From assembly GCF_002288365.1 (NCBI RefSeq), contig NZ_CP016782.1, forward strand, positions 1,240,001-1,304,000: 64,000 nucleotides of DNA, written 5' to 3'. Positions 1-64,000 of the stretch are shown in pieces (the stretch's first letter is position 1; every line of letters begins with the position of its first letter). Both the position numbers and the translations under genes were made by a program. Source of the stretch: Candidatus Planktophila limnetica (GTDB taxonomy: Bacteria > Actinomycetota > Actinomycetes > Nanopelagicales > Nanopelagicaceae). The notes beneath the pieces are model-generated. The model worked only from the letters and a program-made list of their open reading frames with translations, was not told where the DNA came from and made no database searches.

Positions 1-904
1 TTGCAGCATCTATTGCACCTTCGGCGGCTCCTGCGCCAACTAGTGTGTGAATTTCATCGATGAAAAGAATAATGTCGCCGCGAGTTTTAATCTCTTTGAG
101 AACTTTCTTTAGACGCTCTTCGAAATCTCCGCGGTAACGTGAACCTGCAACGAGTGCACCAAGATCTAGTGAGTACAGCTGCTTATCTTTCAAAGTCTCT
201 GGCACATCATTTTTAACAATTGCTTGTGCAAGTCCTTCAACAACAGCAGTTTTACCAACACCTGGTTCACCGATTAATACTGGGTTGTTCTTTGTGCGAC
301 GTGAAAGAACTTGCATCACGCGTTCGATTTCAAGTTCGCGACCAATTACTGGATCGAGTTTTCCTTCACGCGCTGCTTGTGTGAGGTTGCGACCGAATTG
401 ATCGAGTACCAAAGATGTCGATGGTGTTCCTTCTGCTGGTCCACCGGATGCAACTGCTTCTTTTCCTTGGTAACCAGAGAGAAGTTGAATAACACTCTGA
501 CGTACACGATTTAAATCTGCGCCAAGTTTTACAAGAACCTGTGCGGCAACGCCTTCGCCTTCACGAATAAGTCCAAGAAGAATATGTTCTGTTCCAATGT
601 AATTGTGACCAAGTTGTAGCGCTTCACGAAGTGATAGTTCAAGAACTTTTTTAGCGCGCGGCGTAAAAGGAATGTGGCCACTTGGTGCTTGCTGACCTTG
701 TCCAATAATTTCTTCTACTTGTGCGCGAACACCTTCGAGTGAAATTCCAAGAGATTCGAGGGCCTTGGCTGCAACGCCTTCGCCTTCGTGAATAAGTCCA
801 AGAAGGATGTGTTCTGTACCAATGTAATTGTGATTGAGCATGCGAGCTTCTTCTTGCGCCAGCACAACAACGCGTCGGGCTCGATCTGTAAACCGCTCAA
901 ACAT
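1..904 (-). CDS. clpC: ATP-dependent Clp protease ATP-binding subunit ClpC, N-terminal part (runs off the left edge)
   Basis: Hsp100/AAA+ unfoldase that feeds substrates to the ClpP protease. About 301 N-terminal residues are present. Two Clp_N repeats each carry [13 protein letters not shown], then a linker leads into the first AAA+ module with Walker A GEPGVGKT, pore-loop region GSRYRGDFE and Walker [11 protein letters not shown]. The second AAA+ module lies outside the window. The ATG at 904 is preceded by a good Shine-Dalgarno, AAGGAG (912-917), seven bases away. The 129-base gap upstream should hold its promoter; I found no clear ClgR-type operator there. In Mycobacterium clpC1 sits beside lsr2 and lysS; here argA and lysS are upstream. 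Confidence 0.97.
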
Positions 905-911
905 TGGTGGT

Positions 912-917
912 CTCCTT
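912..917 (-). promoter_or_regulatory. Shine-Dalgarno of clpC
   Basis: AAGGAG on the minus strand, seven bases before the clpC ATG. clpC therefore has a 5' leader, unlike the many leaderless genes in this window. Confidence 0.75.
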
Positions 918-1033
918 CTTACTTATTTCTTCGTTGGATAAGCCTAGCCCGAAGGGGGCATGGCTCGCGAGATGAGTTCTACATAGGTTTGAACCCCATA
1001 TATGGCGTATTTATGCCCGAAATACCGGCAGAT

Positions 1034-1525
1034 CTAGAGTTTTTTGAGCATACGAGTGTTGCCCAAGGTGTTCGGCTTAACACTTTCAAGGTCTAAGAAC
1101 TCAGCGATACCAGCGTCATAGGAACGAAGCATCTCGGCATACACATCAGCTTCAACGGGTGTTCCTTGAATCTCTTCGAAACCATGTCGACCAAAGAATG
1201 TAGTTTCAAATGTAAGACAGAAAATTCTTTTCACACCAATTTCGCGTGCACGCTCTTCAATTGCTTGCATTAATTGATGGCCAACACCTGTGCCACGCAA
1301 TCTTTCAATAACTGCAACGGTGCGAACTTCTGCGAGGTCTTCCCATAAAACGTGAAGGGCTGCGCAACCAACAACTTCACCATTATCTATCGCAACACTA
1401 AATTCTTGAACACTTTCATACAAAGTAACTGTCTCTTTTGTGAGCAAACGTTTTCCGACAGCGTATGTATCAATGAGTGTGCGAATGCCTTTGATGTCAG
1501 ATGTGCGGGCGGGACGAATTTCCAT
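1034..1525 (-). CDS. argA: Amino-acid N-acetyltransferase (GNAT family), ArgA-like
   Basis: Likely L-glutamate N-acetyltransferase, the first step of arginine synthesis, using acetyl-CoA in the cytoplasm. The 163-residue single GNAT domain has the acetyl-CoA loop near RLRGTGVGHQL and closely resembles the short mycobacterial ArgA (Rv2747 type), sharing stretches such as ALHVLWEDL, RTVAV, LTFET.FF.RHGF and the C-terminal VKPNTLGN(T)RML. I chose the ATG at 1525; an in-frame TTG at 1531 directly abuts the lysS stop and is the alternative. No clear Shine-Dalgarno is seen. It is the last gene of the long tilS-to-argA run and occupies the place lsr2 has in Mycobacterium. Confidence 0.85.
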   Translation of the reverse strand: MEIRPARTSDIKGIRTLIDTYAVGKRLLTKETVTLYESVQEFSVAIDNGEVVGCAALHVLWEDLAEVRTVAVIERLRGTGVGHQLMQAIEERAREIGVKRIFCLTFETTFFGRHGFEEIQGTPVEADVYAEMLRSYDAGIAEFLDLESVKPNTLGNTRMLKKL

Positions 1526-1531
1526 ATTCAA

Positions 1532-3022
1532 TTATTCAGCTTCTGGTTTAACCAATGGAAAGAGAATTGTTTCGCGAATTCCAAGTCCCGTTAGGGCCAT
1601 TAACAAACGATCCACACCCATTCCCATTCCACCAGTTGGTGGCATTGCAAACTCCATTGCGCGCAAGAAATCTTCATCTACTTGCATCGCTTCCAGGTCA
1701 CCCTTAGCACCGAGTTTTGCTTGTTCAACTAAACGATCGCGTTGAATAACAGGATCAACTAACTCTGAATAACCTGTTGCTAATTCAAATCCATCAATAT
1801 AGAGATCCCACTTTTCTGCCACGCCAGGAATTTCTCGGTGTGCACGAACAAGTGGTGATGTATCAACTGGGAAACCCATAACAAATGTTGGAGCAATCAG
1901 TTGATCTTTTGCCACGTGCTCAAATATTTCTTCTGCAAGTTTTCCTGCAATCCACTTAGGGTCAATCTTTATGCCTAATTTCGTTGCAATACGCTTTAAA
2001 TCATCAACTGTTGTAAGGGCACTTACTTTCTCCCCAACTCCTTCAGAGATTGCGTCATAGAGTGAAATCTCTTTCCATGTGCCACCAAGGTCAGCTTTGC
2101 GACCATCGTGATGTGTAACAACGTGTGAACCAGTAATTGCCATTGCTGCATTTTGAACAAGCTTTTGTGTGAGTGCGGCTATTGATTTCCAATCACCATA
2201 TGCCTGGTAACTCTCGATCATTGCAAACTCTGGTGAGTGAGAAGAGTCAGCGCCTTCATTTCTAAAGTTTCGATTGATTTCAAATACTCGCTCTATTCCG
2301 CCAACAACGCAGCGCTTGAGGAATAACTCTGGTGCAATACGCAAGAAGAGTTCCATGTCATAGGCGTTTGAATGCGAAACAAATGGTCGAGCAGCAGCCC
2401 CACCATGCATAACCTGCAGCATTGGTGTTTCAACTTCAACAAAGTTTTCATTGTGGAATGTTTCGCGAAGGGAGCGCATCACCGTTGGACGAAGCCGTGC
2501 GTATTCGCGCGCTTCTGGGCGAACAATTAAATCCACATAACGCATGCGAACACGAGTCTCTTCCGACATTGGCTTGTGTTCATTTGGAAGTGGACGAAGC
2601 GCCTTTGACGCCATCGCCCACGAGTTAGCAAGAACAGATAGCTCGCCACGCTTTGATGAAATGATTTCACCAGTGACGCTTACAAAGTCACCAAGATCAA
2701 CATCGCTTTTCCATGATTCAAGTTGCTCTTCGCCAACTTTGTCTAAGGAAATCATTGCCTGTAATTCTGTTCCGTCGCCTTCGCGCAGAGTTGCAAAACA
2801 AAGTTTTCCTGTGTCACGTTTGAAAATAATGCGACCACTGACGCTATGAACATCTCCTGTTGCACTATCAGTTTCGATGTTTGCGTACTGTGCACGAATT
2901 TCTACAAGTGTTTTTGTGCGAGGCACAGATACTGGATATGGCTCGATTCCGCGCTCAATAAGGCTCGCACGCTTCTCGCGACGAATGCGCAGTTGTTCCG
3001 GTAGATCGTCCTCGATGCTCAT
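1532..3022 (-). CDS. lysS: Lysyl-tRNA synthetase, class II
   Basis: Charges tRNA-Lys with lysine in the cytoplasm. 496 residues, usual bacterial length. An N-terminal OB-fold anticodon-binding domain (about 60-150, with SVSGRIIFKRDTGKLCF) is followed by the class II catalytic core: motif 1 region around VETPMLQ, motif 2 FEINRNFRNEGADSSHSPEF, and motif 3 GMGMGVDRLLMALTG near the C-terminus. ATG at 3022 lies 20 bases after the coaX stop. A TAGGAT box nine bases upstream of the ATG could be a weak internal promoter, but read-through from coaX is more likely. The stop abuts argA. Confidence 0.97.
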   Translation of the reverse strand: MSIEDDLPEQLRIRREKRASLIERGIEPYPVSVPRTKTLVEIRAQYANIETDSATGDVHSVSGRIIFKRDTGKLCFATLREGDGTELQAMISLDKVGEEQLESWKSDVDLGDFVSVTGEIISSKRGELSVLANSWAMASKALRPLPNEHKPMSEETRVRMRYVDLIVRPEAREYARLRPTVMRSLRETFHNENFVEVETPMLQVMHGGAAARPFVSHSNAYDMELFLRIAPELFLKRCVVGGIERVFEINRNFRNEGADSSHSPEFAMIESYQAYGDWKSIAALTQKLVQNAAMAITGSHVVTHHDGRKADLGGTWKEISLYDAISEGVGEKVSALTTVDDLKRIATKLGIKIDPKWIAGKLAEEIFEHVAKDQLIAPTFVMGFPVDTSPLVRAHREIPGVAEKWDLYIDGFELATGYSELVDPVIQRDRLVEQAKLGAKGDLEAMQVDEDFLRAMEFAMPPTGGMGMGVDRLLMALTGLGIRETILFPLVKPEAE

Positions 3023-3042
3023 AGGCTTGTAATCCTACCGAG

Positions 3043-3807
3043 TTACGAGTTTCTCTCGTGTATCAGGCGCAGCCCAATCAAAGTTAAATCAGGCTCGTGG
3101 TGATCAATTGTTTCGCTGACTCCAATTATTAGCGGGGCAAGTCCACCAGTTGCAATAACAGTTGGGCGCGTTCCAAATTGGTCTAGTAATTCTGTTGTTA
3201 TTCGGTCAACTAAACCATCTACTTGCCCAGCAAATCCATAAATTGTTCCAGATTGCAAAGCTTCAACAGTGTTTTTACCAATCACATTCTTTGGACGTAC
3301 TAATTCAACTTTGCGTAACTGAGCGGCGCGTGCTGCTAGCGCATCTACTGAAATTTCAATACCCGGCGCAAGTGCTCCACCGAGAAATTCTCCCTTAGGA
3401 GAAATAACATCAAGATTTGTTGAAGTTCCAAAATCCACAACAATTGCAGGTCCGCCGTACAGAGTATGAGCGGCAAGAGTATTAACAATTCGGTCTGCGC
3501 CGATTTCTTTTGGATTATCAACTAATAGTGGCACACCAGTTTTAGTGCCAGGTTCAACAATTGTGACTTCAACATCCGCAAAATAATCCGCGATCATTGT
3601 TCGCAATTCACGAAGCGTTGCTGGCACTGTCGAACAAATTGCTAAAGCAGATACTTTGTAATCGCGCACAAGCGCGCCGTATTGCAGCCACAACTCATCT
3701 GCAGTGCTGCGTGGATCAGTCTTTACACGCCATGAGCGCACAAGTTCTTCGCCTTTAAAGATTCCTAGAACTGTGTTGGTATTACCAACATCTACGGTGA
3801 GCAACAT
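3043..3807 (-). CDS. coaX: Type III pantothenate kinase
   Basis: Phosphorylates pantothenate, the first committed step of coenzyme A synthesis. 254 residues of the ASKHA fold: N-terminal phosphate loop DVGNTNTVLGIF, the GADR(I)VN segment, and the VVDFGTSTNLDVI phosphate-2 motif followed by GGALAPGI. The ATG at 3807 is preceded by GGAG seven bases upstream, and only three bases separate it from the nadC stop. It shares the operon with panC, so two CoA-pathway genes are co-transcribed; panD is not between them as in Mycobacterium. Confidence 0.96.
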   Translation of the reverse strand: MLLTVDVGNTNTVLGIFKGEELVRSWRVKTDPRSTADELWLQYGALVRDYKVSALAICSTVPATLRELRTMIADYFADVEVTIVEPGTKTGVPLLVDNPKEIGADRIVNTLAAHTLYGGPAIVVDFGTSTNLDVISPKGEFLGGALAPGIEISVDALAARAAQLRKVELVRPKNVIGKNTVEALQSGTIYGFAGQVDGLVDRITTELLDQFGTRPTVIATGGLAPLIIGVSETIDHHEPDLTLIGLRLIHERNS

Positions 3808-3810
3808 GGC

Positions 3811-4635
3811 TTACTCCACTTCCATATCTAGTCCGATATCAAAATTTGGTGCTGAATGCGTCAGCGCTCCAACTGCGATGTAATCAACTCCTGCTTCGGC
3901 ATATGCACGTGCGTTTTCGATTGTGATTCCACCCGATGCTTCAAGTTTTGTGGCGCCAGCAACTAGTGCAACTGCTTCTGCGCATTGCTCTGGATCCATG
4001 TTGTCCAAAAGAACTAAACCTGGCTTAAGCGGTAGAACATCGCGTAATTGCTGCAGATTATCTACTTCGATTTCAATTTCAGATGTCGGAAACTTTTCAT
4101 GAACGAGTGAGAAAGCAGCAACGACGCCACCTGCAGCTGCAATGTGATTATCTTTAATGAGGGCAGCATCACTTAAGGACAAGCGATGATTTGTTCCTCC
4201 ACCCATGCGCACTGCATATTTTTCTAGTGCGCGCATGCCTGGCGTTGTTTTACGTGTATCTCTAATTTTTGTTTCTGTACCGGCAACTGCATTTACCCAT
4301 TGGGAAGTAAGCGTTGAGATACCACTGAGGTGTCCTAAGAAATTAAGTGCCGTGCGCTCTGCAAGCAAAATACCGCGAGCATTTCCAGATACTTTGATTA
4401 ATACTGTTCCGCTTTTAACCAGATCTCCATCTTTAACCAAGGCAGTGGCATCGGTGACACCGACTTCAGCCAGCGTTGCAATTGCCATATTAATACCCGC
4501 AATTACTCCCTCGTTGCGTGCAACAAATTGTGCGCTTACTTTTGCATCGGGCGAAAGTGTTGCCATAGAAGTGATGTCGACACCACCATTTAAATCTTCA
4601 GCAATAGCTCGTTTGATTAATTCGCGATCGATCAT
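3811..4635 (-). CDS. nadC: Nicotinate-nucleotide pyrophosphorylase (quinolinate phosphoribosyltransferase)
   Basis: Converts quinolinate and PRPP into nicotinate mononucleotide with loss of CO2 in de novo NAD synthesis. 274 residues. The family core is plain: LAERTALNFLGHLSGI, then RDTRKTTPGMRALEKYAVRMGGGTNHR (positively charged substrate site), KDNHI, and C-terminal beta-barrel glycines in EASGGI and VGALTHS. The ATG at 4635 overlaps the nadB stop by four bases (ATGA), indicating translational coupling. No nadA is in this window. Confidence 0.96.
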   Translation of the reverse strand: MIDRELIKRAIAEDLNGGVDITSMATLSPDAKVSAQFVARNEGVIAGINMAIATLAEVGVTDATALVKDGDLVKSGTVLIKVSGNARGILLAERTALNFLGHLSGISTLTSQWVNAVAGTETKIRDTRKTTPGMRALEKYAVRMGGGTNHRLSLSDAALIKDNHIAAAGGVVAAFSLVHEKFPTSEIEIEVDNLQQLRDVLPLKPGLVLLDNMDPEQCAEAVALVAGATKLEASGGITIENARAYAEAGVDYIAVGALTHSAPNFDIGLDMEVE

Positions 4636-6245
4636 GAGTGGTTCACCTCCTGATACTCAGTGCGCCATTGTCCACTCTGATCCATCTGTTGAACAATTCT
4701 TTTGTGCCAATCATTGCTCTGGTGCGGAAAGTCTTCACGCCAGTGGGAGCCACGGGTTTCTTGACGAATTAAGGCTGCTCGCAAAATTGTGTTTGCTAGT
4801 TGAAATAGATTTGTTGTTTCCCATGCTTCAACACATGCAGCTGTACTGGTGCGACCTTCGATGCGAGATAAATCATTAGACGTTGCAATTAGTGAATCGG
4901 CAGAGCGCAACACACCTGCGCCACGGCTCATGCTGGCTTGCAGTGTTTTGCGAACACTTGGATCAAGTAAAAATTCTGCAGAGTTATTCTCAACGGGTTC
5001 TGAAAACTCTGGCAAGTTCTTGCTGATATCTGCGGCAATACGAGCACTAAATACAAGACCTTCTAATAGTGAATTTGATGCAAGACGATTTGCTCCGTGC
5101 ACACCAGAGCAAGCAGTTTCACCACATGCAAATAAGCCTTTAACACTTGTGCGGCCATCAAGATCTACTCGCACGCCGCCTGATGCATAGTGAGAAGCGG
5201 GCGCGACAGGTATTAACGCACTCGTTGGATCAATACCGTGTGCAATACAGGATGCGTAAATGGTTGGGAATCTCTCTTTAAATCCACTTAGGTGGCGAAC
5301 ATCAAGCCAGACATGGTGCGCGCCTGTGCGATTCATCTCGCGCATGATTGCAATTGCAACTACATCGCGAGGTGCAAGCTCTGCCATTTCATGCTGGCTC
5401 TTCATGAATCTTTCGCCCGCATCATTTAACAAATATGCACCTTCACCGCGCACAGCTTCACTAATCAATGGTTGTTGACCTTCGGAGTTATCTCCCAACC
5501 ACAAAACAGTTGGGTGAAATTGAATAAATTCAACATCTGAAACCTTCGCACCAGCGCGAAGTGCAAGTGCAACGCCATCACCAGTTGATACAGATGGATT
5601 AGTTGTTTGTGAAAAAACTTGTCCAAGTCCACCAGTTGCAAGTACTACTGCTCGACCGATTGCGCGACCCACACCATCTCTAGAACCGGCGCCAATAACG
5701 TGCAGTGTCACGCCACAGACTGCGCCATCAGAATTTTTGAGCGCATCTAATACCAATGCGTGTTCGAGAACTTCGATCTGCGGATCGTTATGAACTGCAG
5801 CCAATAGCGCACGTGATACTTCTGCACCCGTCGCATCCCCACCTGCGTGCAGAATGCGATTGCGGTGATGACCACCTTCGCGAGTCAGCGCGATTTCGCC
5901 ACTTTCTTCTAAATCAAATGATGCACCGCTTTCGATTAATCTACGCACCGCATCTGGTCCTTCACTGACCAATACTTTTACTGCAGCAACATCGCATAAT
6001 CCTGCGCCAGCATCGAGTGTGTCTTTTTCATGTTGATCAGGTGAATCACCCGGACCAAGGGCAGCTGCAATGCCACCTTGTGCCCACTTAGTTGAACCCT
6101 CATCAACGCGCGCTTTTGTCACGAGCAATACAGATAAACCAAATGTTCGAATCTGCAGCGCAGTTGTTAAACCTGCAATTCCGGATCCAACAACAATGAC
6201 ATCGGCGCGCGAAGTCCACCCTGGATTAGGAGCAAGTAACTTCAT
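4632..6245 (-). CDS. nadB: L-aspartate oxidase
   Basis: FAD enzyme oxidising L-aspartate to iminoaspartate, which NadA condenses to quinolinate. 537 residues: FAD-binding GSGIAGLTTAL at the N-terminus, GSTKWAQGGIAA, the conserved HHRNRILHAGGDATG stretch, EFIQFHPT, and the HxxxGG segment around ASHYASGGVRVDLDG with GLFACGETACSGVHGANRLASNSL, then a C-terminal helical domain. Its start overlaps panC by four bases and its stop overlaps nadC, so panC-nadB-nadC are translationally coupled. The partner nadA was not seen, which is worth noting for pathway completeness. Confidence 0.96.
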   Translation of the reverse strand: MKLLAPNPGWTSRADVIVVGSGIAGLTTALQIRTFGLSVLLVTKARVDEGSTKWAQGGIAAALGPGDSPDQHEKDTLDAGAGLCDVAAVKVLVSEGPDAVRRLIESGASFDLEESGEIALTREGGHHRNRILHAGGDATGAEVSRALLAAVHNDPQIEVLEHALVLDALKNSDGAVCGVTLHVIGAGSRDGVGRAIGRAVVLATGGLGQVFSQTTNPSVSTGDGVALALRAGAKVSDVEFIQFHPTVLWLGDNSEGQQPLISEAVRGEGAYLLNDAGERFMKSQHEMAELAPRDVVAIAIMREMNRTGAHHVWLDVRHLSGFKERFPTIYASCIAHGIDPTSALIPVAPASHYASGGVRVDLDGRTSVKGLFACGETACSGVHGANRLASNSLLEGLVFSARIAADISKNLPEFSEPVENNSAEFLLDPSVRKTLQASMSRGAGVLRSADSLIATSNDLSRIEGRTSTAACVEAWETTNLFQLANTILRAALIRQETRGSHWREDFPHQSNDWHKRIVQQMDQSGQWRTEYQEVNHS

Positions 6246-7036
6246 TGGGCGCCGCCGTTCATTGGCATATTGTCAATCAAACGGATGCCATTTACCCAAC
6301 CGGCGATAATTGCACGCTTATTTGCATCGCTTTGCTGGGCCTTTTCAAAGTTGTTTTCATTAATGATTTCTGCGTAATCCAGAGTAAAGGATCCCTCGCT
6401 ACTTAAAACTTCTGCCATAACGCTGCGTGCACCATCAATACTCTTTTCATTTGCCGCAGCCCGCAATGCTTGGTAAATAACCAATGCCGCATTTCTATCT
6501 GATACTCGCACATTGCGAGAAGAAAGTGCCAAGCCATCTGCATCACGAACAGTTGGTGCACCAATTATCTGCACATCAGATTTCATAGATTTAATGAGGG
6601 TGATTTGTTGAAAATCTTTTTCACCAAATATTGCCCACGTTGGTTTTACTAATCCAAATAATCGATTAACAACGGTTAGAACACCATCAAAGTGGCCAGG
6701 ACGTTTAACTCCTTCATAAATATCACCAAGTGCTCCAGCAGATATTTTTGTTACTTCTCCTGGATAAATTTCATCAACGTTAGGAAGCCATAGATCTGTT
6801 GCACCAGCACTTGCTGCAAGTTCAATATCAAACTCTGGAGTCCGTGGGTATTTTGCTAAATCATCTTTATTCTCAAATTGCAGGGGATTAATAAAAATAC
6901 TGACAACAACTCTGTCGCTATATTCGCGAGCCTTTTTTATAAGAGATGCATGACCAGCATGTAATGCGCCCATAGTTGGAACAAATGCGCAGGCGCCATC
7001 GACAGTTAACTCTGTAGCACTTACTGCGATCTTCAT
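6242..7036 (-). CDS. panC: Pantothenate synthetase
   Basis: ATP-dependent condensation of pantoate and beta-alanine. 264 residues, slightly shorter than the usual 280. Shows FVPTMGALHAGH (ATP-binding HIGH-type region), VSIFINPLQF, the FGEKDFQQ signature, and LALSSRN (KMSKS-equivalent region). ATG at 7036 follows TGGAG seven bases upstream, after a 46-base gap from folK. Its stop overlaps nadB. panB and panD are not adjacent. Confidence 0.95.
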   Translation of the reverse strand: MKIAVSATELTVDGACAFVPTMGALHAGHASLIKKAREYSDRVVVSIFINPLQFENKDDLAKYPRTPEFDIELAASAGATDLWLPNVDEIYPGEVTKISAGALGDIYEGVKRPGHFDGVLTVVNRLFGLVKPTWAIFGEKDFQQITLIKSMKSDVQIIGAPTVRDADGLALSSRNVRVSDRNAALVIYQALRAAANEKSIDGARSVMAEVLSSEGSFTLDYAEIINENNFEKAQQSDANKRAIIAGWVNGIRLIDNMPMNGGAQ

Positions 7037-7082
7037 CTTGTGGCTCCAGTCCTTTCAGGTACCGGGCGATGATGGGTTAATT

Positions 7083-7538
7083 CTAAAGCGAAGGTGGCAA
7101 TTGCTCCAAAAGTTGATCAATTCGCCCGTGCGTAAGCAATATCGCATCAGGCTCTATTTCATGCCACGGTTGCAAAACAAAGCGCCGCTCATGTGCACGT
7201 GGATGCGGCAGCGTTAATTCTTCACTTTTTGAAAGCAAGGTGCCGTATGAAATTAAATCTAAATCAATTACTCGTGGGCCCCAATGTACTTCTCGAACTC
7301 GACCCATGCTCTTTTCAATTCCATGCAAGAGTGAGAGTAAATCGGCTGCAGGTAATTCACTTTCCAGTGTCACAACTGCATTGATGTAATTATCTTGTTC
7401 TGGACCGCCCACAGGCTCTGTTTCATAGAGCGAGGAAACAGCAGTGACATCAGTTGCCTGCTTGAGTAATTCGATTGCTAATTCAATTGCTTTGCGTGGT
7501 TCTTCAAGGTTGGCACCGAGTGCAACAACAGCTTTCAT
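7083..7538 (-). CDS. folK: 2-amino-4-hydroxy-6-hydroxymethyldihydropteridine pyrophosphokinase
   Basis: Transfers pyrophosphate from ATP to the pterin in folate synthesis. 151 residues: N-terminal ALGANLEEP, the SSLYETEPVGGPEQDNYINAV stretch, GRVREVHWGPRVIDLDLISYG, and the C-terminal LPHPRAHERRFVLQPW. All are diagnostic of FolK. The ATG overlaps the folB stop by four bases. Part of the folE-folP-folB-folK block, which makes 7,8-dihydropteroate from GTP. Confidence 0.96.
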   Translation of the reverse strand: MKAVVALGANLEEPRKAIELAIELLKQATDVTAVSSLYETEPVGGPEQDNYINAVVTLESELPAADLLSLLHGIEKSMGRVREVHWGPRVIDLDLISYGTLLSKSEELTLPHPRAHERRFVLQPWHEIEPDAILLTHGRIDQLLEQLPPSL

Positions 7539-7897
7539 CGCGTGCGATCAATCCTGACGCTAATATCTTGAACAGGTGCACTCACTGGTGCATTTGGTTT
7601 ATGAACTGTGATTGCAACGCTTTTGATTCGCGCATCTTGGGATAAAACTCTGTCAGCAATACGGCCTGCAAGACGTTCAATTAATTGAACACGCTCTCCC
7701 GTAATTTCTGAGACAACAGCATCGGTTATTGCGCCGTAATCAACCGTGTCTTTTAGTTCATCGCTTTCGCTGGCCTTATCTAAATTAACCCGTAATTCGA
7801 CATCAACAAAGAAATCTTGCCCATTTGCTGCTTCATGTTCGAAGACTCCGTGATAGCCAAAAGCTTTAATGCCAGTGATCGTGATCAAATCATTCAC
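7535..7897 (-). CDS. folB: Dihydroneopterin aldolase
   Basis: Cleaves 7,8-dihydroneopterin to the hydroxymethyl pterin used by FolK. 120 residues, a typical one-domain FolB/FolX T-fold protein: FGYHGVFEHEAANGQDFFVDVEL at the N-terminus (conserved Gly-Tyr-His-Gly-Val and the catalytic Glu), DTVDYGAI, and the RIADRVL and TVHKPNAPV segments near the end. Overlaps folP and folK by four bases on each side. Confidence 0.95.
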   Translation of the reverse strand: MNDLITITGIKAFGYHGVFEHEAANGQDFFVDVELRVNLDKASESDELKDTVDYGAITDAVVSEITGERVQLIERLAGRIADRVLSQDARIKSVAITVHKPNAPVSAPVQDISVRIDRTR

Positions 7898-8655
7898 TTG
7901 GCACCTGCAATGACATCAACGTGTGGTTTCACGCTATGAACTCTAACGCCCCAAATACCTTGTGGCACAAGAGTCTTTGTTAATTCAATTGTTGCCACTT
8001 CACGTTCATCGGGATTATCCCCGCCAAGAAAGCGTTTACGGGATGCGCCAATTAATACTGGATAGCCCATAGATGTGAATTTTTTAAGGTTTCGTAATAT
8101 CTCCCAATTATGTTCTGCCTCCTTTGCAAATCCCAAGCCCGGATCAATAATGATTTGTGACTTGTTAATACCAGCATCTAGTGCGGCATCGATCTGTGAA
8201 TTCAGCTCTGAAATAACATCACTGACCACATCTGTATAGATTGCCCGCGAATTCATCTGCTTAGACTCTCCGCGCCAATGCATCAATATGTAAGGGACTC
8301 CAAGTTTTTTAACTGTTGCGAACATTGCAGGATCTGAAAGCCCGCCGCTGACATCATTGATAATCGAAGCACCGAGTTGCACTGCTTTTTCTGCAGTATC
8401 TGCGCGCATTGTGTCGATACTTATTTTCACACCACTTTTTGAAAGCTCTGCAATAACTGGTAACACGCGTGCTTGTTCTTCTTCTGCGCTGATGCGATCA
8501 GCTCCTGGCCGCGTTGATTCACCACCGATATCGATGATGTCCACGCCTTCGGCAATCATTTCTAGAGCGCGAGCAACACCTGCTTCAAATGAGTTATGGC
8601 GTCCACCATCTGCGAATGAATCAGGAGTGAGATTTAAAATCCCCATGACCAACAT
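7894..8655 (-). CDS. folP: Dihydropteroate synthase
   Basis: Joins p-aminobenzoate to the pterin pyrophosphate; the target of sulfonamides. 253 residues, TIM barrel. N-terminal MGILNLTPDSFADGG, then DIGGESTRPGA, SIDTMRA, INDVSGG, DPGLGFAKEAEHNWEIL and the C-terminal RVHSV. It begins almost directly at the first barrel strand, a short N-terminus. ATG at 8655 lies five bases downstream of the folE stop, and the stop overlaps folB. Confidence 0.96.
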   Translation of the reverse strand: MLVMGILNLTPDSFADGGRHNSFEAGVARALEMIAEGVDIIDIGGESTRPGADRISAEEEQARVLPVIAELSKSGVKISIDTMRADTAEKAVQLGASIINDVSGGLSDPAMFATVKKLGVPYILMHWRGESKQMNSRAIYTDVVSDVISELNSQIDAALDAGINKSQIIIDPGLGFAKEAEHNWEILRNLKKFTSMGYPVLIGASRKRFLGGDNPDEREVATIELTKTLVPQGIWGVRVHSVKPHVDVIAGAK

Positions 8656-8660
8656 GGGAT

Positions 8661-9272
8661 TTACCGATTTGTAATTAAGCTAATTGCTTCGGAGCGAGTT
8701 GCGGCATCGCGCAAAATTCCGCGCACAGCACTTGTAACTGTGCGTGCTTCTGACTTTCTTACTCCACGCATAGACATACATAAGTGTTCGCAATCAATAA
8801 TGACGATCACACCAGCGGCATCAAGAATTTCAACCATCGCATCTGCTATTTGAGAAGTCAGGCGCTCTTGCACTTGTGGGCGTCGTGCAAATAAATCTAC
8901 GAGACGTGCAACTTTTGATAGTCCAGTTATTTTTCCACTTGGGATATAGCCAACATGTGCCACACCATGAAATGGAGTTAAGTGATGTTCACAGTGAGAA
9001 AAGACTTCGATATCGCGAATAATGACGAGTTCTTCATGTCCAATATCAAAAGTAGTTGTTAATACATCCTCTGGTGATTGCCACAAACCTGCAAAGTTTT
9101 CTTTAAACGCTCGTGCAACACGTGCGGGAGTATCTCTTAATCCTTCGCGATCTGGATTTTCACCAATAGCGATCAGTAACTCTTTAACTGCACGCTCTGC
9201 ACGTTCGTGATCGTATTCATGTAGTGCTCGACCATCGTGTGGGCCCATTGATGCCGGGCTTATCTCACTCAT
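8661..9272 (-). CDS. folE: GTP cyclohydrolase I
   Basis: Opens GTP to 7,8-dihydroneopterin triphosphate, the entry to folate synthesis. 203 residues. The zinc and active-site residues are present in [21 protein letters not shown] and in [15 protein letters not shown]; the [23 protein letters not shown] signature lies between. This is the zinc-type FolE, not FolE2. The ATG overlaps the ftsH stop (ATGA), so its translation is probably coupled to the protease gene, the same order as in Mycobacterium. Confidence 0.97.
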
Positions 9273-11326
9273 TCGTCGCTTTTCTTGCCGCGAGTTGTGC
9301 GCTTCTTAACATCATCCGGTGTGCTCTCAATTCGAGCTGGCACATCTATTGGAGGAAGTTGAGAAGGAATACGCATTGCAGAACCTGTCCATGCAGGACG
9401 GTTGTTGCGCTTTTTAATCTTTTTAAAGATCTTTGCAATCTCATCTTTATCAAGCGTCTCTTTTTCAAGAAGTGCCAAGACCATTGCATCTAGAGTCACG
9501 CGATTTTCAACGAGTAATTCATATGCTTCATGGTGGGCATTTTCAATAAGTTTGCGAATCTCAGCATCAACAATTGCTGCAACGTTTTCTGAATAATCAC
9601 GTTGGTGGCCAAAGTCGCGACCCATAAATGGTTGGGATGTATCTGAGCCAAGCTTGATTGCACCAATTGCCTCAGTCATTCCATATTGCGTAACCATTGC
9701 GCGAGCAAGGGCTGTCGCCTTTTCAATGTCATTAGAAGCACCAGTTGATGGATCGTGGAAGATTAATTCCTCCGCTGCGCGACCACCGAGTGAATACGCC
9801 AACTGATCAAGTAATTGATTTCGAGTTGTTGAGTACTTGTCATCATCTGGCAAGACCATTGTGTAACCAAGGGCGCGACCACGAGGCATGATCGTAATTT
9901 TGTGAACAGGATCTGTATGAGGCAGTGCATATGCAACAAGTGCATGTCCTGCTTCGTGATAGGCAGTAACACGACGTTCATCATCAGACATGATGCGAGA
10001 TTTGCGTTGTGGGCCAGCCATAACGCGATCAATTGCTTCATCTAACTCTGCATGTGAAATAACTTTCTTCTCTTCGCGAGCAGTCAATAGAGCAGCTTCG
10101 TTAAGAACATTTGCAAGGTCTGCGCCAGTAAATCCTGGTGTGCGCCGTGCGTAGGAAACTAGTTGAACATCTTTAGCAAGTGGCTTTCCTTTTGCATGCA
10201 CCTTAAGAATTTCTTCGCGTCCCTTGAGATCTGGGCGGTCCACAGCAATCTGTCGATCAAAACGTCCTGGACGCAATAATGCAGGATCTAAAACATCTGG
10301 TCGGTTAGTTGCTGCAATTAAAATGACTGAGCCATTGGCTTCAAAGCCATCCATCTCAACTAGTAATTGATTAAGAGTCTGTTCGCGTTCATCATGTCCG
10401 CCGCCCATACCGGTGCCACGTTGGCGACCAACAGCATCAATTTCATCTACGAAAACAATCGCTGGTGCATGAATTTTTGCTTGTGCAAATAAATCACGAA
10501 CACGTGCAGCGCCAACTCCGACAAACATTTCAACAAAGTCAGAACCTGAGATTGAATAGAAAGGAACGCCTGCTTCTCCAGCAACAGCGCGTGCAAGGAG
10601 AGTCTTTCCTGTTCCTGGAGGGCCGTATAACAAAACGCCCTTTGGAATCTTTGCACCAATGGCTGCGTACTTAGGTGGATTAGCTAAGAAGTCTTTTATC
10701 TCGCGAAGTTCTGCGATTGCTTCATCTGCACCTGCAACATCTGCAAATGTAGTTTGTGGAACATCTGGATCTTGTAACTTCGCACGTGAGCGACCAAAGG
10801 AGAATACTTTTCCACCGCCACCTTGTGCTTGGCTCATCATGAAGAAGAAGAGCAAGCCAATGAGCAAAATTGGTGCAAATGAGAATAGGAATGAAACAAA
10901 GAGTGATTGCTTCGGAACATCAACAGTCCAGCCCTTTGCAGGTGGATTGCCAGTAAGTGCGTCAATAACTGTTGGTTCTTGGCGAACAACGTAGGAAGCA
11001 ACTACTTTGCTGGAGCCATTAATTGTTTTGCCAGCTTTTAACTCAAGTCTAAGTTTTTGTTCTTTATCAACAAGAATTGCAGATTCAACATCAGATCGTG
11101 AAATTGCATCGAGTGCTTCAGAAGTTTTGATCTGTGTGTATTGATTTCCGGCATTTGAGATCTGTCCAAATACTGTGACAGCCACAATTGCAGCAATAAT
11201 CCAAAAGAGTGGTCCGCGAAGAATTCGCTGTGAGCGAGTCAATTGCTTCTTAGGTCCAGGTTTTGCAACCTTCTTCTTCGGCAACTTAATTGGGTTAATT
11301 GAGTTTGGTTTCTTTGCTTGCACCAT
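9269..11326 (-). CDS. ftsH: ATP-dependent zinc metalloprotease FtsH
   Basis: Membrane-anchored AAA+ protease that removes misfolded membrane proteins. 685 residues: a lysine-rich cytoplasmic start, membrane segment near 35-55 ([15 protein letters not shown]), an extracytoplasmic domain, a second membrane segment near 145-165, AAA+ core with [20 protein letters not shown] and the SRH arginines in RPGRFDRQ, then zinc site HEAGH. The tail is basic (TTRGKKSDE). The ATG at 11326 has TAGGAG eight bases upstream, which overlaps the hpt stop codon. Confidence 0.97.
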
Positions 11327-11334
11327 TGTGTGTT

Positions 11335-11340
11335 CTCCTA
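11335..11340 (-). promoter_or_regulatory. Shine-Dalgarno of ftsH overlapping the hpt stop
   Basis: TAGGAG on the minus strand, eight bases before the ftsH ATG. Its first three bases are the TAG stop of hpt, so termination on hpt and initiation on ftsH compete for the same bases. Confidence 0.7.
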
Positions 11341-11889
11341 GGAGTACATGTGCTTAGCAAGCACACCAATGAAGGGAAGGTTGCGATACTTTTCATCAAA
11401 ATCTAATCCGTATCCGATTACGAAATCAGATGGAATATCAAAGCCAATATATTTCACATTTACTTCCACCTTGGCAGCCTCGGGCTTACGAAGGATTGTA
11501 AGAATTTCAACATTTGCAGCTCCACGTGATTCAAGGTTTGCTTTTAACCACGAGAGAGTTAAACCAGTATCAACAATGTCTTCGATAATTAAAACGTTGC
11601 GACCTGTGATGTCTCGATCAAGGTCTTTAAGAATTCGAACAACACCACTTGATTTAGTTCCGGAACCGTAGGATGAAACAGCCATCCAATCCATTTCAAC
11701 GTGGCGTTGCAGGGCACGTGAAAGATCGGCAACAGCCATTACCGCACCCTTTAAAACACCAAGTAATAAAAGGTCTTTGCCTGCATAATCTTTATCAACT
11801 TGGGCAGCTAATTCTTTAATTCTTTTTTGCAAATCTTCTTCGCTCACAATGACGCGTTCAATATCTTTTGAAACTGCGCTGAGATCCAA
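11338..11889 (-). CDS. hpt: Hypoxanthine phosphoribosyltransferase
   Basis: Purine salvage: hypoxanthine or guanine plus PRPP gives IMP or GMP. 183 residues. The PRPP-binding motif is VLIIEDIVDTGLTLSWL; LLGVLKGAVMAVADL and the C-terminal FVIGYGLDFDEKYRNLPFIGVL are classic for HPRT. The start is a TTG at 11889, supported by AAGGAG six bases upstream (11896-11901); no ATG fits. Thirty-six bases separate it from tilS. The tilS-hpt-ftsH order is widely conserved in bacteria. Confidence 0.95.
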   Translation of the reverse strand: MDLSAVSKDIERVIVSEEDLQKRIKELAAQVDKDYAGKDLLLLGVLKGAVMAVADLSRALQRHVEMDWMAVSSYGSGTKSSGVVRILKDLDRDITGRNVLIIEDIVDTGLTLSWLKANLESRGAANVEILTILRKPEAAKVEVNVKYIGFDIPSDFVIGYGLDFDEKYRNLPFIGVLAKHMYS

Positions 11890-11895
11890 GATGAG

Positions 11896-11901
11896 CTCCT
11901 T
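11896..11901 (-). promoter_or_regulatory. Shine-Dalgarno that fixes the TTG start of hpt
   Basis: AAGGAG on the minus strand, six bases before the TTG at 11889. It is the reason to accept a TTG start for this gene. Confidence 0.7.
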
Positions 11902-11925
11902 CTTATTAACTGGCCTGTGATGGGC

Positions 11926-12882
11926 TTACTGCGAGAGCGAAAGTCTGCCCGAAATTCGGCTAACTCTCACACCGCCGGGTAGATCAGACGGGCCTTGCCC
12001 GCTCCAGTCGGTGATTAACGCCTCAATTGGGGCGATGTGATCGGCGCTGATGGACCCTGATGGAGCACCTGCGGCATAAATGGCCATTCGAAGAACTCGA
12101 GTGCGAATCGCCTTGGGCAATTTTTCAAGCCGAGAAATATCTAGTGAAAGTGGTTGGTGTGACACAAATTCTGCTTCTGCTAATTGATCAAGTGCATCTG
12201 CATCATCGCGCAGTAGTGATGCTGTGCGTGCAAGGGCAGCTGAAATTCCAGGACCTAAGTTTTTTTCTAAATGAGGAATTACATCGTGGCGCACTCGAAC
12301 ACGTGTAAAAGTTTTGTCAGCATTGTGTGGATCATCCCAAGGATCGAGTTGTGCTTCAGCGCAGGCGCCTAAAGTTTCTTCACGAGTGATTGAAAGTAGC
12401 GGACGAATATATTTTCCATTACGTGCTGCCATCGCAGATAAAGAACGTGCACCGGATCCACGAGTGAGACCGAGTAAAACACTTTCGGATTGATCATCTC
12501 GAGTATGTCCGAGAAAAACAAATACAGCTCCAGTTTTTTCAGCGCAAGCATCGAGTGCTGCATAACGTGCGCGGCGCGCAGATGCTTCTAGCCCATCTGT
12601 AATTTCAACATCGACTTTAACAACATGTGTTTTTTCAATTCCCATTTTTAATAGTGCTGCAACAACTTTTTCTGCCTGCACAGAAGATTGCGATTGCAAT
12701 TGGTGATCAACGCTAACGCCTTCAATGCGCACAGCCATTTTCGGTGCTTCTAAACTCAGCGCATAGGCAAGGGCTAGTGAATCGGCGCCGCCAGATACTG
12801 CGACCAAAATTAAATCACCTGCTGTGCAATCCTTGAGAGCGCTACGAACCGCAGAACGAATCGCAACGGTGTTGGCAGACAT
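11926..12882 (-). CDS. tilS: tRNA(Ile)-lysidine synthetase
   Basis: Modifies the wobble cytidine of tRNA-Ile(CAU) to lysidine using ATP and lysine; an essential decoding function. 318 residues with the PP-loop SGGADSLALAYAL near residue 30, the GHTRDDQSES motif near 125 (catalytic Asp region), and RPLLSITREE, typical of TilS N-terminal domains, followed by a shorter helical C-terminal part. ATG at 12882 sits six bases after a TAGTCT -10 box, which is embedded in the end of the preceding NlpC gene; it is probably leaderless and heads the 12-kb operon. Confidence 0.94.
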   Translation of the reverse strand: MSANTVAIRSAVRSALKDCTAGDLILVAVSGGADSLALAYALSLEAPKMAVRIEGVSVDHQLQSQSSVQAEKVVAALLKMGIEKTHVVKVDVEITDGLEASARRARYAALDACAEKTGAVFVFLGHTRDDQSESVLLGLTRGSGARSLSAMAARNGKYIRPLLSITREETLGACAEAQLDPWDDPHNADKTFTRVRVRHDVIPHLEKNLGPGISAALARTASLLRDDADALDQLAEAEFVSHQPLSLDISRLEKLPKAIRTRVLRMAIYAAGAPSGSISADHIAPIEALITDWSGQGPSDLPGGVRVSRISGRLSLSQ

Positions 12883-12888
12883 GGCCTA

Positions 12889-12894
12889 AGACTA
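12889..12894 (-). promoter_or_regulatory. -10 box of the tilS operon (leaderless start)
   Basis: TAGTCT on the minus strand, six bases before the tilS ATG. Its first three bases are the TAG stop codon of the upstream cell-wall hydrolase gene. Confidence 0.65.
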
Positions 12895-14094
12895 GACCCG
12901 ACCGCCAAATGGCATAAGCCCCTTAACGCTGTAGATATTGGAGTAGAGCAAGCCTTTTCCTTTTGAATTTGCTTCCCACATCATGCCGCCACCTGCATAA
13001 ATTGTTATGTGGTGAATTGTTGAAATGGTTCCTTTATAAGAATAGAAAAGTAAATCACCCGGTACTAATTCACTCAGGCTTACGTGCTTGGTATAGCCCG
13101 AGTAAAGCGCGGAGTTAAGGCGATCCCAATTTGGCCATCCAAGTCCTGCTGATTTATATGCTGCATAAACCAAACCGGAACAATCAAATGAGTTCGGTCC
13201 TTCAGATCCCCAAATGTATGGCTTACGCGCTTCTACTTGTTTCTTAGCAAATGCAACTGCAGTAGCACGTTGTGCCTCTGTTGTGCGAGATGTTGAACGA
13301 CCTTTAAATCCAATATCCGGCCAGACCTTTGCTTGGTTTGGCGTAAAGGTTGCAGTATTTGCTTGACTCTCTTCAAGTAATGCAAGTGCTCGTTGTTGTT
13401 CAAGAGTTGTGCGCACCTTTCGAGCACTTAACAACTCTTTCATCAAATCATCTTGAATCTTTTGAAGTCGTGAAACCTCTTTTTGTTGTTCGGTCTGCGC
13501 ATCATCTGCCGTCTTCTTGGCAGCTGCTACTTTTTCCGTGGCTCTTACCTGAACTAATTTTGCGTTATCGGCTTGAATCTTTGCAGCCTTAGCAATTACT
13601 TCTGCTGCTTTAAAACGATTAAGCGCAGTTGTGTTTTGCGCACCTAATGAATCTAGCGTTGTGAGTTGATCAACTAAATCTTGTGGTCCATTTGCACTGA
13701 GCAATGGTTCGATATCGGTAAGGCTTCCACCCATAACAAATGCGTTGACTGCAAGTTTTCCAATTGTGCGATGCGCTGCACTTACTTGCGCGGCTGTTTC
13801 TTGCGCGTGTGCTGCTGCAGCATTAGCAGCGGTAGTTGCAACTGCTAACTCTTTCTGTGCTTTGACATACAAAGCACGTGCAGCGGTGGCTTTAGCTGTT
13901 AATCCTCGAAGTGTTTGTGTGGCCGATGCTAATTTCTTTGCAGCCGCATCTGCAGCTTTTTTCTTTGTCGCTTCAGCTTTTTTTGCCGCTTCAATTTGAG
14001 CAAGAGTTGGTTTTGGTGTTGCAGCGTATGCGGGGGCACTCGTGATTGTTAGCCCAAGAACCACAGCAAGAACTACAGCTCGGTTACGGCTCAC
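12892..14094 (-). CDS. Secreted NlpC/P60 peptidoglycan hydrolase with coiled-coil region
   Basis: Probable endopeptidase of the RipA/NlpC-P60 type that cuts stem peptides during growth or division. 400 residues: signal peptide (VVLAVVLGLTITSAPAYA), a long Ala/Lys/Gln-rich coiled coil from about 30 to 260, then the C-terminal NlpC/P60 domain with catalytic Cys near 305 (NSFDCSGLVY) and His near 362 (HHITIYAGGG). I chose the GTG at 14094 because GGAGG lies nine bases upstream and the signal peptide then starts correctly; a longer in-frame extension upstream lacks such support. Which peptide bond it cuts cannot be told. Confidence 0.92.
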   Translation of the reverse strand: MSRNRAVVLAVVLGLTITSAPAYAATPKPTLAQIEAAKKAEATKKKAADAAAKKLASATQTLRGLTAKATAARALYVKAQKELAVATTAANAAAAHAQETAAQVSAAHRTIGKLAVNAFVMGGSLTDIEPLLSANGPQDLVDQLTTLDSLGAQNTTALNRFKAAEVIAKAAKIQADNAKLVQVRATEKVAAAKKTADDAQTEQQKEVSRLQKIQDDLMKELLSARKVRTTLEQQRALALLEESQANTATFTPNQAKVWPDIGFKGRSTSRTTEAQRATAVAFAKKQVEARKPYIWGSEGPNSFDCSGLVYAAYKSAGLGWPNWDRLNSALYSGYTKHVSLSELVPGDLLFYSYKGTISTIHHITIYAGGGMMWEANSKGKGLLYSNIYSVKGLMPFGGRV

Positions 14095-14103
14095 TAAGTA
14101 CAA

Positions 14104-14108
14104 CCTCC
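14104..14108 (-). promoter_or_regulatory. Shine-Dalgarno that fixes the GTG start of the NlpC/P60 gene
   Basis: GGAGG on the minus strand, nine bases before the GTG at 14094. Confidence 0.65.
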
Positions 14109-14185
14109 ATGGGGGAAGAGATGTACTAAGGATAAAGAATGAGCCCGCGCAAAGCGGGTATTTAACTTTGTGAGTTTTCTGTGTC

Positions 14186-14977
14186 CTAATTTGCAACATC
14201 GCGGCGAGAAAAAAGCACCGCTGCAATTATTGAAATAGCAATCACATATGCCCCACCAACCTGCATTGCATGCGAATATGAAATCGTTTCTGATCCGCCT
14301 TCTGCAATCGTATTTAACTGTGACCCAGGCAACCATCGCAGGGCACTTTCTTTAACGGCGCCCAATAGATTTTCAATAATGAGTATCCAGAGCACACCGA
14401 CAGAAATCGAGCTAATGGGAGAGCGCAACAGTAGGCCCAGAGCCATACCGAATACTCCAAAGCCAAAGACTGCAATAAAGACATTAATAATTGTGTGAAT
14501 AATCGAAGACCATCCATCACTGGTAAACCATAGATCTGTTGAAACTTTCGCACCTGGTGCTAAAGCAACCGAAATGCCAATACTGACAACCGCGCTAAAT
14601 AAGACCATGACCCCTGCAAAAATAGTGTTCGCAATTAATTTGCCACCAAGGATTCGCAAGCGCCCAGATTGGCGCACTAATAAATTACGCAACGTGCCAT
14701 ATGTATATTCCTGCGCTGTCTGCGCCGCGAAAACACAGAGCGCAATGATTCCGAGTAGTCCTCCAACTGATGAGAAACCAGTGACTGAACCAGATGCTAG
14801 AACGAGTACTTCTCGCCCAATTTGTCGACCACGATCTCCGTTGCCATCTGGATCATCAATTAACAAGAACAGGAACGAAGTAATCAGCGCAGAGAAAAAT
14901 AGCGCTGCGCCCAATGTGCCAAGAACCAAAGTAGGGCGACGAAGTTTGCGTAATTCGGCCAACACAACGCGGAACAT
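14186..14977 (-). CDS. ABC-2 type exporter, permease subunit
   Basis: Membrane half of an ABC exporter. 263 residues with about six hydrophobic segments (first at LGTLGAALFFSALITSFLFLL, last at VGGAYVIAISIIAAVLF), in the ABC2 family arrangement with a cytoplasmic EYTYGTLRNLLVRQSGR stretch after the second segment. The start overlaps the ATPase stop by one base (TAATG), so the two are made as a pair. Substrate unknown; related pairs export lipids, peptides or drugs. Confidence 0.9.
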   Translation of the reverse strand: MFRVVLAELRKLRRPTLVLGTLGAALFFSALITSFLFLLIDDPDGNGDRGRQIGREVLVLASGSVTGFSSVGGLLGIIALCVFAAQTAQEYTYGTLRNLLVRQSGRLRILGGKLIANTIFAGVMVLFSAVVSIGISVALAPGAKVSTDLWFTSDGWSSIIHTIINVFIAVFGFGVFGMALGLLLRSPISSISVGVLWILIIENLLGAVKESALRWLPGSQLNTIAEGGSETISYSHAMQVGGAYVIAISIIAAVLFSRRDVAN

Positions 14978-15882
14978 TATTTCTCCCCCGTCATTTCAAA
15001 GAAAGTCTCTTCAAGGTTTGGTAATTGCGGAGTGAGTTGCGCCAAAGTTATCCCTGCATCAAATGCTGCGCGGTTAAGCGTTGCTGCCCAATCTGCATCG
15101 GCCTGCACATGCACTTCGCTATTTCTAATCGTTGCGCTGTGACCCATTGATGTTGCAATCCCAAGAATCTTTTCCAGATCTCCAGGGTTTTGTCCCTTAA
15201 CAATGAGAACATTTTGTTGAGCAAGTAATAACTCTTCAATCTTTCCTGCAAATACAACTTCACCTTTGCGAAGCATGACTAAGTAATCGCTGATGATTTC
15301 AAGCTCAGATAACAGGTGGGATGAAACAAATACTGTTGTTCCTGTATCCGCCAATGAGCGCAACAACGCGCGCACTTCTTGAATACCTTCTGGATCAAGA
15401 CCATTTGTCGGCTCATCCAACATAAGTAGTTTTGGATTTGGCAGTAAAGCCGCGGCAATACCTAAGCGTTGTTTCATGCCGAGTGAATAAGTCTTGTATT
15501 TAGATTTTGCGCGATCTCCAAGTCCAACTTGATCAAGCAAGGTTTGCACGCGCTCAATTGGAAATCCACCAAGTGTTGCTAAAACCTTCAAGTTCTCCGC
15601 ACCTGTGAGTGCTGGATAAAAGGCTGGTCCTTCAATCATTGCGCCAACTTGTGAAAGATATTTTTCTGGTTCATCAATGGAAGCATCTAGTACTTGCCCG
15701 CTGCCACCGGTATGGGAAATCAAACCAAGCAACATTCGCATCGTTGTTGTTTTGCCCGAACCATTTGGTCCCACGAATCCGCAGACAGTTCCGAGTGGAA
15801 CATCAAAGTTGATATGCGAAACAGCCATGCGATCGCCATATTTCTTGCTCAGATCGCGTACTGATATCGCCATAGTGGACAT
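14977..15882 (-). CDS. ABC transporter ATP-binding protein (DRA/CcmA-like exporter ATPase)
   Basis: ATPase for the adjacent permease. 301 residues: Walker A GPNGSGKTTTMRM, Q-loop near VGAMIEGPAFYP, ABC signature YSLGMKQRLGIAAAL, Walker B KLLMLDEPTNGLDPEG, H-loop VSSHLLSE, then a C-terminal extension of about 80 residues typical of drug and bacitracin-type exporter ATPases. ATG at 15882; a second in-frame ATG nine bases on is possible. A GATAGT box lies six bases before the ATG, a weaker fit to the leaderless pattern. Divergent from metZ across 35 bases. Confidence 0.93.
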   Translation of the reverse strand: MSTMAISVRDLSKKYGDRMAVSHINFDVPLGTVCGFVGPNGSGKTTTMRMLLGLISHTGGSGQVLDASIDEPEKYLSQVGAMIEGPAFYPALTGAENLKVLATLGGFPIERVQTLLDQVGLGDRAKSKYKTYSLGMKQRLGIAAALLPNPKLLMLDEPTNGLDPEGIQEVRALLRSLADTGTTVFVSSHLLSELEIISDYLVMLRKGEVVFAGKIEELLLAQQNVLIVKGQNPGDLEKILGIATSMGHSATIRNSEVHVQADADWAATLNRAAFDAGITLAQLTPQLPNLEETFFEMTGEK

Positions 15883-15905
15883 GTCCCCACTATCTCACAG
15901 GCGAT

Positions 15906-15911
15906 TACACT
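15906..15911 (+). promoter_or_regulatory. -10 box of metZ (leaderless start)
   Basis: TACACT, then six bases, then the metZ ATG at 15918. No Shine-Dalgarno fits in the 35-base divergent gap. Confidence 0.65.
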
Positions 15912-15917
15912 TAATCC

Positions 15918-17144
15918 ATGTCAAAGCGCCCCTGGGGATACCAACCCCGATCCGAGCGTCCAGATCCCAATTGGACTCTTGATCCACAAACACAAGCAGT
16001 GCGTGCAGGTCTTGCACGTTCTGGTTTTGGTGAAACATCTGAAGCGCTATACCTCACAAGTGGTTTTACTTATTCAAATGCAGAAGAAGCAGAAGAAGCT
16101 TTTATCGATGAAACAGATCATTTTGTTTATGGACGTTTTGGAAATCCAACAGTTGCAATGTTTGAACAAAGACTTGCAGCCCTTGAAGGCGCAGAGTTTT
16201 GCGTAGCAACTGGTTCTGGAATGTCAGCGATGTTCGCATCCGTTGCGTGCCTTGTTAAGGCCGGAGATCGCGTTGTCGCATCGGCTTCAATGTTTAGTTC
16301 GTGCCATGTTGTTCTCACAGAGATTTTGCCTAAGTGGGGCGTCACTGTAGAACTCGTTAAGGGCAATGACCCAAGTGCGTGGGCAAAGGCACTGAGTACT
16401 CCAACCAAGGCAGTATTTCTTGAAACACCAAGTAATCCGATGCTCGACATCGTAGATATCAAGATGGTCAGCGATCTTGCTCATAAAGTTGGCGCAACCG
16501 TGATCGTCGATAACGTTATGGCATCCCCTGTCTATCAAAAACCATTACAACTTGGCGCCGATGTGGTTATGTATTCAGCCACCAAGCACATTGACGGACA
16601 AGGCAGAGTTTTAGCTGGCGCAGTTCTTGGTTCATTTGCATATATGCAAGAACACTTCTTGCCATTTTTCCGCCACACTGGACCAACTATTAGTGCATTT
16701 AATGCGTGGATACTTCTTAAATCCCTTGAAACAATGCAGATGCGTGTTGAAAAGATGAATGCAAGCGCGCAAGAGATCGCAGAATTTCTTGAAACCCGCA
16801 AGGAAGTTAAGTCTGTGCGCTATCCAGGACTTAAATCCCACCCTGACTACGCCCTGACTCAAAAGCAGACAGGTGGCGCTGGCGGCACAAATATTTGCAT
16901 CGAATTAAATGGCAACAAAAAAGATGCTTTCGCATTCGTTAATCGCCTTGTTCTCATTGATATTTCAAATAATCACGGCGACAGCAAGACACTTATTACT
17001 CACCCGGCATCAACCACCCACAAGCGTTTAAGTCCAGAGGTTCAGGCAGAAATGGGCATTACTCCATCGGTATTGCGTTTATCTGTCGGCCTAGAAGCAA
17101 GTGTGGATTTAATTAAAGATTTAACTCAAGCTTTTAAAAGCTGA
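15918..17144 (+). CDS. metZ: O-succinylhomoserine sulfhydrylase
   Basis: PLP enzyme that makes homocysteine directly from O-succinylhomoserine (or the acetyl ester) and sulfide in methionine synthesis. 408 residues. Cys/Met-metabolism fold: YGRFGNPT near residue 72, ATGSGMSAMFA, LETPSNPMLDI, DNVMASPVYQKPL, the PLP lysine in SATKHIDGQGR, and the C-terminal LITHPASTTHKRL followed by LRLSVGLE. The QGR after the PLP site and overall length fit MetZ. The gene starts at a leaderless-type promoter and overlaps the convergent ctaB by 19 bases. No SAM riboswitch could fit upstream. Confidence 0.93.
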   Translation: MSKRPWGYQPRSERPDPNWTLDPQTQAVRAGLARSGFGETSEALYLTSGFTYSNAEEAEEAFIDETDHFVYGRFGNPTVAMFEQRLAALEGAEFCVATGSGMSAMFASVACLVKAGDRVVASASMFSSCHVVLTEILPKWGVTVELVKGNDPSAWAKALSTPTKAVFLETPSNPMLDIVDIKMVSDLAHKVGATVIVDNVMASPVYQKPLQLGADVVMYSATKHIDGQGRVLAGAVLGSFAYMQEHFLPFFRHTGPTISAFNAWILLKSLETMQMRVEKMNASAQEIAEFLETRKEVKSVRYPGLKSHPDYALTQKQTGGAGGTNICIELNGNKKDAFAFVNRLVLIDISNNHGDSKTLITHPASTTHKRLSPEVQAEMGITPSVLRLSVGLEASVDLIKDLTQAFKS

Positions 17145-18019
17145 GCAACCACTAGCAATACAGATAACAAACTTAAATACGTAATAGACCACTGGAAAAT
17201 CTTTCCTGCAACCTTTGTGTAATCAGGGGTTCTCTCGCGAAGTTGAATTAACTGCCCCGCAAATACAAGTCCTAATCCAATAGTTAGAATAAGTGCCCAC
17301 AACTGCAGATCTGCAAAACGAATCAACGCAATGGATGAAACAATCATCGCAACGGTGTGTAGCCACATTTCGCGGTGCACACGATTGCGAGTGGCAACCA
17401 CAGGCAACATCGGAACATTTGCGGCTGCATAATCATCTTTATATTTAATTGCCAACGCCCAAAAATGTGGTGGGGTCCAGAAGAAAATAACCATAAAGAA
17501 AGCAACTGCTGTCCAGGAAAGTGAATTAGTAACTGCAGCCCACCCAATAAAGACCGGCATACATCCCGCAGCACCACCCCAAACAATATTTTGCGCAGTG
17601 CGACGCTTGAGTCCCATCGTATAAACAACAACGTAGAAAACAATCGCAATGAGAGTTAATAACGTTGCAAGGGGAGTTGTGAAAACCCAAAAGACAACTA
17701 AAGAAAGAATTGCAACAATCGTTGCAAAGATAGTTGCCTGCACTTTGTTCAAAACACCAGTAACCAATGGACGCTTAGAAGTACGCGCCATCAACTTATC
17801 GATATCACTTTCAATGATCATGTTGTATGCATTCGCTGCCCCTGCAGCCAAAGTGCCACCAATAATTGATGCAGCGGTCACAACTAATCCAGGAAGTTTT
17901 CCTTCAGCTAAAACGAGTGCTGGCACTGTTGTGACGAGTAATAACTCAACAACACGTAATTTCATTAAATCTAAATAGCCGCGTCCTTGTTCGGCAGCGG
18001 TAAATGTGCTCACTGTCAT
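17126..18019 (-). CDS. ctaB: Protoheme IX farnesyltransferase
   Basis: Adds a farnesyl group to heme b to give heme o for terminal oxidases. 297 residues, UbiA family, about eight to nine membrane segments. The prenyl-diphosphate/Mg site is AYNMIIESDIDKLMARTSKRP (first Asp-rich motif) and the heme-side loop KYKDDYAAANVPMLPVV (second). It opens with KLRVVELLLVTTVPALVLA. ATG at 18019. A possible AATAAT -10 lies 13 bases upstream. Its 3' end runs 19 bases into metZ on the other strand. Confidence 0.95.
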   Translation of the reverse strand: MTVSTFTAAEQGRGYLDLMKLRVVELLLVTTVPALVLAEGKLPGLVVTAASIIGGTLAAGAANAYNMIIESDIDKLMARTSKRPLVTGVLNKVQATIFATIVAILSLVVFWVFTTPLATLLTLIAIVFYVVVYTMGLKRRTAQNIVWGGAAGCMPVFIGWAAVTNSLSWTAVAFFMVIFFWTPPHFWALAIKYKDDYAAANVPMLPVVATRNRVHREMWLHTVAMIVSSIALIRFADLQLWALILTIGLGLVFAGQLIQLRERTPDYTKVAGKIFQWSITYLSLLSVLLVVAQLLKA

Positions 18020-18102
18020 AGATTACCCGCCATTATTTTTCTCGCTTCACAGACCCTTCTAAGGAATGAGTAATACATTTCACTTAACGAAAGGTGCACA
18101 CG

Positions 18103-18444
18103 ATGGAACCCATGAAAAAGCCTGAATGGTTCGAACTCGCAGAAAGTGATGGCCCAAAGCCACGACCAGTCCTTAAAAGCGGTTTTAGAACACTTGCTCT
18201 TTCAATCCCTTTATTGGCAATAAGTGTTGGTGTTGTTGCAGCTCAAACAAGCAACGAATCCCCAGCGATCGCAGAAACAGAAAGTGTTGCTATAGCCTCT
18301 GCCGCTCCATCGATCACATCAAATGTTGCACAGCCTAAAGCTTCCATTGGCACACCACCGCTTCCACCTACTGGTGGAGACGATGATGATGACGAGTTTG
18401 AAGATGAAGACGAGGATGAGGACGACGAAGGTGATGACGACTAA
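18103..18444 (+). CDS. Small membrane-anchored protein with poly-acidic C-terminal tail
   Basis: Not recognised. 113 residues: a short polar N-terminus, one hydrophobic segment near 35-50 (LALSIPLLAISVGVVAA), an Ala/Ser/Pro-rich stretch, and a tail of about 21 residues almost wholly Asp and Glu after PPLPPTGGD. The segment may be an uncleaved anchor or signal, putting the tail outside the membrane. The ATG at 18103 has GAAAGG eight bases upstream; GTG at 18094 and ATG at 18112 are alternatives. The acidic tail could bind cations, but this is only a guess. Confidence 0.75.
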   Translation: MEPMKKPEWFELAESDGPKPRPVLKSGFRTLALSIPLLAISVGVVAAQTSNESPAIAETESVAIASAAPSITSNVAQPKASIGTPPLPPTGGDDDDDEFEDEDEDEDDEGDDD

Positions 18445-18457
18445 CTAGTCCCTCCAC

Positions 18458-18463
18458 TACTAT
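18458..18463 (+). promoter_or_regulatory. -10 box before the secreted 156-residue protein (leaderless start)
   Basis: TACTAT, then six bases, then GTG at 18470. It lies just after the stop of the acidic-tail gene, so the second gene may have its own transcript. Confidence 0.6.
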
Positions 18464-18469
18464 TTCGGT

Positions 18470-18940
18470 GTGAACTTTCCAAAAAAATCTATTTCCTTTG
18501 CCTTATCTCTTGGACTAATTCTGGCAGCAACATCAGCCCTGCCTGCAAATGCTTTTTCTCAAGGAAAAGTTACACCCGCTAAAAAACTTAAAATGAACAA
18601 AAAATCATGTTCTTTAATTTTAGCTAGAACAATAGTTTTTAATGATACACGCGTTGGTATAGACCCTGTCGATTATCCAAAACTACGTGCGGTTTATATG
18701 GCTTATGCAAAGTATGTAGATTCTTTTTATTACAAGACATTTGGTCAGGTCGCTTCATCTATGGGTTCATTAAGAGATGAAGTATGGCAAGTTGCGGATC
18801 GAAGTGGAGATTTAAATCGCGTCACAAAGACGTCAATGGATCCTTTTGAGATAGAAGATTTAACTTACGCCTTGAACAACAGTTTATCGATGATTGAATT
18901 CCACGCTGGAGAATTTACAAACGCTTGCGAGCTTCTTTAG
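18470..18940 (+). CDS. Secreted hypothetical protein
   Basis: Not recognised. 156 residues with a clear signal peptide (KKSISFALSLGLILAATSALPANA), probable cleavage after ANA, then a mostly helical, soluble-looking domain with only two cysteines (KKSC near 48 and NACELL at the end) that could form a disulfide outside the cell. No membrane segment after the signal. The GTG start at 18470 is six bases after a TACTAT box. Its stop is directly next to the convergent amine oxidase stop. Confidence 0.72.
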   Translation: MNFPKKSISFALSLGLILAATSALPANAFSQGKVTPAKKLKMNKKSCSLILARTIVFNDTRVGIDPVDYPKLRAVYMAYAKYVDSFYYKTFGQVASSMGSLRDEVWQVADRSGDLNRVTKTSMDPFEIEDLTYALNNSLSMIEFHAGEFTNACELL

Positions 18941-20860
18941 TTAGTGTCCGCAATTGCAGTTGCTGCCACAACTGCAAACAGCTTTATTAGGTGCAACATC
19001 CATTGCAGGTGTGCGCTTAAAAAATCCCATTGGTTTTAAGGTAAAGCCCAGTCTTTCAACTGGCATTACTGGCCAATCTTCAATACGTGGAATGTGATTA
19101 AGACCAAAGACGTACCACATAACAACATCTGTGTTTTCAATAGATCTATTCGCTTGTGTCCATCGTGGTAAACCATCTCCACCTGGATGTTGGAATGGAT
19201 AATCACCGGCTGGATATCTCTCTTCTTCAGTGTTCTTAGTTACCCAAAGATGTTGATACATAAATCCTGCACGCTTACCCAAAACAGATTCTGGAAGCGT
19301 TAATGGATAAGAGTTTCCGCCAGTAATAAGTTTGTAACCAACTGGTTTACCCATATGGTTTTTCTTATTTGGATTAACAATCTTCCAGTAACGAGACTTC
19401 ATTAAGTCATACAAGCGCTGCGCACTCTTCTCATCTTTAAACACTGTTTCACTTGTTTCAAATGCTCCACCGTGTGGATTCTTAGGTCCCATTGGGTGCG
19501 CGAATGAATCAACTTCTATAACGCTGTTATTTGGTCCATCAACATCTAAATCAAGACGCGCGCAGAAAACATGTTGGTGATACGGAGCAAATAAACCAGG
19601 TTCGATTTCTGTGGCAGAAGGATGAACTGCGTGTGGGGTATCACCGAGAGTTAAAACAATTCCAGTCAGCTTGGCTTCGAATTCGATATTTCCATCTTGG
19701 TAGAAATACCAGTAGTAACCATATTCATAATTATTGATCGTAACAATTGATGAAAGCACAAAGCGACGACTGCGGCGCACTTCTGGATGTCCATCAATAT
19801 CAACGTGCTTCCATAGAATTCCAAAGTCTTCTTCGTGCATACAAATAGCGTTTTTAATCTCGCGTACTTTGCCATCGCCTTCGGTGACGGCTGCATCTAA
19901 GTACGTAATTTCACCTAAGCAATCGCAACCTAGAGTAAGTGAGTTCGTAAAGTTTCCAAGGCCGTATTCACCCGTATCAAATGCATTCTTTCTGTAAGAA
20001 CCTTGGCTTGGATCTCCGTATGGAATAACTAGTTCTGCAATAGATAAGCGGTGCCCGATTTTGCGCTCTGTGCCATTGTCATTAAAGCGAATGTCGTGCA
20101 CAACTAAACCTTCACGCTGATCAAAGCCCACACGAAAGTTCCAGCGTTCCCAATCAATGCGCCAACCATTAACGCTAAAAGAAGGTCCTTCTGGTTGGTG
20201 AATTGATAATTCTTTTAAGTGAACAAGTGACTCCTGTTGTGATTCGCGGTATGGACCAGCTGTTTGTGGAATTGGTGTCTGTTCATCATCTTCAATACCA
20301 ACAACTTCAAACTTATCAATATCTACAATTGCATGCAGACCATTAATTGGGTGAGCGTAGAAGTTTCCATCTTTATCGCGCTTGTGCCACATAGGTGTCC
20401 AGATAACACGGCGACCATCATCGATGTAATCAGGAATCTTGGCACCAATAGGCCAAGTTTCCATGTGAACATCATCAGTATTATTTATTCCACGCTTTTT
20501 CAGCGCATCAATGACTCTTTGATCTTTGCGCGCTATTTCAATTGCGCGATTAGATTCAATCGCTAGCACAGGAGCCTTTGCACCAGGAATGTCTTTGTAA
20601 CTCTTTACTTCACCACTGGTTGAGATAACACCTTCTGAGACCATCGCTTTTTCTTGATCCCAGATTGTGATGCGAGCATTTCGAATAAAGGCATCGCCAA
20701 TTTTCCAATTATTTAAAAACTCTTTTGAGGGCTCATCTAGTTGCAGCATCGCGATTAAATGGCGATGATCTAATTTCCATGCAGCGCGTGCGGCCTTAAC
20801 GAGTGATTCTTGCTCTGCCGCCGATAGCGGATCAAGCGGATGGGCAGACACACAAACCAA
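18941..20860 (-). CDS. Copper-containing primary amine oxidase (topaquinone enzyme)
   Basis: Oxidises primary amines (for example phenethylamine, tyramine or histamine) to aldehydes, releasing ammonia and hydrogen peroxide. About 639 residues, the length of Arthrobacter enzymes. The topaquinone site NYEY lies near residue 379, the catalytic-base region is FDTGEYGLGNF, copper histidines fit YHQHVF and the later NHIPRIEDWP, and AICMHEEDFGILWKH is family-typical. No signal peptide. The C-terminus ends in a Cys/His-rich tail, CSCGSNCNCGH, which is unusual. Start uncertain: TTG at 20860 chosen, GTG at 20851 possible. It follows the dacB stop closely. Confidence 0.93.
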   Translation of the reverse strand: MVCVSAHPLDPLSAAEQESLVKAARAAWKLDHRHLIAMLQLDEPSKEFLNNWKIGDAFIRNARITIWDQEKAMVSEGVISTSGEVKSYKDIPGAKAPVLAIESNRAIEIARKDQRVIDALKKRGINNTDDVHMETWPIGAKIPDYIDDGRRVIWTPMWHKRDKDGNFYAHPINGLHAIVDIDKFEVVGIEDDEQTPIPQTAGPYRESQQESLVHLKELSIHQPEGPSFSVNGWRIDWERWNFRVGFDQREGLVVHDIRFNDNGTERKIGHRLSIAELVIPYGDPSQGSYRKNAFDTGEYGLGNFTNSLTLGCDCLGEITYLDAAVTEGDGKVREIKNAICMHEEDFGILWKHVDIDGHPEVRRSRRFVLSSIVTINNYEYGYYWYFYQDGNIEFEAKLTGIVLTLGDTPHAVHPSATEIEPGLFAPYHQHVFCARLDLDVDGPNNSVIEVDSFAHPMGPKNPHGGAFETSETVFKDEKSAQRLYDLMKSRYWKIVNPNKKNHMGKPVGYKLITGGNSYPLTLPESVLGKRAGFMYQHLWVTKNTEEERYPAGDYPFQHPGGDGLPRWTQANRSIENTDVVMWYVFGLNHIPRIEDWPVMPVERLGFTLKPMGFFKRTPAMDVAPNKAVCSCGSNCNCGH

Positions 20861-20864
20861 CTCT

Positions 20865-22046
20865 CTATGTTGTAGTAACCGGCAACAACTCTGGAAAAAT
20901 TGGCGCTGCAATTTTTCCAAGAATTCGATCTAACGTGTCCCGAGCTCGCTCGGAGGCGCTATATCTGCGCGGAATCTTATCTGCGATTGCCACAAAAATG
21001 TATTGTCGGTCTTCGGAGTCAACGTAGCCGGCCAAACTCACCGTTCCTGAAAGGGTGCCAGTCTTGCCACGAACGAGGCCCACGGCTTGTGGGGCAGTTG
21101 TTAAGAAGCGCTTTTGCAAAGTTCCTGATACGCCACCTATAGGTAGGCCCTCATAGACCGATACATACTTCGGATCATTTCTAATCTTCATTAACAAATC
21201 AGCGATGGCTTTTGCTGTCACGCGATTTTGTTTTGATAAACCACTGCCATCGGCTACTTCTATTTTGTCTGGATCAATTCCAAAATTTGTCAGCACGGTG
21301 TGAAAAGTATCTGCAACGCCTTGTGTATTAAACGTTTCTCCAGATGTGATCGCAGCTAATCGTGCAAGGCGTTCTGCTAATACGTTATCGCTCCAGAGCA
21401 GCGTCCACTTCACCATTGTTTCAAGCGTTGGCGAAGCCGAAAGAACTAAAGGCTCAGCAGATTGCAACAGCGCATCTTCTGCCGTGATTTTTTCAGCAGT
21501 TGTGCGAATGCCGCGCTTTTTTAAGAATGCTTGCAAATTTGCCAAGTCCTGTGGAAATAAACCTGTATATAAAATCTTTAAGCGCTTTGCATTGCTCTGA
21601 GTTAATTCGTTGTAACGATTGATTGTATTAAAACCCAACCGTGGCAGAGATGTGCGTCCCATCTTCTCTGCTTGAGATTGAATCATTGAGATCCACGGAT
21701 CGTATTCGCCGTTGATCACAATTGTGCCTGGATCAACACCCTTATAAATATTTGTATTAAAAACCTTCTGCGAATCTATATAACTCAGTACCGATGTTGC
21801 AGAGAGTAATTTAATTACGGAAGCCGGCTTGCGCGCTTGTGTTGAGTTACGTTCGAAGATGATTTCACCTGTCATTGCATCCACCACGATCATGGAGGGA
21901 TCAGCTAAGAACTTTGAATCAGAAAGGTTCTGAAAAACTTTAGGGATTGCACTGGGGGCTAGTTTTTCTAACGCCTGCGCAGGGGTCGCAGAAATTACTA
22001 GCGCAAGGGCTAGTAAGAAGCCCAGTGGGCGCAAGCGTTTAATCAT
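20865..22046 (-). CDS. dacB: D-alanyl-D-alanine carboxypeptidase/endopeptidase (PBP4 type)
   Basis: Low-molecular-weight penicillin-binding protein of peptidase family S13 that trims or cuts peptidoglycan peptides. 393 residues from the ATG at 22046, which gives a good signal peptide (FLLALALVISATPAQA). The three active-site motifs are present: SVIK (SxxK), SDN (SxN) in LLWSDNVLAERLA, and KTG in RGKTGTLSGTVSLAGY. An in-frame upstream extension to 22091 would overlap the preceding gene and spoil the signal peptide. A homologue lies close to tilS-hpt-ftsH in Mycobacterium too. Confidence 0.92.
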   Translation of the reverse strand: MIKRLRPLGFLLALALVISATPAQALEKLAPSAIPKVFQNLSDSKFLADPSMIVVDAMTGEIIFERNSTQARKPASVIKLLSATSVLSYIDSQKVFNTNIYKGVDPGTIVINGEYDPWISMIQSQAEKMGRTSLPRLGFNTINRYNELTQSNAKRLKILYTGLFPQDLANLQAFLKKRGIRTTAEKITAEDALLQSAEPLVLSASPTLETMVKWTLLWSDNVLAERLARLAAITSGETFNTQGVADTFHTVLTNFGIDPDKIEVADGSGLSKQNRVTAKAIADLLMKIRNDPKYVSVYEGLPIGGVSGTLQKRFLTTAPQAVGLVRGKTGTLSGTVSLAGYVDSEDRQYIFVAIADKIPRRYSASERARDTLDRILGKIAAPIFPELLPVTTT

Positions 22047-22059
22047 TTTTAGTGAGTAG

Positions 22060-22428
22060 TTACCAGGTGTATGCAATAACAATATTTGCAACAGTAAGGA
22101 CCAGCAGGGTTGCCCAAGTCTTAGTTGTAAATACTGATTTCTTGTTCTGGCGATAGCCGATAAGCAAAATAATGAGAACTATTCCTAGTTTGACTGCAAT
22201 CTTTGTGTTGTCATACAAAGGCCATTCAGCGGCATTTTCTTCATTGAGTGGGTACTGAACTCCCACCATTACTAGTCCTGCGATAAGTGCTGTGGCTGCG
22301 CTGTGAAGCACACCAGCATTGAATTTACGAGGCTTTTTAGATACCTGAAGGAGTAATAAAACTAATACTCCAAGAATTCCAAGCATGTGAAGGATGTATG
22401 CGACTGTATGAATAATTGAGAGGTCCAT
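22060..22428 (-). CDS. Small integral membrane protein
   Basis: Not recognised. 122 residues with four hydrophobic segments (near 5-27, 42-60, 77-92 and 103-121) separated by short polar loops; the first loop is basic (SKKPRKF), suggesting a cytoplasmic side. It lies 13 bases upstream of dacB on the same strand and may be co-transcribed with it, though no functional link is shown. The ATG at 22428 follows a TAAACT box by six bases and the gap to the divergent RNA methyltransferase gene is only 22 bases. Confidence 0.8.
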   Translation of the reverse strand: MDLSIIHTVAYILHMLGILGVLVLLLLQVSKKPRKFNAGVLHSAATALIAGLVMVGVQYPLNEENAAEWPLYDNTKIAVKLGIVLIILLIGYRQNKKSVFTTKTWATLLVLTVANIVIAYTW

Positions 22429-22450
22429 GGATTCAGTTTAGAGTGCAGAC
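22429..22450. promoter_or_regulatory. 22-bp divergent promoter with overlapping -10 boxes
   Basis: Minus-strand box TAAACT (22440 down to 22435) serves the gene starting at 22428. Plus-strand box TAGAGT (22439-22444) serves the gene starting at 22451. The two boxes share the self-complementary TA at 22439-22440, and each lies six bases from its start codon. Confidence 0.65.
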
Positions 22451-23098
22451 ATGGAAAGACCAATGCCGCCAGCCACTATTGGACCAGGTGAATTTTTTCC
22501 TGTCATAGGTGTTGGCCCTCATGAGAAGCCTTGGCCCACCGGTGATCAATTCGATCCAGAGCTTCTTGAAAATGGCGACCGCAGAAATGTTTTAGATCAT
22601 TATCGTTATTGGAAAGTCGAATCAATTGTTGCTGACTTAGATACTAAGCGTCACAAATTACATATTGCAATTGAAAATTGGCAACACGATTTAAATATTG
22701 GCTCCATCGTTCGCACAGCCAATGCCTTTAACGTCACCGCAGTTCACATCGTTGGAAAACGCGATTGGAACAAGCGCGGCGCCATGGTGACCGATAGATA
22801 TCTCTCTGTCATTCATCATCCAACGATTGCTGATTTCCAAAAGTGGTGCCAAGAAAATAACGTGCCAATTATCGGAATAGATAACGTGCCAGGATCTAAG
22901 CAACTCGAATCAGCGCAGTTGCCAGAAACATGCGTACTTTTATTTGGTCAAGAAGGCTCCGGAATGTCTGAAGAGGGCATTGCTGTGTGCCCAGTTATTT
23001 ATGAGATCAACCAATACGGATCAACAAGGTCTATGAACGCATCGGCCGCCGGCGCCATTGCGATGTATCACTGGGCTTTGCAGCACCTGCCACGATAG
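22451..23098 (+). CDS. SpoU/TrmH-family RNA 2'-O-methyltransferase
   Basis: SAM-dependent ribose methylation of tRNA or rRNA. 215 residues of the knotted SPOUT fold: motif 1 HDLNIGSIVRTANAFNV, motif 2 LLFGQEGSGMSEE and motif 3 TRSMNASAAGAIAMYHW. An N-terminal extension of about 60 residues precedes the domain. The ATG at 22451 lies six bases after a TAGAGT box, so it is probably leaderless. It ends four bases from the convergent TPR gene. The exact RNA target cannot be told from sequence. Confidence 0.88.
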   Translation: MERPMPPATIGPGEFFPVIGVGPHEKPWPTGDQFDPELLENGDRRNVLDHYRYWKVESIVADLDTKRHKLHIAIENWQHDLNIGSIVRTANAFNVTAVHIVGKRDWNKRGAMVTDRYLSVIHHPTIADFQKWCQENNVPIIGIDNVPGSKQLESAQLPETCVLLFGQEGSGMSEEGIAVCPVIYEINQYGSTRSMNASAAGAIAMYHWALQHLPR

Positions 23099-23102
23099 TT
23101 TT

Positions 23103-24056
23103 TTAAGCGCGCTCTTCTTCGCTATTTGTATCTTCAATCATCGCATCTTTAACAGACGCTAAACGGCGCTGGATCTCATCGGCCTCTTTATCGCGACCAA
23201 GGGTGCGCATAACTGCTGCCATACGAGATTCGATATCGACGATAAATTCGAAGTCCTTTGGGTCCTCCTCCGTTGCTGTCTGCAAGACAGTGTCTAAAGA
23301 ATCTAACCCTTCTTCTAATTTGCCGAGTAACACTTGAGCTTTTCCGTATTCAAATAAAGCAAAGGTTTCGCGCAAGTGATCGTGGGCTGTTTCAAAGACA
23401 TCCAGAGCCTTGCGCGCTGATTCAAGGGCGGCGTCGCCATCTGCGAGCTCGACGTAGCAAGAAGCAATCTTTTGATCACAGCGTGCCACATGAATAACCT
23501 CTTTATTGCTCTTATATAAAGCACGTGCTTCTTGGAAAGAACGAATTGCTTCGTCATAACGCTTGAGATCTCGGTATGCGCAGCCAATTAGATGTAAATC
23601 ATTTGCAGCGCCAATTTCATTTCCATCAACAAGGTGCTCTTGTGCACACCCTTCCATGGTTGAAATAACATTGTCATAGTTTTTAGATGAGTACCACCAC
23701 TCACCGAGTGTGCAAGCAAGTTCGAGTGCAATAGGAGATTTGTTCTCACGTAATATCTCAACAGCTTTGCTCATTGCAGTTGCTGCTTCATCCATGCGCT
23801 TGAGTTGGTTTAAGTTATAACCAATTGCTGAATACGCTTGTGCTAAACCTTCTGAAGGTGCATTCACACCCAGTGTTGAATAAATATCACACGCAGTCTC
23901 TGCAAGTGCAAGCGCTTCGTCGTATTGTCCGCGAGCATAGATTCGGGCACTAAGTTCGTAATAAGTACTTGCGCGTTCTGCGCCATCTACTTCTGGAATT
24001 CTGTCCCAGAGCATTTCCTCAGTTACAAGCTCGTCCTGGCCTTCATCTTCGCCCAT
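23103..24056 (-). CDS. Tetratricopeptide-repeat protein
   Basis: 317 residues built almost wholly of TPR-like helical pairs (for example YDEALALAETACDIYSTLG, RMDEAATAMSKAVEILREN, RYDEAIRSFQEARALYKSN, GDAALESARKALDVFETA). Such proteins scaffold other proteins; no catalytic domain, signal peptide or membrane segment is seen, so it is cytoplasmic. The start is very acidic (GEDEGQDELVTEE). The ATG at 24056 has GGGGAGG four to five bases upstream. Partner unknown. Confidence 0.85.
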   Translation of the reverse strand: MGEDEGQDELVTEEMLWDRIPEVDGAERASTYYELSARIYARGQYDEALALAETACDIYSTLGVNAPSEGLAQAYSAIGYNLNQLKRMDEAATAMSKAVEILRENKSPIALELACTLGEWWYSSKNYDNVISTMEGCAQEHLVDGNEIGAANDLHLIGCAYRDLKRYDEAIRSFQEARALYKSNKEVIHVARCDQKIASCYVELADGDAALESARKALDVFETAHDHLRETFALFEYGKAQVLLGKLEEGLDSLDTVLQTATEEDPKDFEFIVDIESRMAAVMRTLGRDKEADEIQRRLASVKDAMIEDTNSEEERA

Positions 24057-24109
24057 CAGACCTCCCCGTTCTCCTGCCGAGTTATGAGCGCGACTCTATA
24101 CGCAATTTC

Positions 24110-25513
24110 TTAGAGTTGGGCTGGAATATCAATTGTTGCTGGTCGCCATTTACCAACAGGCCCGCGCGTAAGTCCTTCAAATATCGCACCAGTGACCGCG
24201 GCTATTTGCTTACGCGTCTTGGTTGCAAATACGTGCCCCCATGGACACTGGTTATCGATCGCACAGACCCAACCATTGGTACCAATATTTAAGATTGCCG
24301 CCCCGCTCTCGCGTGTGTAATACGTAGCAACGGCTGAAATCTTTTTATCACCAACCGGCGGTGACGCCGCAAGGATTTCAACTCCCACACGTCTGCCATT
24401 TACCACCGGCGCATCAACTTCGCTTCCGACTACGCCAAGTATTTTCTCGCCGCTTTTGAGCACGTCAAAAGGCCACTGGGCAGCGCTTTTAACGACGTAA
24501 TCACTTTTGACACCCATCGCAAAGTACTGCGCACCAAGTAAGTGTGACTCAGATTTTCTCACCACGGGATCTCGCCATGTGATGACATCACTCATCGTTC
24601 GAGTCTTTGGATCATAGGTAACTTTGTTATAGGCAGTATTGCCACCGAGTGAAACTAGATTGATTCCACTTGCAACCGATGCATCTATCGCACCACGCAT
24701 GCGCTCTGTCCAGTACTCACTATGGCCGCCAACAACAATAGATTGCGTATTGCGAAGCGTCGTTGGATCAGAATCTAAATCAATATCTGTAATGTAATTA
24801 ATCTCATGGCCTGCACGCTCTGCCAAATACAGCGCAGGAAACTCCATATATCTAAATTGCCCCGCGCCATCGCCATCATATGGTCGATTAAAAGTTACAA
24901 CAGCAGCTCTGCTCTCACGTTTAGCATCAGGGCCTTTATATAAAGATGATCCACCCCACTGGTTATATGCCTGCCATGTAAAGACTGATGAAATAAAAGT
25001 AATCGCACTCTTTGATTTGTCATCTCGTATTACTAGCGGAACAAAAGAAGTCTTATGTCGCGGCGCATCAAGTCGAAAGAGGTATTGACCCGGTGGTGTA
25101 TTTTCATTGACTTTAAATTTCCACAATATGTCTTTGATCTTTTCCACACCCACTAAACGTGCGCGAGCGCCACCGTAGTAACCCATGCGATAGATCGAAA
25201 TTGTTGTCTCGATATCTTTTGATGCACCAACTAAATGCAGCGCAACGCTTTGTCCACATTGCGCACTCGTGGCACCAAACCAGCCTTCAACTCTTTTAAC
25301 TTCCACGCGCCTAGAAAAATCTGCACTGCGGCGAACCGGTGCACCCAGATCCCACTGCTTTGCCCCAGGCTTTGCATTCTCGCGAGCAACCCACCCCGTA
25401 TCTGTGTCCCAATCACAGGTCCCAGCTGACGCTGGCGCCATAGGCAGCAAGGAAGCCACCAGCGTTGTAATAAGTAGGAGAGCGCGCTTCACGTCCATGA
25501 GTTTATGGCCCAT
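24110..25513 (-). CDS. Secreted protein with N,N-dimethylformamidase beta-subunit-like domain
   Basis: 467 residues. A signal peptide (RALLLITTLVASLLPMAPASA) is followed by a domain that resembles the large subunit of N,N-dimethylformamidase: ISIYRMGYYGGARARLVG, an FTWQAYNQWGGSSLY stretch, and VVGGHSEYWTERMRGAIDASVASGINLVSLGGNTAY. Exported members are common in actinobacteria and their substrate is unknown, so no amidase activity is claimed. Starts at 25513 (ATG) or 25498 (ATG, better-placed signal peptide); neither has a strong Shine-Dalgarno or -10 box. Divergent from the nickel permease. Confidence 0.75.
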   Translation of the reverse strand: MGHKLMDVKRALLLITTLVASLLPMAPASAGTCDWDTDTGWVARENAKPGAKQWDLGAPVRRSADFSRRVEVKRVEGWFGATSAQCGQSVALHLVGASKDIETTISIYRMGYYGGARARLVGVEKIKDILWKFKVNENTPPGQYLFRLDAPRHKTSFVPLVIRDDKSKSAITFISSVFTWQAYNQWGGSSLYKGPDAKRESRAAVVTFNRPYDGDGAGQFRYMEFPALYLAERAGHEINYITDIDLDSDPTTLRNTQSIVVGGHSEYWTERMRGAIDASVASGINLVSLGGNTAYNKVTYDPKTRTMSDVITWRDPVVRKSESHLLGAQYFAMGVKSDYVVKSAAQWPFDVLKSGEKILGVVGSEVDAPVVNGRRVGVEILAASPPVGDKKISAVATYYTRESGAAILNIGTNGWVCAIDNQCPWGHVFATKTRKQIAAVTGAIFEGLTRGPVGKWRPATIDIPAQL

Positions 25514-25555
25514 TTCAAATGGACACCCGGCTGAGCGTGACTTACCCTTACTACT

Positions 25556-25570
25556 TGCAAATGATTCGCA
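25556..25570. promoter_or_regulatory. Nur/Fur-family-like operator upstream of the nickel/cobalt permease
   Basis: TGCAA-ATGAT-TCGCA, a 15-base near-palindrome ending 17 bases before the permease ATG. It fits the Streptomyces Nur consensus tGCaa-N5-ttGCa with one mismatch and also the wider Fur-family 7-1-7 pattern TG..AAT.ATT..CA. Confidence 0.55.
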
Positions 25571-25587
25571 TCTAGCCGAAAGTAGCC

Positions 25588-26775
25588 ATGAACCAAGTAA
25601 TCGCTCAAACCCAAAAGCCTGCCCTACGCGATCGCCTCACACAGGCTGAATGGCGTCGTATGGGCGCGATGTTTGGTTTCATCGCATTCCTGCATATTGC
25701 AGGTGGCTTATTAATGTGGAAAGCAACAAGTGGTCGCTACGAATTAAGCGATGGTTCTTTATTTGGTTGGGGCACAGCTGCCCTTGCATACGTTCTTGGA
25801 ATGCGTCATGCCTTCGATGCCGATCACATCAGCGCCATTGATAACACCACTCGTAAATTAATGTCTGAAGGACAACGCCCACTAGCTGTTGGTTTCTTCT
25901 TCTCCCTTGGTCACTCATCCGTTGTGATGGCCTTGGCACTCTTGCTTAACTTTGGAATTAAAGCGCTCGGTGGTCAATTAAAAGATGAAGACTCTGCACT
26001 ACACCACTACACCGGTTTGATTGGCCTGACTGTCTCAGGCACATTCCTCATGATCATCGCAATTCTTAACTTAGTCATCTTGGTTTCCATCATTGGTGTA
26101 TTTATCGAAATGCGCAAAGGAACATATAGTGACGAAGAGTTGGAAAAGCATCTGAACTCTCGCGGTCTGCTTATGCGCTTTTTTGGACCAATCGCTCGTC
26201 GCATCGATAAGTCTTGGAAGATGTATCCACTAGGTATTCTCTTTGGTCTCGGCTTTGATACCGCAACAGAGATTGGTCTGCTCGTTCTTGCAGGATCCTC
26301 CGTTGTTGCAGGCTTGCCGTGGTGGGCAATTATTTCGCTGCCTCTATTTTTCGCAGGCGGCATGTCACTGCTAGACACCATCGATGGTTCATTTATGAAC
26401 TTCGCATATGGCTGGGCTTTTTCAAAGCCAGTACGCAAGGTTTACTACAACATCATCATCACAGGTCTTTCTGTGGCTGTGGCCCTCTTTGTTGGTGGCT
26501 TAGAAATCTGCCAAGTAATTGCCGGACAGCTCAATCTGACAGGTGGATTCTGGGATTACGCCCTTGCTTTTAATTTAAACAGTGCTGGCTACTTCATTGT
26601 GGGCGCTTTTGTTGTTGTCTGGGCCGTTGCACTACTTATCTGGCGCTATGGAAAAATCGAAGAGCGTTGGCATAACAAAGCACACGCAGCCCAGCTAGCA
26701 CGTGGTGAAAACACAGATCATGCTGCAGCAGGAATGGAATTAGGACCAATCCGTAACGCTTTTACGATCGACTAA
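25588..26775 (+). CDS. Nickel/cobalt permease of the NiCoT family
   Basis: High-affinity uptake of nickel or cobalt. 395 residues, about eight membrane segments. The family signature HAFDADHISAIDNTTRK is in the second segment, with SLGHSSVVMAL and LGFDTATEIGLL as the other conserved NiCoT motifs. A charged cytoplasmic loop lies around residues 165-210. The ATG at 25588 has GAAAG five bases upstream. A Nur-like operator precedes it, pointing to nickel as the more likely substrate; cobalt cannot be excluded. No cobalamin riboswitch fits in the 74-base gap. Confidence 0.92.
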   Translation: MNQVIAQTQKPALRDRLTQAEWRRMGAMFGFIAFLHIAGGLLMWKATSGRYELSDGSLFGWGTAALAYVLGMRHAFDADHISAIDNTTRKLMSEGQRPLAVGFFFSLGHSSVVMALALLLNFGIKALGGQLKDEDSALHHYTGLIGLTVSGTFLMIIAILNLVILVSIIGVFIEMRKGTYSDEELEKHLNSRGLLMRFFGPIARRIDKSWKMYPLGILFGLGFDTATEIGLLVLAGSSVVAGLPWWAIISLPLFFAGGMSLLDTIDGSFMNFAYGWAFSKPVRKVYYNIIITGLSVAVALFVGGLEICQVIAGQLNLTGGFWDYALAFNLNSAGYFIVGAFVVVWAVALLIWRYGKIEERWHNKAHAAQLARGENTDHAAAGMELGPIRNAFTID

Positions 26776-26827
26776 AGCACACTTCTGGTCCACAACAGCA
26801 GTGGTAATGAGAACTGATAATCCACGG

Positions 26828-26833
26828 TATTAT
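26828..26833 (+). promoter_or_regulatory. Candidate -10 box for the DEAD-box helicase gene
   Basis: TATTAT, which would place the transcript start near 26840 and give a leader of about 119 bases. No convincing -35 hexamer was found. Confidence 0.35.
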
Positions 26834-26840
26834 TAGCACG

Positions 26841-26945
26841 TTCTTTCATCCGAAAGAAAGCTCTTCCCTTAAAGTGCTTACAAAGCACTTACTTGCGAGT
26901 CTTAAGCACCAATCTTGATCGAGACGCGCTTGTCTCTCGATTGGT
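26841..26945 (+). promoter_or_regulatory. Structured 5' leader of the DEAD-box helicase gene (three hairpins)
   Basis: Hairpin A: TTCTTTC (26841-26847) with GAAAGAA (26852-26858). Hairpin B: AAGTGCTT (26872-26879) with AAGCACTT (26883-26890), three-base loop. Hairpin C: ACCAATC (26908-26914) with GATTGGT (26939-26945), enclosing GAGAC (26921-26925) with GTCTC (26932-26936). The last hairpin ends 13 bases before the ATG. Helicase genes of this kind are often autoregulated or cold-regulated through their leaders; that role here is inference. The stretch 26776-26840 before it holds only the candidate promoter. Confidence 0.5.
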
Positions 26946-26958
26946 AAACGGATAAATC

Positions 26959-29034
26959 ATGTCTCTACAACCACGTACCTCTGCCCCTGGAAAAGCACGC
27001 CGCGCAGCCTCAGCTGGAAAGCCACGCACAAAGAAGAGCGCTGCTAAATCCACTAAATCAACATTTAATCCAATAGATAAAGAAGTACGCGCAGTTAAAA
27101 AAGAAGCGCCGAAAACTACTCGCCGTTATAGCGATGGTCCAAAGGGAGTTGCCACACGTAAAGAAGAGCGCAATCTAGAGCGCTCCAAGCTACGTGCAAA
27201 GCGCTACCAAGAAAAGATTGCACCAAAGGCTAAGACAACTTCACGTGCCGATGAATTCGTAGCAAAGCGCACAGAACGCGCTGAGCGTCCAGAAAAAACA
27301 GAGCGCACATTTAAGAAAACTGAATACCGCTCCGGTGAATATAAGAAGACAACTTTTAAGAAGAGCGATAAGAAATCAGAGTTTAAAAAGAGCGAATTCA
27401 AGCAATCTGACACGCGTCCAACAACTCGCCGCGAAGCGGCGAAGGCAGATCCTGCCAATGATGGTCGTCCAAACTTTGTGCCACAAAAGCGCACCAAGTG
27501 GATCCCTGGTCAAAAGCCACGTAAACCAGAGACAGAGCGTCCTGACACAACACGTGCAAACAGAACTGAGAGAACTTTTAAGCCACGCAGCACAACTGAC
27601 TCACGCACTGTAAACAAGTCATACAGCGGCAAGAAGTCCTCGACTGCCTACCCACGCACCCACACCCGTGAAGCAATTGATTTTGGTGCCAACGATAACT
27701 ACATCACCGAAGAAGTAATTGAGACAAAGTCGCGCAAGACAACATCAGCGGCCGCAACGCTAACTGACACAGACGTAACTTGGACTCAATTAGGAATTTC
27801 TGCGCCACTAGTTAACGCCCTCAGCGCACAAGGAATCACATCACCGTTTCCTATCCAGATTGCAACACTTCCTGATGCTCTCAAAGGCCACGACATCTTG
27901 GGTCGCGGACAAACGGGATCAGGTAAAACTCTTGCATTTGGTTTAGCTCTTCTTAATAACCTACAAAATAAGCAAGCAAAGCCCCACAAACCACTGGCTT
28001 TGGTACTCACACCTACTCGCGAACTCGCACAACAAATCGATGAAGTTCTAACCCCTCTTGCTCGCGCAATCGGTCACGAATCAGTTGTTATCGCAGGCGG
28101 AATGCCATATGCCAAGCAGATCACTGCAATGCGCAAAGCAACTGCCATTCTTGTTGCAACTCCTGGTCGCCTTATCGATCTACTTAATCGCGGAGAAGTA
28201 CAACTCGATAACCTCGAAATCACTGTCCTTGATGAAGCAGATCAAATGGCTGATATGGGCTTCTTGCCAGTTGTAAAAGAGATTTTAGATCAAGGAAAAA
28301 TGGGCGGACAGCGTCTGCTCTTTTCAGCAACTCTTGATCGCGGTGTCGACTCACTCGTTAAGTCATACCTTAAGAACCCAAAGACTCACTCACTACAAAA
28401 CGATCGTGCATCTGTTTCAACTATGGAACACCACGTTCTTGTTATGCACCCAGGTGATAAAGATTTAATCACCGCACAAATCGCAGCACGTAACGGAAAA
28501 ACAATTCTCTTTGTTAAAACCCAACGTGGCGCAGATCGTCTTGCTGACAACCTCGCAAAAGCTGGCGTTCCGGTCGGCGCTCTGCACGGTGGAAAGTCAC
28601 AAGCAGTCCGTACTCGCACACTCAAACTATTTAAAGAACAAGAAAACGCAGCACTCGTTGCAACCGACGTCGCCGCCCGTGGTATCCACGTCGATGGCAT
28701 CTCACTCGTTGTCCACGTTGATGCACCAACAGATCACAAGGATTATCTACACCGCTCCGGTCGCACAGCACGCGCTGGCGAAGCTGGTGGAGTAGTAGTA
28801 CTTGCAACTACAAAACAGCAAACATCAGTTAAGGGATTAACATCTCGTGCCGGTGTCACACCTAAATTCGTTGGCGTAAAACCAAATGACGCCGAACTAA
28901 TGACAATCACCGGTGCCCAAGAACCAAGTGGAATCCCGTACGTAGCCCCAATCACTGAATCCCGTGGACCTTCTCGCTCCGGCGGAAAGCGCCCACGCCC
29001 TAATTCAAGTCAGCGTCGTAGACGGCCTAGATAA
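26959..29034 (+). CDS. DEAD-box ATP-dependent RNA helicase with long basic N-terminus
   Basis: Unwinds RNA, likely in ribosome assembly or mRNA decay. 691 residues. The first 270 or so are lysine/arginine-rich and low complexity (many KKSEFKKS-, KRTERAER-type stretches). The core follows: Q motif region ITSPFPIQ, GRGQTGSGKT (motif I), PTRELAQQ (Ia), TPGRLIDLL (Ib), LDEADQM (II), FSATLD (III), and C-terminal motifs ATDVAARGIHVDG and YLHRSGRTARAG (V and VI). A short basic tail (SSQRRRRPR) ends it. The ATG at 26959 follows a structured leader. Confidence 0.94.
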   Translation: MSLQPRTSAPGKARRAASAGKPRTKKSAAKSTKSTFNPIDKEVRAVKKEAPKTTRRYSDGPKGVATRKEERNLERSKLRAKRYQEKIAPKAKTTSRADEFVAKRTERAERPEKTERTFKKTEYRSGEYKKTTFKKSDKKSEFKKSEFKQSDTRPTTRREAAKADPANDGRPNFVPQKRTKWIPGQKPRKPETERPDTTRANRTERTFKPRSTTDSRTVNKSYSGKKSSTAYPRTHTREAIDFGANDNYITEEVIETKSRKTTSAAATLTDTDVTWTQLGISAPLVNALSAQGITSPFPIQIATLPDALKGHDILGRGQTGSGKTLAFGLALLNNLQNKQAKPHKPLALVLTPTRELAQQIDEVLTPLARAIGHESVVIAGGMPYAKQITAMRKATAILVATPGRLIDLLNRGEVQLDNLEITVLDEADQMADMGFLPVVKEILDQGKMGGQRLLFSATLDRGVDSLVKSYLKNPKTHSLQNDRASVSTMEHHVLVMHPGDKDLITAQIAARNGKTILFVKTQRGADRLADNLAKAGVPVGALHGGKSQAVRTRTLKLFKEQENAALVATDVAARGIHVDGISLVVHVDAPTDHKDYLHRSGRTARAGEAGGVVVLATTKQQTSVKGLTSRAGVTPKFVGVKPNDAELMTITGAQEPSGIPYVAPITESRGPSRSGGKRPRPNSSQRRRRPR

Positions 29035-29086
29035 TTCAAAATCTTTCAATATTGCTTATTTGTAAAAGTAATTTAAAATATAATTC

Positions 29087-30007
29087 TTACTTGTACATCG
29101 ATGCCAATGCATCCCTTGCGTTCGTTGGAGAATTCTTTACACCTACAGGATTTTTGAAAATCAATGATCTTTTTATCCCACTTATATGAAACTTCGACAA
29201 CGACTTCCACATGTGCTGGGTGGGATTATACAATTTATAAGTTGGATCTAGTAATTCTTCAAATTTATTTTGTCGGACACGATTCTCTGTCTCGATAAGT
29301 TTCCAGTAAGGTGCGAGCACTTGAATTTTCCAATCATTATCTAGTAATTTGCGCGCAATGCGGTACTCGTTCAAATATATTAGGCTGCGCCGGAAATGAA
29401 AATTTCTAATCCAATTAAAACTAGAAGAAAAATGATTAAATTTATCTTTTTCTAATTTTGCAAAAAGAAAATAGGGTTGTACGTGGTGTACGGGATTGAA
29501 GGATTCTGTTGGAAAAACCAAAACGTTGACTTTTGATTTTTCTAGAACGTTGATTAAGTCAAATATGCCATTCTTTTTCCACACCATTGAATTATTTAGA
29601 TAAAAAAATGAGATTGTTTGGTTACCGTTTAAAGTTAGACTTCTGGCCATGTCGCGCAAAACTCCAAAATCTCGACCAAAACGATTTTTGCGAAAAATGT
29701 AATCTGTGTTTTCAGCAGAATTAAATTCTCCGTTACTAACCAAAATCGTTGAAAATCCCGAAGATTTTGCCTCTTCTAATACCTGTTTATCGTAATCATC
29801 CAATAATCTGCTTTCTGAATGATGTACGTATATGAATATGCGAGATAAATTGAAATCAAAATCTAGTAATTTAAGTTTATTACTATTTGATGATACTAGC
29901 CGATCCATAATCACGACGGGCCATAGCAAAAATGCCAATGTTCGCGCTAAAATACAAATTAAAGCGCCTCTCTCTGAAGACCTTGACGCCTGCACAATGT
30001 TTCCCAT
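29087..30007 (-). CDS. RgpF-like polysaccharide synthesis protein (rhamnan synthesis F family)
   Basis: Likely glycosyltransferase-related protein of surface polysaccharide assembly. 306 residues; the resemblance to the RgpF family rests on IFIYVHHSESRLLDDYDKQV, FRKNRFGRDFGVLRDM and ISFFYLNNSMVWKKN. I chose the ATG at 30007 because a TACAAT box lies exactly six bases upstream; an ATG at 30031 would overlap the divergent gene's start codon and lacks a promoter fit. AT-rich compared with the housekeeping genes, as is the whole 29-38 kb island. Confidence 0.75.
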   Translation of the reverse strand: MGNIVQASRSSERGALICILARTLAFLLWPVVIMDRLVSSNSNKLKLLDFDFNLSRIFIYVHHSESRLLDDYDKQVLEEAKSSGFSTILVSNGEFNSAENTDYIFRKNRFGRDFGVLRDMARSLTLNGNQTISFFYLNNSMVWKKNGIFDLINVLEKSKVNVLVFPTESFNPVHHVQPYFLFAKLEKDKFNHFSSSFNWIRNFHFRRSLIYLNEYRIARKLLDNDWKIQVLAPYWKLIETENRVRQNKFEELLDPTYKLYNPTQHMWKSLSKFHISGIKRSLIFKNPVGVKNSPTNARDALASMYK

Positions 30008-30029
30008 AGAAAGATTGTAGACTTCTTCC
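30008..30029. promoter_or_regulatory. 22-bp divergent promoter with overlapping -10 boxes (second case)
   Basis: Minus-strand TACAAT (30019 down to 30014) is six bases from the ATG at 30007; plus-strand TAGACT (30018-30023) is six bases from the ATG at 30030. The boxes share the TA at 30018-30019, the same geometry as at 22429-22450. Confidence 0.65.
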
Positions 30030-31655
30030 ATGGCACGTGAAACTTCGCTAGTGGATTTAACAGAGCGGGCTTTATCAAGAAATATGGGATTCGAATATCA
30101 CGCGCTAGATGCATTACGTTCAGAAATAGAGGAAAAGAACGTTCACTTAGAACGACGATTTTATCAACTTTTAAATTCCCGCTCATGGAAGTGGACATTG
30201 TTTCTAAGGAAACTTTACGGGGTTTTTGTGCGCGGGGATAAGCTTTTATTATCCTCACTAGTTCTAAGTTTTTTCGGTAATATTATTTCAGATTTTTCTA
30301 ATATTTGTGTTTCAATTACGAAATTTATTCACTACTTTTTGTATTCGATATTTACAGTAAATGGGATCAAAGCAAGGTTTTTGAAGATAGAAGTGTCAAT
30401 GCTCGACGATTTTCCCACCGCAAGGAACAGTTTAAAAAAATCACGATTTGTTAAATGCAGTTCCCAATCTGCCGATATCATACTTCACATCACTGAAGAC
30501 ATATTTTTTTCTCCTTTAACTATTTTTGAATTTGCACGTTCTTGGATTAAATATGATGATAATTCGACTCTTTACTGCGATGTTCTGGATACGCATCAAA
30601 AAAATATGTTTAAGAAGCCAAACTGGAATTCTGTTTATAACTCTTCCATAAAGTTGTTCCCTCCGATTTATTTAGAATCAGCAAAATTTACTAGTTTAAA
30701 TCCTAAAAAATTGCAAACGGTCGTAATTCGTCCATTGGGAAAACTTGGCTTTATTAGAAATATGGCAGTGACTCCACCCGCGACTCCCAGAATTTCGCTT
30801 CCTTCGATTTCTCGAACTAGATCTATTTTTAGCATAGTAGTTCCTACAGCAAATAAGAGAATTTTTCTTAAGGGAAAAGAAAGGTGGCTAATTAGGGATT
30901 TTATAGAAGATGTTAATAGTACTCAAAAAGCTCAATTACCTGAGATAGTCGTTGTACATAATGAATTTATGAGTTCTACTGATCAGCGAGCATTACGTCA
31001 ATATACCAATGTTCGACTAGTGTTATGTTCGCAAAAAACTTTGAATCTTTCTTCCAAAATTAATTTGGGTGTTAGAGAGGCGAGTTGTGAAAAATTAATC
31101 ATTTCTAACGATGATGTTCGGTCTAAATCTTCTGAATGGTTAGATGCCTGTTTGTCTTGGTTGGAAATTGGTTCTACGGGTATCGTCGGACCTCGAATTT
31201 TTTATGAGAATGGGTTGTTGCAGTATGCGGGTGTTGAAGTACTTCATGGAGTTCCACAAATTATTGGGTACAAAAGAGCCGAAAATAGTCTTGGGCTTGG
31301 ATTTTCTTATGTAGTCCCACGAGAAGTTAGTGCTGTTACGGGTGTATTAATGGCCACTAAGAAATCTTTATTCATGAAAATTAAAGGCTGGGATCCTAAA
31401 CTTAAGATAAATTACAATGACATTGATTACTGCCTTCGCGCCCAAACGTTAGGTTTTAAAGTTATTTACGAACCTCGGGCGCAAATATTTCACCTAGAAA
31501 GTGCTAGTCGCGATCTTGGTGTTTCCCATATCCCAGAGGAAAATTTCTTTATTGAAAGATATAAAGATGTGCAACCCAACTGGCCATCTTTAATCTACGA
31601 CAGTGCAGAAAACGCAAATTTGAGTTTTACATGGAGGCAAAATTATGCACTTTAG
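30030..31655 (+). CDS. Glycosyltransferase, family 2-like
   Basis: Transfers a sugar in surface-glycan assembly. 541 residues. The N-terminal third has a coiled-coil stretch (LDALRSEIEEKNVHLERRFYQ) followed by NSRSWKWTLFLRKLYG, a module seen in other envelope enzymes. The GT2 domain begins near residue 270 (FSIVVPTANKR) with the DXD-like LIISNDDV, GPRIFYENGLLQYAGV, and C-terminal NDIDYCLRAQTLGFKVIYEP. Leaderless-type start with TAGACT six bases before the ATG. Ends six bases from a convergent gene. Sugar and acceptor unknown. Confidence 0.82.
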   Translation: MARETSLVDLTERALSRNMGFEYHALDALRSEIEEKNVHLERRFYQLLNSRSWKWTLFLRKLYGVFVRGDKLLLSSLVLSFFGNIISDFSNICVSITKFIHYFLYSIFTVNGIKARFLKIEVSMLDDFPTARNSLKKSRFVKCSSQSADIILHITEDIFFSPLTIFEFARSWIKYDDNSTLYCDVLDTHQKNMFKKPNWNSVYNSSIKLFPPIYLESAKFTSLNPKKLQTVVIRPLGKLGFIRNMAVTPPATPRISLPSISRTRSIFSIVVPTANKRIFLKGKERWLIRDFIEDVNSTQKAQLPEIVVVHNEFMSSTDQRALRQYTNVRLVLCSQKTLNLSSKINLGVREASCEKLIISNDDVRSKSSEWLDACLSWLEIGSTGIVGPRIFYENGLLQYAGVEVLHGVPQIIGYKRAENSLGLGFSYVVPREVSAVTGVLMATKKSLFMKIKGWDPKLKINYNDIDYCLRAQTLGFKVIYEPRAQIFHLESASRDLGVSHIPEENFFIERYKDVQPNWPSLIYDSAENANLSFTWRQNYAL

Positions 31656-31661
31656 TTTTGG

Positions 31662-32615
31662 TTAACCATGAGTAATTTTTGATAGCACTTTTTGCATTCG
31701 GAGATTTAGTTTGTGAAAACTTCTTGATTCGTGATCTGTAACGATTGAATCAACTCTTGGAACACGAAAAGTTGATTTTATATCTTTATCGCCGAAATCA
31801 AAGTAGTTTTGATCGGCGCTCAGAACTAGAACTCTCCAACCAAGTGAAAGTGCTCGTCGTGTAATGCTTTGATAGCCTGATTCGTATCTAAATGCGTCGG
31901 ATTTCACTGTAGGAATGTCGTCTATTATTGCGATTAGAAGTTTCCTTCTAATCGCAATCCCTGTAGTTCTAAGATGGGGATTAGGGAATTCAGGAAAGAA
32001 ATTTACATAATTGAATGGTTCCGTATCTCGTTTTGCATAAATTACCAAATTACGAGCAATAGTCAATAAGTTTTTACTTAAGATTTTTTCTGAGATTGAA
32101 ATTTTACGAATTTTAAGTTTTATTCCTCTGATTTCTGCTGTGATTTTATCTTTTTCTTTAAGCTCGATGTGAAGTTTGGATTTTAGAATCAAGTCTAAAG
32201 CTTCAAAATAGGAAGTTTTGATGCTTTCTTTAGAATACATAGATCCCACAATCCCAACTTGTGATTCCTCAAATTTCTTCAACAAGAGTGCATCCCAATT
32301 TTTTATGTTTGGTTTACTTGATGCAGTCATTAGTATTAGTACTTCGCAATTACTATTAATTGCAATGAAGTGGTGAGTCCCTATATCGTAACCGCCAGAT
32401 GGTACAAAAATGATTTTGATCTGGGGTATTTGTGTTTGATGCACAAGTTGCTGTACCTCTTTATGAAACTTTTCAGAAGATTCTTTTAAGGCAATCACTA
32501 CATCAGTTCTTGTCGACACCTCGAACTTGACAAGTGAGTCAAGGAAGTCGATTAATTTGTCTATCCCGTCGGCTTCTCTTATGGCATAAGATATTATGGA
32601 AAAAGGTTTACTCAT
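31662..32615 (-). CDS. Putative glycosyltransferase (GT-A like)
   Basis: 317 residues, weakly recognised. A GT2-like N-terminal half (PFSIISYAIREADGIDKLIDFLDSL, then IKIIFVPSGGYDIGTHHFIAINSNCEVLILMTASS) and a C-terminal PNPHLRTTGIAIRRKLLIAI with YESGYQSITRRALSLGWRVLVL resemble nucleotide-sugar glycosyltransferases, but no clean DXD is obvious. The ATG at 32615 has CGGAG six bases upstream and overlaps the preceding gene by eight bases, placing it last in the rfbF operon. It may add the sugar made by that operon. Confidence 0.6.
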   Translation of the reverse strand: MSKPFSIISYAIREADGIDKLIDFLDSLVKFEVSTRTDVVIALKESSEKFHKEVQQLVHQTQIPQIKIIFVPSGGYDIGTHHFIAINSNCEVLILMTASSKPNIKNWDALLLKKFEESQVGIVGSMYSKESIKTSYFEALDLILKSKLHIELKEKDKITAEIRGIKLKIRKISISEKILSKNLLTIARNLVIYAKRDTEPFNYVNFFPEFPNPHLRTTGIAIRRKLLIAIIDDIPTVKSDAFRYESGYQSITRRALSLGWRVLVLSADQNYFDFGDKDIKSTFRVPRVDSIVTDHESRSFHKLNLRMQKVLSKITHG

Positions 32616-33393
32616 GTTGCGCTCCGGTTAAGAATTTTTTTGTATAAGTTGGTGCCCATTTGAGTTTTTTTAAGTTTTCAATATTCGCTATGTTGCCCTG
32701 CCTCATGGGTTTGAATCCCGTTTTCGGTATGGGTAGATTCCTTAAATCACAAACGATTCTAGCAATTTGAATATTGGATGTAAGCGCTCCTGATCCAATA
32801 TCAATTTCACCTGATGTTTCATTTTCTAAACATTTTATTATCCCTAATGCAACGTCTTCTACTAAAATAAAATCATTCGTTGATTGAGGTGATTCAATAG
32901 TAAAGTTTGAAGTTTCTGATTCTAAAATGCCTCGTATTATTCTTGGCCTTTGTTGGATTATGCTAACTATATAAAATGGACGTAACCAGATTACCTGCCC
33001 TGCTCTGATTAGATCGCGCAGCGATTCTTTCAATTGAAATTTAGCCGTGGCATATTTATTGGACGCTGGTGGATGATCGTCTTCTCCTGTTCCGACTAAG
33101 TAAACTTTTAAGCCTGCTTTTGCCGCTGCCCTAGCAAGATATTCTGTTTCTATTTGCCATTTTGAATGAGTTTTTAGATTGTCATAATCATCATGTTTAT
33201 TGGATTGCCAGGCTAAGTCCAATATCCCCCCGCAATTACTGGTAATCGCTTCTTTGATCATCAAATCACTTGATTCTGTTACTTCTAAATTTATACGATT
33301 CTTAGTGAGCTTAAATTGAATGTTTGTTGGCATTGACAAGATTGCCTGACCAATAAAGCCCGTATGGCCCACCATTAATATATGACTGGCCAT
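32608..33393 (-). CDS. NAD(P)-dependent sugar epimerase/reductase (SDR family)
   Basis: 261 residues of the extended short-chain dehydrogenase type: nucleotide-binding ILMVGHTGFIGQAI at the N-terminus, GGILDLAWQSN, YLVGTGEDDH, and the YATAK active-site pair (Tyr and Lys three apart). Likely reduces a 4-keto sugar made by the upstream dehydratase. The ATG at 33393 is kept because AAGG lies seven bases upstream and the first beta strand would be lost with the internal ATG at 33375. Overlaps the 3,5-epimerase gene by 19 bases. Confidence 0.78.
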   Translation of the reverse strand: MASHILMVGHTGFIGQAILSMPTNIQFKLTKNRINLEVTESSDLMIKEAITSNCGGILDLAWQSNKHDDYDNLKTHSKWQIETEYLARAAAKAGLKVYLVGTGEDDHPPASNKYATAKFQLKESLRDLIRAGQVIWLRPFYIVSIIQQRPRIIRGILESETSNFTIESPQSTNDFILVEDVALGIIKCLENETSGEIDIGSGALTSNIQIARIVCDLRNLPIPKTGFKPMRQGNIANIENLKKLKWAPTYTKKFLTGAQHE

Positions 33394-33902
33394 GGTAAAC
33401 CTTCGGTATCGGATTTGGATATTTGCGTAACGTCAAGTGGCCATTTAATGTCAAGTGAAAAATCTTTCCAGTTTAAGGTTCTAGCTAGGGATTCATTAAA
33501 AACATCTGTCATTTGATAACTTATCAAAGTTTCATTTTCTAGTGTTTGAAATCCGTGAGCCACTCCAGGTGGAATTAATACGCTCAAGCCATTATCTTCC
33601 GTTAATTCGAATTCTATGTGTTGTCCATAAGTTTCACTATTTTTGCGTAAATCGACGACGCAATCAAAGATTGCACCCCTCAAGCATGTCACATATTTCC
33701 ACTCTTTTGACGGAGCTGCCTGAAAATGAAGTCCACGAATAGTTCCTTTACTTGAATTAAAGGATACAGATGATTGAATAAAGTTTGCAGAACAGATTTT
33801 TTCAATTTCATTTTGATCAGATATTCTTTGAAAATATCCCCGGTCATCTAATTTTTTCTTATGCATAAAAAAACTTACGTCTTGTATTGATGACAGGATC
33901 AT
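33375..33902 (-). CDS. dTDP-4-dehydrorhamnose 3,5-epimerase-like protein (RmlC/cupin family)
   Basis: Epimerises a nucleotide-linked 4-keto-6-deoxy sugar at C3 and/or C5. 175 residues: LDDRGYFQRIS near the N-terminus, NSSKGTIRGLHFQAAPSKEWKYVTCLRG (conserved RGLHFQ with catalytic His), GAIFDCVVDLRKNSETYG and IPPGVAHGFQTLE (second His). The ATG at 33902 overlaps the methyltransferase stop by four bases (ATGA); a longer in-frame start inside the upstream gene is unlikely. Because rfbF is in the operon, the substrate may be CDP-linked rather than dTDP-linked. Confidence 0.87.
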   Translation of the reverse strand: MILSSIQDVSFFMHKKKLDDRGYFQRISDQNEIEKICSANFIQSSVSFNSSKGTIRGLHFQAAPSKEWKYVTCLRGAIFDCVVDLRKNSETYGQHIEFELTEDNGLSVLIPPGVAHGFQTLENETLISYQMTDVFNESLARTLNWKDFSLDIKWPLDVTQISKSDTEGLPWPVIY

Positions 33903-35125
33903 TGGAGCCTTCTCAACTCTGGTAGTGCTACCCATAATTCTCCTATAAACTTTGGGAAATCATTCCTAATGCTGAAGGCTATTTCCATTGAGATGTTCCA
34001 AGGAAAAATGACAACATTGCCTTGGGTGTCGCTTAAAACCTCTTTTGGGCTAGTGATTGGAATTCTGCAGCCTGGAATGTATCGCCCTTGCTTCGAAAGT
34101 GAATTGTCAATTACGGAAAGAAAATTTCGACTCTCTACTTCAGCAGCGTTCAGCAATACCGTCGCTTTGGCAGCAGCGCCGTAACCGACTAAAGGAATTT
34201 TTTGATCTTTAACCCAATCTGAGAAATTTTCTATCGCAGATGTTGATCTTGAGGCAAATTCTTTATGCACTAATTCTTCACCAATTCCGAATTCAAATTC
34301 TTGAGATTTGAATTCCTCTACAGCAGGTTTGGCAAAGGTGCTACTTGAACTTAGCCAATATCTGTAGGAACCTCCATGTGTATCTAAAGTTTCAACATCG
34401 AAAAGATTAAGATTGTGTTGTTTTGCCAAAAAACTAAGGGCGGTGGCAGAAAGATATGAAAAGTGTTCATGATAAATAGTGTCAAACAAATTATCGCGCA
34501 ACATTGTAAGCATGGAAGGTGCCTCGATAGAAATAACTGCACCCTGCTGTGCTAAAAGAGTTAATCCATTCATGAAATCGTTTATGTCTGGCACATGAGC
34601 TAGAACATTGTTTCCGATCACAAGCTTGGGGATTTCGCCCTTAGCAATGAGGTTTTTTGCACATTCGGTGCCAAAAAATTCTGCGCGCGTTGTAATACCT
34701 CGATTGTTCGCAAAATCAGCGACATTGCTGGCTGGCTCAATACCTAACACGCTGCAGTTAAGTTCCTGAAAATACTGCAGCAAGTAACCGTCATTACTTG
34801 CTATTTCGACGACTAAATCATTCTGGTTAAGTTGTAGTTTCTTAAAGGCGGCTTGTGCAAAGGTTTTTGCATGTTTTAACCAAGTAGAACTTGTTGAAGA
34901 AAAATACGTATATTCAGAAAAAATCTCACTCGGACTTACATATTCTCCAATTTGACCAAGCGAGCAAATTGGACAAACTCGAAAATCCAAGGGAAATTTA
35001 GCGTCATCTCCTTGAAAGCTTTGAGGAGGTAGCGCATTAGATAGTGGTTGAACGCCTAAAGAGAGAACCACATCTCCTAAAGGAGAACTACAGCTTCTGC
35101 AAAAATTCTGTCCACGATTAGTCAT
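33899..35125 (-). CDS. Sugar C-methyltransferase (TylC3/NovU-like, SAM-dependent)
   Basis: Adds a methyl group to a carbon of a 4-keto nucleotide sugar, giving a branched sugar. 408 residues in the family's three-part layout: N-terminal zinc domain with paired CxxC (FCRSC and VCPIC), central SAM-binding fold (VVEIASNDGYLLQYF), the active-site YHEHFSYLS, and a C-terminal domain with VGYGAAAKATVLLN. Start at the ATG at 35125 overlaps the dehydratase gene by eight bases; an ATG at 35143 is possible. Fourth from the end of the rfbF operon. Confidence 0.85.
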   Translation of the reverse strand: MTNRGQNFCRSCSSPLGDVVLSLGVQPLSNALPPQSFQGDDAKFPLDFRVCPICSLGQIGEYVSPSEIFSEYTYFSSTSSTWLKHAKTFAQAAFKKLQLNQNDLVVEIASNDGYLLQYFQELNCSVLGIEPASNVADFANNRGITTRAEFFGTECAKNLIAKGEIPKLVIGNNVLAHVPDINDFMNGLTLLAQQGAVISIEAPSMLTMLRDNLFDTIYHEHFSYLSATALSFLAKQHNLNLFDVETLDTHGGSYRYWLSSSSTFAKPAVEEFKSQEFEFGIGEELVHKEFASRSTSAIENFSDWVKDQKIPLVGYGAAAKATVLLNAAEVESRNFLSVIDNSLSKQGRYIPGCRIPITSPKEVLSDTQGNVVIFPWNISMEIAFSIRNDFPKFIGELWVALPELRRLQ

Positions 35126-36110
35126 TGATAATCTGAATTTCATTAATGATTGCCTGATACCAAAGAGAAGTTTGCTTTAATCCAGATTCCAGAGTGCTTG
35201 TCGATTTCCAACCAAAATCCTTAAATGCATTCTCAGAAGAAAGATGCTGATCGTGAATCTCATTCCGAGCGGAATTCAAATAAAGAGGCTCTATGTAGTG
35301 GCCTACAGCTGCTTGGCAAATTTCTCGATAAATTTGATTCACCGTATAAGCCATATCGTTTGAAAAATTATAGGCAGTTCCTGGTTTTATGTCTTTCGAT
35401 TTCTCAACGAGCAATAAATACGCATCTACTACGTCTTCAACGTAGATATAGTCTCTGAGAAAAGTTCCATCACTTCGTAAAATTGGTTGTTCATTCATAA
35501 AAATTGATTTAAAAGTTCCAGGAACTATGCGACTCCAATTAATATCCCCTGCGCCATAAATATTGCCGCATCTCGCAATAGAAACCGGCATTTGGTAGGT
35601 AGTGCCATATGATTGTGATAACAAGTCGGTGCATGATTTTGAGACATCGTATGGCCCATCACCATGCAGTGGAAACTCTTCCGTATACGGAAGTGTTTTG
35701 GCTGTTCCGTATGCTTTATCACTTGATGCAACAACAATCGCTATTAGATTTTTCGCGTGGAGGCGAGCAGCTTCCAATAAAAAGTAAGTTCCTTGGATAT
35801 TTGACTCAAAAGTTTCTAGCGGGTCTTCAAACGCTCTTCCGACAATAGTTTGAGCTCCGAGGTGGATAATTATTTGAGGGTTTGCTTCGATTACGGCTTG
35901 GAATATCAAATCCTTGACGGCGAGATTTCCATTTATGACAGAAACATGATCTGCAAAATTTTTCTGTGCAAACAACGATGTTTTTGGTGTCTCGAGTACG
36001 AAGGCAAATACATCTGCGTCAAGGGTGAGTAATTTTTCAATCAAATGCGAGCCGACAAGCCCTGTAGCTCCAGTGACAAGTACGCGCTTTTTTTTCCAAA
36101 AACTACTCAT
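35118..36110 (-). CDS. CDP-glucose 4,6-dehydratase-like NAD-dependent enzyme
   Basis: Forms a 4-keto-6-deoxy sugar nucleotide. 330 residues, extended SDR fold: VLVTGATGLVGSHLIEKLL, IIIHLGAQTIVGRAFEDP, ASSDKAYG, and YDVSKSCTDLL (Tyr/Lys pair), LRDYIYVEDVVDAYL. The ATG at 36110 overlaps the rfbF stop by one base (TAATG), so the two proteins are coupled; this neighbour is the main reason to favour CDP-glucose as substrate. A longer in-frame start at 36194 would lie inside rfbF. GDP-mannose 4,6-dehydratase or an epimerase are the alternatives. Confidence 0.8.
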   Translation of the reverse strand: MSSFWKKKRVLVTGATGLVGSHLIEKLLTLDADVFAFVLETPKTSLFAQKNFADHVSVINGNLAVKDLIFQAVIEANPQIIIHLGAQTIVGRAFEDPLETFESNIQGTYFLLEAARLHAKNLIAIVVASSDKAYGTAKTLPYTEEFPLHGDGPYDVSKSCTDLLSQSYGTTYQMPVSIARCGNIYGAGDINWSRIVPGTFKSIFMNEQPILRSDGTFLRDYIYVEDVVDAYLLLVEKSKDIKPGTAYNFSNDMAYTVNQIYREICQAAVGHYIEPLYLNSARNEIHDQHLSSENAFKDFGWKSTSTLESGLKQTSLWYQAIINEIQIIND

Positions 36111-36886
36111 TACCAAACTTTCCAAGGAGCCGTGCCCTGCTCCCACATTTCTGTAAGCATTGTTGTTTCGCGATAGGTATCCATTGGTTGCCAAAAACCC
36201 TTATGTTTAAATGCCATCAATTGACCTTCTGCGGCAATTTGTGAAAGTGGCTCATTTTCTAGAACCGAATTGAAATTTAAATAATTAAAGATCTCTGGCT
36301 CGAAAACAAAGTAACCTGCGTTAACCCAATTTTCTCCCTTTGGTTTTTCCTGAAATTGATTTACTTTGCCACCATTATCTATGTCCAGCACCCCGAATCT
36401 TGAAGCCGGCTGAACAGCGCTCAAAGTTGCAATTCGTCCGTGTGACTTATGAAATCTTAACAATTCGTCGATGTCTATGTCGGCCACACCATCACCATAG
36501 GTACACATAAATGTTTCATTTCCGACATACTTTTTTATCTGATGAAGTCGTCCACCTGTTGGTGTAAGCGGGCCAGTGTCGGATACTGTAACTGTCCAAC
36601 CAAATTCTGGCAATTTTCCAAGTAATTTCGTGCTACTACTTCCGTTTCCATTAATCTCAATCGTAAAATCTAAATTCATCGTTTCAAAATTTCGAAAATA
36701 CTCTCGAATTACTTCAGCCTTGTAGCCAGTACAGACGATAAAATCTTGATGTTTATAATGTGCAAACGTTTTCATAATGTGCCATAGGATCGGTTGCGAA
36801 CCGATTGGAACCATCGGTTTAGGGCGAAATTCGGTTTCTTCCCTCAGTCTTGTGCCGAGTCCCCCGGCAAGTAGCACAACTTTCAT
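36110..36886 (-). CDS. rfbF: Glucose-1-phosphate cytidylyltransferase
   Basis: Makes CDP-glucose from glucose 1-phosphate and CTP, the first step to CDP-linked deoxy sugars. 258 residues, the usual length. Nucleotidyltransferase motif VVLLAGGLGTRLREET with RPKPMVPIG, then PILWHIMKTFAHY, GDGVADIDIDELLRFH, TLSAVQPASRFGVL and WQPMDTYRETTMLTEM; these are characteristic of RfbF. ATG at 36886 follows TAGGAT by six bases, marking a leaderless first gene of the operon rfbF-dehydratase-methyltransferase-epimerase-reductase-glycosyltransferase. Confidence 0.92.
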   Translation of the reverse strand: MKVVLLAGGLGTRLREETEFRPKPMVPIGSQPILWHIMKTFAHYKHQDFIVCTGYKAEVIREYFRNFETMNLDFTIEINGNGSSSTKLLGKLPEFGWTVTVSDTGPLTPTGGRLHQIKKYVGNETFMCTYGDGVADIDIDELLRFHKSHGRIATLSAVQPASRFGVLDIDNGGKVNQFQEKPKGENWVNAGYFVFEPEIFNYLNFNSVLENEPLSQIAAEGQLMAFKHKGFWQPMDTYRETTMLTEMWEQGTAPWKVW

Positions 36887-36892
36887 ACTTTA

Positions 36893-36898
36893 ATCCTA
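36893..36898 (-). promoter_or_regulatory. -10 box of the rfbF operon (leaderless start)
   Basis: TAGGAT on the minus strand, six bases before the rfbF ATG. No matching -35 was found at the usual distance. Confidence 0.6.
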
Positions 36899-36908
36899 CC
36901 CTTGTCAC

Positions 36909-36936
36909 TTGCCACAACCATGTCAGATAGTAAAAT
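36909..36936 (+). promoter_or_regulatory. Candidate -35/-10 promoter for the methyltransferase gene at 36989
   Basis: TTGCCA (36909-36914), 16-base spacer, TAAAAT (36931-36936). A start near 36943 would give a leader of about 46 bases. Unlike most promoters here it shows a -35-like element. Confidence 0.45.
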
Positions 36937-36988
36937 ATGTAGGGTGATTCCAGCTATTTCGTTTCGTGTCCGAGTTGCGTAGCGCAAA

Positions 36989-37975
36989 ATGAAGTCAACC
37001 CCTCAAACTCCTAATCGTTTACAAAATCTATGTGACGAACACATAGGAAAAGTTTCTGATAAATGGGAATCTTATATTGATATTTATGATGAACTATTTC
37101 AAGAGATTTATGGTTCTGTAGAATCCATTTTAGAAATAGGTATTCAAAATGGTGGATCTTTGGAAATTTGGAGTTCTTATTTCCCAGTTGCGAGAAAAAT
37201 ATTTGGAATAGATATTAATCCTAAGTGCAAATTATTGAAGTTTAAAGATGAAAGAATTAAAGTATTTGTTGGAGATGCAAATACGCGTGAAATGGTGAAT
37301 ATGATTTCGGAAGGAAGCACTTTTTTTGATATTATTATTGATGATGGATCTCACGTAAGTTCCGATATTATTCGTACCTTTGCATTATATTTTCCGAAAT
37401 TAAAATCCGGAGGAACTTATATAATTGAGGATCTCCATGCAAGTTACTGGGAATCCCATCAAGGAGCCCTGAATTATAATTTCTCATCTATTGAATTCCT
37501 AAAAAAATTAGTTGATGTTGTTAATTTTAGTCATTGGGGGACAGATATGTCGCCTAGCGAAATATTGCAATCATTTATTAATCTTTACAACTTAGATCTT
37601 GAACCTGATTTATTGTTAAGTATCGGGAGTGTGTATTTTCAAGATTCTATTTGCGTCATTACAAAATCATCTCCTGCCGAGAACCCTCTCGGCGTTCGCA
37701 GGATTTTCGGCAAAGATGCCTCTATAGATGATTCTGTAATTTCATTCAATCATTCAACCAGTGCAACCCCCACGCAATATACAAACTCACTTTTTAATTT
37801 ATTTGTAGATGATGAACTCATTTTAAAATTTGCCCAGAATACTGCTGAATTGACTACAAAAATTGAAAACATAGAGGATGAATTACGGGTAATAAAATCA
37901 TCGGCCTCTTGGCGTTATACTAAGAAGTTACGCCAAATTAGATATTTAATGTCTAAATTTTCTCAGAAAAAGTGA
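36989..37975 (+). CDS. Class I SAM-dependent methyltransferase, sugar O-methyltransferase-like
   Basis: 328 residues. The SAM fold starts near 45 (ESILEIGIQNGGSLEIWSSYF), with FGIDINPKC, VFVGDAN, DIIIDDGSHVSSDIIRTF and GGTYIIEDLHASYWESH, as in macrolide-sugar O-methyltransferases of the MycE type. A C-terminal coiled coil (TAELTTKIENIEDELRVIKS) leads into SASWRYTKKLRQIRY, a module similar to that in the glycosyltransferase at 30030. Very AT-rich, like the rest of the island. No clear Shine-Dalgarno; ATG at 36989 follows a 13-base palindrome. Confidence 0.78.
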   Translation: MKSTPQTPNRLQNLCDEHIGKVSDKWESYIDIYDELFQEIYGSVESILEIGIQNGGSLEIWSSYFPVARKIFGIDINPKCKLLKFKDERIKVFVGDANTREMVNMISEGSTFFDIIIDDGSHVSSDIIRTFALYFPKLKSGGTYIIEDLHASYWESHQGALNYNFSSIEFLKKLVDVVNFSHWGTDMSPSEILQSFINLYNLDLEPDLLLSIGSVYFQDSICVITKSSPAENPLGVRRIFGKDASIDDSVISFNHSTSATPTQYTNSLFNLFVDDELILKFAQNTAELTTKIENIEDELRVIKSSASWRYTKKLRQIRYLMSKFSQKK

Positions 37976-37997
37976 TTCTTAATTATTGAAAACTTTC

Positions 37998-38645
37998 TTA
38001 GTCCAACCGCACAACACCACTTGGCGTCATAACGTGCACGGCAACAATTCCAGAATCCCCGTCATTCGCCGAAGCAGAAACCCATTCAACTTCAACGTCT
38101 GATCCAATAGCCGCATGAAGCTCTGAACCAAGCCATTCCTCAATTCGAGATTCATCGCCAGCAATTTCAACTTTAACAATCTTTGCAATTGCTTTTCCAT
38201 CTGTTGATGGGTGATCAAGTGAAAGCCATTCAATAAAGAATGGGAGTTGCTTGTCTTCTAAAGTTCCAAGAACGCCAATTTGCTTCCACGCTAAATCTTT
38301 TCCATCTGGCTTTGTACGGTGACCATCTACGGCTGCGCGGCCTAGGCGCTTTTCAATCTTTGAAACATCATCAACTGCAACTACCCATGTAAGCCAACCG
38401 CCACCTTCTGCAGCGCGCTGTGAAACTGCTTTACCAAAAGGAGTTGAATCAGATGAAGGATGATCAAGTGGGCAAACAACTTCTAGATAGTGACCATTTT
38501 GTAATGGAAGCGTGAAGTTACGTGTGCCAAAACGTGGATGAATACCGCCATCAACAAATGTGCTGCCAAGGCGAGCGCCAAGGCGTTGAACGGTGTCGGC
38601 TAGTTGATCATGGGAAGTGACATATGAGACATGGTCTAAGCGCAT
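37998..38645 (-). CDS. Glyoxalase-like (VOC superfamily) protein
   Basis: 215 residues with one vicinal-oxygen-chelate-like half at the N-terminus (RLDHVSYVTSHDQLADTVQRLGARLG, then NGHYLEVVCPLDHP) and a second part (WLTWVVAVDD, PFFIEWL); this matches the glyoxalase-like family found singly in actinobacteria. Substrate and metal unknown. The ATG at 38645 is preceded by a TAGATT box five bases upstream, close to but not exactly the leaderless pattern. Base composition returns to that of the housekeeping genes here, marking the right edge of the island. Confidence 0.78.
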   Translation of the reverse strand: MRLDHVSYVTSHDQLADTVQRLGARLGSTFVDGGIHPRFGTRNFTLPLQNGHYLEVVCPLDHPSSDSTPFGKAVSQRAAEGGGWLTWVVAVDDVSKIEKRLGRAAVDGHRTKPDGKDLAWKQIGVLGTLEDKQLPFFIEWLSLDHPSTDGKAIAKIVKVEIAGDESRIEEWLGSELHAAIGSDVEVEWVSASANDGDSGIVAVHVMTPSGVVRLD

Positions 38646-38706
38646 GGGTAAATCTAACCCTATGAAAAGGGGTGCTTTTTACCATTTAGCGTGCGTGAAA
38701 CAAGAG

Positions 38707-40191
38707 TTACAGAGCGGTACTGAGGTCACATTTCAGGTCCGTGGCAGGGATATTGCCGGTGATGAAATAAGTATCGACTGACTTGTCAACGCAAGCTGAT
38801 CCTCGGCCGTGACCGGTGTGGCCATCGCCGTCCAGAGTAATAAGTCGTGAATTTGTAATCAGCTTGTGCAGTGCAACCGCCCATGAATATGGCGTAGCAG
38901 GATCACGGAGTGTGCCGATAACAATGATTGGAGTTGTCTTTACCTGCTTAATCTTTATCGGTTGCTTAATGCCCTTGAAGTACTTGCAAGAAATCCCTGA
39001 GTACGCCAGATACGGACCAAATACAGGAGCTTGTTCTTTAAACATCTGCGCATCCTGCGCAATCTGTTCATTCGTTCTCGCATCGTTCCAATCCAAACAA
39101 TCAATAACAAATCCCGAATCACCTTCATTACTCGGATAGGTTCCATTGAGTTGTCGGCCTGTGTATGCATCGGCAAGAGTAAGGAACATAAATCCGTTGC
39201 CTGTCTGTGCTTGCTTGAGTGCAATGCGCAGCATTGGCCAACCAGATTCGTTGTCATAGAGCGCCGACGCCGTACCAAGCACAACAAGTGATTCTGTCGC
39301 AATGCGCTTTGAACGAGTGGTCAGTGGTTTCTTTGCAACCGAATCAAACAAATCCGTGAAGTATTGCTTTGTCGCATCTTTTGGTAGTGGACAGGTATCT
39401 AGTTGCAAGCAATCCTGAATAAACGCATCCAGTGCATTGTCAAAACCAACTGCTTGTGTGAGCGATTGTTGTACTGGCGTTGCATCTGGATCTATCGCAC
39501 CATCTAGAACGAGTCTGCCAACTTTGTCTGGAAAGAGTTGCGCATAAATAGTGCCCAGGTATGTGCCGTAAGACTTGCCGAGATAATTTAGTTTGTCATC
39601 GCCCAGCACTGCACGAATTACATCCATATCCCGTGCTGCGTTTTCTGTGCTGTATGCGGTTAAGTTCTTTGTATTTTTCTCACACTTAGCAACATAATCC
39701 TGTGCATCTTTAACTAATGATTCAAACTCTGCTGGATTATCTGGCTTTGAATCCGATGCGTAATTAGCATCTGTTTCATCATCTGTTAAGCAGCGAATAG
39801 GTGCACTACGCCCAACCCCGCGTGGATCAGAGCCCACGATGTCAAAGAGTGCCAGCAGCTGCGGGCTAACTATGTATTCAGCGCTATAGGCGTATTCCAC
39901 ACCGGAAGCACCAGGTCCCCCTGGGTTAACAAACATTGACCCAATGCGATCTTCTTTATTGCTTGCTTCGTGCTTAAGAACTGAAATCTTAAACGTTCCA
40001 AGTTTTATGTTTTCATAGTCAATCGGCACCAACACATCTGTGCACAGCATCGTGTCATAGCAGGTGCGCCACTTAATCCGTTGCTCTTGAAAATCCTGCA
40101 GCGTCTCTAGCTTTACCGGCTTCACTTGTTGAACACAGCCACTGAGCATCAGCGCAGCAATAGCGAGCGCGGTGATTAAACGAGTTCGCAC
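38707..40191 (-). CDS. Lipoprotein alpha/beta-hydrolase with TAP-like C-terminal domain (secreted peptidase family)
   Basis: Probably a tripeptidyl-aminopeptidase-like hydrolase attached to the cell surface. 494 residues: lipoprotein signal with lipobox LSGC (Cys near 19), alpha/beta-hydrolase core with oxyanion region NPGGPGASG, SDPRGVGRS, nucleophile elbow GKSYGTYLG, and C-terminal TAP-like part with GTLRDPATPYSWA and GDGHTGHGRGSACVD (catalytic His). The start is GTG at 40191, overlapping holB by 16 bases. Such enzymes probably feed on peptides outside the cell. Confidence 0.9.
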   Translation of the reverse strand: MRTRLITALAIAALMLSGCVQQVKPVKLETLQDFQEQRIKWRTCYDTMLCTDVLVPIDYENIKLGTFKISVLKHEASNKEDRIGSMFVNPGGPGASGVEYAYSAEYIVSPQLLALFDIVGSDPRGVGRSAPIRCLTDDETDANYASDSKPDNPAEFESLVKDAQDYVAKCEKNTKNLTAYSTENAARDMDVIRAVLGDDKLNYLGKSYGTYLGTIYAQLFPDKVGRLVLDGAIDPDATPVQQSLTQAVGFDNALDAFIQDCLQLDTCPLPKDATKQYFTDLFDSVAKKPLTTRSKRIATESLVVLGTASALYDNESGWPMLRIALKQAQTGNGFMFLTLADAYTGRQLNGTYPSNEGDSGFVIDCLDWNDARTNEQIAQDAQMFKEQAPVFGPYLAYSGISCKYFKGIKQPIKIKQVKTTPIIVIGTLRDPATPYSWAVALHKLITNSRLITLDGDGHTGHGRGSACVDKSVDTYFITGNIPATDLKCDLSTAL

Positions 40192-41324
40192 ATTAACGCT
40201 TCTATTGTCAGCAGCGGTGCTGCATTAAATCCCAGAGCCTTGCGAGCCTTCATAACCGCATCCAAACGCTGAATCGTCTTGTGTGTAGGAACAACACTTG
40301 CAATTGCGTTTATCTCTTGCGCCATTTCTAGATTAATCAGCGCATCAATGTGTCCTGACTGAACCATCATGATGTCGCGATATAACGTAGCAATATCAAG
40401 CAGGGCCGCATCGAGTGAATCTCTGACCATGCGGGTTGTGCGAGTCTTTTGTTCTTTCTCCAACTCCTTTAGCGCCTTTGATCCACCACTTGCCATTCCG
40501 CGTCCTGTGGCGCCTTTGCCGTATGCCTGTGCAAGTTCGTCCTGTTCTTTCTCATCGCGTATTTCTGCAGCAGCCTTTGCATCCTCTGTTGCAATATCAA
40601 CAAGGCGCTGTGCGGCCTTAAATGCATCAGATACGTTATTGAGTTGTGTGACAGATTTTAAAATCTCTTTACGGTTGCTGCGCACATGTTCGTTTGTGGC
40701 AATGTATTTTGCGCGACCGATGTGTCCTTGGCTCACACGCGCTGCAAAGTCAGCCATTTGAGGTGATATGCCATCGCGCGATTGCAAAACAGCAGCAACA
40801 TCTTTTGTGCTTGGCGTAACCAACTGCATGTGACGACAGCGTGAGCGAATAGTGGGCAAAACATCATGAAGTGTGGGAGCACAGAGCAACCAGACTGTGC
40901 GATTGCCAGGTTCTTCAATTGCTTTTAAAAGCGCATTAGCTGCTGATTCGGTTAACCGATCAGCATCTTCCATAACAACCACGCGCCATCCACCCATAGA
41001 AGGCGCCCATGCAACGCGTGTTAGTAATTCTCTTACTTCATCTATCTTGATAGACAGTCCTTCTGTGCGAATGATTTCAACATCTGGATGTCCGCCATTG
41101 GCCGCCGATAAACACGCGTTGCATGTGCCACAACCAAGATCAGGACAGATGAGAGCTTGTGCAAAGGCCACAGCAGCACTGGAGCGACCGCTGCCAGGTG
41201 GGCCTGTAAAGACCCACGCATGTGTCATCTCTTGTGTCTCTTCACCATTTTTTGCAGAGAGCACTGCGCCTTGTAACTTGGCAATCATGTGCTCTTGTCC
41301 AACGAGTGTGTCAAAGACGCTCAT
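40176..41324 (-). CDS. holB: DNA polymerase III delta' subunit
   Basis: Clamp-loader subunit of the replicase. 382 residues: AAA+ fold with GPPGSGRSS (P-loop variant; the usual lysine is Arg), zinc-binding cysteines in CPDLGCGTCNACL, VVVMEDADRLTESAANALLKAIEEP and the LPTIRSRC arginine-finger motif (SRC). A long Lys/Glu-rich insert follows near 255-290. The loss of the P-loop lysine is normal for delta', which does not bind ATP. The start overlaps the MFS-tmk gene by four bases. Confidence 0.93.
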   Translation of the reverse strand: MSVFDTLVGQEHMIAKLQGAVLSAKNGEETQEMTHAWVFTGPPGSGRSSAAVAFAQALICPDLGCGTCNACLSAANGGHPDVEIIRTEGLSIKIDEVRELLTRVAWAPSMGGWRVVVMEDADRLTESAANALLKAIEEPGNRTVWLLCAPTLHDVLPTIRSRCRHMQLVTPSTKDVAAVLQSRDGISPQMADFAARVSQGHIGRAKYIATNEHVRSNRKEILKSVTQLNNVSDAFKAAQRLVDIATEDAKAAAEIRDEKEQDELAQAYGKGATGRGMASGGSKALKELEKEQKTRTTRMVRDSLDAALLDIATLYRDIMMVQSGHIDALINLEMAQEINAIASVVPTHKTIQRLDAVMKARKALGFNAAPLLTIEALMCELV

Positions 41325-43384
41325 AGCTTTCTCGATGCGCGACGCTTCGTCTTTGTCTTTTTCTGCTTTTCAGAGTTGCGCTTAAGCGCTGGTAATTCAC
41401 CAACTCGAGAAATAATCTGTTCATGGATGTCATCGATATCTTGCAGACCATCAACAATTAAGTAGCGCTCTGGGTCCATCGCAGCGATTTGTAAGAACTC
41501 GTTTCGCACACGCTCATGAAAAGCAAGTGGTTCTGCCTCCAGGCGGTCGCGGCTTTTTAGTCTGCCAAGACCAACATCTGCTGGCATATCAATAATGATT
41601 GTCAGTGTGGGAAAGAGTGATTCTGTGGCCCAACGTGAAATACGCGCCACTTCATTTGGTTGCAGCACGCGACCAGCCCCTTGATATGCAATGGATGAAT
41701 CAAAGTAACGATCAGTGATAACAACGTCGCCGCGATCAAGTGCTGGACGAATAAGTGAGAAAACATGGTGCGCGCGATCGGCAGCGTAAAGCAACGCTTC
41801 AGCCCGTGGTGAGATTGCACCTGTTTCGTGTCCTAGCAAAATCTTGCGTAAGCCTTGTCCTAAATCTGTGCCGCCTGGTTCGCGTGAAAGAACAACTTCT
41901 TCGCCTTCTTTTTCTAGCCACTTCTTAAGTAATTTTGATTGCGTAGATTTCCCTGTGCCTTCTCCACCTTCGAAAGCAATGAATACACCTTGAACAGGAG
42001 CACCTGTAATTGAACCGAGTTCTCCTTTAAGCGCATTTGTTATATCTGACCACAAAGAAACATTGGGGCGATCTTTCATATGGTTATATGAAATAGAGCC
42101 GATGATTGCGGCCACGATGCCTGCTAGTAAAAATGTTATCTGTGCGCCGTTATAAGTTAACTCTGAGTTACGAAACTTATAAGTGTGCTGGCCAAAGGCT
42201 GCTGCAATAAGTGGCGAAATAGCAAGAACTGCAACGAGTGTGACCCGAATAAGTGATTGCACGAATGCAAATGTGCGACCCCGCACATCATCATGTACTT
42301 CCATGCCAAGCATGGTGAAGCCTGTGACCCAACAAAGACCTGAGAATGCACCGAGGAAAATAACTGTAATAACTGAAAGAACAAGGTTTGGAATCAGTGC
42401 AAGTAAGACAAGGAATAAGCCAGCAGTTGTTAGCGATGCTCCAAATAGTCGACGACGAGAGAATTGTGCAAAGACTTTTGGACCTGCTGCTATACCGAGT
42501 GCAAGGCCCGTAAAGACTGCGCCAAAGAGAACTCCGTATGCAGCTTCACCGCCACCTAGATCGCCCACAAAGGTGCGTGCAAGACCAATGACGGCCCCCG
42601 CTGCTGCGAATGCACCAACCATGCCAACAATAAGTCCACGAATGATCTTTGAACCAGAGACTGCTTTCCATCCTTGCAAGAGTGATTTAGCAACTCCTGC
42701 TTCTGTGCCCTTCTTATCTTCACTTGCTTGTGGAATCTCGTGTAATCCCCAAATTGTGTATGCAGCAAATGCAAAAGATGCAGCGTTTATATAGAGCGCA
42801 ATATCAACTGCGTTGCCAGCAAAAGTTGGCAAGAACGCACCGATAGCGCTGCTAAAGAGTGCGAGGATAGAAAAGATAATCGCAGCAACAGGGGCGGTGC
42901 CATAGGCGGCTAATAATGAAACTTGATTAGCACTTTCTAATTTATTGCGTGGCACAAGATTGGGAACCGATGCATCTTTGGCAGGTGACCAAAAGAGCGT
43001 GATGCACTCGACCAAGATGGTTGCTGTGTAGAGCCAAAAGTAATTGTGAACGATTGGAATAGATATATAGAGCGCTGTGCGCAAGATGTCGCAGACAACC
43101 ATAAGTTTGCGACGATCAAAGCGATCTGCAATAACTCCTGCAAGTGGTCCTAAGAATACTGACGGTAATAAACGCGCAATAAAAACACCTGCTATTGCAA
43201 AGTTTGCTTTTGCATAGCTATCACCAGAGAGTTGTTGAGCGAGTGCAGTCGTTGCAAGTAATCCAAGCCAATCACCAAGGGAAGAAAACACCATGGCGTT
43301 CCAAAGTTTGCGAAATGCGGGAATCGCTAAGACTCCACGCGTTTCATCCTGCGCCGGGGCAGCAGGTCTTGGAAGTGAGGACAT
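41321..43384 (-). CDS. tmk: Fusion of an MFS permease and thymidylate kinase
   Basis: 687 residues. Residues 1 to about 450 are an MFS transporter with around 12 membrane segments (VFIARLLPSVFLGPLAGVIADRFDRRKLM between early segments); from about 475 a complete thymidylate kinase follows, with P-loop FEGGEGTGKSTQS, REPGGTDLGQ, LLYAADRAHHV and DRYFDSSIAYQG. The tail is strongly basic. The kinase makes dTDP for DNA synthesis. Such MFS-dTMP kinase fusions are known in actinobacteria. ATG at 43384, seven bases after TAGGAT on the minus strand. Followed by holB, as in Mycobacterium. Confidence 0.93.
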   Translation of the reverse strand: MSSLPRPAAPAQDETRGVLAIPAFRKLWNAMVFSSLGDWLGLLATTALAQQLSGDSYAKANFAIAGVFIARLLPSVFLGPLAGVIADRFDRRKLMVVCDILRTALYISIPIVHNYFWLYTATILVECITLFWSPAKDASVPNLVPRNKLESANQVSLLAAYGTAPVAAIIFSILALFSSAIGAFLPTFAGNAVDIALYINAASFAFAAYTIWGLHEIPQASEDKKGTEAGVAKSLLQGWKAVSGSKIIRGLIVGMVGAFAAAGAVIGLARTFVGDLGGGEAAYGVLFGAVFTGLALGIAAGPKVFAQFSRRRLFGASLTTAGLFLVLLALIPNLVLSVITVIFLGAFSGLCWVTGFTMLGMEVHDDVRGRTFAFVQSLIRVTLVAVLAISPLIAAAFGQHTYKFRNSELTYNGAQITFLLAGIVAAIIGSISYNHMKDRPNVSLWSDITNALKGELGSITGAPVQGVFIAFEGGEGTGKSTQSKLLKKWLEKEGEEVVLSREPGGTDLGQGLRKILLGHETGAISPRAEALLYAADRAHHVFSLIRPALDRGDVVITDRYFDSSIAYQGAGRVLQPNEVARISRWATESLFPTLTIIIDMPADVGLGRLKSRDRLEAEPLAFHERVRNEFLQIAAMDPERYLIVDGLQDIDDIHEQIISRVGELPALKRNSEKQKKTKTKRRASRKL

Positions 43385-43425
43385 GGGGACAATCCTATCT
43401 AAGGCTCAGACAGGGCTAATTGAGC

Positions 43426-43698
43426 CTATTTAATGCCTTTTGCTCTGTAGATATCACGGCGGTGCCCAATTTTAATTACTAATACTTCAAGCCGATTTTA
43501 CTCAAAGGTGTAAATCACTCTGTAATCCCCGCTTCGAACACGATAGCCCTCACGGCCGCTGAGTTTTGTAGCTTTTGGCGGAAGTGGGTTCTCTGCAAGC
43601 AGCACAAAAACGCCTGCGATTCTTAATTGATCTTTCTTGGGAATCTTGTTTAGAGCTTTGACTGCAGAAGAAGAAATGTGAACTGTATAGCGAATCAC
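43426..43698 (-). pseudogene. RelE/ParE-type toxin interrupted by an in-frame stop
   Basis: mRNA-cleaving toxin partner of the antitoxin at 43695. It starts at a GTG (43698) overlapping the antitoxin stop by four bases. Sixty-six codons are open (RYTVHISSSAVKALNKIP onwards, through GYRVRSGDYRVIYTFE), then TAA at 43498-43500. The same frame then continues NRLEVLVIKIGHRRDIYR and on to a TAG at 43426-43428. The downstream part is exactly the conserved RelE C-terminus, with HRRDIYR basic and Tyr residues used in catalysis. A full gene would encode 90 residues. GAA to TAA is a one-base change that would explain it. Confidence 0.82.
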
Positions 43699-43943
43699 GC
43701 AATACCTAAGTCGGCCTTCACTTGAGCCCAAGGAATCATCTTTGATTTACTTGCAATCGCTTTATCAAAGTCAGCGATATCTTCTAGTTCTTCCATTGAA
43801 TCCAGAAACTTTTCAAAGAGCGAAGGGTTAATTAAAACCGCTACTGGCTTGCCATGCTTAAGTATTTGAACAGGCTTCTTTTGCGCATCTTCAACTGCTT
43901 CGCTGAAGTTCTCGCGGGCCTCTGTGACTGAAAGTTTTTCCAT
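43695..43943 (-). CDS. Antitoxin of the Phd/YefM family
   Basis: 82 residues. N-terminal DNA-binding region typical of Phd/YefM: MEKLSVTEARENFSEAVEDAQKKPVQILKHGKPVAVLI, followed by an acidic C-terminal toxin-binding helix (FLDSMEELEDIADFDKAIASK). Binds and neutralises the RelE-type toxin and represses its own promoter. The ATG at 43943 is chosen because a TACAAT box lies exactly six bases upstream; a TTG at 43958 is inside that promoter. The toxin is disrupted, so this antitoxin may be an orphan. It sits between topA and the MFS-tmk fusion. Confidence 0.87.
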   Translation of the reverse strand: MEKLSVTEARENFSEAVEDAQKKPVQILKHGKPVAVLINPSLFEKFLDSMEELEDIADFDKAIASKSKMIPWAQVKADLGIA

Positions 43944-43949
43944 ATTCAG

Positions 43950-43979
43950 ATTGTACAATACTTATGCCTATTTGTACAA
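43950..43979 (-). promoter_or_regulatory. Promoter and twin-palindrome operator of the toxin-antitoxin pair
   Basis: Two copies of the palindrome TTGTACAA lie at 43951-43958 and 43972-43979, 21 bases apart (two helical turns). The first overlaps the -10 box TACAAT (43955 down to 43950 on the minus strand). The core TGTACA matches that described for the E. coli YefM operator. Confidence 0.7.
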
Positions 43980-43980
43980 A

Positions 43981-46707
43981 TCAAGAATCTTTCTTTTTAG
44001 CGGCTTTCTTCTTACCAGTTGCTTTGACTGTGTTCTTGGTCAGAGATGGCGCTTTAGCCTTTGGGCTCTTTGCTGCAGCCTTCTTACGTGACTTCTTTGG
44101 CGATGGACCGTTCTCTGCTTCCCACGCACGGCGACCAGCAAGTAATTCGAGTGCGCGATCAAGTGTGAGGGCTTCTAGAGTGTCACCGCGACGCAGCGTT
44201 GCATTTGTTTCACCGTCTGTTACATACATACCGAAGCGACCATCTTTGAGAATAACTTCTTTCTCTGTTGCAGGATCTTTCCCAAGTTCTTTTAGTGGTG
44301 GCTTAGCAACACCACGGCGACGCTCTTTTGGCTTTGAGTAAATCTCTAGGGCTTCATCCAATGAAATGGAGAACAGCTGATCTTCTGATGTGAGTGTGCG
44401 CGAATCAGCGCCAGCCTTTAAATAAGGGCCGTAGCGTCCGTTTTGCACAGTGATGTCATCACCGGCGCTATTAGTGCCCAGCACACGTGGCAATGAGAGC
44501 AATCTGATTGCATCTTCATATGTAACAGTATCTAGCGTCATTGTTGAAAGAAGGGATGCGGTCTTTGGCTTTGGCGCATCTGCTTTTTTGCGCTTTTTCT
44601 TAGCACCCTCTGGAGCAACTTCTACTGGGAAAACTTCTGTGATGTATGGACCAAAGCGACCGGACTTAGCAATGATCGGCAAGTTAGTAACAGGGTCCAC
44701 ACCGAGGTCGCGTTCACCTGATGGTTTTGCAAGAATTTCAATTGCAGCTTCCAGTGTTAATTCATCTGGCGCCATTGTCTCTGGAATGTTTGCAAGCTTG
44801 CGTGTTTCACCTTCGCCTTGTTGTAAATAGGCGCCATAGCGACCAACACGAATTTCGATATCTGGGGCTAAGCGCATTGTGTTTACTTCGCGCGCATCAA
44901 TTGCACCCAAATCTGCTGATAATTCGTTAAGTCCTGGCTGGCCATCGTGACCATAGAAAAAATCTCGTAGCCAATCAACACGACCAGCTTCACCTGCTGC
45001 AATCTTGTCCAGATCTTCTTCCATGCTCGCTGTGAATTCGTAATCAACTAACTTAGTGAAGTGAGTCTCTAGTAATCCTGTGACAGAGAAGGCTAAGAAG
45101 GTTGGCACAAGAGCGCGACCGCGCTTATAAACATAACCGCGATCTTGAATTGTTTGAATAATTGATGCAAACGTTGAAGGACGACCGATGCCAAGTTCTT
45201 CCAACTTTTTCACAAGTGTTGGCTCTGTGTAACGAGCTGGTGGCTTTGTCTCATGGCCTTCGCAGTTGTATTCGTTGACCTTTACCGCTTGTCCGACTGT
45301 CATTGCAGGCAAGCGCTTATCTTCTGACTCTTCATCTGTTTTTTCTTCAACAATGTCGTCATAGGCGGCTAGAAATCCTGGGAAAGTAATTACCGATCCG
45401 TTAGCGCGGAAAATAGTTTCTTTCTTATCATTTGTCGTTGCATCAAAATCAACGCGCATCTGCATTTTCTTAGCATCAGCCATTTGCGAAGCCACAGTGC
45501 GCTTCCAAATAAGGTCATATAACGCGAATTCATCGCGCGATAGCTCTGGTGCTAGCTCGCCAGGTGTCTTAAAGGAATCTCCTGCAGGCCTAATCGCTTC
45601 GTGTGCTTCTTGTGCATTCTTTGATTTTCCTTGATACACACGTGGTGAATCAGCAACATGGTCTGCGCCGTATAAAGCTTTTGCAGAAGCACGAGCTGCG
45701 CTGATTGCTTGCTGGGATAAGTTAATTGAATCTGTACGCATGTATGTGATGTAACCATTTTCATACAGACGCTGCGCCACACGCATTGTGATTTGTGCGC
45801 CCCATCCAAGACGTGATCCGGCATCTTGCTGCAGAGTAGAAGTTGTAAATGGCGCCTTTGGTTTTTCCGTACGCGGGGATTCTTCCATTGACTTAACAGT
45901 CAGCGGTGTTCCTTTAAGGGACTCAACAAGTGAACGTGCTGCCGTTTCGTCCAGCAGTAAAATATTTGCAAGTGATTTTTCTTTCACTGCGCCATCTGCG
46001 CCAAAGTCAGCAGTTGCAGCAACTTTCTTGCCATCGACAGTGAGCAAGCGCGCGGTGAAACCAAGATCTGTTTGTGCGTTTAGGTCCCACCAAGCAGATG
46101 AAATAAAAGCCATGCGTTCACGTTCTTTTTCAACAATCAGACGAGTAGCAACTGATTGCACGCGCCCTGCAGAAATACGTGGCATAACTTTTTTCCACAA
46201 AACAGGTGAGAGTCTGTATCCATATAAACGATCGAGCACACGACGTGTTTCTTGAGCATCGATCAGGTGATAATCCAGGTCTCGCGTGTTCTCTACAGCA
46301 GCTTGAATCGCCTCTTTTGTAATTTCATTAAAGACCATTCGCTTAATGGGAATCTTTGGTTGTAAGACTTCAACTAAATGCCAGGCGATTGCTTCGCCCT
46401 CGCGGTCTTCATCCGTTGCCAGTAATAACTCGTCGGCGCCTTTCATTAACTCTTTGAGTTCGGCAACCTTCGCTTTTTTATCTGGGTTAATGACATAGAG
46501 CGGCGCGAAATCATTTTCGATATCTACGCCCTCTTTTGCCCACGCAATCTTTTTGTATTCCTTAGGAATATCAGCGGCTCTCTGAGGTAAGTCACGAATA
46601 TGGCCGACGCTAGCCTCGACGATGTATTCATCGCCGAGGTAGCCGCCAATTTTGCGTGCTTTAGCTGGTGATTCAACAATCACCAGCTTTTTCAGTTCTT
46701 TAGCCAT
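43981..46707 (-). CDS. topA: DNA topoisomerase I
   Basis: Relaxes negatively supercoiled DNA. 908 residues: TOPRIM at the N-terminus (VIVESPAKARKIGGYLG and DREGEAIAWHL), SAGRVQSVATRLI, active-site Tyr in YITYMRTDSINLS, then domain repeats toward the C-terminus (several VQNGRYGPYLK-, KSGRFGPYITE-type units) in place of the zinc fingers of E. coli, and a lysine-rich tail (KKSRKKAAAKSPKAK). This is the actinobacterial architecture. ATG at 46707 with AGGA five bases upstream. The stop lies next to the antitoxin operator. Confidence 0.97.
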   Translation of the reverse strand: MAKELKKLVIVESPAKARKIGGYLGDEYIVEASVGHIRDLPQRAADIPKEYKKIAWAKEGVDIENDFAPLYVINPDKKAKVAELKELMKGADELLLATDEDREGEAIAWHLVEVLQPKIPIKRMVFNEITKEAIQAAVENTRDLDYHLIDAQETRRVLDRLYGYRLSPVLWKKVMPRISAGRVQSVATRLIVEKERERMAFISSAWWDLNAQTDLGFTARLLTVDGKKVAATADFGADGAVKEKSLANILLLDETAARSLVESLKGTPLTVKSMEESPRTEKPKAPFTTSTLQQDAGSRLGWGAQITMRVAQRLYENGYITYMRTDSINLSQQAISAARASAKALYGADHVADSPRVYQGKSKNAQEAHEAIRPAGDSFKTPGELAPELSRDEFALYDLIWKRTVASQMADAKKMQMRVDFDATTNDKKETIFRANGSVITFPGFLAAYDDIVEEKTDEESEDKRLPAMTVGQAVKVNEYNCEGHETKPPARYTEPTLVKKLEELGIGRPSTFASIIQTIQDRGYVYKRGRALVPTFLAFSVTGLLETHFTKLVDYEFTASMEEDLDKIAAGEAGRVDWLRDFFYGHDGQPGLNELSADLGAIDAREVNTMRLAPDIEIRVGRYGAYLQQGEGETRKLANIPETMAPDELTLEAAIEILAKPSGERDLGVDPVTNLPIIAKSGRFGPYITEVFPVEVAPEGAKKKRKKADAPKPKTASLLSTMTLDTVTYEDAIRLLSLPRVLGTNSAGDDITVQNGRYGPYLKAGADSRTLTSEDQLFSISLDEALEIYSKPKERRRGVAKPPLKELGKDPATEKEVILKDGRFGMYVTDGETNATLRRGDTLEALTLDRALELLAGRRAWEAENGPSPKKSRKKAAAKSPKAKAPSLTKNTVKATGKKKAAKKKDS

Positions 46708-46739
46708 GAAGTCCTAACAACGGGGGAAGTGGACGGTTT

Positions 46740-49022
46740 TTAGTACTCGATCGACGTTGATTGACGACGGTTGCGCACAAGAGCGGCAACAATAATCAAC
46801 GTTGCAACAACACCGATTAAAGTGTTGATGTTTGAGTTTCCACCGAGTGCGAATGAAACGATTGCTGGTGTAACAAGTAGACCAACAAGGTTCATCACCT
46901 TAATAAGTGGGTTAATCGCAGGACCTGCAGTGTCTTTAAATGGATCTCCGACAGTGTCGCCAACGATTGTTGCGGTGTGGGCATCTGATCCCTTGCCACC
47001 GTAATTTCCATCTTCAACCATCTTCTTTGCGTTATCCCACGCACCGCCAGAGTTTGAAAGAAATACTGCCATCAGTGTTCCGGTGCCGATTGCACCAGCG
47101 AGGTATGCACCGAGTGCGCCAACTCCAAGACCGAAGCCAACTGCAATTGGTGCCATCACTGCTAGCAATCCTGGTGTTACAAGTTCGCGCAGTGAATCGC
47201 GTGTACAGATGTCTACAACGCGGCCATACTCTGGCTTTTCAGTGCCTTTCATGATTCCAGGATGTAACTTAAATTGATTACGGACTTCCATAACCACAGC
47301 TCCTGCAGCGCGTGATACCGCGTTGACTGCAAGACCTGAGAAGAGGAATACAACGGCTGCGCCGATAATCAAACCAACAAGGTTGCGTGGATTAGCAACA
47401 TCTAGCACGCCTTGATATTCAAGACCGAGGTTTGCAGCCTCTTGTCCTGCATCTTTAACCGCTTGTTTGATTGCATCTGTAAATGCACCAAAGAGAGCAG
47501 TGGCTGCAAGAACAGCAGTTGCGATTGCAATTCCTTTAGTGATCGCCTTTGTTGTGTTACCAACAGCGTCAAGGGATGTAAGAATCTGTGCGCCTTCGCC
47601 CTTAACATCGCCAGACATTTCTGCAATGCCTTGTGCGTTATCTGAAATTGGTCCGAAGGTATCCATTGCAACGATGACACCAACTGTGGTCAAAAGACCA
47701 GTACCAGCTAATGCGATTGCAAGCAGGGATAGAACAATGGAGCCGCCACCGAGTGCGAAAGCACCAAAGACAGCGGTAGCAATAAGAATTGCGCTGTATA
47801 CAGCTGATTCAAAACCAACTGCAATACCAGCCAAAATCACTGTTGCAGCACCTGTTTGTGAAGAAGCGGCAACATCATTAACTGGACGCTTACCAACTTC
47901 TGTAAAGAAGCCGGTCAGAACCTGAATTGCTGCAGCTAGTGCGATACCAATTAGTACTGCGCCATATGCAAGAACGCGTGGGTTTATGTTTCCAGCAGAT
48001 TCAATTGCTTCTTGTGATAGTCCAGTGAGTAACTTAAAGTCAGATGGTAGGTAAGTAAATGTTGCAAGTCCTGTGAGAACTGCAGAGATCAGAGCAGATA
48101 TGAAGAAGGAACGATTAATTGCTTGCATCGCATTCTTATCTGTTGGACGAAGACGGGTAAGGAAAATACCGATTACCGCAGTAATGGTTCCGATTGCAGG
48201 AACGATCAGTGGATAGATAAGTCCGGCATCTCCTAGTGCTGCTTTACCAAGAATCAACGCTGCAACAAGAGTCACTGCATAAGACTCGAACAAGTCAGCT
48301 GCCATACCAGCGCAGTCACCGACGTTATCTCCCACGTTATCTGCAATTGTTGCAGCGTTACGTGGGTCATCTTCTGGAATATTCTTTTCAACTTTACCCA
48401 CAAGGTCTGCGCCAACATCTGCAGCCTTTGTGAAGATACCGCCACCCACGCGCATAAACATCGCGAGCATTGCAGCGCCAAAACCAAATCCTTCAAGAAC
48501 CGCTGGTGCGTTTTCGCGGTAGATGATTACAACAAGGGATGCGCCAACTAGTCCAAGACCAACAGTTGTCATACCAACTACGCCGCCGGTACGAAATGCG
48601 ATCTGTACTGCCTTTTCGCCATTTTTATTACGGGCTGCTTCTGCAACGCGAACATTTGCGCGCACAGCAAGCCACATGCCGTTATAGCCAACCAGTGCTG
48701 AGAAACCTGCACCGAGTAAGAAAAAGATTGAACGTCCAATACGGATATCCATATCTCCTGGCAGTGCGAAGAGAAGAACAAAAACAATTCCTACAAAGTA
48801 TGAAAGTGTTCGGAACTGGCGCGCGAGATATGCGGCGGCGCCTTCCTGAACTGCTTCTGCGATTTCACGCATTTTGGCTGTGCCATCGCTCTGCGCCAAA
48901 ACTTGGGCGCGAAGTGCCCAGGCGATGCCCAGGGCGATCAATGAAATTGCTAGAACGGCGTAGACGTAGTTCAGGTTTGAGCCTTCTACGGTCACTAGTG
49001 ATTGGGAGCTGGCAGCTCGCAT
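46740..49022 (-). CDS. hppA: Membrane-bound proton-translocating pyrophosphatase
   Basis: Hydrolyses pyrophosphate and pumps protons, saving energy. 760 residues, about 16 membrane segments. The pyrophosphate site is GGGIFTKAADVGADLVGKVE, with DNVGDNVGDCAGMAADLFE. The GNTTKA motif has Lys where potassium-dependent forms have Ala, which indicates the potassium-independent, proton-pumping type. The ATG at 49022 is selected by GGAGG seven bases upstream; a longer in-frame ORF to 49109 has no such support. A 119-base divergent gap separates it from the DedA gene. Confidence 0.95.
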   Translation of the reverse strand: MRAASSQSLVTVEGSNLNYVYAVLAISLIALGIAWALRAQVLAQSDGTAKMREIAEAVQEGAAAYLARQFRTLSYFVGIVFVLLFALPGDMDIRIGRSIFFLLGAGFSALVGYNGMWLAVRANVRVAEAARNKNGEKAVQIAFRTGGVVGMTTVGLGLVGASLVVIIYRENAPAVLEGFGFGAAMLAMFMRVGGGIFTKAADVGADLVGKVEKNIPEDDPRNAATIADNVGDNVGDCAGMAADLFESYAVTLVAALILGKAALGDAGLIYPLIVPAIGTITAVIGIFLTRLRPTDKNAMQAINRSFFISALISAVLTGLATFTYLPSDFKLLTGLSQEAIESAGNINPRVLAYGAVLIGIALAAAIQVLTGFFTEVGKRPVNDVAASSQTGAATVILAGIAVGFESAVYSAILIATAVFGAFALGGGSIVLSLLAIALAGTGLLTTVGVIVAMDTFGPISDNAQGIAEMSGDVKGEGAQILTSLDAVGNTTKAITKGIAIATAVLAATALFGAFTDAIKQAVKDAGQEAANLGLEYQGVLDVANPRNLVGLIIGAAVVFLFSGLAVNAVSRAAGAVVMEVRNQFKLHPGIMKGTEKPEYGRVVDICTRDSLRELVTPGLLAVMAPIAVGFGLGVGALGAYLAGAIGTGTLMAVFLSNSGGAWDNAKKMVEDGNYGGKGSDAHTATIVGDTVGDPFKDTAGPAINPLIKVMNLVGLLVTPAIVSFALGGNSNINTLIGVVATLIIVAALVRNRRQSTSIEY

Positions 49023-49027
49023 GTTGT

Positions 49028-49034
49028 CTCCTCC
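49028..49034 (-). promoter_or_regulatory. Shine-Dalgarno that fixes the hppA start
   Basis: GGAGGAG on the minus strand, five bases before the ATG at 49022. Confidence 0.7.
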
Positions 49035-49129
49035 AGGAGCAATAGGGCCCGATTGGCCCACAAAGTTGTAGCAGTCTACGCACACCGCCCCTGAAAAACG
49101 CAAATACACCTATCTATTAGGTATCCCAA

Positions 49130-49135
49130 TAGGCT
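49130..49135 (+). promoter_or_regulatory. -10 box of the DedA gene (leaderless start)
   Basis: TAGGCT, then six bases, then ATG at 49142. A perfect inverted repeat ACCTA-N5-TAGGT (49108-49122) lies just upstream, around its -35 region. Confidence 0.6.
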
Positions 49136-49141
49136 TAACTC

Positions 49142-49789
49142 ATGAACTTATCCACCCTCTTTGATGCCCACTCAATTGTTGGAGATCTTGGATTAGTCGG
49201 AGTTCTAGCCATCATCTTCGCCGAAACAGCTCTGCTGATCGGCCTGGCATTTCCCGGAGACTCACTACTTTTCATTGCCGGTGTCGCCGCATCTGGTTCG
49301 GGTGCAGCGATTTTGGGAGGCGCAGCCCTTGATCCAGTGGCGCTCTTTATCGGTGCGCCGATTGCAGCGATTCTTGGAGCTCAAGTTGGACATATTTTTG
49401 GCGCGACCTATGGTCGTAAATTATTTGATCGACCAGATGGACGCTTTTTTAGTCGCAAGAGAGTAATTGCCACAGAAAAATGGCTACGTAAATACGGCAC
49501 AGGACGGGCAATCATCTTGGCTCGCTTTGTTCCATTCGTAAGAACGTTGATTAACCCACTCTGTGGAATTGTAAAGATTCCAGCACGAACATTTTTTGTC
49601 TGGAACTTTATTGGCGGAATTATCTGGACACAATCCGTGATTTTCTTAGGTTACATCCTGGGAGAAAAACTAGAGGGCTCAGTTGATAAATACATCTTGC
49701 CAATTGTTGGCTTAATCGTCGTTCTATCTTTAATTCCTGTCGTAATCGAAATCTTCCGCGAGCGACAGACCAAAAAACACCACAGCTAA
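49142..49789 (+). CDS. DedA/VTT-family membrane protein
   Basis: 215 residues, four to five membrane segments. Family signatures: AETALLIGLAFPGDSLLFIAG (EtxxPxPgE-type region near 28-50), GAQVGHIFGATYGRK, and FVPFVRTLINPLCGIVKIP (the R-x3-P loop). DedA proteins take part in lipid carrier recycling or membrane homeostasis, for example undecaprenyl-phosphate flipping; the exact role here is unknown. Leaderless-type start. Ends one base from the convergent pyrE. Confidence 0.9.
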   Translation: MNLSTLFDAHSIVGDLGLVGVLAIIFAETALLIGLAFPGDSLLFIAGVAASGSGAAILGGAALDPVALFIGAPIAAILGAQVGHIFGATYGRKLFDRPDGRFFSRKRVIATEKWLRKYGTGRAIILARFVPFVRTLINPLCGIVKIPARTFFVWNFIGGIIWTQSVIFLGYILGEKLEGSVDKYILPIVGLIVVLSLIPVVIEIFRERQTKKHHS

Positions 49790-49790
49790 T

Positions 49791-50324
49791 CTATAGACCT
49801 AGATCTGCTAATTGAAACGCAGCGCGGTATTCATATCCGGCTTCTTTAATCTTTGGTTCTGCGCCACGCTCAACAATTACTGCGATACCAACAACAATTG
49901 CGCCAGCTTCTATGAGTGCTTCAACTGCGGTTAGAACTGAACCACCAGTTGTTGATGTGTCTTCAACTGCTAAAACTCTTTTGCCAACAACATCTGGTCC
50001 TTCAATGCGTCGTTGTAATCCATGTGCTTTTTCTGCCTTGCGCACAACAAATGAGTCAAGCTTTCTTCCTTGCTGGGCTGCAACGTGCATCATCGCTGTT
50101 GCGACGGGGTCTGCGCCTAACGTAAGACCACCAACTGCTTCGTAATCTAAATCTTTTGTTAAATCCAGCATTACTTGACCAACAAGTGGCGCTGCAACAG
50201 AGTCCAGTGTCACGCGACGAAGATCTACGTAGTAGTCAGCTTCTTTTCCTGAAGATAAAATCACTTTGCCGTGCACAACGGCTTTCGTAATTATCTGTTC
50301 TCGGAGAGTTTCCTGTGGATTCAT
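49791..50324 (-). CDS. pyrE: Orotate phosphoribosyltransferase
   Basis: Adds ribose 5-phosphate to orotate in pyrimidine synthesis. 177 residues: SGKEADYYVDLRR near residue 25, DPVATAMMHVAAQQGRKLDSFVVRK (PRPP site), and the PRPP-binding RVLAVEDTSTTGGSVLTAVEAL. The ATG at 50324 is preferred because a TAGGGT box lies exactly six bases upstream; a GTG six bases further out is less likely. Divergent from the DUF1800 gene. In Mycobacterium pyrE lies beside a SpoU-family methyltransferase gene; here that type of gene is at 22451. Confidence 0.95.
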   Translation of the reverse strand: MNPQETLREQIITKAVVHGKVILSSGKEADYYVDLRRVTLDSVAAPLVGQVMLDLTKDLDYEAVGGLTLGADPVATAMMHVAAQQGRKLDSFVVRKAEKAHGLQRRIEGPDVVGKRVLAVEDTSTTGGSVLTAVEALIEAGAIVVGIAVIVERGAEPKIKEAGYEYRAAFQLADLGL

Positions 50325-50330
50325 GTTCAC

Positions 50331-50336
50331 ACCCTA
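50331..50336 (-). promoter_or_regulatory. -10 box of pyrE (leaderless start)
   Basis: TAGGGT on the minus strand, six bases before the ATG at 50324. Confidence 0.6.
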
Positions 50337-50356
50337 TATCTCCATCTATTGCCACT

Positions 50357-50362
50357 TACTCT
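50357..50362 (+). promoter_or_regulatory. -10 box of the DUF1800/DUF1501 operon (leaderless start)
   Basis: TACTCT, then six bases, then ATG at 50369. This sets the start of the first gene of the pair. Confidence 0.62.
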
Positions 50363-50368
50363 GCACTC

Positions 50369-51667
50369 ATGGATAGCACGCGCCTTGTAACAGCCCGCCT
50401 TTATCAGCGCTTCGGATTTGGTCCGAAACCTGGTGAGTTTTCGGCAGCTCTGCGGGCTGGTAACACTGCTACACGAACAAATTTATTGACGGTGCCTTCA
50501 TTTGATAACGGAGCACAACGTGTTGCCGAACCAGTATTAACAGATTTAGGAAAACGTCCCGAACCTAATGATCCACAGCAACAAATTTTTGGTGCACAGA
50601 TGCGCGAACAAAGTAAAGCCTTAGCGGTTTGGTGGCTCGATCGAATGGCCTTAAGTGATCACGCACTAACAGAGCGAATGACGTGGTTCTGGCACGGGCA
50701 CTGGGCAACTGCAATTGATAAATTAAATTATGCACTACCTATGTATATGCAAAATCAAACACTGCGTAAACACGCCCTTGGAAATTTTAGAGATCAATCA
50801 CTTGCCATGATCAATGATGGCGCTTTACAAATTTGGCTAGACGGACAAGAAAACACCGTACGGGCACCGAATGAAAATCTTGGACGCGAACTAATGGAGC
50901 TGTTTATTCTGGGTGTAAATCGTTATACCGAAAGCGATGTAAAAGAAATGGCTAGAGCGCTCACTGGCTTTCAAGTCGTGCGCAGTAATGGAACTGTGAC
51001 ATTTAATCCACGTAGATATGATCCCAATCCAAAAACTATTTTAGGTAAGACAATTGCCTACGATGCAACCAGTGCGACCAACCACCTTGTAGATCAAGCT
51101 GCTTGCCAATTATTTATCAGCGAACGCCTCTGGTACAGATTTATTTCTAGTCAAAATCCCCTGCCAGATCAATCCAGCATTCAAAGTGCTTTTAGCCAGC
51201 GCAGTATTTCTGCAGCTGTCAGTGCACTTGCAGATTTTGAATACCTCTCAGATACACGGTATTCACAGGTTAAATCCCCTGTTGAATGGTTTATCTCTTC
51301 GTGCCGAGCACTCTCAATTACACCTTCTCAATTAACGAATCCAAATAATCTTTTAAATTATTTAAACAATTTGTCACAAGTGCCTTTTAGCCCCCCAAAT
51401 GTTGGTGGCTGGCCAACTGATGAAGCCTGGCTTTCATCTGCGAGTGCTCAATTTAGATTTGCTTTTGCGCAGTGGTTTATTAAACAAGGTGACATCTCTC
51501 CAATTTCTAATCTTGCGCGCAAAGATCGCGTAGCAGCAATTGCCGATTGGTTAGGTATCGCTGAACTAAGCGATCGAACAACAACTGCTTTGCAGGGCGC
51601 TGATAACGATCCAAAACGGTTAATCCTTCTGGCTTTATGTAGCCCTGAATACATCGTGAGCGCATAG
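50369..51667 (+). CDS. DUF1800 family protein
   Basis: 432 residues. Family features: RLYQRFGFGPKPGEFSAALRAG at the start, MTWFWHGHWATAIDKL, NLGRELMELFILGVNRYTESDVKEMARALTGF, and the C-terminal PNVGGWPTDEAWLSSASAQFRF. The ATG at 50369 is set by a TACTCT box six bases upstream; an in-frame GTG 54 bases earlier would overlap the pyrE start. DUF1800 and DUF1501 proteins occur together in many bacteria; the pair's function is unknown. No clear signal peptide. Confidence 0.9.
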   Translation: MDSTRLVTARLYQRFGFGPKPGEFSAALRAGNTATRTNLLTVPSFDNGAQRVAEPVLTDLGKRPEPNDPQQQIFGAQMREQSKALAVWWLDRMALSDHALTERMTWFWHGHWATAIDKLNYALPMYMQNQTLRKHALGNFRDQSLAMINDGALQIWLDGQENTVRAPNENLGRELMELFILGVNRYTESDVKEMARALTGFQVVRSNGTVTFNPRRYDPNPKTILGKTIAYDATSATNHLVDQAACQLFISERLWYRFISSQNPLPDQSSIQSAFSQRSISAAVSALADFEYLSDTRYSQVKSPVEWFISSCRALSITPSQLTNPNNLLNYLNNLSQVPFSPPNVGGWPTDEAWLSSASAQFRFAFAQWFIKQGDISPISNLARKDRVAAIADWLGIAELSDRTTTALQGADNDPKRLILLALCSPEYIVSA

Positions 51668-51675
51668 GAGATGTC

Positions 51676-52914
51676 ATGGACACAATAAGCCGACGTAAAT
51701 TTCTAACCCTCACCAGTGGAGCAGCCATTGGTGCAATGGTGCCGCTGCTATCCCTGCAAGATATTGCCCAAGCAGCCATCGACCGACCTTTGCCTGCAAA
51801 CACACCAATCTTGGTTGCCATCACTCTCTATGGTGGAAACGATGGATTAAACACATTGATTCCATATTCAGATTCACTCTACTTCTCATCTCGCCCAGAT
51901 ATTTCATATCCTGCTGAAAAATTATTGCAACTAGATTCATCTCTTGCACTTAACCCATCAATGGGTGGAATAAAAACTTTATGGGATGAAAAGAAAGTTG
52001 CCATCATCCGCGGAGTCGGTTATCCAAAACCTGATCGTTCTCACTTTTCTTCAATGGCTAAGTGGCAAACGGGTAATCCTTTAACCCACATAAGCACTGG
52101 CTGGTTGGGACGTTGGATTGATACACAACCTACTGATCCAATGCTTGCAATTAGTTTGGGTTCTGTCTTGCCACCACTTCTAGCCGGTGCAAAGAAATCT
52201 GGGTCAGCACTACCACTTGGTGGATTAATCATTCCTTCTGGTCAATTGGCCATGGATTGTGCGCAACTCAGTGCGCCATCTTCTAACGACTCCAAGTTGA
52301 TGGCACTTGCCGCAAGCACAATGAAGAATCTATTTAATATCTCTGATTCAATCACGCCAGTTCTTAAGAAAAATGTTCCTGGCAGTCCAGTTGAGCTGCC
52401 AACCATTAATGGTGGCAATGCTGGAGGAGATACCAACTTAAGCCAGCAATTAGATATTGTCGCAAAATTAATTGATGCCGGTGCGCCTACTCGCGTGTGG
52501 TCGGTTTCTCTTGGCGGATTTGATACACACGCCAATGAAGCCAATGCACAGGCCGCACTTCTCGGAGTTGTCTCTGATTCGATTTCACGATTTATGACAC
52601 AACTTAAGAGCACAACTCGATCACGAGATGTTGTTGTCATGGTTTACAGCGAATTTGGTCGACGTGTAGTTGGCAACGCATCTCAAGGCACAGACCACGG
52701 ATCCTCTGGCCCTGTCTTTGTTATCGGAGACAAAATAAATGGTGGCTTCTATGGCGATCAACCATCGTTATCAAAACTTATAGATGGTGACCTAGCTGTC
52801 ACAACTGATTTTAGAAGTATCTATGCAACTATCTTAGAAAAGGTTTTAAAGACTCCACCTGAGAAAATTCTTAATGGTTATAAAAAGAAAGTTCCTTTTT
52901 ATAAAGCTGTTTAA
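51676..52914 (+). CDS. DUF1501 family protein with Tat signal
   Basis: 412 residues. It opens with a twin-arginine signal, SRRKFLTLTSGAAIGAMVPLLSLQ, so it is probably exported folded. DUF1501 signatures: LYGGNDGLNTLIPY, PKPDRSHFSSMAKWQTG, SLGGFDTHANE, VYSEFGRRVVGNASQGTDHG, a metal-dependent, sulfatase/phosphatase-like fold. The ATG has GGAG about six bases upstream and follows the DUF1800 stop by eight bases, so here a Shine-Dalgarno is used inside the operon. Its stop overlaps the convergent hspR stop by four bases. Confidence 0.9.
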   Translation: MDTISRRKFLTLTSGAAIGAMVPLLSLQDIAQAAIDRPLPANTPILVAITLYGGNDGLNTLIPYSDSLYFSSRPDISYPAEKLLQLDSSLALNPSMGGIKTLWDEKKVAIIRGVGYPKPDRSHFSSMAKWQTGNPLTHISTGWLGRWIDTQPTDPMLAISLGSVLPPLLAGAKKSGSALPLGGLIIPSGQLAMDCAQLSAPSSNDSKLMALAASTMKNLFNISDSITPVLKKNVPGSPVELPTINGGNAGGDTNLSQQLDIVAKLIDAGAPTRVWSVSLGGFDTHANEANAQAALLGVVSDSISRFMTQLKSTTRSRDVVVMVYSEFGRRVVGNASQGTDHGSSGPVFVIGDKINGGFYGDQPSLSKLIDGDLAVTTDFRSIYATILEKVLKTPPEKILNGYKKKVPFYKAV

Positions 52915-53297
52915 CTCTCTTCTTTATAGACAATAACTGGGTTTTTACGGCGTATTGCAAGTCCTTTAGGAGGGTTCTCCTTCAGCAACGCATCTACTTC
53001 CACACGAAGGTGGGCAACTTCAATTGCCATGTTCGCCATTGCAGATTCCAATTCAATGATGCGTTTAATGCCAGCATGGTTAATGCCTTCGCCAATAAGT
53101 CTTTGCACGGTGCGAAGAGATGCAATATTTTGCAATGAATATCTGCGACCACGACCACTTGCGCGCTCAGGGGAAACCAATCCCATGCGATCGTATTGGC
53201 GAAGTGTTTGTGGATGTAAACCAGATAGTTCAGCAGCTATTGAGATGACATAGAGCGCTGCGTCATCACCCGGTTGTGTTGTTTTTTCTTCGCTCAT
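52911..53297 (-). CDS. hspR: Heat-shock repressor HspR (MerR family)
   Basis: Represses the dnaK operon by binding HAIR sites; in Streptomyces DnaK acts as co-repressor. 128 residues: MerR-type N-terminal helix-turn-helix with YVISIAAELSGLHPQTLRQYDRMGLVSPERASGRGRRYS, then the helix LRTVQRLIGEGINHAGIKRIIELE, and a basic C-terminal tail. The start overlaps dnaJ by four bases, so repressor and target are co-transcribed, as usual in actinobacteria. An operator match lies upstream of dnaK (56582-56600). Confidence 0.95.
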   Translation of the reverse strand: MSEEKTTQPGDDAALYVISIAAELSGLHPQTLRQYDRMGLVSPERASGRGRRYSLQNIASLRTVQRLIGEGINHAGIKRIIELESAMANMAIEVAHLRVEVDALLKENPPKGLAIRRKNPVIVYKEES

Positions 53298-54214
53298 TGT
53301 GATGCCTTAGCGATAAATTCAGCGCGCACATCTTCATGTGCTGTGGCTTCTGCAAATGCTTTCAGCGCTTCTTCTGCTTTACCTTCTGTGTGACGTGGTA
53401 CTTGCACTTCAACTGTCACAAGTAAATCTCCTGTTGTGCCATTTTTTGATATCCCGCGACCTTTAACGCGAAGCACTCGACCATTAGATGTTCCAGGTGC
53501 AAGGCGCACGGTCACATCATCGCCAGCAATTGTTGGTACTTTAATATCTGCACCAAGGGCTGCTTCAGTAAATGTCACAGGCAACGTCATAGTGATGTGT
53601 TCGCCTTTGCGTGAAAAAATAGGGTGTGGCTTTACGTGAAGCAAAATAAACAAATCTCCAGGACCTGCTTCACCATTAGCGCCTTTCCCTTTAACGCGAA
53701 TCTTTGCTCCATCGTTTACTCCTGCAGGAACGCGCGCAGTAATGTTTTGTGCAGGGGTTCCATCTATAGAAAGGCGAAGTTCTAGCGTTGTGCCAAATAC
53801 TGATTCGCGAAATGAAATCTTTGATTCGGTCTGTAGATCTTGTCCTTTACGCGGTCCACGTCGTCCGCCACCAAATAGATTTGCGAAGATATCTTGCGGA
53901 TTGCCGCCGCCGAACATGTCACCGAAATCTCCGCCTTGAAAATTTTGTCCGCCAGTTGGCGCGCGAAAGCCACCGCGTTCAAATAGTGAACGTGCTTCGT
54001 CATATTCATTCTTTTTTTTAACATCGGATAAAATGTCATAAGCCTCAGAAACAGCCTTGAACTCTTCTTCTCTTTTTGCATCGCCCTTTGTCTTATCTGG
54101 GTGTAGTTCACGCGCAAGAGTGCGGTATTTCTTCTTTATTTCATCAGGGGTCGCCGACTTTGATACGCCCAGGATCTTATAAAAATCCTTTTCGTATAAA
54201 TCTTTAGCGGCCAC
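53294..54214 (-). CDS. dnaJ: DnaJ-type co-chaperone without zinc finger (CbpA-like)
   Basis: Stimulates DnaK ATPase and delivers substrates. 306 residues: J domain from about 10 to 75 with HPD (ARELHPDKTKG), a Gly/Phe-rich linker (NFQGGDFGDMFGGGNPQD), and the C-terminal beta domains. The CxxCxGxG zinc repeats of classical DnaJ are absent, so it is a type II (CbpA-like) J protein, although it sits in the place of DnaJ1 in the dnaK-grpE-dnaJ-hspR operon. Confidence 0.92.
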   Translation of the reverse strand: MAAKDLYEKDFYKILGVSKSATPDEIKKKYRTLARELHPDKTKGDAKREEEFKAVSEAYDILSDVKKKNEYDEARSLFERGGFRAPTGGQNFQGGDFGDMFGGGNPQDIFANLFGGGRRGPRKGQDLQTESKISFRESVFGTTLELRLSIDGTPAQNITARVPAGVNDGAKIRVKGKGANGEAGPGDLFILLHVKPHPIFSRKGEHITMTLPVTFTEAALGADIKVPTIAGDDVTVRLAPGTSNGRVLRVKGRGISKNGTTGDLLVTVEVQVPRHTEGKAEEALKAFAEATAHEDVRAEFIAKASQ

Positions 54215-54224
54215 TTTTTTTCTC

Positions 54225-54698
54225 TTAGCTCTCTGGATCTGTCACTGTTACGCGAGCAGGACGCAAGATGCGCTCTTTGAATCTATATCCTGGTTGCAAA
54301 ATCTTTGAGGCAGTTGGCACAGCAACATCTGCTGATGTGTCATGCATTAGCGCTTCGTGAATATTTGGATCAAAGGCTTCGCCTTCGGTGCCGTATTTTT
54401 CTAATCCGATGCGCGCTGTGACTGTGTTGATTTGATCAGCAACAGCCTTGAAGCCACCACTTAATTCGCCATGTGATTCTGCGCGATCAATATCATCAAG
54501 GACAGAGAGAAACTCTGCGAGTACAGAACCAATTGCAAGTTCGTGCGCAAGGGCTCGATCGCGTTCTACGCGTTTTTTGTAATTTGCATACTCTGCTTGT
54601 AAGCGTTGTAAATCAGATGTAAGGGCTGCAACCGGATCAATCTCTTGATCCGGTGCAGCCTCTGTTACAACTTCTTCAACGCTAACGTCTTCAGACAT
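54225..54698 (-). CDS. grpE: Nucleotide exchange factor GrpE
   Basis: Releases ADP from DnaK. 157 residues: acidic disordered start (SEDVSVEEVVTEAAPDQE), a long helix (LQRLQAEYANYKKRVERDRALAHE), LDDIDRAESHGELSGGFKAV, and the beta domain with FDPNIHEALMHDTS and ILQPGYRFKERILRPARVTV. The start overlaps the dnaK stop by one base (TAATG). Confidence 0.96.
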   Translation of the reverse strand: MSEDVSVEEVVTEAAPDQEIDPVAALTSDLQRLQAEYANYKKRVERDRALAHELAIGSVLAEFLSVLDDIDRAESHGELSGGFKAVADQINTVTARIGLEKYGTEGEAFDPNIHEALMHDTSADVAVPTASKILQPGYRFKERILRPARVTVTDPES

Positions 54699-56521
54699 TA
54701 CGCTTCTTCGACGATCTCTGCGTCTTCAACGCCATCTTCGGCTTGTGCACCAGGTGTGCCTTGCGCAGCGTTTGCTGCGTAAAGCGCGGCGCCGAGTGCT
54801 TGGCTAAGAGTTGAAACTTTCTCCGTTGCAGTTTTGATCATCTCAAAGTTGGCACCACCGAGTGCTGTCTTTAGTTCAACAAGTGCTGACTCAGTTTCAG
54901 TTTTCTTCTCAAGTGATTCACCTTCTGTGAACTTATCAGCGTTATCTGCCAAGAACTTTTCAGTTTGGTAGACAAGTGAATCTCCAGTGTTACGGATTTC
55001 TGCTTCTTCTTTACGCTGGCGATCTTCTTCAGCGTGTGATTCGGCGTCTGCCATCATGCGTTCGATTTCATCTTTGGAGAGTGCAGAGCCACCTGTAATA
55101 GTCATGCTCTGTTCTTTTCCAGTTCCGAGATCTTTTGCAGATACGTGAACAATTCCGTTTGCATCGATATCAAATGTCACTTCGATTTGTGGAATTCCAC
55201 GTGGTGCAGGTGGAAGACCTGTTAATTCGAACATGCCTAGCTTCTTGTTATAAGCAGCCATTTCACGCTCGCCTTGATAGGCCTGGATCTGTACCGCTGG
55301 CTGATTGTCATCTGCCGTTGTAAAGATTTCACTGCGCTTTGTAGGAATAGTTGTGTTGCGCTCGATCAAGCGTGTCATCACGCCACCCTTGGTTTCGATA
55401 CCAAGTGAGAGTGGTGTTACATCTAGTAGAAGTACATCTTTAACTTCTCCCTTTAAAACACCAGCTTGTAGGGATGCGCCAACTGCAACAACTTCATCAG
55501 GGTTTACGCCCTTATTTGGTTCTTTCCCGCCAGTTAATTCGCGGACAAGATCGACAACTGCTGGCATACGAGTTGAACCGCCAACTAGTACAACGCTTTG
55601 AATGTTTGCAATAGGAATTCCAGCATCTTTTAGAACTGCTTGGAAAGGCTTCTTGCAACGCTCGAGAAGAGCTGCGGTGAGTTTCTGGAAATCAGCGCGT
55701 GTGATTGTCTCATCCATAAACAACGGATTCTTTTCAGCATCGACTGTGATGTATGGAAGATTAATGGATGCGCTCTGTGATGATGAAAGTTCGATCTTTG
55801 CTTTTTCAGCAGCTTCGCGAACGCGCTGCATCGCCATCTTGTCTTTAGTTAAATCAATTCCGTTTTTGGAACCAAATGTTGTAACCAAGTGATCAACGAG
55901 TGCTTGATCCCAGTCATCACCGCCAAGGTTGTTATCGCCATTGGTTGCTTTAACTTCAACAACTCCATCGCCGATTTCTAGTAGTGAAACATCAAATGTT
56001 CCGCCACCGAGGTCGAATACAAGAATGGTCTGTTCTTTATCAGCCTTGTCTAAACCGTATGCGAGCGCAGCAGCTGTTGGTTCGTTAATGATGCGAAGCA
56101 CATTAAGACCAGCAATTTCGCCAGCTTCTTTTGTTGCTTGACGTTGTGCGTCATTGAAGTATGCAGGCACTGTGATAACTGCGTCCGTCACCGTTTCACC
56201 AAGGTATGCCTCGGCATCACGCTTTAACTTTTGAAGCACACGTGCAGAAATTTCTTGTGGTGTGTACTTCTTGCCATCGATATCGATGTTCCATGAAGTA
56301 CCCATGTGGCGCTTTACTGAACGAATTGTTCGGTCCACATTTGTTACTGACTGACGCTTGGCGACCTCACCGACGAGGACTTCGCCGTTCTTTGCGAATG
56401 CGACGATCGATGGGGTTGTGCGGGCGCCTTCAGCATTAGCGATGACGGTGGGTTCGCCACCTTCAAGGACTGAAACGCAGCTATTTGTCGTTCCGAGGTC
56501 AATTCCAACTGCTCTAGCCAT
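54698..56521 (-). CDS. dnaK: Chaperone DnaK (Hsp70)
   Basis: Main Hsp70 chaperone. 607 residues: [63 protein letters not shown], linker [15 protein letters not shown], the substrate domain, and a short acidic C-terminus EDAEIVEEA. First gene of the heat-shock operon. The ATG at 56521 has AAGGAG ten bases upstream. The promoter region contains an HspR operator inside a 12-base inverted repeat. Confidence 0.98.
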
Positions 56522-56553
56522 CTTTTTACTGCTCCTTTTATAGTTTCTTCTTT

Positions 56554-56604
56554 AAACCTGAGTCGAACTATACCTAAAAGGTTGAGTCGATGCGACTCAG
56601 GTTT
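56554..56604. promoter_or_regulatory. HspR operator (HAIR) in an inverted repeat at the dnaK promoter
   Basis: TTGAGT (56582-56587), seven bases, ACTCAG (56595-56600): a near match to HAIR (CTTGAGT-N7-ACTCAAG). The arms AAACCTGAGTCG (56554-56565) and CGACTCAGGTTT (56593-56604) form a perfect 12-base inverted repeat. A minus-strand -10 candidate TATAGT lies at 56567-56572 between them. Confidence 0.75.
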
Positions 56605-56654
56605 CTCACTCTGGATAACAGGGCATCCGCCCGACTTATTCCCCAGCGCCGACC

Positions 56655-56660
56655 TAAGAT
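56655..56660 (+). promoter_or_regulatory. -10 box of the Fe-S oxidoreductase gene (leaderless start)
   Basis: TAAGAT, then six bases (TTGCCC), then ATG at 56667. It decides for this ATG over the TTG six bases earlier. Confidence 0.65.
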
Positions 56661-56666
56661 TTGCCC

Positions 56667-58721
56667 ATGACTCTCGCACTTGCAGCCCTGGCTTACGGAA
56701 TCACTGTTGTTGCCCTGGTTCTTCTAGCCATCCGTGTTCGCCAGCTCATTGCGGTCTATAAGAAGGGTCAGCCAGATCCAACTCGTTCGGGCAATCGTGG
56801 TGCGCGTTTAAAGAACATGCTCACTGAAGTACTTGGTCACACAAAGATGCTTAATTTTACTGCCACAGGAATTGCGCACTGGTTTGTGATGATTGGTTTT
56901 GGCGCACTCTTTGGAACACTCGTAACCGCATACGGTCAAATTCTTAATCCAGATTTTGCACTTCCGTTCATTGGTCACTTTGCACCATATGAGTTATTCA
57001 CTGAATTCATTGGTTGGGCAACAGGAATCGGAATTGTCACACTCATTGGTATTCGCCAAGTAACTCGAATTAAAAAGAGTGGACGCACTTCACGTTTCTA
57101 TGGTTCTGGAAACTGGAAGGCGTATTACGTTGAAGCAACAATTCTGATTATAGTTTTCTGTGTTACCGCGCTGCGCGGATTAGAAGGCGCACTCTCTGAA
57201 TACACATCTTGGAACTGGCACTTTGCGTTGACATGGCCAATTGCTGAACTCTTTAAATCTATGTCGCTCACACAGCTACACATGTGGGTTGCAATAGTTG
57301 CAACAATAAAGATTGTTGTTTCAATGACATGGTTTATCGTTATTGCAACAAATCTCACAATGGGTATCGCATGGCACCGTTTCTTGGCATTTTTTAATAT
57401 TTATTACAAGCGCAACGCAGATGGTGGTCACTCACTCGGTAACTTGCCTGAATTACTCTCACATGGCAAGCCAGTAGATTTCGAAGATCCAGCAGATGAT
57501 GATGTATTTGGTCTTGGCACACGTGGTGACATCACGTGGAAGGGTTTGCTGGATATGACCAGCTGCACCGAATGCGGACGTTGCCAATCGCAATGTCCTG
57601 CCTGGCACACAGATAAACCGCTCTCACCAAAGCTTTTGATCATGGCGATGCGCGATCACGCATTTGCAAAGACAGTTGAAACAGAGAACATGGTCGGTGA
57701 AAACGCCCCTATTTCTCTCGATGTTCTCTGGTCCTGCACAACATGTGGTGCATGCGTAAATGAGTGCCCAGTAGATATCGAACACATCGATCACATCGTT
57801 AACATGCGCCGTTTCCAAGTATTAGTTGAATCAGAGTTCCCTTCACAATTAAACGGAACATTTCGTAATCTTGAAACAGCTGGAAATCCTTGGGGATCAA
57901 ATAAAAATGATCGCGAAGGTTGGATTTCAGAGATGGATTTCCCAATTCGCGTTGTCGAGGGCACGCTGCCTGAAGATGTTGAGTATTTGTTCTGGGTTGG
58001 TTGTGCTGGCGCATATGAAGAGCGTGCGAAGAAAACCACTAAGGCTGTTGCAGAGTTGCTGCACATCGCAGGCGTTGAGTTTGCAGTCCTTGGAAAGCGC
58101 GAGACTTGCACGGGAGATCCCGCGCGTCGCGCCGGAAACGAATTCTTGTATCAAATCTTGTCAAAGGAAAACATCGACACCTTCACGCAAGTATTTGAAA
58201 CTCGTAAAGATAAGGGCACAAAGAAAGTTGTTGTTACTTGCCCTCATTGCTTTACAACTATTGGTCGCGATTACGCGCAAAGCGGTTATGAATTACAGGT
58301 TGTCCACCACACGCAACTACTCAACCAGCTTGTGCGCGAAGGCCGCTTGATTCCAGTAAACAAATCAGAGAAGTCTTTGACCTATCACGATCCTTGTTAT
58401 TTAGGCCGTCACAACCAAGTATTTGAAGCACCACGCGAATTGCTCCAAGCAACTGGTGTAACAATTACTGAGATGCCACGTAATCAAGAACGTTCCTTCT
58501 GCTGTGGCGCCGGTGGTGGTCGTATGTGGATGGAAGAAAAACTTGGAACTCAAATTAACTTAAACCGCGTTGATGAAGCACTTGCAACTGGCGTTGAAGA
58601 AGTCGCTGTTGCCTGTCCGTTCTGTCGCGTGATGGTCACAGATGGTGTTGCAGCGCGTGAGTCACAGGTGCAGGTATTAGATGTTGCGCAAGCGTTATTG
58701 CGCGCTGTAAAACCTAACTAA
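56667..58721 (+). CDS. Membrane Fe-S oxidoreductase, EtfD/HdrDE-like
   Basis: Probable membrane acceptor passing electrons from electron-transfer flavoprotein to quinones. 684 residues: N-terminal heme/quinone-type membrane domain with about six segments (to residue 245), two 4Fe-4S sites CTECGRCQSQCPAW and CTTCGACVNECPVD, then two CCG-type cysteine domains (VTCPHCFTTI, SFCCGAGGGRMW, ACPFCRVMV). The layout matches mycobacterial EtfD (Rv0338c type), which serves acyl-CoA dehydrogenases. A FadE5-like dehydrogenase lies 2 kb downstream. Leaderless-type start; the stop overlaps convergent htpX. Confidence 0.85.
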   Translation: MTLALAALAYGITVVALVLLAIRVRQLIAVYKKGQPDPTRSGNRGARLKNMLTEVLGHTKMLNFTATGIAHWFVMIGFGALFGTLVTAYGQILNPDFALPFIGHFAPYELFTEFIGWATGIGIVTLIGIRQVTRIKKSGRTSRFYGSGNWKAYYVEATILIIVFCVTALRGLEGALSEYTSWNWHFALTWPIAELFKSMSLTQLHMWVAIVATIKIVVSMTWFIVIATNLTMGIAWHRFLAFFNIYYKRNADGGHSLGNLPELLSHGKPVDFEDPADDDVFGLGTRGDITWKGLLDMTSCTECGRCQSQCPAWHTDKPLSPKLLIMAMRDHAFAKTVETENMVGENAPISLDVLWSCTTCGACVNECPVDIEHIDHIVNMRRFQVLVESEFPSQLNGTFRNLETAGNPWGSNKNDREGWISEMDFPIRVVEGTLPEDVEYLFWVGCAGAYEERAKKTTKAVAELLHIAGVEFAVLGKRETCTGDPARRAGNEFLYQILSKENIDTFTQVFETRKDKGTKKVVVTCPHCFTTIGRDYAQSGYELQVVHHTQLLNQLVREGRLIPVNKSEKSLTYHDPCYLGRHNQVFEAPRELLQATGVTITEMPRNQERSFCCGAGGGRMWMEEKLGTQINLNRVDEALATGVEEVAVACPFCRVMVTDGVAARESQVQVLDVAQALLRAVKPN

Positions 58722-59623
58722 GACAAGCTCTCCATCGCACGAAGAGTTGCAATGCGCTCTTCAATAGGTGGGTGGGATGCAAAGAGTTTAGAAACAGATT
58801 TTGCATCCAGTGGTGATTCAATCCAAATATGAGCCACGGCCGTTGATCTCTGCTGCACAACAGTTGAGTCGCGCGCGAGTACTTCTAGAGCCGAACGCAG
58901 CCCTGCAGGATTTCGTGTGAAAGAAACTGCTGTGGCATCAGCTAGCGACTCTCGCTTTCGTGAAATTGCAGATTTAAGCAACATTGCTGCAAGGGGCGCC
59001 ATTATTAAAACAGCTAAAGAAATGACTAAAGCGATTGGATTTGAATTGCTATCGCGATCTCGACGTCCACCGAAGAACATCATGCGCATTAAGAAATCAG
59101 ACAAGATTGCAATTGCTCCAGCAGTCGACGCTGCAACGGCTGAAACTAAAGTGTCTCTATTTGCCACGTGCGACATCTCGTGGGCAATAACTCCCTGAAG
59201 TTGGTCGCGATCCATCGCATCTAAAATTCCTGTTGTAAATGCAATAAGTGCGTGTTCTGGGTTTCGACCAGTAGCAAATGCATTTGGCGCCGGGTCAACC
59301 ACGATTGCAACCTTTGGCATTGGCAATCCACTGGCAATGACTACTTCGTGAACTAAGTTAAATAACTTTGGATTATCATCTTCAGTAATTAACTTAGCCC
59401 CTGTCATTGTCAGCACGAGTCGATCAGATCCGTAGTAAGAGCCCCAGACTGAAACAAGTGAGAGTCCGACTGCGATAGGAACAATAAATGCTGAAGAGCC
59501 ACCAAAGTAAGTAAGAGCTGCGTAGGCAACAACCCACATGAGCACGCCAAAGAGTGCAAGCAGTGCAAATGTTTTTCGTTTATTCGCAGCTTGTAGACCG
59601 CGAAAATTGCCGACTTCAGCCAT
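58718..59623 (-). CDS. htpX: Membrane zinc metalloprotease HtpX
   Basis: Membrane protein quality control. 301 residues, four hydrophobic segments: two near 20-55, then the zinc site HEMSH (VIAHEMSHVANRDTLVSAV) near 140, a pair of segments near 150-220, and the third zinc ligand region KRESLADATAV. The family start FRGLQAANKRKTFALL is present. ATG at 59623 lies five bases after the lemA stop. lemA-htpX pairs are common in bacteria. Confidence 0.94.
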   Translation of the reverse strand: MAEVGNFRGLQAANKRKTFALLALFGVLMWVVAYAALTYFGGSSAFIVPIAVGLSLVSVWGSYYGSDRLVLTMTGAKLITEDDNPKLFNLVHEVVIASGLPMPKVAIVVDPAPNAFATGRNPEHALIAFTTGILDAMDRDQLQGVIAHEMSHVANRDTLVSAVAASTAGAIAILSDFLMRMMFFGGRRDRDSNSNPIALVISLAVLIMAPLAAMLLKSAISRKRESLADATAVSFTRNPAGLRSALEVLARDSTVVQQRSTAVAHIWIESPLDAKSVSKLFASHPPIEERIATLRAMESLS

Positions 59624-59628
59624 CGAGA

Positions 59629-60180
59629 TTAGAACTTAACGTTTGGCGCTTGTCGTGATTGTGGATCTTCTACCTCATAGAATTCGCGTTCGCTCACCTT
59701 TGCAAAGCCTGCAAAGAAGTTAGTTGGCACTGTTTTCACAGCAGTATTGAGTTCGCGCACGGTGTCGTTATAGAACTGACGAGCAAAGGAAACTTTGTTC
59801 TCAGTTGTTGATAATTCATCTTGTAATGACAAAAAGTTTGCAGATGCTTTGAGATCTGGATATGCCTCAGCAACTGCGAGTAATCCACGAAGTGCTTGAG
59901 TCAGCATTCCATCTGCTGCTGCAACATCTGTGAAAGATGTGGCAGAAGTTGCTTTTGCACGAGCAGAGACAACCGCGTCAAATGTGCTCTTTTCATGTTC
60001 GGCGTAACCCTTAACGGTTTCCACCAAGTTAGGAATCAAATCTGCGCGGCGCTTGAGCTGTACTTCGATCTGCGCAAAGGATTCATCGACTGCGACGTTG
60101 AGGCGAATGAGTCGGTTGTATTGAATGACTAGAAAGGTGATGAGTAATGCGATGACGCCTAAAGCAATAATGATTTCCAT
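59629..60180 (-). CDS. lemA: LemA family membrane-anchored protein
   Basis: 183 residues. One N-terminal membrane helix (IIIALGVIALLITFLVI), then a helical bundle facing outside: YNRLIRLNVAVDESFAQIEVQLKRRADLIPNLVETVKGYAEHEKSTFDAVVSARA is diagnostic of LemA. Function is poorly known; it is often paired with HtpX, as here. The ATG at 60180 has AGGAGG ten bases upstream. Only 37 bases separate it from the dcd stop, so it may be read from the dcd promoter. Confidence 0.93.
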   Translation of the reverse strand: MEIIIALGVIALLITFLVIQYNRLIRLNVAVDESFAQIEVQLKRRADLIPNLVETVKGYAEHEKSTFDAVVSARAKATSATSFTDVAAADGMLTQALRGLLAVAEAYPDLKASANFLSLQDELSTTENKVSFARQFYNDTVRELNTAVKTVPTNFFAGFAKVSEREFYEVEDPQSRQAPNVKF

Positions 60181-60217
60181 GGTGATAAAACCTCCTGAGG
60201 CCTTGAGTTATTCCCGG

Positions 60218-60796
60218 CTACTTAATTTTTGAGCGGTGAAAGTTCTTGAAGGAACGACTTGCGGTAGGCCCGCGTTGTCCTTGATAGCGAGATCCATACT
60301 TTTCAGATCCGTATGGGTGCTCAGCAGGTGAAGAGAGTTTGATCAAGCAGAGCTGACCGATTTTCATTCCTGGAAATAACTTCACCGGCAGGTTTGCAAC
60401 ATTTGAAAGTTCGAGAGTGATGTGACCAGAAAATCCTGGATCAATAAATCCTGCTGTTGAGTGGGTAAGTAGTCCAAGTCGACCAAGGGATGACTTTCCT
60501 TCAAGGCGTCCGGCGATGTCATCTGGCAATGTGATTACTTCATATGTGCTTGCCAATACGAATTCACCTGGGTGCAAAATAAATGGTTCATCGCCTTCGG
60601 CAATAACTTCGCGGGTCAGTTCTGCTTGCTCAGTGGAAGGGTCAATAACTGAGTACTTATGGTTTTCAAAGACGCGGAAGAATTTATCCAAGCGAACGTC
60701 TACAGATGATGGCTGGATCATCGCTTCTTCGAATGGCTCAACGCCGACTCGGTTGGCAGCTATTTCTGCGCGGATATCGCGATCACTTAAAAGCAC
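60218..60796 (-). CDS. dcd: dCTP deaminase (possibly bifunctional with dUTPase activity)
   Basis: Provides dUMP or dUTP for thymidylate synthesis. 192 residues, trimeric dUTPase fold: [30 protein letters not shown], and the signature [37 protein letters not shown], with the catalytic Glu in TLELSN. Actinobacterial members can be bifunctional dCTP deaminase/dUTPases, which cannot be decided here. The GTG at 60796 follows a TAGAGT box by six bases. Confidence 0.94.
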
Positions 60797-60802
60797 GTGC
60801 GG

Positions 60803-60808
60803 ACTCTA
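60803..60808 (-). promoter_or_regulatory. -10 box of dcd (leaderless GTG start)
   Basis: TAGAGT on the minus strand, six bases before the GTG at 60796. Confidence 0.62.
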
Positions 60809-60852
60809 CCAATTGGGGCCCTGGATGAGTTGCAGAAGTTACTGGCGGGTAG

Positions 60853-60858
60853 CACAAT
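60853..60858 (+). promoter_or_regulatory. -10 box of the acyl-CoA dehydrogenase gene (near-leaderless)
   Basis: CACAAT, then seven bases, then ATG at 60866. One base longer than the common spacing in this window. Confidence 0.4.
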
Positions 60859-60865
60859 TTGCCCC

Positions 60866-62692
60866 ATGAGCCATTACACAGCCAATCTGCGCGATATTGA
60901 ATTCTGCCTCTTTGACCTCTTGGGCGCAGAAAAAATTCTGGGTACTTCTGTCTTTTCGGAGCTCGATCGCGAAACAACGATGGGCATGTTAGATGAGATG
61001 AAGCGCTTAACTGAAAATGATCTAGCCGCTTCTTTCGTTGATGGCGATCGCATCGGAACGGATTTTAATAAAGCAACTGGTGATGTGAAACTTCCTGAAA
61101 GTTTTAAGAAGTCATACAAAGCATACATCGATGGCGAGTGGTGGCGCATTGATACTCCGGTGCCACTCGGCGGAACAAAGATTCCAGCCTCTGTGCGCTG
61201 GGCAATTGCTGAAATGGTTTTGGGTTCAAACCCATCCATTCATATCTACGCATCTGGTTATGCCTTCTCACACGTTGCATTTATGTTGGGAACGGAAGAA
61301 CAAAAGCACTTTGCAAAATTAATGGTTGATCGTCACTGGGGCGCAACAATGCAACTCACCGAACCAGATGCTGGTTCAGATGTTGGTGCTGGTCGCAGCA
61401 AGGCTGTTCAACAAAGCGATGGCACATGGCACATCACTGGCACTAAGCGATACATCACTTCAGGCGATGCTGACATCTTCGAAAACATCATGCACTTCAC
61501 TCTTGCTCGTCGCGAAGGTGGCGGACCAGGAACAAAGGGTTTATCACTCTTTTTAATTCCTAAATTCATGTTTGATCATAAAACCGGTGACCTCGGAAAA
61601 CGCAATGGTGTTTATGTCACAGGTGTAGAACACAAAATGGGATTAAATGTTTCTGCAACGTGTGAAGTAAATCTTGGAGAAAAAGAACCAGCTGTTGGTT
61701 ATCTCCTCGGTGATGTGCACGAAGGTATTGCACAGATGTTTAAAGTCATTGAATTTGCTCGAATGATGGTTGGCACAAAGGCAATTGCAACTCTTTCTGC
61801 TGGTTACCAACAAGCACTTTCATACGCCAAAACTCGTATTCAGGGTGGCGACATGAAGGTCATGAATGACAAAGCAAGTCCACGTGTATCAATTATTAAG
61901 CACCCAGATGTTCGTCGCTCATTGATGGTTCAAAAGTCTTATTCAGAAGGCATGAGAGCCCTTGTTCTCTACACCGCATCCATTCAAGATGAAATCGAAT
62001 TAGCACGCGAAGCGGGCAACGCAGATCGCTTAAAAGACATGGAAGCACTTAATGATCTTCTATTGCCTGTTGTTAAAGGCTTTGGATCTGAAAAATCATG
62101 GACACTTCTTGGCACAGAGTCCCTACAAACATTTGGTGGCGCCGGCTTCACACAAGATTGGCCACTAGAACAATATGTGCGCGATGCAAAGATCGACACC
62201 TTGTATGAAGGCACAACTGCTATTCAAGGTCTTGATTTCTTCTTCCGTAAAGTTGTTAAAGATGGTGGACGTGCACTTGGTCTACTCGGTAAAGAAATTG
62301 CAGATTACGCCCAAGCAGGCGGTGCACACCCAGAAGAAAAAGCTGCACTGCTCAAAGCAGTTGGCGATCTCAACGGAATCGTTGGCGTACTTGTTGGCCA
62401 TGCAATGGCGTCACAAGAGAGCCCAATTGAAATTTATAAAGTCGGCCTCAACACATCCCGCTGCCTCATGGCAGTTGGCGACATCATCACTGCATGGCTA
62501 TTACTTCGCCAAGCAGACATCGCTGCTGAAAAACTTAAGGGTGATGCTGGCAAAGATAAAGACTTCTTCACTGGAAAAATTGCTTCTGCAAAGTTCTTCT
62601 GCCTGAACTATTTGCCACACATCACAGCAGATCGCAAGATCGTTGAAGGAACTGATGGCGCAATCATGGAGATTCCAGAAAGCGCTTTCTAA
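60866..62692 (+). CDS. Acyl-CoA dehydrogenase, FadE5-like
   Basis: Oxidises acyl-CoA to enoyl-CoA, passing electrons to electron-transfer flavoprotein. 608 residues, close to mycobacterial FadE5 and longer than short-chain types because of an added C-terminal domain. Seen are MQLTEPDAGSDVG (FAD/substrate), GTKRYITSGDADI, SLFLIPKF, GFGSEKSWTLLGTESLQTFGGAGFTQDWPLEQYVRDAKIDTLYEGTTAIQ (catalytic Glu in YEGTT). The ATG at 60866 is chosen over an in-frame start at 60797 because it matches the family start and follows a -10-like box. Confidence 0.92.
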   Translation: MSHYTANLRDIEFCLFDLLGAEKILGTSVFSELDRETTMGMLDEMKRLTENDLAASFVDGDRIGTDFNKATGDVKLPESFKKSYKAYIDGEWWRIDTPVPLGGTKIPASVRWAIAEMVLGSNPSIHIYASGYAFSHVAFMLGTEEQKHFAKLMVDRHWGATMQLTEPDAGSDVGAGRSKAVQQSDGTWHITGTKRYITSGDADIFENIMHFTLARREGGGPGTKGLSLFLIPKFMFDHKTGDLGKRNGVYVTGVEHKMGLNVSATCEVNLGEKEPAVGYLLGDVHEGIAQMFKVIEFARMMVGTKAIATLSAGYQQALSYAKTRIQGGDMKVMNDKASPRVSIIKHPDVRRSLMVQKSYSEGMRALVLYTASIQDEIELAREAGNADRLKDMEALNDLLLPVVKGFGSEKSWTLLGTESLQTFGGAGFTQDWPLEQYVRDAKIDTLYEGTTAIQGLDFFFRKVVKDGGRALGLLGKEIADYAQAGGAHPEEKAALLKAVGDLNGIVGVLVGHAMASQESPIEIYKVGLNTSRCLMAVGDIITAWLLLRQADIAAEKLKGDAGKDKDFFTGKIASAKFFCLNYLPHITADRKIVEGTDGAIMEIPESAF

Positions 62693-62701
62693 CTAATCCG
62701 C

Positions 62702-62707
62702 TAACCT
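62702..62707 (+). promoter_or_regulatory. -10 box of the EamA transporter gene (leaderless start)
   Basis: TAACCT, then six bases, then ATG at 62714. It begins ten bases after the end of the dehydrogenase gene. Confidence 0.62.
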
Positions 62708-62713
62708 TGCCTG

Positions 62714-63634
62714 ATGTTCACACGTCATAAGGGTGAAGTACTCCTTGTAATAGGTGCAATCGCCTTTGCCTTTAACGGCATCGTCTCCAAGTTACTTTTG
62801 CAGGCTGATCTATCTGAATGGCGCTTGGTCCAAGTTCGAACCGGTGGCGCGTTTCTATTTCTCTTTACCTATGTCTTACTAACTAATGCAAAATCCTTGA
62901 AGGTAACAAAGAAAGAGCTTCCGCTTCTCATCACATATAGCGTCTTTGGTTTTGCATTAGTTCAATTCGGCTATTTCATCGCAATCTCTCGCATGAATAT
63001 CTCAATGGCCCTGATCATTGAATTCACAGCCCCAATCTGGATTGTTCTTTGGATCAAATACGTGCGTAAATCATTTGTTCCAAAAGATATGTGGATTGCA
63101 ATCTCACTCGCATTCATCGGCATGCTCTTGCTTGCACAAGTATGGAAAGGCATGACACTGGACCCTCTTGGTCTGTTTTCAGCTTTTCTCACTGCCTTCG
63201 CACTTGCCACATACTTCATTCTCGGTGAGCGCCTCGGCCACTCCCGTCCCACCGCATCTCTTAACACACTCGGTTTCGGTATCGCATCTGCCATCTGGGC
63301 AATTGCATTTCCACTCTGGTCATTTCCAACAGAGATATTTACACAAACAATTAACTTAAGTGGACCCCTCGAAAGCTACAACGCACCTGGTTGGACACTA
63401 ATTCTTTGGGTTGTCCTACTCGGAACAGTTCTTCCTTATCTCTGCGTCCTTGCCGGAATCAAAATACTTTCGGCGTCAACAAGTTCTGTCATCGGAATGC
63501 TTGAACCAGTCTTTGCGGGCATATTCGCATGGATTTGGATTAACGAAACCTGGAACGCCATCCAACTAATTGGTGGCGCCACAGTTATTGCAGGTATTTA
63601 TATTGCAGATAAAACTAGGTCAAAAGTCGCTTAG
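62714..63634 (+). CDS. EamA/DMT-family transporter
   Basis: 306 residues with about ten membrane segments in two EamA repeats (first begins LLVIGAIAFAFNGIVSKLLL, the second about residue 148). RLVQVRTGGAFLFLFTYVLL, MALIIEFTAPIWIVLWIKY and SSVIGMLEPVFAGIFAWIWINE are typical of RhtA/RarD-like exporters of amino acids or metabolites. Substrate unknown. Leaderless-type start immediately after the dehydrogenase gene. Confidence 0.9.
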   Translation: MFTRHKGEVLLVIGAIAFAFNGIVSKLLLQADLSEWRLVQVRTGGAFLFLFTYVLLTNAKSLKVTKKELPLLITYSVFGFALVQFGYFIAISRMNISMALIIEFTAPIWIVLWIKYVRKSFVPKDMWIAISLAFIGMLLLAQVWKGMTLDPLGLFSAFLTAFALATYFILGERLGHSRPTASLNTLGFGIASAIWAIAFPLWSFPTEIFTQTINLSGPLESYNAPGWTLILWVVLLGTVLPYLCVLAGIKILSASTSSVIGMLEPVFAGIFAWIWINETWNAIQLIGGATVIAGIYIADKTRSKVA

Positions 63635-63652
63635 ATTTAAAGATAGCGCCCA

Positions 63653-63658
63653 TAGACT
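63653..63658 (+). promoter_or_regulatory. -10 box of the last gene (leaderless start)
   Basis: TAGACT, then six bases, then ATG at 63665. Confidence 0.55.
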
Positions 63659-63664
63659 TAGAGA

Positions 63665-64000
63665 ATGAGTTTGCTTTTAATCTCTTTGAGCGTATGCGAA
63701 TTTGCTCTGGTCGCCGGATTCGCCGTTCGAAAGCTAAAATTGATCCAGGCTGCTCCTTCGCTTGTTTGGTTTGCCTTGATGACGCTCCCTTTTATTTACC
63801 AGTTCCAGTTTTTTCCTACTTCCCCAAGAATGTCGCAAAGTATTGGCTTGTTGATAATTTCTACAGCTCTTGCACTTGGAGATTGGTTTTCGATTAAAAC
63901 TGATAAATCAGATGGAATTCAAGATAAAACTCCGTCTTCACATTCAAGAATAATTCATCTTCTAACATTCTTGGTTATTTTCATACCCGCTTTTCATTAT
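63665..64000 (+). CDS. Multi-spanning membrane protein, N-terminal part (runs off the right edge)
   Basis: Not recognised. 112 residues are present, with hydrophobic segments near 2-18, 28-44, 60-75 and at the end (LLTFLVIFIPAFHY), separated by polar loops such as SIKTDKSDGIQDK. The layout could belong to a polysaccharide polymerase or other envelope protein, but there is too little to tell. The ATG at 63665 follows a TAGACT box by six bases. Confidence 0.65.
   Translation, partial: MSLLLISLSVCEFALVAGFAVRKLKLIQAAPSLVWFALMTLPFIYQFQFFPTSPRMSQSIGLLIISTALALGDWFSIKTDKSDGIQDKTPSSHSRIIHLLTFLVIFIPAFHY

What the first reader, a model, noticed from the sequence alone, without database searches (positions are those of the whole stretch)
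22429..22450. 22-bp divergent gap with two -10 boxes sharing one TA
The genes starting at 22428 (minus) and 22451 (plus) are separated by only 22 bases. Layout is CAT-N6-ANNN-TA-NNNT-N6-ATG: both -10 boxes use the same central TA (22439-22440). Two RNA polymerases cannot occupy this element together, so one site may choose between a membrane protein/dacB transcript and an RNA methyltransferase transcript. Bidirectional bacterial promoters with overlapping -10 boxes have been reported; here both products would be leaderless.
Basis: partly seen in the sequence, partly recalled or inferred. Interest (0 to 1): 0.68.

Follow-up and report, generated by a model that had tools for sequence, protein, structure and literature searches.

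The report
Two-way promoter inside 22 bases
In a small actinobacterium two genes read in opposite directions appear to start from one 22-base stretch in which the two promoter boxes share the same two letters; related species have kept this layout even where one of the genes was lost, although two-way promoters of this general kind are already known.

Summary
Leaderless starts are common in this genome: TANNNT stands 6 bases before the start in 68 of 417 called genes, against 1 to 8 at distances other than 6 and 7. In 66 distinct genus-level loci the four bases that make both boxes (A, TA, T) are kept 66 of 66 while the spacers vary; the minus-specific A is kept in 0 of 20 more distant loci. 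Six loci changed the inner bases to AAGATAGATT and kept the frame. The minus gene switches between leaderless and leadered, or is lost with dacB taking its place, without loss of the overlap. Seven other gene pairs of the genus share the layout. Best reading: a bidirectional promoter of the known 23-bp class (PMC12825309) serving two leaderless mRNAs. That the site 'chooses' between transcripts is not shown; in E. coli such competition appeared only when one direction was strongly activated. No transcript start has been mapped here, and the bare pattern is only mildly more frequent than chance.

The parts
22429..22450 (.). 22-bp divergent intergenic gap holding both -10 boxes
   Evidence: sequence; exact gap in 36 of 66 genus-level loci
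22439..22440 (.). TA shared by both -10 boxes
   Evidence: sequence; 66 of 66 loci
22439..22444 (+). plus-strand -10 box TAGAGT, 6 nt before ATG; predicted TSS 22451
22435..22440 (-). minus-strand -10 box TAAACT, 6 nt before ATG; predicted TSS 22428 (23 bp from the plus TSS)
   Evidence: its T at -7 (plus-strand A at 22435) is kept in 66 of 66 genus-level loci, 0 of 20 outgroup loci
22416..22421 (+). candidate plus-strand -35 TTGAGA, 17-bp spacer, inside the first codons of the minus gene
   Evidence: 1 such site found, 0.8 expected by chance; TTG at 17 or 18 bp in 34 of 36 loci with the leaderless minus ATG but only 7 of 30 others
22458..22463 (-). weak candidate minus-strand -35 TTGGTC at 17-bp spacing, inside the plus gene
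   Evidence: read from the sequence; not reported by the scan; inference only
22060..22428 (-). 122-aa small membrane protein of unknown family
   Evidence: no family reached its curated cut-off; membrane nature judged from the sequence
20865..22046 (-). dacB-like D-Ala-D-Ala carboxypeptidase (Peptidase_S13, TIGR00666), 13 nt downstream of the membrane gene
   Evidence: start 22046 from the gene caller
22451..23098 (+). SpoU-family RNA methyltransferase, 215 aa
   Evidence: PF00588 E 7.9e-29; no NCBIfam equivalog reached its cut-off

Best explanation
The 22-bp gap is a bidirectional housekeeping-type promoter in which two -10 boxes overlap by a shared TA. [quoted passage not shown] binding in the other orientation melts TAAACT and starts the membrane-protein/dacB mRNA at the A of its ATG, 23 bp away on the other strand. 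Both mRNAs are leaderless. Shown: sequence, spacing, the genome-wide leaderless signal, conservation of exactly the bases needed by both boxes, retention of the overlap through changes and loss of the minus gene. Inferred: the actual transcript starts, the sigma factor, and that two polymerases exclude each other. Not shown: any regulatory choice between the two.
For: TANNNT at spacer 6 in 68 of 417 genes whose starts were called without promoter information. A/TA/T kept in 66 of 66 genus-level loci while the six-base spacers vary; the minus-specific A kept in 0 of 20 more distant loci that have a plus TANNNT, 7 of which have a divergent dacB match within about 110 nt. Six loci read AAGATAGATT in place of AGTTTAGAGT, so both hexamers changed and both stayed TANNNT. 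The minus gene is leaderless in some lineages and carries a longer leader with a Shine-Dalgarno-like stretch in others, the overlap staying. In the 6 loci that lost the membrane gene but kept the leaderless ATG, the remaining reading frame ends in TAATG, TGATG or TAG-ATG at the dacB start (one locus each), 4 nt before a TTG start of dacB (two loci), or is fused in frame with dacB (one locus). Published divergent TSS distances at bidirectional promoters: 18 bp most common, 10 and 23 bp also common (PMC12825309).
Against: No RNA data. The bases between the key positions are more conserved than TANNNT asks (GTT in 60 of 66; after TA, G 66, A 65, G 60 of 66; G after the plus box 66), so another constraint may exist. 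The minus -35 is weak, and the plus TTG at -35 is missing in 23 of the 30 loci without the leaderless minus ATG. The bare pattern is only mildly above a Markov expectation. The 66 loci share descent and are not 66 independent events; several deep nodes of the tree are weak. The 79.5% identity line between genus-level and outgroup was set after seeing the table.
Confidence: 0.85

Rival explanations
1. Regulatory switch: the shared site is selected because firing in one direction suppresses the other, so the cell chooses between methyltransferase and membrane protein/dacB.
For: The geometry makes simultaneous occupancy implausible; steric exclusion at such sites is stated in PMC12825309. The overlap is kept in the whole genus-level set.
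Against: The same layout joins unrelated gene pairs, which suggests compactness rather than a particular logic. The minus product changes (membrane gene absent in 16 of 66) while the overlap stays. In E. coli basal activity was too low for competition in all five promoters tested.
Confidence: 0.12
2. Only the plus promoter is real; the minus box is a by-product of a conserved extended plus promoter AGTTTAGAGTG, and the minus gene is transcribed from elsewhere.
For: AGTT stands before TAGAGT/TAGGGT in 60 of 66 loci; the plus side has the better -35.
Against: The 20 outgroup loci with a plus TANNNT lack the A in 20 of 20. In 50 leaderless promoters of the own genome outside tight divergent pairs, position -16 holds A in 0.28, the background share. 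Six loci lost GTT yet kept the A. dacB stands behind the promoter where the membrane gene is gone.
Confidence: 0.06
3. The near-palindrome CAGTTTAGAGTG is a repressor operator between two divergent genes.
For: 8 of its 12 positions are dyad-symmetric; it is highly conserved.
Against: The degenerate dyad CASTYTARASTG occurs at one place in the 1.33-Mb genome, so no regulon is seen. The symmetry of the key bases follows from two TANNNT boxes sharing TA. One clade keeps A, TA and T but not GTT. None of the four genes scanned is a regulator.
Confidence: 0.04
4. Chance juxtaposition in a compact genome with no selection on sharing TA.
For: Bare pattern counts are only mildly above chance: 5 observed, about 2 expected per genome.
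Against: Conservation of the overlap in 66 of 66 loci through changes in the minus gene; recurrence at eight unrelated gene pairs.
Confidence: 0.03

Closest known systems
Bidirectional bacterial promoters (Warman, Grainger and colleagues; PMC12825309 and PMC10268837 read in part)
   Same: Overlapping -10 elements on opposite strands; predicted TSS distance 23 bp, which PMC12825309 names as one of the common distances (18, 10, 23); sits between two divergent protein genes.
   Different: Both products are predicted leaderless, so the whole intergenic region is the promoter core; the layout is conserved across a genus-level set and through loss of one gene. Those papers rest on mapped TSSs in E. 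coli and Salmonella; here TSSs are predicted.
Leaderless TANNNT-led genes of Actinobacteria (PMC3160421, PMC6448022, PMC10937400; passages read)
   Same: TANNNT about 12 bp upstream of the start codon, no Shine-Dalgarno.
   Different: Two such genes back to back with one shared TA.

Membership tests
Bidirectional promoter | Key -10 positions overlap on opposite strands | tested here: met
Bidirectional promoter | Divergent TSSs 7 to 25 bp apart (definition in PMC10268837) | not testable with these tools
   Predicted 23 bp from start codons and box spacing; no RNA data
Bidirectional promoter | Both RNAs are made from the isolated DNA in vitro | not testable with these tools
   Needs an experiment
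Leaderless gene, plus strand | TANNNT about 12 bp before the start codon, no Shine-Dalgarno in the gap | tested here: met
   the gap has no AGGA, GGAG or GAGG on this strand (sequence)
Leaderless gene, minus strand | TANNNT about 12 bp before the start codon, no Shine-Dalgarno in the gap | tested here: met
   the gap has no AGGA, GGAG or GAGG on this strand (sequence)
Leaderless genes | mRNA 5' end at the start codon | not testable with these tools
   Needs TSS mapping
Operator of a regulon | Site recurs elsewhere in the genome | tested here: not met
   CASTYTARASTG found at one place in the genome, no mismatches allowed

The most novel reading that the evidence does not exclude
In this streamlined lineage CAT-N6-ANNNTANNNT-N6-ATG is a selected, recurrent 28-bp module: two start codons, two transcript starts and two promoters in one element, with a candidate -35 written into the neighbour's first codons. 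When the minus gene of such a leaderless pair is lost, its start codon and first codons stay behind as a mini-ORF that hands ribosomes to the next gene.
Probability: 0.35. Interest if true: 0.55.

Novelty: new variant of a known kind. Interest (0 to 1): 0.42.

Why it matters
It shows how far a genome can compress divergent gene starts, and gives natural variants (gene loss, change from leaderless to leadered, turnover of the inner bases) against which the rules of bidirectional promoters can be tested. It also gives a clean place to ask whether sharing a -10 box matters for regulation or only for compactness.

Tried and rejected
Raw pattern counts as evidence: the reversed-pattern control of the genome search (154 forward against 13 control in 61 genomes, forward counts summed) looks like a 12-fold excess, but it is too favourable, because the reversed pattern needs GTA/TAC in place of ATG/CAT; a Markov model of the own genome expects about 1.5 per Mb. 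I therefore rest on conservation. The same bias touches the controls that follow.

Other spacings in the same 61 genomes: the 18-bp TSS class written as CAT-N5-TANNNTA-N5-ATG gave 38 against 23, with one clearly recurrent family; boxes directly abutting (gap 24) gave 0 sites; boxes one base apart (gap 25) gave 40 against 3, mostly one family. In 111 genomes of the class outside the genus (118 searched, 7 of the genus) the 22-gap pattern gave 42 against 13.

Deletion ends set by the plus -35: I first thought the remains of the lost membrane gene are kept because they hold the plus -35. TTG at 17-18 bp is kept in 5 of 6 such loci, but an alignment to the nearest intact relative shows identity ending just outside it only in L100; it runs on further in L015, L025 and L087, and the relatives used for L074 and L082 are too distant to tell. 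Also 23 of the 30 loci without the leaderless minus ATG lack that TTG, so it may simply reflect the codons of the membrane gene. I lowered the novel reading from 0.4 to 0.35 for this and took the claim out of it.

Clean loss of the membrane gene does occur: 10 of 66 loci lack both the gene and the ATG at spacer 6; of these L065 keeps a short leadered stub.

Site at 129439 of the own genome: fits the pattern before cysS, but the upstream gene is on the same strand, so it is not a divergent pair. Repressor operator: not supported. Family of the small membrane protein: no Pfam or NCBIfam family reached its cut-off. No structure prediction was run.

Papers on divergent leaderless pairs with overlapping boxes: none seen in the listings (20 of 89 papers listed; 20 of 287; 20 of 29; 15 of 23; 15 of 785; 10 of 36; 1 of 1); these lists are cut short and cover open-licence papers only, so this is no proof of absence. 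The 2021 founding paper on bidirectional promoters was not in the listing and was not read; I know it through the papers that cite it.

Full report
What is there. The gap 22429-22450 reads GGATTCAGTTTAGAGTGCAGAC. To the left is CAT of a 122-aa minus-strand gene, to the right ATG of a 215-aa plus-strand gene. TAGAGT (22439-22444) and, on the other strand, TAAACT (22440-22435) both stand exactly 6 bases before their ATG and share TA 22439-22440. The plus gene is a SpoU-family RNA methyltransferase (PF00588); the minus gene is a small, by its sequence membrane-spanning, protein of no known family, followed after 13 nt by a dacB-like carboxypeptidase. Several of the 80 related records carry titles such as Candidatus Planktophila or Candidatus Nanopelagicaceae; others are labelled Streptomycetaceae or Bifidobacterium breve, which I take for mislabelled assemblies. 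I therefore place it in the Nanopelagicaceae; this is inference.

Leaderless genes are common here. In 464 kb of the genome (window plus 20 stretches) a simple codon-usage caller that ignores promoters found 423 genes; among 417 with enough upstream sequence TANNNT stands at spacer 6 in 68 and at spacer 7 in 18, against 1 to 8 at each of the other distances from 1 to 34. This agrees with published leaderless genes in Actinobacteria: TANNNT about 12 bp before the start (PMC3160421, passages), and 24% of transcripts leaderless in Mycobacterium smegmatis (PMC6448022, passages). In 50 such promoters outside tight divergent pairs, position -16, where the minus-specific A sits here, is A in 0.28, no more than background.

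Tight divergent pairs. The 464-kb sample has 47 divergent neighbours; the tightest pairs with a TANNNT at spacer 5-7 on both called starts stand 18, 22, 22, 25, 25, 26 and 33 bases apart, and a third 22 appears in L163 if an alternative start is taken. Two of these three 22s lie in stretches chosen because they held pattern sites; the third is the finding. For ATG/ATG pairs at spacer 6/6 with both ORFs of 80 aa or more the gaps are 17 (1), 22 (4), 25 (2) and 44 (1) (same bias).

Chance. See the observation check: the bare pattern is mildly enriched; the pattern with two long ORFs is concentrated at spacer 6/6. The reversed-pattern control of the genome search exaggerates the excess.

Conservation. 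The SpoU protein brought in the best 30 loci of the unnamed relatives (the own one included) and the best 80 of named genome contigs, 110 in all. 92 have a TANNNT 5-7 bases before a start; 86 are distinct; 66 are above 79.5% protein identity and form one clade on a tree built with 8 of the 20 outgroup loci (support 0.947). In these 66 the bases A (minus -7), T and A (shared) and T (plus -7) are invariant, 66 of 66, as are two G's at +2 and +6 counted from the shared T; the spacers vary. The ten-base core is AGTTTAGAGT in 59, AGTTTAGGGT in 1 and AAGATAGATT in 6 (L031, L033, L092, L094, L099, L120); in the last group both hexamers changed and both kept the TANNNT form. Of the 20 more distant loci 0 keep the A, although all have a plus TANNNT, and although 7 of them (L105, L107, L112, L115, L126, L128, L136) have a divergent dacB match within about 110 nt.

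What happens to the minus gene. Of the 66, 30 have the membrane gene with ATG at minus spacer 6; 20 have it elsewhere (one of them, L034, at spacer 7); 6 lack it but keep an ATG at spacer 6; 10 lack it and lack that ATG. By eye the 19 other loci with a longer leader show a Shine-Dalgarno-like stretch before the start, such as AGAAAGG or AAGGAG (not scored). So the minus mRNA has moved between leaderless and leadered while the overlap stayed; parsimony on the tree gives 4 changes of start type and 10 of membrane-gene presence, rough numbers because several nodes are weak.

Remains after gene loss. In the 6 loci that lost the membrane gene but keep the leaderless ATG (L015, L025, L074, L082, L087, L100) a stub of 8 to 22 aa remains (five loci), or dacB is fused in frame (L074, 393 aa). 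The stub ends in TAATG (L100), TGATG (L082) or TAG-ATG (L015), or 4 nt before a TTG start of dacB (L025, L087). I read this as leaderless translation of the stub followed by re-initiation at dacB; this is inference. In the 10 loci that lack both, dacB has a longer leader, so clean loss is possible once the mRNA is leadered.

The -35. TTGAGA lies 17 bp before the plus -10, inside the minus gene (1 such site found, 0.8 expected). TTG at 17 or 18 bp is present in 34 of 36 loci with the leaderless minus ATG and in 7 of 30 others. So either the plus promoter leans on it only in the leaderless layout, or it reflects the first codons of the membrane gene; my data do not decide.

Recurrence. In 61 genomes of the genus the pattern occurs 154 times, in 55 of 61 genomes. 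Of 75 sites retyped from the cut-off list, 57 fall in 10 core sequences present in two or more genomes. One of the ten (before cysS) is not a divergent pair in the own genome. For the other nine I checked one or a few loci each; they are eight gene pairs: SpoU/membrane protein, TauE/ThiS-like, MgtE_N/EamA, aldehyde dehydrogenase/hydrolase, DUF554/YitT-like, glycine transporter/DUF4389, SRAP/EPSP synthase, and FAD oxidoreductase/choline kinase (the YitT match is below Pfam's cut-off, as is ThiS in L058 though not in L165). The TauE/ThiS pair carries two different cores, ACCATACAAT and ACCCTATACT, in related pairs (63% and 47% protein identity): again inner bases turn over and the frame stays. 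Against this, in L039 and L040 the ORF on one side is only 6 and 27 aa. The functions do not suggest a common regulatory logic.

Mechanism and literature. PMC12825309 states that divergent TSSs at bidirectional promoters are most often 18 bp apart, with 10 and 23 bp also common, and that two polymerases cannot bind at once (introduction); the predicted distance here is 23. It also reports that basal activity of all five tested promoters was too low for competition, which appeared on activation. PMC10268837 defines the class by TSSs 7 to 25 bp apart. So the element fits a known kind; what is new here is that both products are predicted leaderless, that the layout recurs and is conserved across a genus-level set, and the remains after gene loss.

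Noticed in passing
window 30005-30032: A second site of the same pattern in the window, between a 306-aa minus ORF (314 aa from its first ATG) and a 541-aa plus ORF with a weak glycosyltransferase match. Its core was seen only in this genome among the 75 sites retyped, and the codon-usage caller did not call these two genes, which suggests atypical composition.
   Followed up: partly
L147 4898-4928 (own genome 202898-202928): A related class: divergent leaderless boxes one base apart (AGCCTAATAGACT, 25-bp gap), recurrent in the genus (40 sites in 32 of 61 genomes); gene pair not identified.
   Followed up: partly
own genome 808279-808301 and relatives: The only clearly recurrent family of the 18-bp TSS class (CACAGTAGGSTA core) in the genus search; gene pair not identified.
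   Followed up: no
window 22060-22428: The small membrane protein has conserved His, Lys and Pro-Arg positions in 32 aligned relatives but no known family; it is missing in 16 of 66 loci beside dacB.
   Followed up: partly
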